A stretch of DNA of 38,146 nucleotides, from the NCBI GenBank assembly GCA_022865355.1, contig JALHST010000113.1, positions 1-38,146 on the forward strand. The letters are read 5' to 3'. Positions 1 through 38,146 of the stretch are shown here, in pieces. The stretch's first letter is position 1. The number at the start of each line of letters is the position of its first letter. The DNA is from Maribacter sp. (GTDB lineage Bacteria > Bacteroidota > Bacteroidia > Flavobacteriales > Flavobacteriaceae). The translations under genes and the position numbers were made by a program. Under the pieces are notes generated by a model. It was given only the letters and a program-made list of their open reading frames with translations, had not been told where the DNA came from and made no database searches.

Positions 1-367
1 ACCAACCCGGTTTACCGGCACCATCGAAGTCGACATTGGCAAATACTGCAAAACGATTGGGATAATTTTGTTCGATACTTTCAATTTTTTCCAAAAGACT
101 TTTGCCAGACCCGCCGCTAAGATTCACCATGATACCCTCGTTCAGCATATCCATATCCTTAATTAATGTAGTCAAGGCACTGGCCGACATATCACGTTGA
201 TGGCTATGCACATCAATAAATGGAAATTTGGCTTTTTTGACCTCGTGGGTAGGAACTACCAAGGTCGATGTGGGATTGTATTCCTCAAAACCCATCTCCT
301 GAGCTTGGCATGTCGATATGGTTAGCAAGCAGATTAGGGATAGTGTTCTTAACAAAGGGTTCCTCAT
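1..367 (-). CDS. Amidohydrolase-family exported protein, 3' end cut by window edge
   Basis: I translated this by hand from the ATG at 365-367 to the left edge, giving about 122 residues with no stop. It begins with a signal peptide (MRNPLLRT, then a hydrophobic stretch ending CQAQ), so it is exported. At about residue 50 is FIDVHSHQ, the first metal-binding motif (HxH) of amidohydrolase_2-type TIM-barrel hydrolases. The next part (DMDMLNEGIMVNLSGG) fits the second strand of that fold. The remaining metal ligands lie outside the window, so substrate and activity cannot be judged. It starts 19 bp after the stop of the nucleotidyltransferase gene and probably shares its transcript. Confidence 0.75.
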   Translation of the reverse strand, partial: MRNPLLRTLSLICLLTISTCQAQEMGFEEYNPTSTLVVPTHEVKKAKFPFIDVHSHQRDMSASALTTLIKDMDMLNEGIMVNLSGGSGKSLLEKIESIEQNYPNRFAVFANVDFDGAGKPGW

Positions 368-386
368 TTTTATATAGCTTAATACA

Positions 387-1013
387 TTAGTCCAGTACTT
401 TCTTTAACCTAGTATATTCTTCGATCGTATCGACATCCACATTCCGATTGTGGGAATCGATCACAAAAATATCCTTTTTATTCGCATTGATGATATTCCG
501 GGCACCGTGATCTTTTTCAAGAAGGAGTAGCTCCTTGAAATACTTTCGGCTAAAAATGGCCGGTACCCCCGCCTTTTTATCGTAACCGGTCGCGACAATA
601 TTTTTTTCCTGATTTTGAAAAGCTGTGATCATCCCCTTAAAATAATTCACATCAAATAAAGGCTGATCACATAAAATGATCAATACGGCCTCCCAATCGG
701 CCGATCGGTCCATCAATTCTTTTATACCACAGGCAATGCTACTCCCCAAGCCTTTATGCCATTGCATATTCGCAATAGTTTCGGCCCCGTAAATAGCACA
801 CTCCGGTTTGAGCCTTTCGGCATGGGCCCCGAGTACGACCAGCATGCCTCCCAAATCTAAATTTTGGGCAAGTTCTATGGCATGGCCTAACATCGTCTTT
901 CCTTTCCAAGGCAACAATTGCTTGATAGTCCCCATGCGTTTGGAAGCTCCCGCGGCTAAAACAAGAACGGCAAGATTTTTTGTTATCATCCTTTTGGTAT
1001 TCGATCGTGGCAT
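387..1013 (-). CDS. MobA-like / MocA-type nucleotidyltransferase
   Basis: This is a 200-208 residue GT-A fold NTP transferase of the MobA/MocA group. The nucleotide-binding loop LAAGASKRMG is followed by the KQLLPW segment, and IILCDQPLF carries the metal-binding aspartate (CDQP). The family moves CMP or GMP onto molybdopterin, or NMP onto sugar phosphates. The LAAGxSxRMGxxKQLLP pattern is closest to the molybdenum-cofactor cytidylyltransferase (MocA) type. No xanthine dehydrogenase or XdhC gene lies in the window, so the cofactor role is only a family inference. Two ATG starts are possible, at 1013 and 989. The second puts the nucleotide loop near the N-terminus as in relatives and follows an AAAAGG, so it may be the real one. 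Confidence 0.85.
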   Translation of the reverse strand: MPRSNTKRMITKNLAVLVLAAGASKRMGTIKQLLPWKGKTMLGHAIELAQNLDLGGMLVVLGAHAERLKPECAIYGAETIANMQWHKGLGSSIACGIKELMDRSADWEAVLIILCDQPLFDVNYFKGMITAFQNQEKNIVATGYDKKAGVPAIFSRKYFKELLLLEKDHGARNIINANKKDIFVIDSHNRNVDVDTIEEYTRLKKVLD

Positions 1014-1121
1014 CTATAACTAATCCTTTTGTGATCAAATTGGCCAATTTGCCGATTATCTGAGGGCAAGATACTGGTTTTTAAAAATAATCGGGATCGA
1101 TTTAATGAACGGTTTTAAAAT

Positions 1122-1841
1122 TTAAACCCTGGGTACGGTTTTTAAATCTATAAAACAATCTACTTGTGGATGCAGCCATAAAAAGGATGCCGGTAGCTGC
1201 GGATTGATTTCAGGGCGTAGCAAACGGTTGAAAATAGTTTCCTTGCCATGTCCTGTGACCAATAAAATGATTTTTCTGAATCTAAGAATATCCCCCATAC
1301 CCAGGGTCAAGCCGTAGGTAGGTTTATAATCTAGGTCCTCGACCATTTGATGCTGTAACGAATCATGGGAAAGCTGGGCCTTATGGCAGTTCGGCATCAA
1401 AACATCGGACGGTTCGTTAAAGCCAATATGGCCATTCTTTCCCAAACCCAAAATACAAATGTCCAAAGAGTTGAGCTGCTGAAGTTCCTTTTGAATCCGG
1501 GCACATTCAGCTTCCGGACTTTCATGGTCGCTATGAAAGGCGATGTATTGATCCTTCTTAATATGCAGTGGCTCAAGGATTCGCTCCTGCAAAAAGGTTT
1601 CGCATGAATTCGCTGCATTCATAGGTATACCACCCCATTCATCTAATTTCACAATACCGAGACGCCCGTATAGCCCCGGAGAAATCGTATACGATTCTTT
1701 TAGGTTGTTATAAACACCTTTCGGTGAGTTTCCGGTAGCCATACATACCCAGCTTCCAGAATTTTTTTTGATGCCACTAATGATTGCGTCGGCGGCCTTT
1801 CGACTCATGTCTTGATAGTCGGTACAAAATTCAAAATTCAT
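1122..1841 (-). CDS. Galactosamine-6-phosphate isomerase/deaminase-like protein (NagB family)
   Basis: This 239-residue protein is a full-length NagB/AgaI-type sugar-phosphate isomerase-deaminase. Visible motifs are the phosphate loop ATGNSPKGVY (about 35), VKLDEWGG (about 65), the active-site block LGLGKNGHIGFNEPS and the C-terminal PASFLWLHP. From memory, the KNGHxGxNEP form and the PASFLWLH ending match E. coli AgaI (galactosamine-6-phosphate) better than NagB, so I favour an amino-sugar-6-phosphate of the galacto series. It would act in the cytosol, yielding a keto-hexose-phosphate and ammonia. It starts 32 bp after the DUF5916 gene, within a run of same-strand sugar-related genes, but no kinase or aldolase partner lies in the window. 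The 6-phosphogluconolactonase branch of the fold is an alternative, made less likely by the NEP motif. Confidence 0.85.
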   Translation of the reverse strand: MNFEFCTDYQDMSRKAADAIISGIKKNSGSWVCMATGNSPKGVYNNLKESYTISPGLYGRLGIVKLDEWGGIPMNAANSCETFLQERILEPLHIKKDQYIAFHSDHESPEAECARIQKELQQLNSLDICILGLGKNGHIGFNEPSDVLMPNCHKAQLSHDSLQHQMVEDLDYKPTYGLTLGMGDILRFRKIILLVTGHGKETIFNRLLRPEINPQLPASFLWLHPQVDCFIDLKTVPRV

Positions 1842-1873
1842 TTAAAATGGGTTTTCAACTTGTTAAAGACGTT

Positions 1874-4066
1874 TTATTTGTTGAACCAATATGTGAACTT
1901 CAACGTAAATCCCCAATTTCTAATTTCATAGGGTTCAATGAAATAGTTATTGGTATATACTAGGAATAAATCTGAAGCCGGACTATACCGCCACTGAAAT
2001 CGGGAGTTCAGGTTAAAATTCTTGGTTTGTTCATTATACTGAAACAATGTGGCAAAGAAAAGTTTATTGGTAAAAGTAACGTCGATTTCCGATCCGATGA
2101 GCCAGAACTCGTTTTTATTCCATGGCGAAGGTAAATTAATATGATTATAATTCAAGTTCGCCGTAAGGCTGACATAGGGTTGAAAACGATACCCGATCTC
2201 GGTCGTAAGGCTTGTCCTTTTTCCATCGGCATAATACCCTCCAAGACGCCCTTCGAACGTATAGGTGAACACGCTTTGAGGTTTTGAAACGAATGCCCAG
2301 CCAAAAGCATTCCAATTGTGTTTTGTACCCGCTGCCAGATCGGCAATACCCAATCGGGTCGGGTCGAAGGGGGCCAAAAGTTCAACATAGTCATCAGATA
2401 CGAAGAGATTCAAATTACTGCGAGTTCTAAAATCAATCGTATACATTAAATAACTGGTATTATCGGTTCGTTCGAAGTTCTCATTGAAAAAATAGGTAGT
2501 ATTTATTGTGGGACCGTGGCTTAGGACGATACCTCCTTTGGGAAAAAATAAAGTACCTGCCGACGAACTGAAATTTACGTATCCGTTTCTCGGTACGAAA
2601 CCAACTTCCGCCGAATAGTCCTTTCCAACCCATTCCTCCTGAACTCGCCATTTCCATTTTCTACTGAAATATTCTATATGTGCCGCTTGTGTGACTCCAC
2701 TTCCTATACTATTCGGGGAAAACGATTTAAGAAAGAAGTCTTTTCCGTTCCACAGATTGTTCGATGAAGCCAGATTATACTCCAAACCCAAATTACGGTT
2801 GAATTTTGGATAGAGCGTTGCCAAGGAGTCATTCTCGACCGGATAATGGGTAGATTCTTTGTTGACGAACATAAGACCGATACTCGATCTGCTAAAAACT
2901 TTTCGCTGCAATGAAAGGACCCCGAAATTTTGACCCGGAAGACCCGTTTCCTCGATCGAGGAGGTTTGCATGTCCATAAGGCCCAATCGCCATTTTTTAT
3001 TTAAATTTCCACTGACCCTGGCACCCCCTTGAATAGGAACACCCAGGCCAATTCGCCTTGAGAAAAATGGTCGGATGGTTGGATATCCAAAATTGGCGAA
3101 TAAGTCTCCGTTTTCTAAAAAGAACTGCCTTTTTTCAGGAAAAAATAATTCATATCGGTCCAAATTGGTAACCTGACGATCAACTTCTACCTGCGAAAAA
3201 TCGGGGTTTACGGTCAAATCCAGATTTAAGGACGAGGTCAGGCTAAATTTGATATCCCCGCCTATTTTTGTGTCATATTCAGTATCGCCCGTACTTTCAA
3301 AATCCTGGCCAACCGATCCCAAAACATAGGGAATCAATGAAAAATTGACCCCTGGTGGCGGTGGCGGATTGTCCCATACCAAGGTTCCCGTGTAGGCCAA
3401 GGAGGCTGTAGGGAATTGTCTTGGAACGGGCGTCCAACTTGACTTTTCACTTGTCTTAAGATCTAATCGACTGAAATTTATTCCCCACTCCTGAACCCCG
3501 GCCTCATAGCGGATCGACTTAAAAGGCAGGGCCATTTCAAAAACCCATTTTTCAGGACTGCGTGTTGTTGCCGAGATCCATTTACTATCCCAGTTCAAAT
3601 CTACATTACCGCCGTTATACATAGTCCCATCCCATTGGGCGCCATAGGCATTGGCACCAAAACTAAAACCCGTGGTCTGATTATTGAACGGATCTATGAA
3701 TAATAAAAAATTATCATTCTTCCCAAATGAAAAATCCCTTCGCAAGGACTCTACGAAATATTTACCTTGTGCTACATTATAAAAAGTGGCCAATAAATAT
3801 AAATTGGTATCGTCATACGTCATGCGAATCTCGGAAGGCTGCTCGGCTTTACCGGTATCCATCGGCAAAACCATATAAAAATCTTTGGCAACATCGGTAT
3901 CCTGCCATCCTTTTTCATTCCCTATGCCATCAATGACAATGGGTGATGTGGTTTTTCGAATATGAAGCTGATAGCCCGCATTCTTTTTCTGTCCCATTAT
4001 TTGCATCGGCACACTGGCCAGAACGATGAATAAAAATAGGAAATTGCAAGGGGTTTTTTTTAACAT
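1874..4066 (-). CDS. DUF5916 outer-membrane protein with N-terminal CBM9-like domain
   Basis: I place the start at the ATG at 4064-4066 (730 residues), because a typical signal peptide begins there (MLKKTPCNFLFLF, ending near IMGQ). The reading frame is open to 4141, but the extra 25 residues are not signal-like. After the signal comes a CBM9-like sandwich: SPIVIDGIGNEKGW, then MTYDDTNLYLLATFY. It is followed by a long beta-rich C-terminal region with the DUF5916 hallmark ELFFPEKRQFFLE, ending in aromatic-rich strands (LKFTYWFNK). Such proteins are common in Bacteroidota and are thought to be outer-membrane barrels with a periplasmic or surface sugar-binding-like domain. No enzymatic role is established. 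It lies 79 bp after the subunit-3-like gene and 32 bp before the isomerase gene. Confidence 0.88.
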   Translation of the reverse strand: MLKKTPCNFLFLFIVLASVPMQIMGQKKNAGYQLHIRKTTSPIVIDGIGNEKGWQDTDVAKDFYMVLPMDTGKAEQPSEIRMTYDDTNLYLLATFYNVAQGKYFVESLRRDFSFGKNDNFLLFIDPFNNQTTGFSFGANAYGAQWDGTMYNGGNVDLNWDSKWISATTRSPEKWVFEMALPFKSIRYEAGVQEWGINFSRLDLKTSEKSSWTPVPRQFPTASLAYTGTLVWDNPPPPPGVNFSLIPYVLGSVGQDFESTGDTEYDTKIGGDIKFSLTSSLNLDLTVNPDFSQVEVDRQVTNLDRYELFFPEKRQFFLENGDLFANFGYPTIRPFFSRRIGLGVPIQGGARVSGNLNKKWRLGLMDMQTSSIEETGLPGQNFGVLSLQRKVFSRSSIGLMFVNKESTHYPVENDSLATLYPKFNRNLGLEYNLASSNNLWNGKDFFLKSFSPNSIGSGVTQAAHIEYFSRKWKWRVQEEWVGKDYSAEVGFVPRNGYVNFSSSAGTLFFPKGGIVLSHGPTINTTYFFNENFERTDNTSYLMYTIDFRTRSNLNLFVSDDYVELLAPFDPTRLGIADLAAGTKHNWNAFGWAFVSKPQSVFTYTFEGRLGGYYADGKRTSLTTEIGYRFQPYVSLTANLNYNHINLPSPWNKNEFWLIGSEIDVTFTNKLFFATLFQYNEQTKNFNLNSRFQWRYSPASDLFLVYTNNYFIEPYEIRNWGFTLKFTYWFNK

Positions 4067-4145
4067 GTATTTAAGTGCTTCTATTTGAAAGGAAGGCGAC
4101 TCGCCCCCAATCTTCGTTAATTCTTTTGAGGTGAATGGCACGCCT

Positions 4146-4700
4146 TTAAGTCGCCCATGCCTTCTCGCCGGGCTCGTATGGAACGCAGCCCAAATATTTA
4201 CCGGGAATCGGATTATAACGGAGGGCCATAGTGGCGCCAGGTTGGGACGTAAAATATCCCCACAAGGTAAGCTCTTTCATCATCTGAAAATAATGCGGCT
4301 CGTTCCGATAATTTTTTTCTCTTACTTCCGCGTCGATCTGGGCAAGTAGATCATGTTTTTGCGAAGGATCAAGACCCATAAAATCCTTTTCATATTTATT
4401 TTTGGCGCTTTGTTGCAATAAGGCCAATCCGGCAACAAAGATATCCTGTTCCTTTTTTTCATAACAATCGGTCACTATATCGCACATAAATTGTCCAATG
4501 TGCGCAGCTTTTGCTCCCGGCGAACGTGCGGTTTCGGGCAAGATAGTTTCACCTACTTCATTCAGGAAGAGAATCTCTGGATCCGAAATAAGTGGTTGGT
4601 CGTTCGTTTTTCGGGAACAACCTGTAAGAAAGAGTTCAGTGCCAATAAGCGTACTCCCTAGCATTCCTGCCGTTAAAAACAAAGCTTCTCTACGTAGCAT
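4146..4700 (-). CDS. Gluconate 2-dehydrogenase subunit 3-like Tat lipoprotein
   Basis: This 184-residue protein belongs to the gluconate 2-dehydrogenase subunit 3 family. It has a twin-arginine-like N-terminus (MLRREALFLTAG) ending in FLTGC, so Cys28 is probably lipidated after Tat export. The mature part has features typical of the family: LNEVGETILPET, then helices ending in LTLWGYFTSQPGA. These small subunits travel with a GMC flavoprotein and are needed for its export or electron transfer in sugar and glucoside 3-dehydrogenases. The start lies 3 bp after the Gfo/Idh/MocA stop, and the GMC partner is two genes upstream in the same operon, which supports the assignment. Confidence 0.9.
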   Translation of the reverse strand: MLRREALFLTAGMLGSTLIGTELFLTGCSRKTNDQPLISDPEILFLNEVGETILPETARSPGAKAAHIGQFMCDIVTDCYEKKEQDIFVAGLALLQQSAKNKYEKDFMGLDPSQKHDLLAQIDAEVREKNYRNEPHYFQMMKELTLWGYFTSQPGATMALRYNPIPGKYLGCVPYEPGEKAWAT

Positions 4701-4703
4701 ACT

Positions 4704-5795
4704 CTAATTTCTTTTTTTCCAAAGTTTATAGGGCTTATCGGCGGTCGAGTTAAATGGCAGTTGTATTTTTTTTCCCGTGCCGGCCGACTCATAGGCCGCG
4801 AAGATTACTTCAAGAACCGCTTTGCCATCCTCCCCGGTTACCAATGGGGTGGTGTTGTTTTTGACACAATCTACGAAATGTGCAAATTCCTGTGGGAAAC
4901 CGTAATTCCATATTTCCTCGTACATGGTAAAACTCCAACCTACCGTGTTCCCGGCTTTTTCTACAGCATAACCAACCCCTTTGGAACTATAGGTTTGAAT
5001 CGAATTCCCCTGAAGCACATCGGCATAGGCTACACCTTCGGATCCATGTATTTCGGCCCGATCATCCATACCCCCAAGTTTTGTCCAGCTTTCCTCTGCT
5101 ATGGCGGTCACCCCGTTTTCAAATTCAAGAATAAGAATGGCATTATCATCCCCCTCTGTTTTGTCGGTGTGCACGCTGGTCGACATTTGGGCATATACCG
5201 TTTTGATGGGATTATTTTTGTTCAACCACCTAAAGAATTGAATGGCATGGCACCCCATATCCATGGTCACCCCACCCCCCGATCTTTCAACGTCCCAAAA
5301 ATGGGCGGCATGGGGCCCGTCGTGCTTTTCGGACTGTTTTAAAAGTACGGGCTTTCCTAAGGCCCCTTCATCAAGTAATGCCTTTAGCCGCACATATTTT
5401 GGTGTAAAGCACAACTCTTCGGCATACATCAGTTTTACACTCGCCTGCTTGCAAGCATCGATCATCAGATCTGCTTCTTGGAGATTCATGCACAAGGGTT
5501 TCTCAACGACCACATGTTTCCCCGCCTTGGCGGCTTTCAAGGTTATTTCACAATGTAATAAATTCGGTGCGCCTATGACGACCATATCGATTTCCTTCAT
5601 GGCCAGAAGGGCATCAATATTGGTGAAGTAATTGGGAATGCCATGTTTCTGCGCAAATGATCGCGCATTGCCTTCAGTTGGTGACATAACTGCCAGAACT
5701 TCCGCATCTGCAACGGTTTTCAAGGCTTCGGCATGAATCGTGGCTATGAATTGGGAGCCGATCAGACCAATACCTACTTTCTTTCCCATGTCCAT
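4704..5795 (-). CDS. Gfo/Idh/MocA-family NAD(P)-dependent oxidoreductase
   Basis: This 363-residue protein has the full family layout. The N-terminal Rossmann fold has GIGLIGSQFIATIHAEAL (about 8-25) and the EKPLCMN signature (Glu98-Lys99-Pro100). The C-terminal alpha/beta domain carries DMGCHAIQFFRWL, with the usual Asp and His near the substrate. No signal peptide is seen, so it is cytosolic. Members oxidise, reduce or epimerise sugars and inositols, and several process 3-keto sugars. The gene lies 2 bp after the GMC oxidoreductase and 3 bp before the subunit-3-like gene, so the three are almost surely co-transcribed. It could handle the keto-sugar made by the GMC enzyme; that link is inference. 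ATG codons at 5795 and 5789 are both possible starts. Confidence 0.92.
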   Translation of the reverse strand: MDMGKKVGIGLIGSQFIATIHAEALKTVADAEVLAVMSPTEGNARSFAQKHGIPNYFTNIDALLAMKEIDMVVIGAPNLLHCEITLKAAKAGKHVVVEKPLCMNLQEADLMIDACKQASVKLMYAEELCFTPKYVRLKALLDEGALGKPVLLKQSEKHDGPHAAHFWDVERSGGGVTMDMGCHAIQFFRWLNKNNPIKTVYAQMSTSVHTDKTEGDDNAILILEFENGVTAIAEESWTKLGGMDDRAEIHGSEGVAYADVLQGNSIQTYSSKGVGYAVEKAGNTVGWSFTMYEEIWNYGFPQEFAHFVDCVKNNTTPLVTGEDGKAVLEVIFAAYESAGTGKKIQLPFNSTADKPYKLWKKRN

Positions 5796-5797
5796 TA

Positions 5798-7507
5798 TTA
5801 ATTAAAATTACCTTTCTTTAATTCCTCGGCTGCAAAATTCGCCGCCCTCGCCGTCAGGGCCATATATAAAATTGAAGGGCTCTGATTCCCGGTACTTGTC
5901 ATACAGGCACCATCGGTTACAAAGACATTCTTGCACAAATGCATTTGATTAAATTCATTCAATAAGGATTCCTCGGGATTTCTGCCCATTCGAACACCGC
6001 CCATTTCATGAATATCCAGTCCTGGGGGTTGTCGGTTGTCCTCGACTTCAATCTGCGTGCATCCGATTTTTTCAAGCATTTCTTTACTTTGCTCCAGAAA
6101 ATCGGCCACCATGCTATCATCATTGTCGTCATAATCGACATCGGTGACCAACAAGGGGATTCCCCACTGATCTTTTTTGTCGGGACTCAGATATACCTGG
6201 TTGGTTTTTTTTGGAATGGTCTCTCCTTGCATATACATATACACATACCAATCCCCCGCTTCGGATAAGGCATCCTTATATGCCCCGCCGATCTGTTGCG
6301 CGCTATTTTCAAGCTCATTTTTACGAACCCTATACGCCCCACAGAAGGTGGTATACCCACCTACAAAGTCCATTTCTTTCTTATTTAAATTTCTAAAATT
6401 GGCTAAAATTGGCTCCGACGGATTTCGCCCGAAAATATATTTATCCTTAAAGCCATCCATTTTGGCCCCGGCATGTCCGCGGTAAATATGAAAACAAATG
6501 TACTTACCCAAAAGGCCCGTATCGTTCCCCAGTCCGTTCGGAAACCGTGATGATATAGAATTGAGCAGGATTAAATTGGTGTTCAATGCGGAGGCATTGA
6601 CAAATATGATCCGAGCCTTAAAAACCATCTCCTCGTGGGTGTTCGTGTCAATAACCTTCACCCCGGAGGCTTGTACGGTCTTTTCATCATAAAGTATTGA
6701 ATGAACGACCGAAAATGGCCGAATCGTCAAATTACCTGTCTTTTCTGCCCAAGGAAGGGTCGAGGATACCGAACTGAAATACCCTCCAAAGGGACATCCC
6801 CGCATGCACAAATTACGGGCCATGCATTGACCCCTACCCTGTTCTAAATGAATTTCCTGTGGTTCGGTCAATTGCGCCCAACGTCCTTGTACCAAATGGC
6901 GATCTGGATAATGTTCCTTAATTTTATCGCTCATGAATTGCTCCACGCAATTAAATTCAAAAGGTGGTAGAAATTCTCCATCCGGCATCGCTTCAATGCC
7001 ATCCTTATTTCCACAAACACCTATAAACTTTTCGACGTGGGAATACCAAGGGGCGATATCCTGATACGATATAGGCCATTCGATACCATAGCCGAATTTA
7101 TGGGGCGCCTTGAATTCATTATCGCTCCAGCGCTGACATGCGCGTCCCCAAGTAAGCGATTTTCCCCCCACTTGATACCCTCTGATCCAATCAAATGGCT
7201 TTTCCTGGACATAGGGATGATCATCATCCTCAATGAAGAAATGCGCCGTATCGGCTCCAAATCCTGCGGCCCTGGTTATCAAGGGATTTTTCTCATAAAA
7301 TTCCCTAGTCATACTGCCCCGATATTTGAATTCCCATGGAGCCATATTGGCCGTTGGGTAATCCTTTAAGTGCTCGATATTTCTTCCGCGTTCCAAGACC
7401 AAGGTTTTGAGGCCCTGTTCACACAATTCCTTAGCGGCCCAGCCACCAGAAATTCCCGATCCTATCACTATGGCATCAAAACTATTGGATGCATTTTTCA
7501 TATTCAT
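5798..7507 (-). CDS. GMC-family FAD-dependent oxidoreductase (sugar/glucoside dehydrogenase type)
   Basis: This 569-residue flavoprotein has the FAD loop GSGISGGWAAKEL near residue 16, an ERG at the end of the second strand and a GMC C-terminal domain. The latter has DIHEMGGVRMG (catalytic His) and TSTGNQSPS (the Asn of the His/Asn pair). A Cys-rich segment (QCMARNLCMRGCPFGG) is characteristic of the bacterial membrane-associated branch rather than glucose oxidase or choline dehydrogenase. There is no signal of its own; these subunits are often exported with a Tat-bearing small subunit, here the subunit-3-like lipoprotein two genes on. It probably oxidises a sugar or glycoside hydroxyl and passes electrons to a cytochrome. 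The start is 18 bp after the YdjC-type gene. A second ATG two codons in (7501) is equally possible. Confidence 0.92.
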   Translation of the reverse strand: MNMKNASNSFDAIVIGSGISGGWAAKELCEQGLKTLVLERGRNIEHLKDYPTANMAPWEFKYRGSMTREFYEKNPLITRAAGFGADTAHFFIEDDDHPYVQEKPFDWIRGYQVGGKSLTWGRACQRWSDNEFKAPHKFGYGIEWPISYQDIAPWYSHVEKFIGVCGNKDGIEAMPDGEFLPPFEFNCVEQFMSDKIKEHYPDRHLVQGRWAQLTEPQEIHLEQGRGQCMARNLCMRGCPFGGYFSSVSSTLPWAEKTGNLTIRPFSVVHSILYDEKTVQASGVKVIDTNTHEEMVFKARIIFVNASALNTNLILLNSISSRFPNGLGNDTGLLGKYICFHIYRGHAGAKMDGFKDKYIFGRNPSEPILANFRNLNKKEMDFVGGYTTFCGAYRVRKNELENSAQQIGGAYKDALSEAGDWYVYMYMQGETIPKKTNQVYLSPDKKDQWGIPLLVTDVDYDDNDDSMVADFLEQSKEMLEKIGCTQIEVEDNRQPPGLDIHEMGGVRMGRNPEESLLNEFNQMHLCKNVFVTDGACMTSTGNQSPSILYMALTARAANFAAEELKKGNFN

Positions 7508-7525
7508 TGATCTAAAAATTGCCGC

Positions 7526-8458
7526 TTACTCGGATCTCACTATCTTATCCCGTAATTCACGCCAGGTAACCAGAATGATATTATTTTCCTTAATCAGTTG
7601 GGCACATTCGGGACTGTTGAAAAAGTCAAAATCGGCTTGACGCCAAGCGGCCCCCCATTCGGGGTGATCAATCGTAATTCCCTGCATTTCCGAGTCATCA
7701 AATGCCAAATGGATCAGCAAGCAATTGAGTCCGGAGGGTAGATTATTCAAAAGATCTGAATAATAAGACCTCGAACCTTTCAAAAATTGTTCCGGTAAAA
7801 TGGTGTAAATATGATCTATTATGATGGTTTTTTCATCCAATAACGATTTTATTAAGGGATTATCCATGGCGAATACCCTAGCGTCAAGTAATACGGGTAG
7901 ATTAAATTCCTTGCCAAGTTTCATATAGGCCCCCGCAAAGTCGGCGGTACTGACGGCCGCGCCCATATGGGCGTCTAAATGGGTCACATCAATACCTGAT
8001 CGATAGGCTTTTTTAATTTGATTCCTCATCTCGGCTTCTACTTCCTCTGTTTTGGCATGTGTTACAAATTCAGGTACTTCCGGAAAGAAATACCCGTTAT
8101 CATCTAGCAAACTTGACACGGAGTCTTTGGAGGATATGGGGGCCCATTTGTAATATTTCCATTCACTGGTAAGGGTTAGATGCAACCCCAGGTCAAGACT
8201 TTGATTTTTCTGGGCATTGGCCACCACCTCTTGAAACCAAGGACAAGGTACCATGATACTCGCCGAATTCACGGGACCCGACTTTAATTGCTCAAAAGTT
8301 GCCCTATTTTGTGAATGGGCCACACCCAGATCATCGGCGTGAATGATCAGTAATTTGGCGTCGGCAGGATATCCCAAGCGTTGCGCAATGTTCTGATTTT
8401 GGGAATAGATACTTAAAGTACTAAAAAGAAAGCTTAAGAATAGTATTGGTTTGAACAT
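7526..8458 (-). CDS. Exported YdjC/ChbG-type carbohydrate deacetylase
   Basis: This 310-residue protein begins with a signal peptide (MFKPILFLSFLFSTLSIYSQ), so it is periplasmic or secreted. The body shows the YdjC/ChbG metal site: LIIHADDLG (about 35), GLHLTLTSEW and VTHLDAHMG. The family removes acetyl groups from N-acetylated oligosaccharides such as diacetylchitobiose. E. coli ChbG is cytosolic, so the exported form here would act on an outside or periplasmic glycan. The gene leads the minus-strand run, 18 bp ahead of the GMC oxidoreductase. Its upstream region (8459-8615) is shared with the divergent VWA lipoprotein gene. Confidence 0.88.
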   Translation of the reverse strand: MFKPILFLSFLFSTLSIYSQNQNIAQRLGYPADAKLLIIHADDLGVAHSQNRATFEQLKSGPVNSASIMVPCPWFQEVVANAQKNQSLDLGLHLTLTSEWKYYKWAPISSKDSVSSLLDDNGYFFPEVPEFVTHAKTEEVEAEMRNQIKKAYRSGIDVTHLDAHMGAAVSTADFAGAYMKLGKEFNLPVLLDARVFAMDNPLIKSLLDEKTIIIDHIYTILPEQFLKGSRSYYSDLLNNLPSGLNCLLIHLAFDDSEMQGITIDHPEWGAAWRQADFDFFNSPECAQLIKENNIILVTWRELRDKIVRSE

Positions 8459-8615
8459 TATAATTCAATAAAAATTGAGTGGTAAATTAATCGATTATGG
8501 AAACTACAAAAAATTTACGCATGGCCTTTAACAATCTTTAACATAAATTTTTTAACGTGCCATACTTAAAAAAGAAATTGCCCGTTCTGATGGTTGAACC
8601 TAATAAAATTTGAAA

Positions 8616-9707
8616 ATGAAATTCTCCCTTAATATTATACTCCTTTTTGCCACAATCGGCCTGTTTCTATCATGTGGTAATGCAAGCAATGATGTTTATT
8701 TCGATCCCAATTTTGGCGACGGCCTGGGAAAAGGAATTCCCGTAGACGACTGTCTGGGACTAGGTACTGGTGATTTAGTGCTTTCGATACAAGAACAATA
8801 TACAACCCTTCCCGGAAAAGTATCTATTTTCTTTAAAGTGTCCGACATCGATGGGAGGCCGGTTCCCGGACTTACTGCTGACCAGTTTACCATCTATGAA
8901 CAAGGACGTAACGATGCCTGTTTCAATACAATTTCCAAGTCTGAATCGCAGGCCCGTATTTCCCCCAATTCGCAGATATTCAGCAACAATACCTTACTAG
9001 TGCTTGATTTAAGCAATAGTGTACTGAGCAGCAGCCTACAGGAATTGAAAAACGCCAGTATAAGTTTTGTGAACAATGTAATGCCCGGCACCACTCAGGA
9101 AAGCTTCAAAATGGCAATCTATTGGTTCGATGGCGAAAATGTACTGCATTTATTGAATCCGTTGACCGCTGACAAACAGGAGTTGATTACGGCGATACAG
9201 GGCATCATGGATGATATTAGTAATGACCCTTCTACAGATTTATATGGTGCGGTCATTAAATCGACCGATATTGCCAGTGAATTGCTGACGGCCAGTACCC
9301 AAGGTGGTAAAATAGGTGCCGCCTCGGTAGTTATCTTTACCGATGGAACCGACCAGGCTTCTCGTTACACACAAACCGCGGCACAAAAGAAAGTTGACGA
9401 TGCCAATCCGAATATTTCGTTCTTCACTATTGGTTTAGGGGCTGAAATCGACACACAGGTACTTACCGATCTCGGGAAGACATTTAGTGTTTTTGCGGGG
9501 AATGCAGAAGATCTCGAAACTACTTTTAACGATATATCGCAACGTGTTTCAGAACGTGCCAATAGCTTCTATCTTTTTGAATATTGTAGCCCGAAACGTG
9601 ATGGTAGCGGTGAAAATAATTTGGCCATTCAAGTAAAGGATGGGAGCCGACAAGGGGCGGTTCAGACCAAATTCAATGCCACCGGATTTACGGGGGGTTG
9701 CGAATAA
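8616..9707 (+). CDS. VWA-domain lipoprotein
   Basis: I use the ATG at 8616; the frame also opens with a TTG two codons earlier, which is less likely. The 363-residue product has a lipoprotein signal (MKFSLNIILLF...LFLSC) with Cys20 as lipidation site. An Ig-like or extracellular stretch follows (VSDIDGRPVPGLTADQFTIYE), of the kind often placed before VWA domains. The VWA domain starts at about residue 125. Its MIDAS motif DLSNS (Asp131, Ser133, Ser135) and later TDGT are intact, so metal-dependent ligand binding is plausible. The gene is alone on the plus strand between two minus-strand genes. The ligand is unknown. Confidence 0.88.
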   Translation: MKFSLNIILLFATIGLFLSCGNASNDVYFDPNFGDGLGKGIPVDDCLGLGTGDLVLSIQEQYTTLPGKVSIFFKVSDIDGRPVPGLTADQFTIYEQGRNDACFNTISKSESQARISPNSQIFSNNTLLVLDLSNSVLSSSLQELKNASISFVNNVMPGTTQESFKMAIYWFDGENVLHLLNPLTADKQELITAIQGIMDDISNDPSTDLYGAVIKSTDIASELLTASTQGGKIGAASVVIFTDGTDQASRYTQTAAQKKVDDANPNISFFTIGLGAEIDTQVLTDLGKTFSVFAGNAEDLETTFNDISQRVSERANSFYLFEYCSPKRDGSGENNLAIQVKDGSRQGAVQTKFNATGFTGGCE

Positions 9708-9758
9708 CCAAAGCACCCAGCATATTGAGTTGTTCGGCCAATCGCCGACACGTTGAAA

Positions 9759-9798
9759 ATATGCTTATTTTCTCTACCCTATGGAGAGGTAAGTATAT
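9759..9798. terminator. Possible bidirectional terminator between convergent genes
   Basis: ATATGCTTA (from 9759) and TAAGTATAT (to 9798) form a nearly perfect outer stem, with one wobble pair. An inner CTCT/AGAG stem sits inside it. It lies between the convergent ends of the VWA lipoprotein (9707) and the phosphodiesterase (9838). There is no long U-run, so efficiency is uncertain. Confidence 0.3.
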
Positions 9799-9837
9799 GT
9801 TATTTATACGCGAGCCATTCGAAGCAACAAGCCACCG

Positions 9838-10599
9838 TTATTTGGTATTCTTGAAATACGCGGCACAATCGTACGGATGATCGGTATTAATAAAACAGAC
9901 TCCGAGATCTGCGAATGTTTGCCAAGCCAATTCCGAATCAGGAGTTGCCCAAAAACGCAGTGTCTTACCCAGTTTATTGGCCTTCGCAACAATAGACGCG
10001 ATGATTTTTGCCTCTTTTTGGGAAATCGGTTTTTTACCATCCCATTCGGCATATTTATAAAATGGCAGACTTATTAAGGCAACTTTTTCCCATATCACAG
10101 GCTCTGAAACCGCATCCAAACTTTGGTAATCAAATACTATGTATTTGGGATACTTAAGATAGTCCTCCGAAACGGGACGATTACCTGAAATCACTAGAGA
10201 TACCTGATTATCAGAGGTTAATTCGGGATATGCTTGTAGTATTTGGATCAAACGAGAGAGTGTACCGTAGGCATCCGATTTGATATCGATCAGCAACTGT
10301 AAGGGGGCCTTATCCCGATTTGATGCATTGGCCGTGGCATTGCGCAACGGATTCAAATACATGTTCTCTAATTCCCTATCTGAATTAATTCCCGCTTCAT
10401 CATGTGCTACATATAGCGTATCGTTCCTTAAATAAATATCAACTTCGATAGATCGTGCTCCTGCTTCATACGCGTTCCAAAAAGGAATTTTTTGCTGATA
10501 ATCATTATGCGAATGTATTTTAAGCGCGTCACATGATTGTGCCATGATCGTGAGTGAGATGCACATCGTCAACGGCACAAGGCAAAGCTTTGGAATCAT
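9838..10599 (-). CDS. Secreted PLC/GDPD-superfamily phosphodiesterase
   Basis: This 253-residue protein has a short signal peptide (MIPKLCLVPLTMCISLTIMAQS). It is followed at once by the catalytic start of the PI-PLC/GDPD TIM barrel: IHSHNDYQQ (first catalytic His), SIEVDIYL (metal-binding Glu and Asp) and VAHDEAG (second catalytic His with Asp). This spacing fits an uncharacterised bacterial GDPD-like group rather than classic GlpQ. It probably cleaves a phosphodiester in the periplasm or at the surface. It is transcribed alone and converges with the VWA gene. The window has a second, unrelated-looking member of this superfamily at 24649. Confidence 0.85.
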   Translation of the reverse strand: MIPKLCLVPLTMCISLTIMAQSCDALKIHSHNDYQQKIPFWNAYEAGARSIEVDIYLRNDTLYVAHDEAGINSDRELENMYLNPLRNATANASNRDKAPLQLLIDIKSDAYGTLSRLIQILQAYPELTSDNQVSLVISGNRPVSEDYLKYPKYIVFDYQSLDAVSEPVIWEKVALISLPFYKYAEWDGKKPISQKEAKIIASIVAKANKLGKTLRFWATPDSELAWQTFADLGVCFINTDHPYDCAAYFKNTK

Positions 10600-10884
10600 G
10601 TTTACGGTTTTTCATAAAAATAAACTTTTATTCTACATTGAGGAGTTTCGGTCACTTATATCAGTTGCCAAAATTTTTATTGGAAAAAGATAATTTGGGG
10701 CCATATATCGCAATTCAAAGCATCTCATCGATAATATAGCCCTAATTTAAAAATGACCCTAGGGTTTTTGGCCCAATAATTGTTTTAGTAATAACAAAAC
10801 CAATCAACTTGAACAACGCCATCCGAAAAACTAAGTGAATGTAAAACAAGGCCTCCCGTCGAAGGGGCAAAAAGAAAAGAAATC

Positions 10885-11052
10885 ATGGATGTATTCAAAG
10901 AAATTGTTCAGTATAGTGCCCTTGGGATGATGTCAAAATGGTATAAAAGCATCGTTTTGCTCTTGTTCTCAACGATAGTCACCATCTTGTTGACTATGCT
11001 TGCCATATTAATCGTGAAAGGCCCTGATATGATTATTCAATTTGGCTATTAA
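10885..11052 (+). CDS. Small single-span membrane protein (55 aa), hypothetical
   Basis: An ATG at 10885 opens a 55-residue frame ending in TAA at 11050. It begins MDVFKEIVQYSALG, then WYKS, then about 23 hydrophobic residues (from IVLLLFST to LAILIV), and ends KGPDMIIQFGY. The pattern of amphipathic start, one membrane segment and short tail is typical of real small membrane proteins, and an A/G-rich AAAGAAAAGAAAT tract precedes the ATG. It sits alone on the plus strand, and its stop is 8 bp from the convergent stop of the carboxypeptidase gene. I do not recognise the family. It could be a chance frame, but its composition argues otherwise. Confidence 0.5.
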   Translation: MDVFKEIVQYSALGMMSKWYKSIVLLLFSTIVTILLTMLAILIVKGPDMIIQFGY

Positions 11053-11059
11053 ACCGGAT

Positions 11060-12529
11060 TTAACGGTAGATTAGGGCATTTTTAAAAGTGCCTTCATCGG
11101 TTGACAAATCGATTAAAAAGCCATTTATTAAGGCATATTTAATACTTCCCTCCCTTTCTAATAAAAAAGTGGGATTGATTCCTACCTCCATTTTGAATCC
11201 AGGAAGTTTATAGTTCAGACCTAAGATGTTAATCGGAAATGGGGATTCTTTCAGGTCTTGCGGGATGTTTTCCATACGGACATAGGTATAGCCGGTTTTT
11301 AGCAATTTGCTAATATCCATTTTTTTTAGATCTTCTAAATTTTTTACCTTCTCTGGATAGATACGTCCGGGCTTAACCGTAAAATCGGTTGCATCAAAAG
11401 TTTTATAGCCATAATAGGTAGAAAGATCGCCTTGGTCGATAATTCGACTACTATACCAGAAGTCAAAATTTCCAGGCTTATCAACTTCTGTGCGATTGAT
11501 TCCAAGATCTAAACGGTACGCTTTGCCCAGAAGGTCATAAGTTATATTGTTGATCTTTAAATCGAACAACTTCCGATCGTTCTCCGGGATTTTTTCATAT
11601 GCCTCCAATGGTATTTCGTTATAATTGTTCATGGCAATGGTATATATTGCCGATAGGATCGAAACATAGTTCAATTTGCGTATTTGCTGTTTTTCTGAGT
11701 CATTGGTATATCCCCCAGATTCAATAAGAATGGCACTTGTACCCCATTTCTGGATATTATCGCCAAAAGCCCGGGGTTCAAAATCATCGTTGTATCTTCC
11801 CACCTGGCCCGGCGCGTATTTTTGAATAATAGCATTCATGAAGACGATTACTTTCATGGCATTGCCACGTACCACATTGATGTCTTTTTCATAATTATAG
11901 GCCGGTGCCAAATAAGAAATAGTTGCTGGTTTATCTGTTAATTCGGCATTATAATAAGTACTCTGATCATGAAGATTGAAACCGAAATCGGCCTGCAGGC
12001 TATCGCGTACCCTTTTCAGCGTCTGCGCTTCCGGCGACTGCAAGCTAATAGCATCCCTATTGATATCTATTCCCAGACGATTTCTTCTTTGAAACACTTC
12101 TGCCCCATCCGGATTCAACATCGGTAAAAAGTGTAAGGTTAGATGATCGAATATTTCATGTTTCTCCGATTTAAAATCCTCGCTGTCCAAAAAATTGAAT
12201 ATATCGAACATAGCCTGGGTCGCGGTAGGCTCGTCACCATGCATTTGCGACCAGAGAAATACATTGGTCTTTCCGGTTCCTATACTGATTAAGTAAAGGT
12301 TTCTGCCTTCAATCGACTTCCCGACAACATTGACCTTGAATTTTGGGTTGCCCTGGTATTTGGCAATCAAAGGTTGCAGGTCTTGGTATTTTATGCGTCG
12401 TTTATTTAATTTTGGTTCCTTGTATTTTTCATAAGTTTCATACAATGAACCTGTAAGGTCGTTTTCCTGGGGGTAAACGGTAAAGGTTACCATTATAAAT
12501 AAAGCGGTGCTAAAAAATTTGAAATTCAT
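11060..12529 (-). CDS. M14-family zinc carboxypeptidase, exported
   Basis: The start is the ATG at 12527-12529, where a signal peptide begins (MNFKFFSTALFIMVTFTVYPQ). The frame is open to 12685 but that part overlaps the amidase gene. The 489-residue enzyme has the M14 zinc site: SQMHGDEP (His97, Glu100) and NLHDQSTY (His187). It also has NPDGAEVFQRRN and DINRD for substrate carboxylate binding, and the catalytic Glu in ILIESGGYTND. Members trim C-terminal residues from peptides or peptidoglycan stems. The C-terminal third is beta-rich and unassigned. The start overlaps the 3' end of the amidase gene by 20 bp, suggesting translational coupling and a shared cell-wall role. Confidence 0.9.
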   Translation of the reverse strand: MNFKFFSTALFIMVTFTVYPQENDLTGSLYETYEKYKEPKLNKRRIKYQDLQPLIAKYQGNPKFKVNVVGKSIEGRNLYLISIGTGKTNVFLWSQMHGDEPTATQAMFDIFNFLDSEDFKSEKHEIFDHLTLHFLPMLNPDGAEVFQRRNRLGIDINRDAISLQSPEAQTLKRVRDSLQADFGFNLHDQSTYYNAELTDKPATISYLAPAYNYEKDINVVRGNAMKVIVFMNAIIQKYAPGQVGRYNDDFEPRAFGDNIQKWGTSAILIESGGYTNDSEKQQIRKLNYVSILSAIYTIAMNNYNEIPLEAYEKIPENDRKLFDLKINNITYDLLGKAYRLDLGINRTEVDKPGNFDFWYSSRIIDQGDLSTYYGYKTFDATDFTVKPGRIYPEKVKNLEDLKKMDISKLLKTGYTYVRMENIPQDLKESPFPINILGLNYKLPGFKMEVGINPTFLLEREGSIKYALINGFLIDLSTDEGTFKNALIYR

Positions 12530-13196
12530 GGGTAGGTGATTTTTGTGGTACAGGCTTGAATTTAAGATTTTTGTTGGTATTGCGTACCTTTCGCACGAAA
12601 TCTTCGCCAGGATCGTTCTTTTCGGTTCGATAGTTTTCATCTTTCTCAAGCCACAACAGATGCCCTTCAAAATTGGTATATTCATAATGGCCTATCAAAT
12701 AGTCGATGTTATACTTTTTGGTGAGATATTTCACCAGCCAAATATTCGATTTTAGCTGCGCCTCGGTCAATGGAAGGTCCTTCGTTCCCCCAACGTTCTC
12801 GATGCCAATGGCACAGTGATTGAGGCCGATTACATGCCGGGCCATGGTCGTTTCGGGAAGCAGACGATAAATTTTCCCATCCCTGTCAACGAGAAATTGC
12901 GACGAAACATTCAGGGCGCTTGCGTTCTCTAATTCGGGCCGCCACGTAGGAAGCACCGATTTTTCAAAAGCTTCGAAGGTAGCCTCAAGAGTTGGCAATA
13001 CCGTCCAATGCAAGACGATCATTTTCGGCACTATGGTAGGTGAATTCACAGTCAGACCGTATCGATCCGATAGGTAATCGATGGTCATAATTTTACGTGT
13101 TTCATCAAAAACGATGGGCTTGTCGATTATTCTCTTGCCAGGCGCACAAGATCCCAATACGAGCAGAAGGGTGTAGACCAAGTTTCTTTTTGTCAT
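12510..13196 (-). CDS. Amidase_2 (PGRP-like) N-acetylmuramoyl-L-alanine amidase lipoprotein
   Basis: This 228-residue protein has a lipoprotein signal ending LVLGSC (Cys17). The amidase_2/PGRP fold is complete: VLHWTV (first zinc His), SSQFLVDRDGKIYRLLPE, MARHVIG, CAIGIENVGG, LIGHYEYT (second zinc His) and KNDPGEDF (the Asp corresponding to the AmpD ligand). It would cut the MurNAc-L-Ala bond of peptidoglycan or muropeptides while anchored in a membrane. An insertion of about 15 residues (GHLLWLEKDENYRTEK) lies between the last two motifs. Its 3' end overlaps the M14 carboxypeptidase start, and it starts 20 bp after the DinB-like gene. Confidence 0.9.
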   Translation of the reverse strand: MTKRNLVYTLLLVLGSCAPGKRIIDKPIVFDETRKIMTIDYLSDRYGLTVNSPTIVPKMIVLHWTVLPTLEATFEAFEKSVLPTWRPELENASALNVSSQFLVDRDGKIYRLLPETTMARHVIGLNHCAIGIENVGGTKDLPLTEAQLKSNIWLVKYLTKKYNIDYLIGHYEYTNFEGHLLWLEKDENYRTEKNDPGEDFVRKVRNTNKNLKFKPVPQKSPTHEFQIF

Positions 13197-13216
13197 TTTT
13201 GGTACTCGTTTTTTGA

Positions 13217-13663
13217 TTATCGGTCGAAGAATCGTCTATGATAATTTATTTGCCCCAAATGATAACTCAAATGGGAAGCCAAATGAACCAGAAAGTATTC
13301 AACGGTCATTTCGTCTTTGAAAACCAAAACAGGATAATTCTCATGTAATTGTTTGTGCGTCAATCGCGACAACGTTCTGTCGACCACCACGATCAAATCG
13401 TCTATTTTTAACATCAACTCCGTTTTTGGGACATTTTTTAAGCTAAACTCTGCCTCCCGATCCCTGATATAGCCAGTTTTGCCTAGTACACCACCAATAA
13501 AGGTGTTGAGGTTGCCCAAGAGATGAAGACATAAATTGCCTCCAGAATTGGTAATATTTTTGTCAACGACCCAAAGACTTGACTCACTATTGTACAAATC
13601 TATTTCAATCCTAAGCTTTTCAAGGTCTCTCTTGAATATTTTCTGTAATGTTTCGATTAACAT
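13217..13663 (-). CDS. DinB-like four-helix protein
   Basis: This 148-residue cytosolic protein resembles the DinB/DUF1572-like superfamily, a four-helix bundle with a His-based metal site. Visible ligands are the His in LCLHLLGNL (about 47) and the His pair in ASHLSYHLGQINYHRR near the C-terminus. Some superfamily members are thiol-dependent S-transferases, but most bacterial ones have no known role. It lies between the 3D-domain lipoprotein and the amidase on the same strand and may just be carried in the operon. Confidence 0.8.
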   Translation of the reverse strand: MLIETLQKIFKRDLEKLRIEIDLYNSESSLWVVDKNITNSGGNLCLHLLGNLNTFIGGVLGKTGYIRDREAEFSLKNVPKTELMLKIDDLIVVVDRTLSRLTHKQLHENYPVLVFKDEMTVEYFLVHLASHLSYHLGQINYHRRFFDR

Positions 13664-13687
13664 GCCAATACTTTTTAAAATTCAAAA

Positions 13688-14107
13688 TTATTCGGAAACT
13701 ACGGGTTGCTCCACTTTCTTTAGGGCATAGGTGATGGTCAATTTTTTACGCCCCCATTGCCTAGCTTTTTGAACGTCGGTCCCCATATATAGATCGATAC
13801 GATTCTTCCATCTGTAATGCATCTTGTCCTTTACCAAATAAACTCCGTCAAGGCCTTCGATCTTCACCATGGTGTTATGGTCAATGCCTTTGGCAAGCAG
13901 ATCTTGCGATATGGCAATACATTTCATTCCAGGTCGCAGGGTGTCCCCCCAAGCGGCTACTTGAGGATGGCCCACGGTCTGTGACGGCACCGAATTATAG
14001 GCTGAAACGGTTACCTTTAAAGGCACCCATTCAAAATTTTCGTCTTTATTTCTACAAGAAACAAAGATCATAAAAACGCTCCATACCAGCCATCCAATTT
14101 TTTTCAT
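13688..14107 (-). CDS. 3D-domain lipoprotein (MltA/YuiC-like double-psi barrel)
   Basis: This 139-residue protein has a lipoprotein signal ending FVSC (Cys18). The rest is one 3D domain: VTVSAYNSVPSQT, AAWGDTL, then GVYLVKDKM and RIDLYMG with the family aspartates, and the ending KARQWGRKKLTI. In MltA-type lytic transglycosylases and YuiC this fold cuts peptidoglycan glycan strands. Here it stands alone in a short lipoprotein. Its ATG overlaps the stop of the cytochrome gene by 4 bp (ATGA type), so the two are translationally coupled. It belongs with the amidase and carboxypeptidase as likely cell-wall factors; that grouping is inference. Confidence 0.82.
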   Translation of the reverse strand: MKKIGWLVWSVFMIFVSCRNKDENFEWVPLKVTVSAYNSVPSQTVGHPQVAAWGDTLRPGMKCIAISQDLLAKGIDHNTMVKIEGLDGVYLVKDKMHYRWKNRIDLYMGTDVQKARQWGRKKLTITYALKKVEQPVVSE

Positions 14108-15618
14108 TGTTTCCCAATAAACTTATTTTCCAAAACCAATAGATCCACTTTTTTTTCTTTCCAGAATTCGGATATAGCTTCGGGTGCAGGTGTGAAAGAA
14201 TACGAAAACGCACTTAATATAATATCCTCGTCGCCATCATTATCAACATCTCCCGAATCCATCAAAAACCATCTGCCGGCTTTGGAGTCTGAAAATGTAA
14301 ATGGAATAAATTTGTAATTTTTGGCTTCCTTGTTTTCAAGATATACGAATGAATAATTGGGATGGTTCGTGTAATCAGGGAAGGTCGAAAGCAGCGCAAA
14401 ATCAATATCCCCATCTTTATCAAAATCTTTCGCGATTACCCGTGTTGCACCGTTTAAAGGATAAAAATAGACTTGCTCGAATTCATTGTTGCCATTATTC
14501 AAATAGATTCGCATCCCGTGATACGGTTTTTGTACATAGGTTTTGTCGGCATTGTCCCCGTTCACGGTGACAATATCCTTATCCCCATCCCCGTCGTAGT
14601 CTACTAATTCGAACCAACTACTGCCATAGATGGGACTAAATCGTATCACTTTTTCGGGCCTAAAGTTCAAATCAGCTTCTTGGTATAAAATCGTAATCGT
14701 CTCATCGCCCTGGGCCGTCAGGGCCACTAAATCCTCCTTCCCATCATTATTCATATCTTCTGCCAAAACGCGAATGCTCCCAGGCTGGTCAAGTAAAATT
14801 ACTTTTTCAAAACCAGTATCGGCTTTTCTTTTTAATAAGGAAAGCGCCCCAGTTAAATCGCCGAACTCGCTTACGACCAATTCATCTACACCATCTTTGT
14901 TCAGGTCATGAATCAGCGTATGCACTGGGCGGTGAAGAATTTCAGGAATGACCGTACCCACGTTGTTTTCCCGAATAAATATTTTGCCAGACGGAATAGA
15001 TGAGGGATCCAGGTATCCCACAGTGGTGACATATTCAACACCATTTTGCACCTTGTAATCGGTAATTGCAATACCCAATCGCACTTTAGCAATGAGGGAA
15101 TCTTTAAGGTAATCATACGTCGATAATCTTCCCGAAAAATCACCGAGATAAATGAGTCGGTCTTTAGGATCAAATTTTAAATAGGTATATAAGGAGCTTG
15201 TAAGGGTATCTAGGGATATGGGGTTGGCACTAAACTGAATCAGTTCGTTCTCTTCATTGTTTTGCGCATTGCGTGGCAAGGAATCTGGCGCCATATCAAG
15301 TACATATTTCTTAAGAATCCCCCAATCTTCCCTTTTTATAAGGGGTGTCGGTGGGTATACTCCCGTCTTTAACATGGCCTCTTGCTCCATGAATGACAAC
15401 CCTTTCATCGGGTCATAACCCGGTTCACCCATACCCAACCTTGCTCCCATTTCGGGCAGAACCTTTGCGTCCCATAGGTTTTTTGGCAAGGAGTTCAGGG
15501 AAGGCGCTATGTGGCAACTTGTGCAATAGGTATTAAAGAGGGCTTGCCCCTTCTCCTCCTTATTGGAGGAACACGATAGCACAAACAAAACTAGAAAATA
15601 TAAGGGGGTTCTCGCCAT
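14104..15618 (-). CDS. Cytochrome c / FG-GAP (VCBS) repeat lipoprotein
   Basis: This 504-residue lipoprotein (signal ending LFVLSC, Cys16) has one heme c site, CTSCH at 32-36, in a short cytochrome domain reaching about residue 95. From about residue 200 come FG-GAP/VCBS propeller blades with calcium-type loops: DLNKDGVDEL, DMNNDGKEDL, DYDGDGDKDI, DFDKDGDIDF and DVDNDGDEDI. The result is a surface or periplasmic redox protein with a beta-propeller, possibly docking to another enzyme. Such fusions are common in Bacteroidota and Planctomycetes, but the redox partner is usually unknown. It leads the minus-strand run that continues through the 3D lipoprotein, DinB-like, amidase and carboxypeptidase genes. 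Confidence 0.92.
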   Translation of the reverse strand: MARTPLYFLVLFVLSCSSNKEEKGQALFNTYCTSCHIAPSLNSLPKNLWDAKVLPEMGARLGMGEPGYDPMKGLSFMEQEAMLKTGVYPPTPLIKREDWGILKKYVLDMAPDSLPRNAQNNEENELIQFSANPISLDTLTSSLYTYLKFDPKDRLIYLGDFSGRLSTYDYLKDSLIAKVRLGIAITDYKVQNGVEYVTTVGYLDPSSIPSGKIFIRENNVGTVIPEILHRPVHTLIHDLNKDGVDELVVSEFGDLTGALSLLKRKADTGFEKVILLDQPGSIRVLAEDMNNDGKEDLVALTAQGDETITILYQEADLNFRPEKVIRFSPIYGSSWFELVDYDGDGDKDIVTVNGDNADKTYVQKPYHGMRIYLNNGNNEFEQVYFYPLNGATRVIAKDFDKDGDIDFALLSTFPDYTNHPNYSFVYLENKEAKNYKFIPFTFSDSKAGRWFLMDSGDVDNDGDEDIILSAFSYSFTPAPEAISEFWKEKKVDLLVLENKFIGKQ

Positions 15619-15669
15619 ATTATTATCTTCGCGGTAATAAAGTTACAACAATTTTACACCCGACCATCG

Positions 15670-17007
15670 ATGAAGCTTTTCAAACGAATTCTCTTTGTTT
15701 TTTTAACCGTATTGATCATCACTGCCGTAATTAACTATCCAAAATAGAACATTATTTCTGGGTATGCTTCCAAAAATATGGCCTCATGTGTTTTTATCGC
15801 CCATCGCAGTGCCGAATCGGTCAACGGAAATGACAACAATGTACCCTTGATCAAATTGGCCAAAGTCGAGCTGAATGGCAGCGAAGCTTCGGCAACTGTT
15901 TTTGGCTTGATGGAGCGAAAAACGCAATGCCGTGATGGACTAGGATGTGTTTTGATCAATGATGGATTTGACGATTCAATGATCCTTTCTAAACCTCATC
16001 GCACTAAAATAAACAACGACCTGGCTTTTCCTTATGGGGATAAGAAAGCCAAAGATACCCTTTTCGAAAATGTAGATTATAAAATGTTGAACCTGGCATT
16101 GGATAGTGCCTTTGCACGTCCTGAAAAGCAAAAAACACGTACCGTTCTGGTGGTGTATAAAAACCATATCATTGCCGAACGATATATAGATGGTTTTAAC
16201 CCCACTACTCCTATTTTGGGCTGGTCGATGACTAAAAGCGTTTTGGCCACCTTGTATGGAATATTGGAGTACAAAAAGAAAATTGATCTTACAAAGCCGG
16301 TTCCCATAGCCCAATGGAATAAGGATGAACGCAAAAACATTCACCTTAACGATTTATTGCGCATGCAAAGCGGTTTGGCCTGGGATGAGGATTACAGTTC
16401 AATATCCGATGTCACACGTATGCTTTTTTTGGAAGATGATATGTCGCAAGTACAGTTAAATAAGAAAGCCATAGCGGCACCTGGTGAAATATGGAATTAT
16501 TCTTCGGGGACGACGAATTTATTATCAGGATTGCTCAGAAAGCAATTTAAGACCGAGCAAGAATATCTCGATTTTCCCTATTCGGCATTGATCGACAAAA
16601 TTGGGATGCATTCGATGCTGATAGAAACCGATAGGGTTGGAAATTTTGTAGGTTCTTCTTATGGTTGGGCAAGTACACGGGACTGGGCCAAATTCGGGTT
16701 GTTATATCTGAACCAGGGCAACTGGAATGGTGAACAACTCTTTGATGCCTCCTGGGTTCGCTATATTACCCAGCCCACCGCACATTCAAATGGCACGTAC
16801 GGAGCCCACTTTTGGCTTAATGCCTATGGAAAATATCCTGATGTGCCAAAGGACCTTTATTCTGCCAATGGCTATGAAGGTCAATATGTGTTCATTATTC
16901 CTTCAAAAGACCTGGTCATTGTTCGTACGGGCCTTGCCGAGGATCCCGATTTTGAGTTGAATCGCTTTTTAAAAGAAGTTGTAAGCTGCATTCGCACGAA
17001 GATTTAA
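15670..17007 (+). pseudogene. Serine hydrolase (beta-lactamase/PBP4-type) with in-frame TAG at codon 26
   Basis: A frame opens at ATG 15670 with a membrane anchor or signal (MKLFKRILFVFLTVLIITAVINYPK). It meets TAG at 15745-15747 and continues in the same frame (NIISGYASKN, then M at 15778) to TAA at 17005-17007. Homologues I remember read straight through this point (INYPK then a residue then NIISGY), so the TAG appears to replace one codon. The enzyme part keeps GWSMTKSVLATLYG (SxxK nucleophile and base) and WNYSSGTTNLL. A restart at 15778 would give a 409-residue protein without export signal, probably not in its proper place. It is either a recent one-base nonsense pseudogene or a sequencing error. 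The start is 52 bp from the divergent cytochrome gene. Confidence 0.8.
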
Positions 17008-17318
17008 GTCATTCTAAGCCTTTCATGGCCAAAATCAACCGAAAAATATCCCACAAATATCAAGAAAGTATCACCCTGCAACATTTTCGGAGTGCTTCAC
17101 AACAATAAATTCTTTTTAATGGTGAAAGCAATTAAGTTTACCATGTAATTAATCAATAATCAAAATTTTTCATTTTCATATAGTGTTCTCGTAAAAGAGC
17201 TCGTTCTTAGCTGATCGGGCTCTTTTTAGTTTGCGATTATTCTATAAAGGGAAAATTATCACGCAACCCAGAACGACTATAATGAATGAGCCCTTTTGAT
17301 AAGAGTGCTAAACCAATT
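17008..17318. other. Gene-free stretch between convergent genes
   Basis: This is AT-rich sequence between the serine hydrolase and menB, which converge here. I find no coding frame of note. The only structure is the hairpin at 17193-17227, listed separately. Confidence 0.5.
17193..17227 (+). terminator. Rho-independent terminator hairpin
   Basis: AAAGAGCTCG (from 17194) pairs with CGGGCTCTTT, with one G-U pair and a 12-base loop, followed by a T-run on the plus strand. The A-run on the other side means it may also serve menB on the minus strand. It lies about 190 bp after the serine hydrolase stop and about 90 bp after the menB stop. Confidence 0.6.
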
Positions 17319-18161
17319 TCAAGGAATCCACTTGTTTTTGCCAAAATTGGGTTTCCGCTTCTCCAAAAAGGCATTTCTACCTTCTTTCGCCTCTTCCGTC
17401 ATATACGCCAATCGGGTGGCTTCCCCGGCAAATACCTGTTGTCCGACCATTCCATCATCGGTTAGATTCATGGCGAACTTAAGCATTTTGATGGAGGTAG
17501 GTGATTTCTCCAGTATTTCCTGTGCCCATTGAAAGGCAGTATCCTCCAAATCCTGATGTGGGACAACAGCATTGACCATGCCCATGTCGTATGCTTCCTG
17601 AGCCGAATAATCTCGGCCCAAAAAGAAAATTTCACGCGCTTTTTTTTGACCGACCATTTTTGCTAAATACGCCGATCCATAGCCACCGTCGAAACTGGTG
17701 ACATCGGCATCGGTCTGTTTAAAAATGGCATGTTCCTTACTGGCCAAGGTCAGGTCACAGACCACATGCAGACTGTGCCCCCCTCCGACAGCCCACCCAG
17801 GAACGACGGCAATGACGACCTTGGGCATAAAACGGATAAGTCGCTGAACCTCCAAAATATTCAAACGGTGCATTCCATCGTCCCCAACATACCCCTGGTG
17901 TCCCCTGGCTTTTTGATCGCCCCCGCTACAGAATGCGTATACACCATCTTTGGTCGATGGCCCTTCACCAGACAATAGCACCACCCCAATTGATGAGTCT
18001 TCCTGGGCATCATAAAAAGCCTGATACAGTTCACTTGTGGTCTTGGGCCGAAACGCATTGCGCACATTTGGGCGATTAAATGCGATACGCGCTACCCCAT
18101 TAAATTTTTTATACGTGATGTCCTCAAATTCTTTTGCGGTCTTCCAAGTGGGTTTTTCCAT
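17319..18161 (-). CDS. menB: 1,4-dihydroxy-2-naphthoyl-CoA synthase (MenB)
   Basis: This 280-residue crotonase-fold enzyme closes the second ring of menaquinone by Dieckmann-type cyclisation of o-succinylbenzoyl-CoA. Family marks are RPNVRNAFRP, AFCSGGDQ (oxyanion loop), VPGWAVGGGHSLH and TSFDGGYGSAYLAKMVGQKKAREIFFLG. The loop QTDADVTSFDGG carries an Asp as in mycobacterial MenB, where E. coli has Gly. That puts it in the bicarbonate-independent class. Menaquinone is the usual quinone of Flavobacteriaceae. The start is the ATG at 18159-18161; the frame opens two codons earlier with a TTG. No other men gene is in the window. Confidence 0.97.
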   Translation of the reverse strand: MEKPTWKTAKEFEDITYKKFNGVARIAFNRPNVRNAFRPKTTSELYQAFYDAQEDSSIGVVLLSGEGPSTKDGVYAFCSGGDQKARGHQGYVGDDGMHRLNILEVQRLIRFMPKVVIAVVPGWAVGGGHSLHVVCDLTLASKEHAIFKQTDADVTSFDGGYGSAYLAKMVGQKKAREIFFLGRDYSAQEAYDMGMVNAVVPHQDLEDTAFQWAQEILEKSPTSIKMLKFAMNLTDDGMVGQQVFAGEATRLAYMTEEAKEGRNAFLEKRKPNFGKNKWIP

Positions 18162-18227
18162 TTTCAATACGTATTAAAATAAAATTAAAGATAATCTACT
18201 TTAAAGAATTAGCCGCGATTGGGGGTA

Positions 18228-19475
18228 TTAGATGTTCTTGTTCTTGGCTTCGATCCATTTAGAAAGGTATTTGGTGCTTAGCATCGTTTGGTGCGTTAAC
18301 ATTTGGCCTATAAAATTATGGGCTCTATGTTCATTAAGATTATTCCTGATTTTTTCTATTCGTACCCTCAAATTAGCTTGCAACTTTTTTTTGTCGTACA
18401 GCGTATTAATAATTGTTCTGCCTCTTTCCTGGGCTTCCAGCCAAAGGCTTTTATTCGTATATAATCGAATTGCCGCCTCTGCCAATTGTTCGGAAGTATC
18501 AGCGATGGCACCGGCCCATGCCAGTGAATCATGCATACCTTCAGAACCTATGGGAGTCGTAACATTGGGAGTTCCCGATATCATAGCCTCGCTCAATTTT
18601 CCTTTGATTCCAGCCCCGAAGCGTAAGGGTGCCAAATTAACACGCGCCATACCTAGTTCTTGCCCTATATTTTCAACCTGCCCATAAATCAGAAATCTTT
18701 CCTGAGGATTGTGCATTCTGAAAACGATATCGGGCAAATAGGCCCCATAAATTCGTAATTGGGCGTCCGGCAGCTTTTGACGGATCAAGGGCCAAATTTC
18801 ATCTTTCAACCATGCGATGGCATCGATGTTGGGGGCGTGTCTACCATTACCGATAAAGACAAAATCCTGTCGGGTTTCATAGGATGGCCAATGCGACTTA
18901 ATATCTTTTTCAATGGTTTCCAATAAAAATGGTAAATGCATTAGGATATCATCAGGCATCTTTATCACCTTGGTCAAAAGCTCCATTTCGAAGGTGGAGA
19001 TTATCAGCGAGAGGTCACTGCGGTAAATACTGGCCATTTCCCTTTTGGTCATATCGTCTTGCAACCAATCGTTCACCGAAAACGTCTTTTCTGACAGGAA
19101 GGCCTTCCGTCGTACATGACGCAGGGAATGCAGGTCTTCGGTATCCAATATTTGCAACGCATGTGGAGCAAATTGAGCTACCCGCCAACCGAACTGTTCT
19201 TCGGCCAAAAATCTATCGAATAGCACAATATCTGGACGCAAGTCCTTAATAAACTCATCAAAACTATCATGATTCAATAAAATGGGTCGGGCAATCACTT
19301 TAAGAGGTTCGAAATCTATTGAAAGTGGAGAGTCCTTACCGGTACTTGCAAATGTTACTTGACATTTTAGCTCCAAAAAAAAATGAATAAGCTGTCGCAT
19401 CCGTGTTCCAGCGGCCGTAGAAAGGGGCTCAGGCCAAGTAAGTCCGATAATGAGAACGTTGTACATTGAGTTCAT
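18228..19475 (-). CDS. GT4-type glycosyltransferase (group 1)
   Basis: I start at ATG 19473-19475 (415 residues, MNSMYNVLIIGLTW); ATG 19466 is also possible. The frame is open to 19598 but that part overlaps the helicase gene. The GT-B fold is visible. The N-terminal half begins VLIIGLTWPEPLSTAAGTRM. The C-terminal half has FVFIGNGRHAPNIDAIAWL, then FLIYGQVENIGQEL, NLAPLRFGAGIKGKLSEAMISGTPNVTTPIG (the donor-binding E with GAGIKGK) and SEGM. It probably moves a sugar onto a lipid-linked or surface glycan in the cytosol. No other glycan genes are adjacent, so acceptor and sugar are unknown. Its start is 70 bp after the helicase stop. Confidence 0.85.
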   Translation of the reverse strand: MNSMYNVLIIGLTWPEPLSTAAGTRMRQLIHFFLELKCQVTFASTGKDSPLSIDFEPLKVIARPILLNHDSFDEFIKDLRPDIVLFDRFLAEEQFGWRVAQFAPHALQILDTEDLHSLRHVRRKAFLSEKTFSVNDWLQDDMTKREMASIYRSDLSLIISTFEMELLTKVIKMPDDILMHLPFLLETIEKDIKSHWPSYETRQDFVFIGNGRHAPNIDAIAWLKDEIWPLIRQKLPDAQLRIYGAYLPDIVFRMHNPQERFLIYGQVENIGQELGMARVNLAPLRFGAGIKGKLSEAMISGTPNVTTPIGSEGMHDSLAWAGAIADTSEQLAEAAIRLYTNKSLWLEAQERGRTIINTLYDKKKLQANLRVRIEKIRNNLNEHRAHNFIGQMLTHQTMLSTKYLSKWIEAKNKNI

Positions 19476-19545
19476 GTTCAAATACTGGTTCGCGCAAATT
19501 GAAGATCTGGGTACTAAATCATCAAACCTTGAAGCTCGAACCTTG

Positions 19546-21057
19546 CTACATCCGAGCAGCGAACTTCCTAGAAATGGCAGATCGCAGTTTGCGTTCATAA
19601 TCTTCTTCCAACCACTCCTTGTAGTTTTTCGTATTGTTCATGATACAATACGAATACTGGCGCACACGATAACTGATTTCCTCGTTAAGCAATTTGGCAA
19701 GCTTACGAGCTTCAAAAACATCTTTGGCGTTCTGAACGCACATTTGTGCGTGCTGCTCAATACTTTGTTCTAACACGATCTTTGATTTCAATCCTTTTGC
19801 AAAAATCTTTTTATATTCTTCCTTTACATCGTACGCAATGTTTTCCGACTTTGAAAATTTGGCCTGTAACTCTAAAGGCATTTCATATACGAATTCCCGC
19901 TCAATATCTTCGTCGTTCTTTATATTCTCGAGATAAAAATCAGGGAAATGAAAAATTTCCTGCCAATCAATAGGGGCGTCCCAAAGACCAAACCGAGCGA
20001 CGTTGTTTCCCATATCGACCACCGTAAATTCACCCTTATTCGGTAAAATACGGGATCCCCGACCGATCATTTGAAAATATAAGGTCAACGAACGGGTAGC
20101 CCTGTTTAAAATAATCGATTCTACGGTAGGTTCATCAAATCCCGTAGTAAGTATACTCACCGAAGTCAGTACGGCATCGGGTGTATTCGAAAACCATTCA
20201 AGTATATCCCGTCTTTCCGACGCCGTATTCTTATTATCTAGATGGCGGATATTGATTCCTGCTTTTTTGAAGGTCTCATATACGTAGCGCGATGTATTGA
20301 TTCCGTTGTTGAAAATTAGGGTCTTGGTACCTTTGGCAATCTCACAATACGCATTCAGCAACTTCCCGAGCATATTATGGTTGCCATAAAGCTCATCGGA
20401 GGATTTTACGGTATAATCCCCGCTAATTCCCAGTTTTAAGCTTTGAAGGCTAACATCATAGTTATAGACATTGGCCTTGGCAAGAAAATTTTTATTGATT
20501 AAAGAGGCAATTGATTCACCGACGATCAATTTTTTATAATTGTCCTTCATGGGGAGCTTGATATTCGAGCTCAAAGGGGTTGCCGTTACCCCTAAAATGG
20601 TAGACTTTTCAAAGAATTTGAACAACTTTCGGAACGAATTGTAATGTGCTTCATCGATAATTACAAGCCCAATATTTTTGATTTCGACTTTTTCCTCCTG
20701 CAATCTATTATTCAAGGTTTCGACCATCGCGACAAAGCACATATAATTGTCCTGATCACGCAGTTCCTTAACCTCGCTATTAATAATTTTATTTTTAACC
20801 CCAAATCCCGTCAACATTTGGGAAGTCTGGTTGCTTAGTTCAATCCGATGGGTAAGTACGACCACCTTTTTTTGGGAATGTTCAATATATCTTCGGGCAA
20901 TTTCTGAAAAAACAACGGTCTTGCCGCCGCCAGTCGGAAGTTGATAGAGCAAGTTTCCACTATGTGCATCATTATCCAAATGCTCAAAAATGGCATTCAA
21001 ATCCTCTTCTTGATAGTCGTAAAGGGTTTTCTCGGTGATTTCGTTTCTTTGCTGCAA
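19546..21057 (-). CDS. SF2 DEAH-type helicase (ResIII-like)
   Basis: This 503-residue superfamily-2 ATPase has motif I PTGGGKT (about 40), motif II DEAH, motif III TAT, and motif VI QMIGRGSR in the second RecA domain. The Q-tip region YDYQEEDLNAIF is near the N-terminus. After the helicase core comes an alpha-helical tail of about 130 residues (from FHFPDFYLENI) with no nuclease motif I can see. The fold suits DNA or RNA unwinding or repair, but no partner is nearby. There is no ATG upstream of motif I: the frame can start only at TTG 21055-21057 or a rarer codon such as ATC 21070-21072. The TTG start fits homologues. Confidence 0.9.
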   Translation of the reverse strand: MQQRNEITEKTLYDYQEEDLNAIFEHLDNDAHSGNLLYQLPTGGGKTVVFSEIARRYIEHSQKKVVVLTHRIELSNQTSQMLTGFGVKNKIINSEVKELRDQDNYMCFVAMVETLNNRLQEEKVEIKNIGLVIIDEAHYNSFRKLFKFFEKSTILGVTATPLSSNIKLPMKDNYKKLIVGESIASLINKNFLAKANVYNYDVSLQSLKLGISGDYTVKSSDELYGNHNMLGKLLNAYCEIAKGTKTLIFNNGINTSRYVYETFKKAGINIRHLDNKNTASERRDILEWFSNTPDAVLTSVSILTTGFDEPTVESIILNRATRSLTLYFQMIGRGSRILPNKGEFTVVDMGNNVARFGLWDAPIDWQEIFHFPDFYLENIKNDEDIEREFVYEMPLELQAKFSKSENIAYDVKEEYKKIFAKGLKSKIVLEQSIEQHAQMCVQNAKDVFEARKLAKLLNEEISYRVRQYSYCIMNNTKNYKEWLEEDYERKLRSAISRKFAARM

Positions 21058-21204
21058 AGGGGCGAATTTGATTTAATTCAAAGCTTTTTATCAGAGTGGT
21101 TGTGATCACTCCAATTTTGCAAAATTAATAGATTTTTATGCTTCCCCGAAAAATAAGGGTAGAAATATAAATTTCATTTTCTAATCGAATGGAATCTTAA
21201 GGTC

Positions 21205-22131
21205 TTAATACCCTTTGGATGGGGAAACTAGGTGCAAAAGAGGCCTGCCTTTTTGCAAGCGATGATAGTTTTCAATTATTTGGGGAACCACCGAAGCTGT
21301 GTCGGAAACACTTGCGTAATGTGGGGTCATATGTATTTTATCATGCTGCCAAAATGGATGGGTATTAGGTAACGGTTCCTCGTGATACACATCGAGACAT
21401 GCACCAGATAGATGTCCAGAATCAATCATTTCCACAAGGTCAGTATCTATCAAATGACCTCCTCGGGCCACATTGATAATATAGGCGCCTTGGGGTAATT
21501 GTCCAAAAAGCTGCTTGTTCAAGATACCTGTCGTCTTTCCCGTCAATGGCAATAGGCAAACCAATATTTGAGTACCTGCCAAGAATGAAGGTAGTTGCCC
21601 GTCCCCAACATACATGGGCAAACCGGCGATGTCTTTTTTTGATCTTGCCCAACCTTGGGCCTGAAAACCGTAGTTTCGCAAATCCTTGGCTAAAACTGCG
21701 CCCAGGGCACCCACCCCTAAGATGCCAATGGTATAGTCGCTTACGCGATGATAGTCAATTGGCTTCCAAATGCCTCGTATTTGGTCCAAACGATATTGCC
21801 CCAAGTTCTTTAAATAGCTAAAAATTACGGCAATGACGTGTTCTGACATGTCGTTGGCCAACATGGTGTCAACTATCCTGGTAATGGGTATCTTTTTGGG
21901 ATAATCATCTTTAAATATAAAATCGACCCCTGCACCACTAGAGGCAATACATTTCAGATTAGGATACCTATTGAGCGTACCCTGGGGATGTTTCCAAACC
22001 AAGGCCATATCGATTTGAGAGACCGGATGATCTTCTAGGTAACTAAACACTGGTATATTTGGGTCTGCGGCCTTTAGGGCCGTTTTCCATGCATCGATCT
22101 TGTGGTCTTGTCGAATGATTACTATCGCCAT
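21205..22131 (-). CDS. D-2-hydroxyacid dehydrogenase (GhrA-like glyoxylate/hydroxypyruvate reductase)
   Basis: I start at ATG 22129-22131 (308 residues, MAIVIIRQDHK), the usual GhrA length. The frame is open to 22185 but overlaps DUF6155. The NAD(P) loop GILGVGALGAVLA is in the middle. The catalytic set is the Arg in INVARGG, the Glu in LDVYHEEPLP and the His in MTPHYASVS. It would reduce glyoxylate or hydroxypyruvate with NAD(P)H in the cytosol. The start is 1 bp after the DUF6155 stop, so the two genes form a transcription unit. Confidence 0.9.
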   Translation of the reverse strand: MAIVIIRQDHKIDAWKTALKAADPNIPVFSYLEDHPVSQIDMALVWKHPQGTLNRYPNLKCIASSGAGVDFIFKDDYPKKIPITRIVDTMLANDMSEHVIAVIFSYLKNLGQYRLDQIRGIWKPIDYHRVSDYTIGILGVGALGAVLAKDLRNYGFQAQGWARSKKDIAGLPMYVGDGQLPSFLAGTQILVCLLPLTGKTTGILNKQLFGQLPQGAYIINVARGGHLIDTDLVEMIDSGHLSGACLDVYHEEPLPNTHPFWQHDKIHMTPHYASVSDTASVVPQIIENYHRLQKGRPLLHLVSPSKGY

Positions 22132-22132
22132 A

Positions 22133-22642
22133 TTATTCCAATATATCCATTGCCTTTGAAAAATCTTCGGCCAAGGGCCAATCATTTTTTTGCGTTGACT
22201 GGTAAATTTTTAAAACTCGATCCTTAAATTCGTCTAGCATGCCATGTACTGATATAAATTGTACTGCTTCATTGAACGAGTTCAACATACTCTTAAAAAA
22301 GGAATCCTGGAGGTTTTTGCTGTTCGAAAAAGCCTGGGAAGTTTCTATATTGAAAAGCATGAGGTCGCCAATCAAATGGGGATCAACGCCCAATGTTATA
22401 AAATGCTTGATATATTTTTGGGCAATAGATCGTCTTGCCTTTGGTTTTTTTCGCTTTACGGGAAAATATTCATTCGATATTTTGGCCTTGGCCGCTTGTA
22501 GTAATTTATCCTCTTTCGGATTGAACACGAAATCATAATACGCCTTGACCACGGGAAAGCGATCATAGAGGTCTAACAACTGCATTTCCAATTCAGTTTT
22601 TCTAAGTTCGGTAAGATATTTTTTTAGCGCCCTTTTGCTCAT
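22133..22642 (-). CDS. DUF6155 family protein
   Basis: This 169-residue cytosolic, helix-rich protein starts MSKRALKKYLTEL. It shows the DUF6155 pattern LYDRFPVVKAYYDFVFNPKEDKLL, with a basic patch (FPVKRKKPKARR) near residue 70. The family is widespread in Flavobacteriia and has no known function. The real start is ATG 22640-22642; an upstream TTG seven codons earlier is less likely. A perfect Bacteroidota -7 box lies 18 bp before the ATG. It is divergent from rpoD and followed after 1 bp by the GhrA-like gene. Confidence 0.85.
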   Translation of the reverse strand: MSKRALKKYLTELRKTELEMQLLDLYDRFPVVKAYYDFVFNPKEDKLLQAAKAKISNEYFPVKRKKPKARRSIAQKYIKHFITLGVDPHLIGDLMLFNIETSQAFSNSKNLQDSFFKSMLNSFNEAVQFISVHGMLDEFKDRVLKIYQSTQKNDWPLAEDFSKAMDILE

Positions 22643-22660
22643 TGAACCTGCTTTCGATTC

Positions 22661-22668
22661 CAAAAATA
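22661..22668 (-). promoter_or_regulatory. Bacteroidota -7 box (TATTTTTG) for DUF6155
   Basis: On the minus strand this reads TATTTTTG, a full match to TAnnTTTG. It is 18 bp before the DUF6155 ATG, implying a short leader. I see no good TTG at the -33 position, so confidence is limited. Confidence 0.35.
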
Positions 22669-22814
22669 AGGCATGACATTAGATTAAGGGGTATATGGAC
22701 CTAAAAATCTTAAACTTCTCATAAATAATGTATAACAATACCACAAACCTTTTGGAAAAGACATAATAATGATGTATTATGAACTCTTGTAGAACATAAA
22801 ACCAACGTACACAT

Positions 22815-23678
22815 ATGAGGCAACTAAAGATAATCAAGCAGGTAACCAATCGGGAATCAAAATCATTGGACAAATACTTGCAGGATATCAGTAAAATAGA
22901 TTTGATCAACGCCCAAGAGGAGGTAGAATTGGCTCAAAGAATACGCGCTGGAGATCAAGCTGCCCTTGAAAAATTGACCGTTTCAAATCTTCGGTTTGTT
23001 GTTTCGGTGGCTAAACAATACCAAAATCAGGGATTGACATTACCCGATCTTATCAATGAAGGCAATCTAGGTCTTGTTAAGGCCGCTAAACGGTTCGATG
23101 AAACCCGTGGGTTCAAATTTATATCCTATGCCGTTTGGTGGATTAGGCAGTCGATCTTACAGGCGTTGGCCGAACAGTCCCGGGTGGTGCGTCTGCCACT
23201 GAACAAAATAGGCTCGATCAATAAGATCAAGAAAACTTTTTCATATTTGGAACAGGCACATGAACGACCTCCTTCGGCCGAAGAAATTGCCAAAGAACTG
23301 GAAATGACCGTGAATGAAGTGAAACAGTCAATGAAGAACGCGGGCAGACATGTTTCGATGGATGCGCCTTTGCGTGAAGGAGAAGATTCTAATTTATACG
23401 ATGTTCTACGATCGGGCGAATCTCCAAGACCAGATACTATTTTAATGCAACAGTCTTTGAACACCGAGATCAATCGGGCCTTGGAGACCTTGTCCCCGAG
23501 GGAAGCCGATGTGGTAAAATTGTATTATGGCATTGGGGACCAACAGTCAATGACCTTGGCGGAAATTGGGCATACATTTGATTTAACGCGTGAAAGGGTA
23601 CGACAGATACGGGAGAAGGCCATACGTAAACTTCGACATAATTCTAGAAGTAAATTATTAAAGACCTATTTAGGATAG
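22815..23678 (+). CDS. rpoD: Primary sigma factor RpoD/SigA (Bacteroidota type)
   Basis: This 287-residue sigma-70 factor is the usual primary sigma of Bacteroidota, which lacks region 1.1. Region 1.2 is near the N-terminus ([15 protein letters not shown]). Region 2 has [35 protein letters not shown] and [17 protein letters not shown]. Region 3 has [14 protein letters not shown] and later SMDAPL. Region 4 has [14 protein letters not shown] and the helix-turn-helix [28 protein letters not shown]. It binds core RNA polymerase and recognises the TTG/TAnnTTTG promoters of this phylum. Transcription ends at the strong hairpin 10 bp downstream. Confidence 0.97.
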
Positions 23679-23688
23679 CCCAATTATT

Positions 23689-23736
23689 ACCCATAAAAAA
23701 AGGCCCTTGGTTAACACAAGGGCCTTTTTTATGGGT
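23689..23736 (+). terminator. Strong Rho-independent terminator after rpoD
   Basis: A long perfect hairpin starts 10 bp after the rpoD stop. ACCCATAAAAAAAGGCCCTTG pairs with CAAGGGCCTTTTTTATGGGT around a small GTTAACA-type loop. The T-run follows the GC-rich inner stem on the plus strand. The complementary A/T runs also make it work for the small genes arriving on the minus strand. Confidence 0.9.
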
Positions 23737-23749
23737 ATTCACTAAGTTT

Positions 23750-23851
23750 TTAAGAATAACTCAATTTGTTGATATTATAATCAACTAAAATTTCATTTAA
23801 ATTTTCAATAAAATTTAAATAGGCTGCGTTGTCTGGATTTTGTTTTGCCAT
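23750..23851 (-). CDS. Tandem small protein A (33 aa), hypothetical
   Basis: I found this by hand: ATG 23849-23851 to TAA 23750-23752. The product starts MAKQNPDNAA and continues YLNFIENLNEILVDYN, ending NKLSYS. Aligned without gaps to small protein B (23886-23984) it is identical at 10 of 23 positions, including YL-F---LNEIL and a Leu-x-Tyr near the end. The leaders also match: both have AAACCCC followed by GA a few bases before ATG. It probably forms a short acidic amphipathic helix. It shares the rpoD terminator as its downstream hairpin. I do not recognise the family. Confidence 0.6.
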   Translation of the reverse strand: MAKQNPDNAAYLNFIENLNEILVDYNINKLSYS

Positions 23852-23885
23852 AATTCGGGGGGTTTTAGTTTTACTTGATAGCAGA

Positions 23886-23984
23886 TTACATGTAGTCTAA
23901 TTCTACCAAGTCGTTGATGCTCAAAATTTCGTTAAGTTCTTGAAGGAATGTTAGGTATTCCTCGCCGTAGGTGTCGTAAAGCAT
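23886..23984 (-). CDS. Tandem small protein B (32 aa), hypothetical
   Basis: ATG 23982-23984 to TAA 23886-23888. The product starts MLYDTYGEE and continues YLTFLQELNEILSIN, ending LVELDYM. It is strongly acidic, with a YLxFLxxLNEIL core shared with small protein A 34 bp downstream. A well-spaced Bacteroidota promoter (24073-24103) lies about 90 bp upstream on the same strand and would drive both genes. The conserved frame, core motif and leader argue for a real duplicated small gene rather than chance frames. The function is unknown; no modification, export or toxin-antitoxin partner is adjacent. Confidence 0.6.
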   Translation of the reverse strand: MLYDTYGEEYLTFLQELNEILSINDLVELDYM

Positions 23985-24072
23985 AGTTGTCGGGGTTTAC
24001 GTTAGTTTATTGCTTTTTGATCCCATCATTATGAATAGGAACGGGTTGATTTGGGTTGCTAAAATTATAGCG

Positions 24073-24103
24073 TAAACATATTTATAACGTTCAAGTAAAA
24101 CAA
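24073..24103 (-). promoter_or_regulatory. Bacteroidota-type promoter for the tandem small genes
   Basis: On the minus strand TTG (24103-24101) is followed by exactly 20 bases and then TATGTTTA (24080-24073). This matches TTG-N19-21-TAnnTTTG at all positions except the last G. The predicted transcript would start near 24066, giving a leader of about 80 bases before small gene B. Confidence 0.5.
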
Positions 24104-24489
24104 TTAATTGTGGTGAATTTACCCGAAAATGTTGTGAATCCGAAAAAACCAGCTGACACCCTATTATTATTAGCCTTAAGCCTTGTGCCGTTCATCGAAA
24201 TTATATGATTTTTATGAGAAGCAAAGCGATTCAAAACTTGATTTTGTCAGTAAATCCGTCCGAAAAAGCCCAAAAGAAATTACCGGTCGCAAAGACAGGT
24301 TCTTGCCGATTTAATGTCGAAGTAGTTGTATAAATTTTGTAATAGCCATTCGAATTATGCCATACACGGAATTCTAAAAAAAACAGCGAAAACCCTGTTT
24401 TGCAAGGCTCAATGCGCCTAATTCTTAAAATACGGGTTAAATATAATTAAACGATCCCTATGTACATATTTTCTTAATATGTGAGAAGC

Positions 24490-24601
24490 TAGAATGGTTG
24501 CTAAGGCCGTACTTTTTTAAGTCGGTCGATTTTACTAGCCATTCTAATTTTCTTACAATAAGATTCCCATAAAGTCGTTCATATTTAAACTAAAATCGAC
24601 C
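24490..24601 (+). repeat. Two interlaced inverted repeats upstream of ILEI-GDPD
   Basis: TAGAATGG (24490-24497) pairs perfectly with CCATTCTA (24539-24546). GGTCGATTTTA (24524-24534) pairs perfectly with TAAAATCGACC (24591-24601). The arms are interlaced, so the two stems would form a pseudoknot or compete with each other. They end 48 bp before the ATG at 24649. Confidence 0.4.
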
Positions 24602-24648
24602 TCTGATACTACGTTGTCGGGTCTTTTTGTAATAATAGAATTCGACTA

Positions 24649-25953
24649 ATGAATAAAAGAAAGATGATATCGTTAAGGAGGCTCTCAGTGTGGATCATGC
24701 ATATGGTCATGTACCTTGGTGCCGTTGCAACCGGTATGGCCTCAATAACATCACATTCGAATGACTGCCATACCCCTAAAGGAGCGAGTGTAATTCTCAC
24801 AAGCAATAGTTTCAATGCCCACAAGGGCAGCAGCTTTACCATAGTTGGGCAAATGCAGGAAATTGAGCGGGGACTCACTTTGATACATTTTAACACTCCC
24901 GAAAAATTCGAATATGCCACCTTCGACACCTATGCCAGCGAAGAAGCGGTCGACGAGCTGATCGCGATAATACAGGAGATGCAAAAAAATAATGCGGTAT
25001 TTGCTATTCTGGCGCATGACTCCGCAGCCAATGGTTCGATGAAGCAGTCTGACAAGTTATCCAAACTGGGACTACTCCAATTGAGTACATTGAAAGGTCG
25101 CCAGGCTTACATTATGCACAACTTTTATGGCAAGATAGATGAAACCGTTGATAATTTATCCACAAATTTGGAGGTAAACCTTTCTGAAAAACTGTCGGAC
25201 AACCATATTTACTTTCCGAAGATTAAATATAGTTATGTGCCGAATATTGATCGTTATATCGCCCATGGTGGTGGCGAAGTCAATGGCATCAAATCCACGA
25301 ATTCCAAAGAAGCGCTAGATGAAAGTTATCGAAAGGGATTTCGACTTTTTGAAATGGATATTACCGAGACATCCGACGGAAAATGGGTGGCGTCACATGA
25401 CTGGAATATGTGGGCAAGATTTACCGATTATGAAGGATCATTGCCCCCAAGTTATTCAGAATTCATGAAACACAAGATTTATGGTGATTATACTACCCTA
25501 GATCTTAAGGCTATCAATGAATGGTTCAGGGCACATCCCGATGCAACCTTAGTGACTGACAAAGTAAATGATCCAATTGCATTTGCCAACGCATTTGTAG
25601 ATAAGAGTAGATTGATAATGGAGCTTTTTAGTTTAATGTCAGTCGAAGAAGCTTCAAAAAACGGTATTAACGCCATGATTTCACAAGATCCCTTGCTCAA
25701 TATCGTTGGTGATAAGATAAATTATTTAGAAGTAAACAAGGTTAAGTTTGTAAGCTTATCCAGAAAAATCATAGCCAATCAAGCAAAATTGATGCTTCAA
25801 TTGCGAGATCACGGTATAAAAGTATATGTCTACAATGTAAATTTTGATCCTGGAAAGGATGAGAAATATGTTGAGGAAATTGAATTTGGATTAATTTATG
25901 GTATGTATGCCGATAAATGGGTTTTTGATAATAAAGCCTTACTATCAAATTAA
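24649..25953 (+). CDS. ILEI/FAM3-like domain fused to GDPD-like phosphodiesterase
   Basis: This is a 434-residue exported or membrane-anchored protein. The N-terminal hydrophobic segment (WIMHMVMYLGAVATGM, about 15-30) follows a basic start; ATG 24664 is an alternative. Residues about 45-165 match the interleukin-like EMT inducer (ILEI/FAM3) fold: RGLTLIHFN, the key FDTYA (92-96), then VFAILAHDSA and ending GRQAYIMHN. Residues about 200-434 form a GDPD/PI-PLC-like barrel: YIAHGGGE (His206), FEMDITETSDGKWVASHDW (Glu235, Asp237, His250). Catalytic residues look intact. The first domain may bind a glycan or polymer end while the second cuts a phosphodiester. It converges with the polymer operon at 26215-35842 and is a likely partner; that is inference. 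Confidence 0.8.
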   Translation: MNKRKMISLRRLSVWIMHMVMYLGAVATGMASITSHSNDCHTPKGASVILTSNSFNAHKGSSFTIVGQMQEIERGLTLIHFNTPEKFEYATFDTYASEEAVDELIAIIQEMQKNNAVFAILAHDSAANGSMKQSDKLSKLGLLQLSTLKGRQAYIMHNFYGKIDETVDNLSTNLEVNLSEKLSDNHIYFPKIKYSYVPNIDRYIAHGGGEVNGIKSTNSKEALDESYRKGFRLFEMDITETSDGKWVASHDWNMWARFTDYEGSLPPSYSEFMKHKIYGDYTTLDLKAINEWFRAHPDATLVTDKVNDPIAFANAFVDKSRLIMELFSLMSVEEASKNGINAMISQDPLLNIVGDKINYLEVNKVKFVSLSRKIIANQAKLMLQLRDHGIKVYVYNVNFDPGKDEKYVEEIEFGLIYGMYADKWVFDNKALLSN

Positions 25954-26214
25954 ATACTAGGCCAACTAATTTATACTCCTGATCACAAAGTCAATGCCCT
26001 ATTATAAAAGAGAAAGCTTTTTAAGGTCTTGGGGAGGTAGCTTACATTTTGGACTCTTGGGCTCGCAGCCCTATTTGGGCGTATAATCATAATCATTTTA
26101 GGAGGCACCCCAAAAGCATCAGAACGTTAATCGCTGCGTGCCTTGGAAAAAGGAAATCAATAAGAATGAATTGGATTTGGTTGGAGTTAGAAAACGATGC
26201 CCTGAACTGGTAAC

Positions 26215-27558
26215 CTAAAACATTACTTCATAGGTTAGTCCGACCGATACTCCCCAAAAGTAATGGCCCGCATTAAATACCAATTCTTGCCTTAGTACCC
26301 CCATATTGGTTCTGTATATATTTGAATTGCTTTTACCGGTAAATTGATACTCGAGGTTCAAGCGTTGCGATTCAACATAAAGTAAGGTCTCGGCCAATAG
26401 TTCATCGCCTGAAAAAAATTGCCGCATTTCAGGAGAATAGCCCATCCCAAAATTAGTTCCGAAATAATTTTTGGCATCCTTTAAATACTTACGTACTAAT
26501 ATATTTCCAGATATCCTCGTCATATTATCCGGTCTCGGGGTAATATACGATCGAAGAGAGAAATAATAATTACCGCGATAATGCCCTAGCGAATTTGTAA
26601 TTACAGAAATGTTTTTGGTATCGAATTTTATATAACGCCCACCCGCTGAAAATTCATAGGCACCTGGCAGATTTATATAAAGATCTCCCCCTATTTTATG
26701 GTCGGGATAAATGCTGGCATTCGAATAACCATAATTGATGTATGCATATAAACGCCTTGAGAACTTTGGGTAAAAATCCAGGTCGTACTGTATTCCATGC
26801 TTGCCAAAGCGATTACTATAATTAATCCTTGGTATTATGCTACCCGCCAGCGTTTGCCGTTTATAAGAGATGCTGGAATAAATCATTGGATCATAGCGCT
26901 GATCATAGATGATAAACGAATTGTTAAGTGATATACTATTATTTAGCTGGGGTTCGCCCTTTGTTTCTGGCTCGGTTAAATTCGTCGGATTCGCTGCCGA
27001 ATCTTTTTCCTCTTCTTTTTTTGAAGGACCAGGTATTTCATTTGGTTTGTTTTTCGAGGCGACTTTTGTTATCGTCCCACCATCTTGATTAAACCAAGCC
27101 TTTTCAGGATATTTCATATTTTCGATATGATTCAAGGCTAATTCTTTCAAACGTTCAATTTCCATATTGCTTTTTAGGTAGAACAGGGCTTTATTGGCCA
27201 ACCCCAAGGCTATGGCATCGTTCTTTGCATAGAGTTCGTTCTTTATGGCGGAAATCCACACATCCTCACTGTTTCGTTCTATAGAGGTAATCTTGTTAAA
27301 TTCAGACCTCGCTTTTTCATATTGACCAGTCCAACTATACGTGCTTGCCAATAAGTTACGGGCTTTCACATTATTGGGCTTTTTATCAATGGCTTCAACG
27401 AGCATTTCCGATGCCGATATGTAATTTCCGTTAAAGGCAAGATCATGGGCCTTTACATAGGCAGCATCGTAATTGTCATTAAAGGCGGTCTTCTGAGATC
27501 TTCCATAAAAACAGAAGAAACCGAAGATCAAAATATGATATGTATATTTTTTTATCAT
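26215..27558 (-). CDS. YaiO-family TPR / outer-membrane beta-barrel protein
   Basis: This 447-residue protein has a signal peptide (MIKKYTYHILIFGFFCFYGRSQ). A TPR block covers about residues 30-150: YVKAHDLAFNGNYISASEM, NVKARNLLASTYSWTGQYEKA. Next is a charged low-complexity linker (about 165-205) and a barrel of about 240 residues ending in a terminal Phe (YEVMF), typical of outer-membrane insertion. The YaiO-like combination of TPR and barrel is used in exopolysaccharide systems such as PgaA, where TPRs guide the polymer to the pore. It is the last gene of the operon, 50 bp after the LtaS-like gene, whose C-terminus carries a similar TPR block. Confidence 0.87.
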   Translation of the reverse strand: MIKKYTYHILIFGFFCFYGRSQKTAFNDNYDAAYVKAHDLAFNGNYISASEMLVEAIDKKPNNVKARNLLASTYSWTGQYEKARSEFNKITSIERNSEDVWISAIKNELYAKNDAIALGLANKALFYLKSNMEIERLKELALNHIENMKYPEKAWFNQDGGTITKVASKNKPNEIPGPSKKEEEKDSAANPTNLTEPETKGEPQLNNSISLNNSFIIYDQRYDPMIYSSISYKRQTLAGSIIPRINYSNRFGKHGIQYDLDFYPKFSRRLYAYINYGYSNASIYPDHKIGGDLYINLPGAYEFSAGGRYIKFDTKNISVITNSLGHYRGNYYFSLRSYITPRPDNMTRISGNILVRKYLKDAKNYFGTNFGMGYSPEMRQFFSGDELLAETLLYVESQRLNLEYQFTGKSNSNIYRTNMGVLRQELVFNAGHYFWGVSVGLTYEVMF

Positions 27559-27608
27559 TATTTTTTTAGGCTGATCCCTATGTTGCCCTTTATTTGTTGG
27601 TTTGAACT

Positions 27609-29942
27609 TTAATTAGATGCCGTAATGCCAGCTTTTCTGGCCTCTCTTCGTGCTCTTTCTATCTTATCGTCAATTTCATGAACGTTTGAACTGTTCTGCT
27701 CGGCCAGTGTTATTAAGTTGATAGCCTCTTGGTTTCTGTCAGACCAAAAATAGACATCGAACAAGGCCGAATATGATTCTATGTAATCCGGATTGATCTT
27801 GATGCAGGCTTGCAAGATTTCAATTGAAGCTTCATAATTGTCAATCCAAGCGTTTATGCGACCCATCAATATTTTGGTATCTATGTGACTTGGGGCAGTT
27901 GATAATATATATCTGCATAACAACAGAGATTTTTCATATTTCTTGTCAAAGGCCAGCTCACGGGCTTTAAGAAATCCTGAATCCGGATTCTGGCCATTAT
28001 AGACACTATTGAGCCAGACGATATCACTATCGGAGAATTTTTCCGTGGGCAAAGAAAATATAGTAAGACTATCGGGTATTATTTTATTGTTTGTAGTTAC
28101 GTAGGCATTTATCACTTTGAAGACTTCCAACTCAGCTTCTGCCTTGGAGCCTCCTAGGGAAGTACTCAGATCCATATTCTCGTCTATACTATAGATCTTT
28201 CCATCCGAGAACAGCTTTTCCCCACTCAGGTATTCCTTCAATTCATTTTTGTTTCGCATAAGCGGAATTTTCTTTACCGATCTAAATTTCGGGTAGGTAT
28301 CCAAGGCATCGCCCATCCAAGCTACCTCCTGCGGCATTTTAAATTCAAATTTGCTCTCAAGGAGCGCCAATAAGGTCGGGGTAACATCAAAATGCGAAGA
28401 AACAGCACTAAACTTCTTAGGGATTTTCACTAAAGGCCCGAATATCATTAATGGTACATGAAAACGGCTCAGACTGTTTCTTTGCGGTATCGGTATTAGA
28501 CGATGATCACCTGTAACAATAAAAATGGTGTTCTCGTAATTGGGTTGCTTTTTATATGCTTCTAGGACATATTTTAATGCGTTGTCGGTGTATAACAACG
28601 AAGCAAATACATTGTCATTTTTTTCAATCACTCTCCTGACGTTTCTATCATAGTTACCCTTTGCTAAAATCTGTTTAACCTTTTCCACGTACATTTCCTG
28701 TTGTGGTGGTATGAAGGGTTCATGTGTACTGATGGTCATATAAACTTCCAATCTCGGCTGATCGGCATTTCTAGGTAGACTCATGCTTTTTTTGAAAAGT
28801 TCTTTGTCTGGATACCCCCAGGAAGAGCCTGCCGCATCCTTTTCCTGCATTTCGTAGTTGTTTCCAAACCCTGATTTATCCAATACAAAATCAACATTCT
28901 CACTTTGCAGAAACCGATCTATATTGTCAAATGAACTGTTGGTGCCTTGGTAATAGGAAGTATAATATCCATTGTTTTTTAATATGCTTAATAATGTCAA
29001 TTTATTCGGATATTTCTCGAGCTCCATAAAGCCACTTTTTCCGAAGGGAAGCGACCCCATCAATGAGGGGAGTACACCAAAAGTCCTACCCGCATTACTT
29101 AAACAGTTTTCCCAATACAATGATTTAGAGGTTAGCGTGTCTAAAAACGGCGTAAACCCACCATATTCGGCACCCTCCCCTACAAAATCCCTTCCGAGGC
29201 CTTCCACCATTATAATAACGATATTGGGTTTCTCTGCCTTTAGATTAAAATATTCACCTAAAACATTCGCTACGGGCTGCGATTTGATCAAAGGATATTC
29301 CGCTTCTGAATTATAGGCCTGGACTTCCGTAGAGGTATTATAGAGGTTCAATGCCAGGTACTGGCTCTTGTTTTGATTGATTGGTCTCCCCTCCACAAAA
29401 AGGGTCATGATGAACAAGCTAAACAGTATGATCGTAAAAGGATACATCTTGCTGATAATGTGATAATATTTAGATGTGATCTTATACAGAACAAAGAACA
29501 GCGCTATGATGACCACAATGCCGATAAATAGCGATAAGGACAAGCCCCCTGAATTGGCAATCGTCATTTTGATATCCGCCATGCTATAGCCCAATAAATC
29601 GGAACCCAAGGGTACCAATGCAGTACAATAATAACTAATGAGGACGGCCTCAATAATCAACAATAGGATAAGTAGGACAAAAACAAGATTAAACCCATAC
29701 CTCGGCCGAAAATTTTCCCAAAAATTAAAGGGAAAGGCAAGGATAATCCCGACCAATGACGCATACCCAATCTGGTGAAATGCGGCAATGAGTAAGCTCA
29801 TGCTCAATATGGTATCTACCACTCCCTTGAAATACAGCGTGGTATATTGGAAAATCGAAAGTACGAGCAAACAACCATAGAATGAGATTATCAATCTGGT
29901 ATATTGCTTTAATGTATATCTATCCAATTGGCTTGTATTCAT
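27609..29942 (-). CDS. LtaS-like membrane phosphotransferase/sulfatase-fold enzyme with C-terminal TPR
   Basis: This 777-residue protein starts with five likely membrane spans (about 15-185), as in lipoteichoic acid synthase. It continues with an extracytoplasmic alkaline-phosphatase-fold domain. Catalytic marks are IVIIMVEGLG (Glu247), NAGRTFGV (Thr287 as nucleophile in place of the sulfatase Cys), STHEPF and TGDHRLIP (metal Asp and His). The Thr and membrane layout favour transfer of a phosphoglycerol or phosphoethanolamine group rather than sulfate removal. After about residue 650 comes a TPR block (FLKARELAFDKKY, then GRINAWIDNYEASIEIL) and a charged tail. LtaS proteins normally lack this. 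It sits 10 bp after the GT2 gene. Confidence 0.87.
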   Translation of the reverse strand: MNTSQLDRYTLKQYTRLIISFYGCLLVLSIFQYTTLYFKGVVDTILSMSLLIAAFHQIGYASLVGIILAFPFNFWENFRPRYGFNLVFVLLILLLIIEAVLISYYCTALVPLGSDLLGYSMADIKMTIANSGGLSLSLFIGIVVIIALFFVLYKITSKYYHIISKMYPFTIILFSLFIMTLFVEGRPINQNKSQYLALNLYNTSTEVQAYNSEAEYPLIKSQPVANVLGEYFNLKAEKPNIVIIMVEGLGRDFVGEGAEYGGFTPFLDTLTSKSLYWENCLSNAGRTFGVLPSLMGSLPFGKSGFMELEKYPNKLTLLSILKNNGYYTSYYQGTNSSFDNIDRFLQSENVDFVLDKSGFGNNYEMQEKDAAGSSWGYPDKELFKKSMSLPRNADQPRLEVYMTISTHEPFIPPQQEMYVEKVKQILAKGNYDRNVRRVIEKNDNVFASLLYTDNALKYVLEAYKKQPNYENTIFIVTGDHRLIPIPQRNSLSRFHVPLMIFGPLVKIPKKFSAVSSHFDVTPTLLALLESKFEFKMPQEVAWMGDALDTYPKFRSVKKIPLMRNKNELKEYLSGEKLFSDGKIYSIDENMDLSTSLGGSKAEAELEVFKVINAYVTTNNKIIPDSLTIFSLPTEKFSDSDIVWLNSVYNGQNPDSGFLKARELAFDKKYEKSLLLCRYILSTAPSHIDTKILMGRINAWIDNYEASIEILQACIKINPDYIESYSALFDVYFWSDRNQEAINLITLAEQNSSNVHEIDDKIERARREARKAGITASN

Positions 29943-29952
29943 CTAATAAACT

Positions 29953-31383
29953 TTACGTTGCCTTGGCAAAACCCTTTCGCATCTGGGAACCCCAGCTGGA
30001 TTTAATTTTTAATAGCTTTTTAATATTCCCTCTAACCGCAGACCATACCACGATGGGATGAAATACAATGGGTTCTATGACTGCGCATAGCATCAAAATC
30101 AAAATATCCTTTGTACGGCTGTATTCATTATATGCGCATACATCCCATAGAATTGCATAGAAAGAGAACATGATTGAAAACATATAGACAGTGACGGTGA
30201 TTGCTATAAAAAAATCCCAGTAAAGTATGCCCAAATAATAGAAGACCAGTACGGTAATAAAGCCGAAAAATTCCAACAAGGGAGAGAGCCACTCATAGAA
30301 GAACCAATACGGATAACTTAGCAAGCCTAACCGTCCGAACTTGGAATTAAAAAACATGTCCTTATGTTTAAAAAGCGTCTCTAAATTGCCTCTTGCCCAT
30401 CTATCCCGCTGATTCACAAATATTTTAAGGTCTTCCGGTACTTCCGTCCAACATAAAGAATCAGGCATATACTCTATGGTGTAGGGCAGCTTTTTTTCGT
30501 GCATAAACCGCCTCATTTTGAAGACGATCTCCATGTCCTCCCCTACCGTATCAGTGTCATACCCGCCAACGGCCAAAGCAATTTCCCTGTCAAAAAATCC
30601 GAAGGCCCCTGAGATAATCAACAGACTGTCTATACGACCCCAGGCCATTCTTCCAAGAATAAAAGATCGGGTATACTCCAATAACTGAAAGCGGGCAAGC
30701 CAGTTCTTTGGCAACTTTATTTCTTCCAAATGCCCGCCCGAGATCTTACATGAATTGGCCACTCGAATCACCCCTCCTACTGCTATGACGCGTTTAGCCG
30801 AGCGTTGGTAAAAAGACTTCACCACGTGCAATAAAGCATCTGGCAACAACAAACAATCTACATCGATACAACCAATGTATTTATTTTCTGAAAGGGCTAT
30901 CCCAGAATTGAGGGCATCTGATTTCCCCCCATTTTCCTTGTCGACGACCGTGAGTTTCGAAAAAGAACGCTGTTTTGATTTATAGATACCCCTGATGGGT
31001 TTCGATTTCCATTCGGGATCAATTTGTTGCTCGATTTTTTCAAGATCGTAGGCCTTTATCATCTTTTCTAGGGTATCGTCCTTGCTTCCATCATTCACCA
31101 CCATAACCTCATAATTGACATAACGCAATGATAATAAGGAACGAATGTTTTCGACGATGGTCAATCCTTCATTGTATGCCGGCGCAATAATAGTAATGCT
31201 TGGGGCCAAGGGCGAGGCCATTATTTTTGACATATCCCCAAAACTATTCTTGTTCCGATAATGAATATAATTTCGCGTGGAGAGATACCCCATAAGACTG
31301 AACATCATGAATAGCACGATTGTAAAAATCAGAAATACGATGTTTATATACTCAATGATGATATCTAAAAGTCCGCTATCCAT
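29953..31383 (-). CDS. Membrane GT2 glycosyltransferase (processive polysaccharide synthase type)
   Basis: This 476-residue enzyme has one N-terminal membrane span (about 10-33), a cytosolic GT2 domain and three or four C-terminal spans, like PgaC and hyaluronan synthase. Motifs are ITIIAPAYNEG, VVNDGSKDDT, KENGGKSDALNSGI, IGCIDVDCLL (Asp174, Asp176), VGEDMEIVFKMRR (catalytic Asp) and QRDRWARGN (the QxxRW polymer-binding motif of processive synthases). It would build a beta-linked chain while pushing it through the inner membrane. The donor sugar cannot be read from sequence. Its 5' end overlaps the HEAT gene by 8 bp, so the two are coupled. Confidence 0.92.
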   Translation of the reverse strand: MDSGLLDIIIEYINIVFLIFTIVLFMMFSLMGYLSTRNYIHYRNKNSFGDMSKIMASPLAPSITIIAPAYNEGLTIVENIRSLLSLRYVNYEVMVVNDGSKDDTLEKMIKAYDLEKIEQQIDPEWKSKPIRGIYKSKQRSFSKLTVVDKENGGKSDALNSGIALSENKYIGCIDVDCLLLPDALLHVVKSFYQRSAKRVIAVGGVIRVANSCKISGGHLEEIKLPKNWLARFQLLEYTRSFILGRMAWGRIDSLLIISGAFGFFDREIALAVGGYDTDTVGEDMEIVFKMRRFMHEKKLPYTIEYMPDSLCWTEVPEDLKIFVNQRDRWARGNLETLFKHKDMFFNSKFGRLGLLSYPYWFFYEWLSPLLEFFGFITVLVFYYLGILYWDFFIAITVTVYMFSIMFSFYAILWDVCAYNEYSRTKDILILMLCAVIEPIVFHPIVVWSAVRGNIKKLLKIKSSWGSQMRKGFAKAT

Positions 31384-34084
31384 TTAACTTTTTGATTAAC
31401 ATATTTGACATGGATCGCAAGTGACCTAGCAGCGAGGTAGCGCTTGAAAGTGTTTCCCTCTCGCAATCGGCAATATTTTCGAAAAGAGGGGTCAGTTCGA
31501 ATTCTACGTTGAAAATATCGGGGGCTTCCTGGGGGTGTTCTTTTATTGTACTGGTCTTACCCGAAGGCTTGCTTTCAAAGTCAAATAGCTCATTTTCAAA
31601 AGAACCATCCACTTTATGGGATATATTCGTGTCCTTACGAGGAGATTCGAGCGCTAAACGTTTGTTCAAGGCGCTCAAGGCAATTCTTGACTTTTGACGA
31701 ATCTGGTCGTCGGGATGATGACTTAGACCCTCTAAAAAATCTAGCTCCTTTTCATCCATCACTTCTATCAGCGTGTCGAGTAGAATAATTTGAGACTCTC
31801 TATCATTATTTTCAAAAAGTTCCTTGATAAGGCTAGACGATGGGGAAAGTTCCTTTTTGGAACCTACGTCTTGGTTTTTCTGAGGATAGGGTTCCCAATG
31901 TGCAAATTTTTTCACGAGGTGGCGGATCCGTTCCTTGATTTCTGAATTCGTTTCTTGTTCGAGAATCGACAGCAGCAAAGGTATTTCCCTTTCATCACCC
32001 AATTCTTCGATATCATCCAATAATTGTATCATGGCCAATGTTTCAGCATCATAAAATTGGGGTTTTGCCAAAAGGCGAAAAGAATCTTCGAAATGCTCAT
32101 TCCCCGAATCTCGCGCCACTTCATGTTCTTCGACTTTTGAGGCCATAGCGTTTTCCTCTCTATCGAGCCCAACGTCATCTTTCGGCCCTGTGATGAACGC
32201 TTCGTCATCGTATGCTCGTTCGGCCGATAAAATTTCGTAGCAAATGTCAATACCGCGAATATTTTTTATGTCAATGTCTTTTATAGAAGGTGGAATCATT
32301 GCCAAACTATTTTCTTCCCGCAGCACCATATTACCTTCCGTAATTTTATCGACATTTGTTGGGCCGTGATTTTTTGAAGGTATTGAGTTGATTGCTTCAA
32401 AGACTACTTCTATGTCTTTATGGCTATTCGTTGAGGTCTTCCCCCGGGAAACAATTTTAAACCGGTAGGGCTGGTCGTCTTGAACTTCATTTACCGCTTC
32501 TGTAGTAATCAGGCTTGCTTTTTCAACTACCAAAGGAAGAAAATTTAACTCTGGATCATCGAACGGTCCTTTTTCACCTTCATCATTTATATTTAAGCTG
32601 GCATGAGGGGCCTCGGTAACCGGTTGTACCTGTTGAAATACTACCGGTAGATCTAAAATATGTCGTTCATTTGCCGCATCAAGGTCATCGTGAACGTCTT
32701 TCAATTCAGGTCTGGAGTTATCAACTACAATGGGTAAAAAGCCCAGGTCAATGTCAGTCACCTCAATTTGCTCCAATTTATTTACTTCACGATCGGATTT
32801 TTCTTTCTCCTTTGGTTTATTGGCAACTTCCGGGAGAACTACTTCAACTACGACCTGTATCTCATGCAACTTTTTCCAGTCAGGGACGAACTCGACATTT
32901 TCATTGGTGGGACTATGCTCTATAATTAAAGTTTCCTCTATATTAGAAAAAAGATGAGGTGGGGTTACTTTCGCGGGCGGAATATCTTTGGGAATAGTGT
33001 ATTGCGAGATATCTTCAATGCCCTTGGTAGGTAGAATGCTTTCTGGAGCAATGGCATTTATAGCGCTTATCGCCTTGCTCTTGACCGAAAAGCTTCGCTC
33101 TTTTGATTCTATCGATCGTAGAAACAGTATATCATTCTCATTACCAATGGAAGCGATTGCATCCAATATTGAAATTTTAAGGGGTATAGAACTTTTCCAA
33201 AAAATGATTTTAAGTATTTTTACGGCCTCGACAATATTGAATTCCTTTATACAATTGATGGCTTCTAGTTTTATTTGATTGCTTTTATGTTTTACCAATT
33301 CGATAATAGATGCGTAGGCATCATTTTGACTGTAATATTTGATCAACCTAAGGGCAAAAAGAACCGTATGTGTGTTGTTTGAAGTAAGCCATGCCTTGAA
33401 TGCAGGGGGTTGATAGTCTTCAAAATTTCTAAGGACATCCAATAATTTAAGTTGTTGCCATTCCGATATCTTATAGGTGGTTGTGTCAAGAAAGTAGTTG
33501 ATACCCTCGTGTTTTAGGGTTACCGTGGCAATTTCGGCTTGTTTTCTAATGGTGCTCCTTTTATCGTTGATAAACTTGATGATGAAATTATAGGATTCCT
33601 CCACATTCATTTGTGTTAGTTCCAAAATCCCTTTAGAGACTACCTCCCATCTCCAGCTTTTTAAATTTGCATAAGCATCATTTTGTAGCCCTAAATCGGT
33701 ATATAGTTTAAATAGACGTTTTTGGGAATCCCCGGAAATATCCTTACCCAGGTCTAACAGAATTTCGACGAACACTTTACGATTAAATCCATCTTTCAAT
33801 AATTCCCTTATTTCGATTTTATGGTGTACATAGTCGGTTTTTTCGTTTTTGGTCGCATCGTTCTCCATAAAGAGAAACTCACTAATCACCGGCGAGAGGG
33901 CTTTCTTTTGAAGCGCCACCTTTTTTGATTTTGAGTTGATTTTATTTCTGAAATAGAAGACTCCAAAAAAATAAAGAATGGCGAGACTAATAAACAAACA
34001 AGACAAATCCCACAAAAGATCCGTGTGGATCTTTGGGGCATCTATGAGCGTATAAACTATATATGTCGGTTTAATTATCTGCAA
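31376..34084 (-). CDS. Membrane-anchored HEAT-repeat scaffold protein
   Basis: This 902-residue protein has a single N-terminal span (LSCLFISLAILYFFGVFYF, about 27-46) and then cytosolic helical HEAT-like repeats at about 90-350. A long low-complexity acidic linker follows (about 350-650), then a second HEAT block (about 655-770) and a tail. In the linker the short motif FLPIVVD / DLPVVFQ / FLPLVVE recurs three times between about 443 and 515. No catalytic motif is seen; a scaffold or regulator of the adjacent synthase is likely. No ATG precedes the membrane span: the start is TTG 34082-34084, 1 bp after the response-regulator stop, and the 3' end overlaps the GT2 gene. Confidence 0.8.
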   Translation of the reverse strand: MQIIKPTYIVYTLIDAPKIHTDLLWDLSCLFISLAILYFFGVFYFRNKINSKSKKVALQKKALSPVISEFLFMENDATKNEKTDYVHHKIEIRELLKDGFNRKVFVEILLDLGKDISGDSQKRLFKLYTDLGLQNDAYANLKSWRWEVVSKGILELTQMNVEESYNFIIKFINDKRSTIRKQAEIATVTLKHEGINYFLDTTTYKISEWQQLKLLDVLRNFEDYQPPAFKAWLTSNNTHTVLFALRLIKYYSQNDAYASIIELVKHKSNQIKLEAINCIKEFNIVEAVKILKIIFWKSSIPLKISILDAIASIGNENDILFLRSIESKERSFSVKSKAISAINAIAPESILPTKGIEDISQYTIPKDIPPAKVTPPHLFSNIEETLIIEHSPTNENVEFVPDWKKLHEIQVVVEVVLPEVANKPKEKEKSDREVNKLEQIEVTDIDLGFLPIVVDNSRPELKDVHDDLDAANERHILDLPVVFQQVQPVTEAPHASLNINDEGEKGPFDDPELNFLPLVVEKASLITTEAVNEVQDDQPYRFKIVSRGKTSTNSHKDIEVVFEAINSIPSKNHGPTNVDKITEGNMVLREENSLAMIPPSIKDIDIKNIRGIDICYEILSAERAYDDEAFITGPKDDVGLDREENAMASKVEEHEVARDSGNEHFEDSFRLLAKPQFYDAETLAMIQLLDDIEELGDEREIPLLLSILEQETNSEIKERIRHLVKKFAHWEPYPQKNQDVGSKKELSPSSSLIKELFENNDRESQIILLDTLIEVMDEKELDFLEGLSHHPDDQIRQKSRIALSALNKRLALESPRKDTNISHKVDGSFENELFDFESKPSGKTSTIKEHPQEAPDIFNVEFELTPLFENIADCERETLSSATSLLGHLRSMSNMLIKKLNG

Positions 34085-34085
34085 A

Positions 34086-34457
34086 TCATCTTTTGTTCAG
34101 TTCACGGGACACGCGAACTAATAGCTCGGACGGACTTACCGGTTTTGATATAAAATCATTGGCTCCAAGTTCAAATGCATTCAATACATTTTCTTCATTT
34201 CCGGCGGAGGAAATAATAATAATGGGAATGGTCGACATGATTTTATTTCGAATAAAATCGATCAATTCCATTCCAGAAAAATAAGGCATCATGATATCAC
34301 TAACGATGATATCGGGTAATTCCTGCGACAAATAATCCTTTACTTCCTTCCCGTCTTTACACAGCTTAACTACATAACCCCCTTTTTGCAATCTGTAATC
34401 TAACAAGGAGGCCAATAATTCGTCGTCTTCCGCCAATAAAAGCGTTTTTCTTTCCAT
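34086..34457 (-). CDS. Single-domain response regulator
   Basis: This 123-residue receiver domain has no output domain. The acidic pocket is complete: Glu10-Asp11-Asp12, the phospho-acceptor Asp54 in IVSDIMMP, the Ser pair in IISSAG, and Lys105 in ISKPVSP. Such stand-alone receivers act by binding a partner. The neighbouring HEAT protein and Hpt protein, each 1 bp away, are the obvious candidates. It would control synthase assembly or activity post-translationally rather than through DNA binding (inference). Confidence 0.95.
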   Translation of the reverse strand: MERKTLLLAEDDELLASLLDYRLQKGGYVVKLCKDGKEVKDYLSQELPDIIVSDIMMPYFSGMELIDFIRNKIMSTIPIIIISSAGNEENVLNAFELGANDFISKPVSPSELLVRVSRELNKR

Positions 34458-34458
34458 T

Positions 34459-34881
34459 TTAAATTTTCTTATTGCCCAATTGAGTAAAGGCAGCGTCTAT
34501 CTTCTTTTCCGCAGCCAAATATTCTGTTATAAAAAGGTTGTTCAAGTACTTTATCCGGTCTAAATTTTTATCGGTTTCACATTGTTCATGCATTTCAATC
34601 ACGATATCTCGAAGATGATAGGTATGCATCATTGCGAGACCGCACTTGATTTTATGGGCTGCGAGTTTTAATTGTGCAAAATCACCGTTATTGATGAATA
34701 ATTTCGCTCCACCTATAAATTCGACGGCATTTTGTTTGTACAGCCTGATCAACTCTTCCAACAGACCCATATCGCCCATACAATCATCAAGAATGGCCGC
34801 CAGCTCAATTGTCACATTTTCCCCGAGGTCTTGTAAATCGAAATTCTTTTCGCTCGCCTCACTATGTTGCATCTTTTTCAT
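34459..34881 (-). CDS. Hpt (histidine phosphotransfer) protein
   Basis: This 140-residue four-helix Hpt domain has the phospho-histidine at His76 in LAAHKIKCGLAMM, the usual HxxKG pattern with Cys inserted before Gly. It would pass a phosphoryl group to or from the receiver encoded 1 bp downstream. ATG 34881 or 34872 could be the start. The gene follows the kinase-like gene by 67 bp. Confidence 0.9.
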   Translation of the reverse strand: MKKMQHSEASEKNFDLQDLGENVTIELAAILDDCMGDMGLLEELIRLYKQNAVEFIGGAKLFINNGDFAQLKLAAHKIKCGLAMMHTYHLRDIVIEMHEQCETDKNLDRIKYLNNLFITEYLAAEKKIDAAFTQLGNKKI

Positions 34882-34948
34882 TATTGACTTATTTTCTTTG
34901 TATCCTGGCCATTTCCATACCTGATTCCCAGCCGCTTAAGGGTTGTGC

Positions 34949-35842
34949 CTATTTTTTTCTGCCTTTATTAAAAGGAATCCCAAATTTGAATAGGGTACCC
35001 TCAGAGCCATGCTTAAAAATGTTGATTGAGCCTCCTATGTCCTTAATCAACAGCTTAATTATCTCATTAGCGTAATAATCATGATTCTTGGTAGTCATCT
35101 TGTTACAATGATTTGTCTGTATTAATTCACATGAAAAATTATCGATTTGGAATTCAAGGAAGATGGTGTTATGAGTGCTTAACTTTGAGGCGACCTGCAG
35201 GTATATCTCTCCTTTTTTGGCGTATTGCAGCGTCTTTCCCAACATATCGAGTACTATATGCATGACCCTGGTCATGTCACCAATTACAGCATAGGGAAGG
35301 TCGGCGGCATAATGGGCTACAATCTTGAGTTCGTCGTGAACAATCAGATTTTCAGCAAGAAATTTGGCATTGTTGACCAATTCGTACAAATCAAACTCGA
35401 TTTCTACTGATGCATGTAACTCATTTTCATGTGAACTGCATGCTAAAAGTGCATCGACCTTGCCCAATAACGCGGTGGATGTTGTTTGAATTTCGACCAC
35501 TTGATCCCATTGTTGTCGTGTTGCTACCTCGTCTTTTAAAAAACTGAGAATCCCGATGAAGTTATTCAGGGATTCCTTCAAAAGCATACCAACTCCACCA
35601 TATACTTGAAAAGCATCGCTTAGCTGATCTCGATGATTTACTAGGGACGTTTTGCTATTAATACTATGACCTATGCGCGTCGGGGTAGTTCCAATCGAAA
35701 TTTTTTCTTGTACGTGATACTTGAAGTCTTCGAACAATTTTTTAAGTTGCTCGGCGTCGGCCACTTTTAATTCTTCAAAGGAATAGCTGGCCAGAACAGA
35801 TTCTAGATCAGATAATTTAAAAAGTAAGTCTTTCGTTATCAA
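34949..35842 (-). CDS. Degenerate histidine-kinase-like protein (pseudokinase)
   Basis: This 297-residue soluble protein resembles a HisKA-plus-HATPase core but lacks catalytic residues. The DHp helix region (GMLLKESLNNFIGILSFL, 85-102) has Met86 where the phospho-His should be. The ATPase part starts at about 140. Its N-box equivalent (IVLDMLGKTLQYAKKGEI) has no Asn for magnesium, and no DxGxG box is seen. The late GSEGTLFKF (279-287) still fits the G2 box. It probably binds Hpt or receiver partners without phosphorylating them. The only start with full length is TTG 35840-35842. It is the first gene of the seven-gene operon. Confidence 0.75.
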   Translation of the reverse strand: MITKDLLFKLSDLESVLASYSFEELKVADAEQLKKLFEDFKYHVQEKISIGTTPTRIGHSINSKTSLVNHRDQLSDAFQVYGGVGMLLKESLNNFIGILSFLKDEVATRQQWDQVVEIQTTSTALLGKVDALLACSSHENELHASVEIEFDLYELVNNAKFLAENLIVHDELKIVAHYAADLPYAVIGDMTRVMHIVLDMLGKTLQYAKKGEIYLQVASKLSTHNTIFLEFQIDNFSCELIQTNHCNKMTTKNHDYYANEIIKLLIKDIGGSINIFKHGSEGTLFKFGIPFNKGRKK

Positions 35843-36693
35843 CGGTTTTGGTTTGGGGGTTTAATTTTGAAGTTGAAATCCCATCATATGCCCTTCATAG
35901 CAAATTTCCTATTTTAATGGTTATGACTTATATTGCTAAACTCCTTATTATATCGGCCTTGTGCAATAAAATGTTACCTAGGTTTCTATTTATGTTGTCA
36001 AATAGCTTTATTTGTATGTAGTATAAAATTCTTACAACAGGATAAAATTTGCACCTTCCCTCCTATCAGCGTTTTTTAGCACGTGTTTAGGACCGTAGAA
36101 AATGTCGAATACCGATGTAGATATATGGTCTGGAATGAATTAGCCAAGGATTGTGGCCATCGCAAATTATAATGAGATTAGTGTAAGAAATTTCGTCGAT
36201 TGCATCCATTATACCTAACGTTTGGAAGGTCATGTCAATAATCTCAAAAATCATAGAGTAAGGCTAGTTTTTACTTGGCGGATCGTAGAGACTGAACCGG
36301 ATTTCTTGAACCTTCAAAAATCTAGAAAAGCTTCTGTAAACACCTTATGATGGTGCATGAACATTCATAGGCTTTGTGAGCCAATTGCCCAAGATCAAAT
36401 TGAAATGGCCTCGGGATCTAAGGAGTTCCAGGTATGGCCACCAACTGAAATAAGTGCTTAAATTCAGGCTTGTAAACGCCTGTTAAATGGGCGGGCATCC
36501 TCCAAGGTGTCAAGTTCTATTTTGATGAAGGCAATGATACGGTAGGATGATGCGAACCTTCCAATTTCTTTAGTAATGTTAAAAAAATGATTAAAAGGGG
36601 GTACAATCATGAAGTGTTGTCCAAACTTAGTAGCTGCAATTTACGATCGGTCTTAGACCGCAAGCGGACTGTTTGAAGGCAATTTTTGCAAAA
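35843..36693. other. Long gene-free stretch upstream of the polymer operon
   Basis: About 850 bp lie between the kinase-like gene and the thioesterase. The part next to the operon (35843-36060) is AT-rich and probably holds its promoter, but I find no clear TTG/TAnnTTTG pair. The remainder has only short frames, with no recognisable domain, tRNA or insertion-sequence ends. Confidence 0.5.
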
Positions 36694-37089
36694 TCAACCT
36701 TCCGCCGCGAGTCGGTCCTTGACAAATTCTATCTTGGTTTTTCCGTGTGGCGTTGGTTTACCATCCTTCCCGAGATTGACCATGATTATATTGTCGACCG
36801 TCACAATAGTTTCGTGTGTCATTTTATTACGGACCTCACAATTTAGGGTCAGGGAAGTTTTTCCAAATTTGATCACATCGATACCTATTTCAATAATATC
36901 GCCTTGTTTGGCGGTACTCATAAAATTTATTTCCGACATGTATTTCGTAACCACACGTTTATTTTCCAGTTGTATGATACTATATAATGCGGCCTCTTCG
37001 TCTACCCAAGCCAATACCCTGCCGCCGAATAAGGTTTCATTGGCATTCAAATCCTCTGGTTTTACCCATTTTCGCGTATGAAATCGCAT
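36694..37089 (-). CDS. Acyl-CoA thioesterase (hotdog fold, YciA/BFIT-like)
   Basis: This 131-residue hotdog protein carries the acyl-CoA thioesterase pattern NANETLFGGRVLAWVDEEAALYS: Asn and GG before the catalytic Asp at about 30. It also has NFMSTAKQGDIIEIGIDVIKFGKTSLTL, which forms the central sheet. It would release free acid and CoA from acyl-CoAs in the cytosol. It stands alone, with a perfect -7 box 19 bp before the ATG. Confidence 0.93.
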   Translation of the reverse strand: MRFHTRKWVKPEDLNANETLFGGRVLAWVDEEAALYSIIQLENKRVVTKYMSEINFMSTAKQGDIIEIGIDVIKFGKTSLTLNCEVRNKMTHETIVTVDNIIMVNLGKDGKPTPHGKTKIEFVKDRLAAEG

Positions 37090-37524
37090 GATTTAAAATT
37101 TTATGGTTCAAAATTAAGGAAGAATTCATAATACATGGTATACATAATGGCATTCATCTAGTCTTTTTGGAATATGATGGTTTCATCGCCGTTTTTTCGC
37201 CAATTTCCTAATAAAATAGGCCGCTCATCGTGGAGATATCAATTTTAATATTTGTTGCCCAAATTAAATAGATTTTCCGCCATCTATACCATCGACACGT
37301 TTTTACATTGAAGCAGTCTATCGGTTATGGTCACCTTTATCATCGAAGCCCATTCATCGAATTACTGCCTTGATTGTGAAACACAGGTTTTACGTTTCTG
37401 TTGAACGCACTGTAGATCAAAACTTTGCATTACATATTTCTTGAAAACGTATCGCATATACGCTTAAATAAATCGAGGGGCATGTCGATGCATATCCCTT
37501 CTAGGTTTTGCAACATGGTGGCGC
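37090..37524. other. Gene-free stretch between thioesterase and aldehyde dehydrogenase
   Basis: About 430 bp of AT-rich sequence. Apart from the promoter-like box at 37109-37116 I see no gene, repeat or strong hairpin. Confidence 0.5.
37109..37116 (-). promoter_or_regulatory. Bacteroidota -7 box (TAATTTTG) for the thioesterase
   Basis: On the minus strand this reads TAATTTTG, a full TAnnTTTG match 19 bp before the thioesterase ATG. No TTG stands at the ideal -33 distance, so it is only a candidate. Confidence 0.3.
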
Positions 37525-38146
37525 TTATTTTTGAATGTACACCGTCTTTTTATTTACGAATTCTTTTATTCCATGGGCGGATAGCTCCCTGCCATAGCCT
37601 GAATTTTTGATGCCGCCGAATGGTAAACGGGGATCACTCTTTACCAGATCGTTCACAAAAACGGCTCCCACATAAAATTGTGGTATCAATCGTTTCGCCC
37701 GGGCCAAATTACGGGTGAATATAGAAACACCGAGACCGAATTCAGACGCATTCACCAATTTCACGGCATCTTCTTCTTTATCAAAAATCGTAATCCCGAT
37801 GACAGGTCCGAAGGTTTCCTCATTAAAAATGGGCATTTTCGTATCGACGTTCACTAGGATAGTCGCTTCGAAATAAGTGCCTTTTCTTTTACCACCAAGA
37901 ATTATTTCCGCTCCCATTTTACGACTGGTGTGTACTTGCTTTTCCAAATCAATGGCTAAATCTTCGCGCGCCAGGACACCGATGTAAGTGTCTTTATCCA
38001 TTGGATCTCCGCTTTTAAGTTGTGCAACTTTTTCCTTGAACTTGCGTATAAATTCTAGTGCTATACCCCGTTGTACGAGGAGTCGTTTTCCAGCGATACA
38101 ACTTTGACCGGTATTCTGGAATCGAGCCTGAATGCAAGTTTCAAGT
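37525..38146 (-). CDS. Aldehyde dehydrogenase (succinate-semialdehyde dehydrogenase type), 5' part beyond window
   Basis: The frame stays open through an internal ATG at 38001 up to the right edge, so about 207 C-terminal residues are seen and the N-terminal half is missing. The catalytic cysteine is present near the edge in FQNTGQSCIAGKR. Further on are EEDAVKLVNASEFGLGVSIFTRN and the C-terminal block VNDLVKSDPRLPFGGIKNSGYGRELSAHGIKEFVN. The short spacing and the NTGQSC-type loop match GabD-like succinate-semialdehyde dehydrogenases of about 455 residues. It would oxidise an aldehyde with NAD(P) in the cytosol; the exact substrate is not certain. Confidence 0.92.
   Translation of the reverse strand, partial: LETCIQARFQNTGQSCIAGKRLLVQRGIALEFIRKFKEKVAQLKSGDPMDKDTYIGVLAREDLAIDLEKQVHTSRKMGAEIILGGKRKGTYFEATILVNVDTKMPIFNEETFGPVIGITIFDKEEDAVKLVNASEFGLGVSIFTRNLARAKRLIPQFYVGAVFVNDLVKSDPRLPFGGIKNSGYGRELSAHGIKEFVNKKTVYIQK

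Follow-up and report, generated by a model that had tools for sequence, protein, structure and literature searches.

A conserved Bacteroidota operon in Maribacter joining a processive glycan synthase to an LtaS-like transferase, a YaiO-family barrel and a candidate receiver–HEAT control module

Gene content and layout of the locus

The window analysed here is a stretch of 38,146 nucleotides from Maribacter sp. and derives from a 3.97 Mb assembly in 319 contigs. Seven open reading frames, their coordinates checked, occupy positions 26215 to 35842, all of them on the minus strand, as a sequence-only reading of the window had proposed. From gene 1 to gene 7 they encode a degenerate histidine-kinase remnant, an Hpt protein, a stand-alone receiver (REC), a HEAT-repeat protein, a processive GT2 glycan synthase, an LtaS-like phospho-transferase and a protein combining TPR with a YaiO-family outer-membrane beta-barrel. 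The intergenic distances are, in the same order, 67, 1, 1, −8, 10 and 50 bp; the earlier description of most gaps as 1–10 bp or overlaps thus fits four of the six, but not those of 67 and 50 bp. For genes 2 to 7 the functional assignments made from the sequence agree with domain searches, the Hpt domain lying just under its cut-off.

The synthase and the putative exporter

Gene 5 (29953..31383, minus strand, 476 aa) belongs to the GT2 family (Pfam, 2.1e-20) and carries the catalytic residues D98, D174/D176 and E282-D283 as well as QRDRW, its version of the QxxRW motif noted at first sight; residue conservation was examined in 160 sequences. Its profile gave four matches only among solved structures at E≤1e-10, all of them partial. 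The best-scoring NCBIfam model is PgaC/IcaA, the poly-GlcNAc (PNAG) synthase, and this invites comparison with the PgaABCD and IcaADBC systems, whose exporter likewise consists of TPR and an outer-membrane barrel. The score of 151.5 bits is however far under the PgaC cut-off of 422.3, the PgaA model reaches 16.2 against a cut-off of 366.65 bits, and neither PgaB nor PgaD was found among the seven ORFs with Pfam and NCBIfam. Model scores therefore rule out a PNAG operon. A cellulose operon is ruled out as well, the CelA model scoring 33.8 on the synthase versus a cut-off of 699.1 and the BcsG family being unmatched.

Gene 7 (26215..27558, minus strand, 447 aa) is the proposed exporter. Its YaiO barrel is found by Pfam (2.8e-61; PF19413, 206.9 bits vs a cut-off of 23.9) and by TIGR04390 (173.3 vs 32), and TPR are present too, which bears out the reading of the last gene as a TPR/outer-membrane barrel; among solved structures the protein was matched via its TPR only.

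Conservation of the gene set in Bacteroidota

With the HEAT protein as the query, 60 genomes including that of the window were searched. Sixteen gave a match, the window's own counted, and 44 did not. In all 15 other matching genomes, one of which (G030) has only a weak HEAT match, a GT2 gene adjoins the HEAT gene, mostly with a receiver ahead of the latter. A second, named scan used the GT2 alignment as the query and took the best 80 of 581 relatives, a sample thus picked by GT2 similarity. Nearly all of these 80 carry the names of Bacteroidota taxa, including Maribacter, Zobellia, Robiginitalea, Flavobacterium, Polaribacter, Sphingobacterium, Mucilaginibacter, Chryseobacterium, Empedobacter and other genera; one is a MAG titled Chlorobiota. 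After 14 of the 80 loci had been left out for short flanks, HEAT was present in 66 of the remaining 66, REC in 64, YaiO in 61 and an LtaS-like protein in 54, nine of which are fused to GT2. Since no LtaS-like protein was detected at the other 12 of these 66 loci, decoration appears to be dispensable to the machine. The fetched stretches of 51 of the 66 loci also contain a receiver-matching ORF of more than 340 aa, mostly a hybrid kinase.

A phylum sample of 247 evenly drawn genomes, each at least 90% complete, was meant to lessen the bias towards GT2 similarity. The synthase was found at E≤1e-100 in 65 of them and not in 182; like the 44 genomes without a HEAT match, this shows the module to be far from universal. 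Annotation covered 70 loci, without L185, where no GT2 frame above threshold is open; 51 of them show HEAT, 52 a receiver, 47 YaiO and 26 an LtaS-like protein. According to our own HEAT model, the HEAT gene lies directly upstream of GT2 at 37/37 loci where GT2 scores at least 600 bits, at 14/24 in the 500–600 bit class and at 0/9 below 500 bits. Ten of the 19 loci missed by this model across all classes were run through Pfam, the other nine being left out, and nine of the ten exceed the HEAT_2 cut-off while one falls under it. For a receiver on the same strand and no more than 5 kb upstream, the counts in the three classes are 28/37, 18/24 and 1/9, so that HEAT also occurs where no receiver is detected.

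The most constant association is hence that of HEAT with GT2; a receiver and YaiO usually accompany it, and an LtaS-like gene often joins them. Fusions among REC, HEAT, GT2 and LtaS were seen in a single form, GT2-LtaS, at 20 distinct loci. The gene order is not peculiar to this genome but recurs in relatives and in the phylum sample, and the expected co-occurrence of HEAT, GT2, LtaS-like and YaiO-like genes across Bacteroidota was observed, with the LtaS-like gene less constant than the rest. Because the same order recurs across the phylum, the gene set is more than a chance assembly; the seven genes represent one instance of an operon conserved in Bacteroidota and made up of REC, HEAT, GT2, LtaS-like and YaiO genes, a small set shared by Maribacter, Zobellia, Flavobacterium, Sphingobacterium and Chryseobacterium, among other genera.

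The LtaS-like transferase

Gene 6 (27609..29942, minus strand, 777 aa) encodes a member of the Sulfatase/LtaS superfamily (Pfam, 3.8e-33) with a C-terminal TPR. Five hydrophobic segments, the membrane helices, precede an outer catalytic domain, and the AlphaFold model (pLDDT 86.7) comprises membrane helices, catalytic domain and TPR. The active-site residues E247, T287 (in GRTFG), H407, D479, H480, H517 and D519 are all in place, and we take the metal-ligand roles of the aligned residues to be those known from LtaS. Thr287, whose codon falls at 29082..29084 on the minus strand as derived from the gene coordinates, aligns with the LtaS threonine, in keeping with the threonine nucleophile suggested from the sequence. 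Sulfatases use a nucleophile motif of the form C/S-x-P-x-R, and no such motif stands at the gene 6 nucleophile. In searches of PDB sequences with the gene 6 profile (29 matches at E≤0.001) the best hits are 3lxq, LtaS2 and LtaP; among the best 50 of 1442 Foldseek matches 3lxq, LtaS and LtaP lead, followed by PbgA and then by sulfatases. As LtaS-type matches rank first in both sequence and fold and the sulfatase motif is missing, we dropped the sulfatase reading: the protein groups apart from true sulfatases, and both sequence and model liken it more to LtaS-type phosphoglycerol transferases. It falls short of the equivalog cut-offs, scoring 64.8 vs 970 bits with the LtaS model and 49 vs 572 and 36 vs 574 with further LtaS/OpgB-type models.

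The transferred group had initially been given as phosphoglycerol or phosphoethanolamine, and the choice can now be sharpened, phosphoglycerol being the likelier of the two. Transfer of phosphoethanolamine, as BcsG performs on cellulose, would suit a member of the same superfamily with the same five-helix layout, BcsG being moreover bound to its synthase (PMC11470070). We nevertheless regard it as unlikely, given that the BcsG and EptA families are unmatched by gene 6 in Pfam (E≤1) and NCBIfam (E≤0.1) and that neither occurs among the 29 PDB sequences (E≤0.001) or the best 50 of the 1442 folds.

Natural variation at the active site bears on what the protein does. In the clade to which the window copy belongs, 39 copies were aligned: 19 have all seven residues, 19 are degenerate, a partial copy (L071) among them, and the cut-short L052 is intact as far as it reads. 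Degenerate copies usually lose H407 (to Lys, Arg or another residue) and D479 (to Ser, Thr or Asn). Outside the clade the full set of seven is retained by 33 of 36 copies, position 287 being either Thr or Ser, and the three exceptions are L081 (Asn at 519), L093 (cut) and L114 (broken). In the LtaS tree, from which five partial rows were left out, all degenerate copies but L076 group in a single clade, and most of them sit on longer terminal branches. At one locus, L064, an in-frame deletion removes residues ~205–635 and leaves the membrane part (58% identity) and the TPR (46%) in place.

The degenerate sites together with the catalytic-domain loss in L064 point to a structural role as well. 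It is possible, if on the doubtful side, that the protein is mainly a structural bridge from synthase to barrel, with catalysis secondary and lost more than once: the 19 degenerate copies among the 39 are mostly full-length, L064 retains just those parts that a bridge would need, membrane segment and TPR, and the 20 loci with GT2-LtaS fusions fit too. Yet the window copy and the 33 intact copies outside the clade speak against this reading, and ten separate LtaS-like copies of 604–694 aa show no match to our own TPR-bearing model, so the TPR is not universal. BcsG offers a precedent, by analogy, for catalytic and structural roles in one protein: cellulose synthase directly recruits this pEtN transferase, which has five TM helices and reportedly influences the integrity of that synthase (PMC11470070).

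A GDPD-family neighbour

Convergent with the operon lies a gene on the plus strand (24649..25953) for a GDPD-family protein, whose membership of the system is uncertain. It scores 34.7 bits against a Pfam cut-off of 23.6 and includes an ILEI-like segment under that family's cut-off; no solved structure matched it at E≤0.01. Counted genome-wide, GDPD accompanies 18 of the 19 catalytic LtaS-like copies of the clade, with the window and L046 scored at the locus, and none of the 20 degenerate or deleted ones (Fisher, p 3e-10, a statistic that ignores shared descent). Three genomes (L025, L047 and L065) encode GDPD away from the locus, and in G001, inside the clade and with a catalytic LtaS-like protein, the genome search did not find it. 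Outside the clade, 18 genomes with a catalytic LtaS-like protein were searched and all 18 lack it, L081 being scored catalytic there despite Asn519. The clade count excludes L052 and, at contig ends, L067 and L074; the genome-wide search was run without L101 and L046, the latter being counted from its locus. Absence of GDPD may be overstated, because some genomes scored as lacking it are MAGs or fragmented.

On the concatenated tree the LtaS state needs one change and GDPD two, and the independent-pairs test offers two pairs only. The LtaS tree requires two changes for the LtaS state; the GT2 tree alone, on which GDPD was scored at the locus only and 15 of 44 inner branches are open, requires four for LtaS and five for GDPD. 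The association would thus correspond to about one transition on the trees, so that GDPD counts for less as separate proof that the group is glycerol phosphate, which the co-occurrence favours only mildly. Catalytic copies nest among degenerate lineages on the concatenated tree, those outside the clade being catalytic, and this nesting may reflect several losses, a replacement or a misplaced branch.

The HEAT protein and control of the synthase

Gene 4 (31376..34084, minus strand, 902 aa) matches HEAT_2 (Pfam, 3.2e-9) and has one hydrophobic helix near aa 27–45, which agrees with the original description of a HEAT scaffold with a single membrane span. The helix is followed by the basic stretch RNKINSKSKK, for which reason the HEAT domain is predicted to be cytosolic and anchored to the membrane by the TM helix preceding it. 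After the first HEAT domain come a long linker and a second HEAT segment. The AlphaFold model of aa 1–350 is a helical solenoid (pLDDT 91.0) and folds closest, among the matches listed, to designed repeats, importin and PP2A scaffolds.

Gene 3 (34086..34457, minus strand, 123 aa; Pfam, 2.7e-26) is a receiver with Asp54 and Lys105 and, by Pfam, no DNA-binding domain. Of 125 receivers passing 90 bits, 123 retain the phospho-acceptor Asp and all 125 the Lys. GGDEF was not found in the window's own genome or in any of the 16 HEAT-matching genomes of the 60 searched; two of the 60 have a match at E≤0.001, one over the cut-off, and neither has a HEAT match. Matches in eight of 14 control genomes indicate that the search works. 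We therefore rejected c-di-GMP as the controlling signal: with GGDEF absent from the own genome and all 16 HEAT-bearing ones, such control of the synthase is unlikely here. From the gene linkage, the intact receiver lacking a DNA-binding domain and the absent GGDEF we infer that the phosphorylated receiver would act on the synthase via the HEAT protein, and the operon is a direct candidate for c-di-GMP-free control of synthase-dependent polysaccharides in Bacteroidota.

The idea of a fixed receiver–HEAT pair is weakened by loci with no detected receiver, and these loci also lend something to the alternative that receiver and HEAT protein serve localisation or complex assembly, or act at another cellular site, rather than gate the synthase, as does the fact that HEAT proteins are generic scaffolds, the listed folds being designed repeats, importin and PP2A scaffolds. 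We consider this rather unlikely, however, for HEAT stands directly upstream of GT2 even where REC, LtaS or YaiO goes undetected, gene 3 encodes no DNA-binding domain, and the TM helix ahead of the HEAT domain would tether it to the membrane.

A split kinase remnant and retained phosphorelay residues

Gene 1 (34949..35842, minus strand, 297 aa, TTG start) was called kinase-like, and this holds for a remnant only. Pfam gives no kinase domain match at E≤1, NCBIfam kinase matches fall far under their cut-offs, and by alignment and motif check the H-box His, the N-box Asn and the G-boxes are gone. A conserved N-terminal segment of ~50 aa is followed by a kinase-like region, and blastp aligns the protein to hybrid kinases at 26–28% identity (E 3e-26 to 1e-36). 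Gene 2 (34459..34881, minus strand, 140 aa) encodes the Hpt protein with its His intact (HKIKC); its Pfam match (3.2e-5, 24.5 bits vs a cut-off of 24.6) is complemented by the hybrid alignment. Three relatives (L024, L025 and L026) encode kinase, receiver and Hpt in one gene, to the kinase part of which gene 1 aligns and to the C-terminal Hpt domain gene 2. By these alignments genes 1 and 2 are a split remnant of a single hybrid HK-REC-Hpt gene, of which L027 and L028 have nothing left but the N-terminal segment and the Hpt. In wider relatives, hybrid kinases with PAS/GAF/CHASE3 adjoin the receiver (three examples, Pfam).

Receiver Asp and Lys and the Hpt His, the residues of a His-Asp relay, are all present at the locus, and a catalytic histidine kinase is absent from its seven genes according to Pfam, alignment and motif check. 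Of the proposed phosphorelay switch, the linkage of HEAT, and in most cases of REC, to the synthase is supported, but not the part of the local kinase, which is degenerate here; for that reason a relay would require another kinase. Decay of the operon, with the system on its way out of this species, might explain gene 1 and also a dipeptidase remnant (pseudogene) upstream of the operon. This strikes us as very unlikely, since genes 2–7 are open with the tested catalytic residues intact and since, of the 38 clade loci in which gene 1 can be seen, nine share the loss of all three kinase motifs, and most of these nine retain Hpt and receiver (Hpt is not visible in L072 and its His is unmatched in L043). 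The three motifs are complete in 20 of 42 clade rows, match our patterns in part in nine and are missing in nine; in the remaining four no gene 1 is visible.

A proposed mechanism

The operon probably serves to build, chemically tag and export a surface polysaccharide, seemingly under a phosphorelay and a helical adaptor. We lean, with some reserve, towards a synthase-dependent exopolysaccharide operon with LtaS-type decoration, exit through YaiO and receiver–HEAT gating of GT2. As to the original idea of an exopolysaccharide machine with phospho-decoration, the conserved synthase set and an enzyme of LtaS type, not a sulfatase, speak for it, and the degenerate local kinase against the part that concerns signalling.

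Judging from its family and catalytic residues, GT2 would polymerise and extrude the glycan. The LtaS-like protein, held beside the synthase through its five membrane helices, would place a phospho-group on the emerging chain, most likely phosphoglycerol from phosphatidylglycerol, as its computed fold and residues suggest; the operon in this way predicts a glycerol-phosphate-decorated exopolysaccharide in a Gram-negative. With their TPR segments, the LtaS-like protein and the YaiO protein may form a periplasmic passage, for which the YaiO barrel would be the exit. Phosphorylation of the stand-alone receiver would gate the synthase post-translationally through the membrane-anchored HEAT protein, and with the local kinase decayed in this genome, the Hpt protein may exchange phosphoryl groups, in one direction or the other, with a kinase encoded elsewhere. 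The GDPD-family neighbour could conceivably trim or recycle phosphoglycerol.

Tentatively, and with doubts slightly outweighing our conviction, we extend this to a phylum-wide class of synthases in which a phospho-receiver docks on a HEAT solenoid that gates GT2, glycerol phosphate is added to the product, and the adding enzyme has repeatedly become a dead bridge in one lineage. The natural variants, with a dead kinase, a dead or deleted transferase domain or a fusion, separate catalysis from scaffolding.

Relation to known systems

The component parts are of known kinds; it is their combination and the suggested mode of control that, as far as we know, are new. No description of the gene set as a named system was found in the literature, coverage of which mostly stopped short of subscription papers, nor did any named system match it. 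A term search of the main text of PMC11260094 (structural colour) gave no passage on HEAT repeats, YaiO, glycosyl, sulfatase or response regulators, the sole HEAT-repeat passage in the available part of PMC12419801 concerns beta-catenin, and NfrA, NfrB and YaiO are not mentioned in that of PMC8117528.

The type II Bcs system of E. coli with BcsG resembles the operon in its processive GT2, an adjoining five-TM phospho-adding enzyme and an outer-membrane exporter (PMC11470070). It differs by c-di-GMP control, BcsB/BcsC/BcsE and pEtN, whereas the Maribacter operon has an LtaS-type enzyme, a YaiO barrel and REC plus HEAT, in a genome without GGDEF. LtaS, LtaP and OpgB share with gene 6 the five TM helices, the outer catalytic domain and the aligned Thr and metal-site residues; gene 6 is unlike them in its extra C-terminal TPR, its GT2 partner and its scores short of the equivalog cut-offs. 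PbgA/YejM (6v8q, 6xlp) is the next fold group after LtaS/LtaP among the best 50 of 1442. To our knowledge it is a relative that lacks transferase activity, comparable in this to the degenerate copies, and has neither a GT2 partner nor a TPR. Finally, the E. coli stretch yaiS-yaiP-yaiX-yaiO (NC_000913) likewise unites a GT2-type gene, a YaiO barrel and glycan-modifying enzymes; REC and HEAT genes are absent from it, a deacetylase and an acyltransferase take the place of the LtaS-like enzyme, and yaiX is broken by IS2.

Probable loss of catalytic function in some copies of the LtaS-like gene

The LtaS-like gene, which encodes a putative phospho-transferase composed of membrane helices, a catalytic domain and a C-terminal TPR, does not retain its catalytic part throughout the related loci. 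In a Kriegella species (locus L064, 11431-12558) the catalytic domain has been lost in frame, and the membrane part and TPR are retained. Degenerate active sites are found in the copies of L041, L042, L048-L050, L053, L059, L060, L062, L063, L066, L068, L069, L071-L073, L076, L024 and L026; these copies are likely to be pseudoenzymes, adjoining synthases of the same family.

The HEAT-GT2 module is duplicated within one genome (L123), with approximately 6.5 kb between the copies, and an LtaS-like gene follows only one of the two. The window's own genome (G000) encodes two further LtaS-like proteins, at G000:C53:5803-6657 and G000:C3:12045-12902, and the stretches read around both contain no match to the operon's GT2.

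Genes within and around the operon

An opposite-strand ORF of 384-399 aa separates the LtaS-like and YaiO genes in L084, L085, L088, L092, L098, L107 and L117; a Pfam search with one of the seven, the L085 ORF, gave no hit at E<=0.001.

Upstream, window positions 36147-36673 hold the remnant of a gene termed dipeptidase-like from a reading of its sequence; tblastn recovers it in two fragments, with E values of 1.7e-15 and 7e-5. A full-length relative sits upstream of the operon in L027. Past the YaiO end, window positions 22815-23678 encode a sigma-70 factor of 287 aa, and many loci among the closer relatives carry there an opposite-strand ORF of 287 aa, which may be its counterpart.
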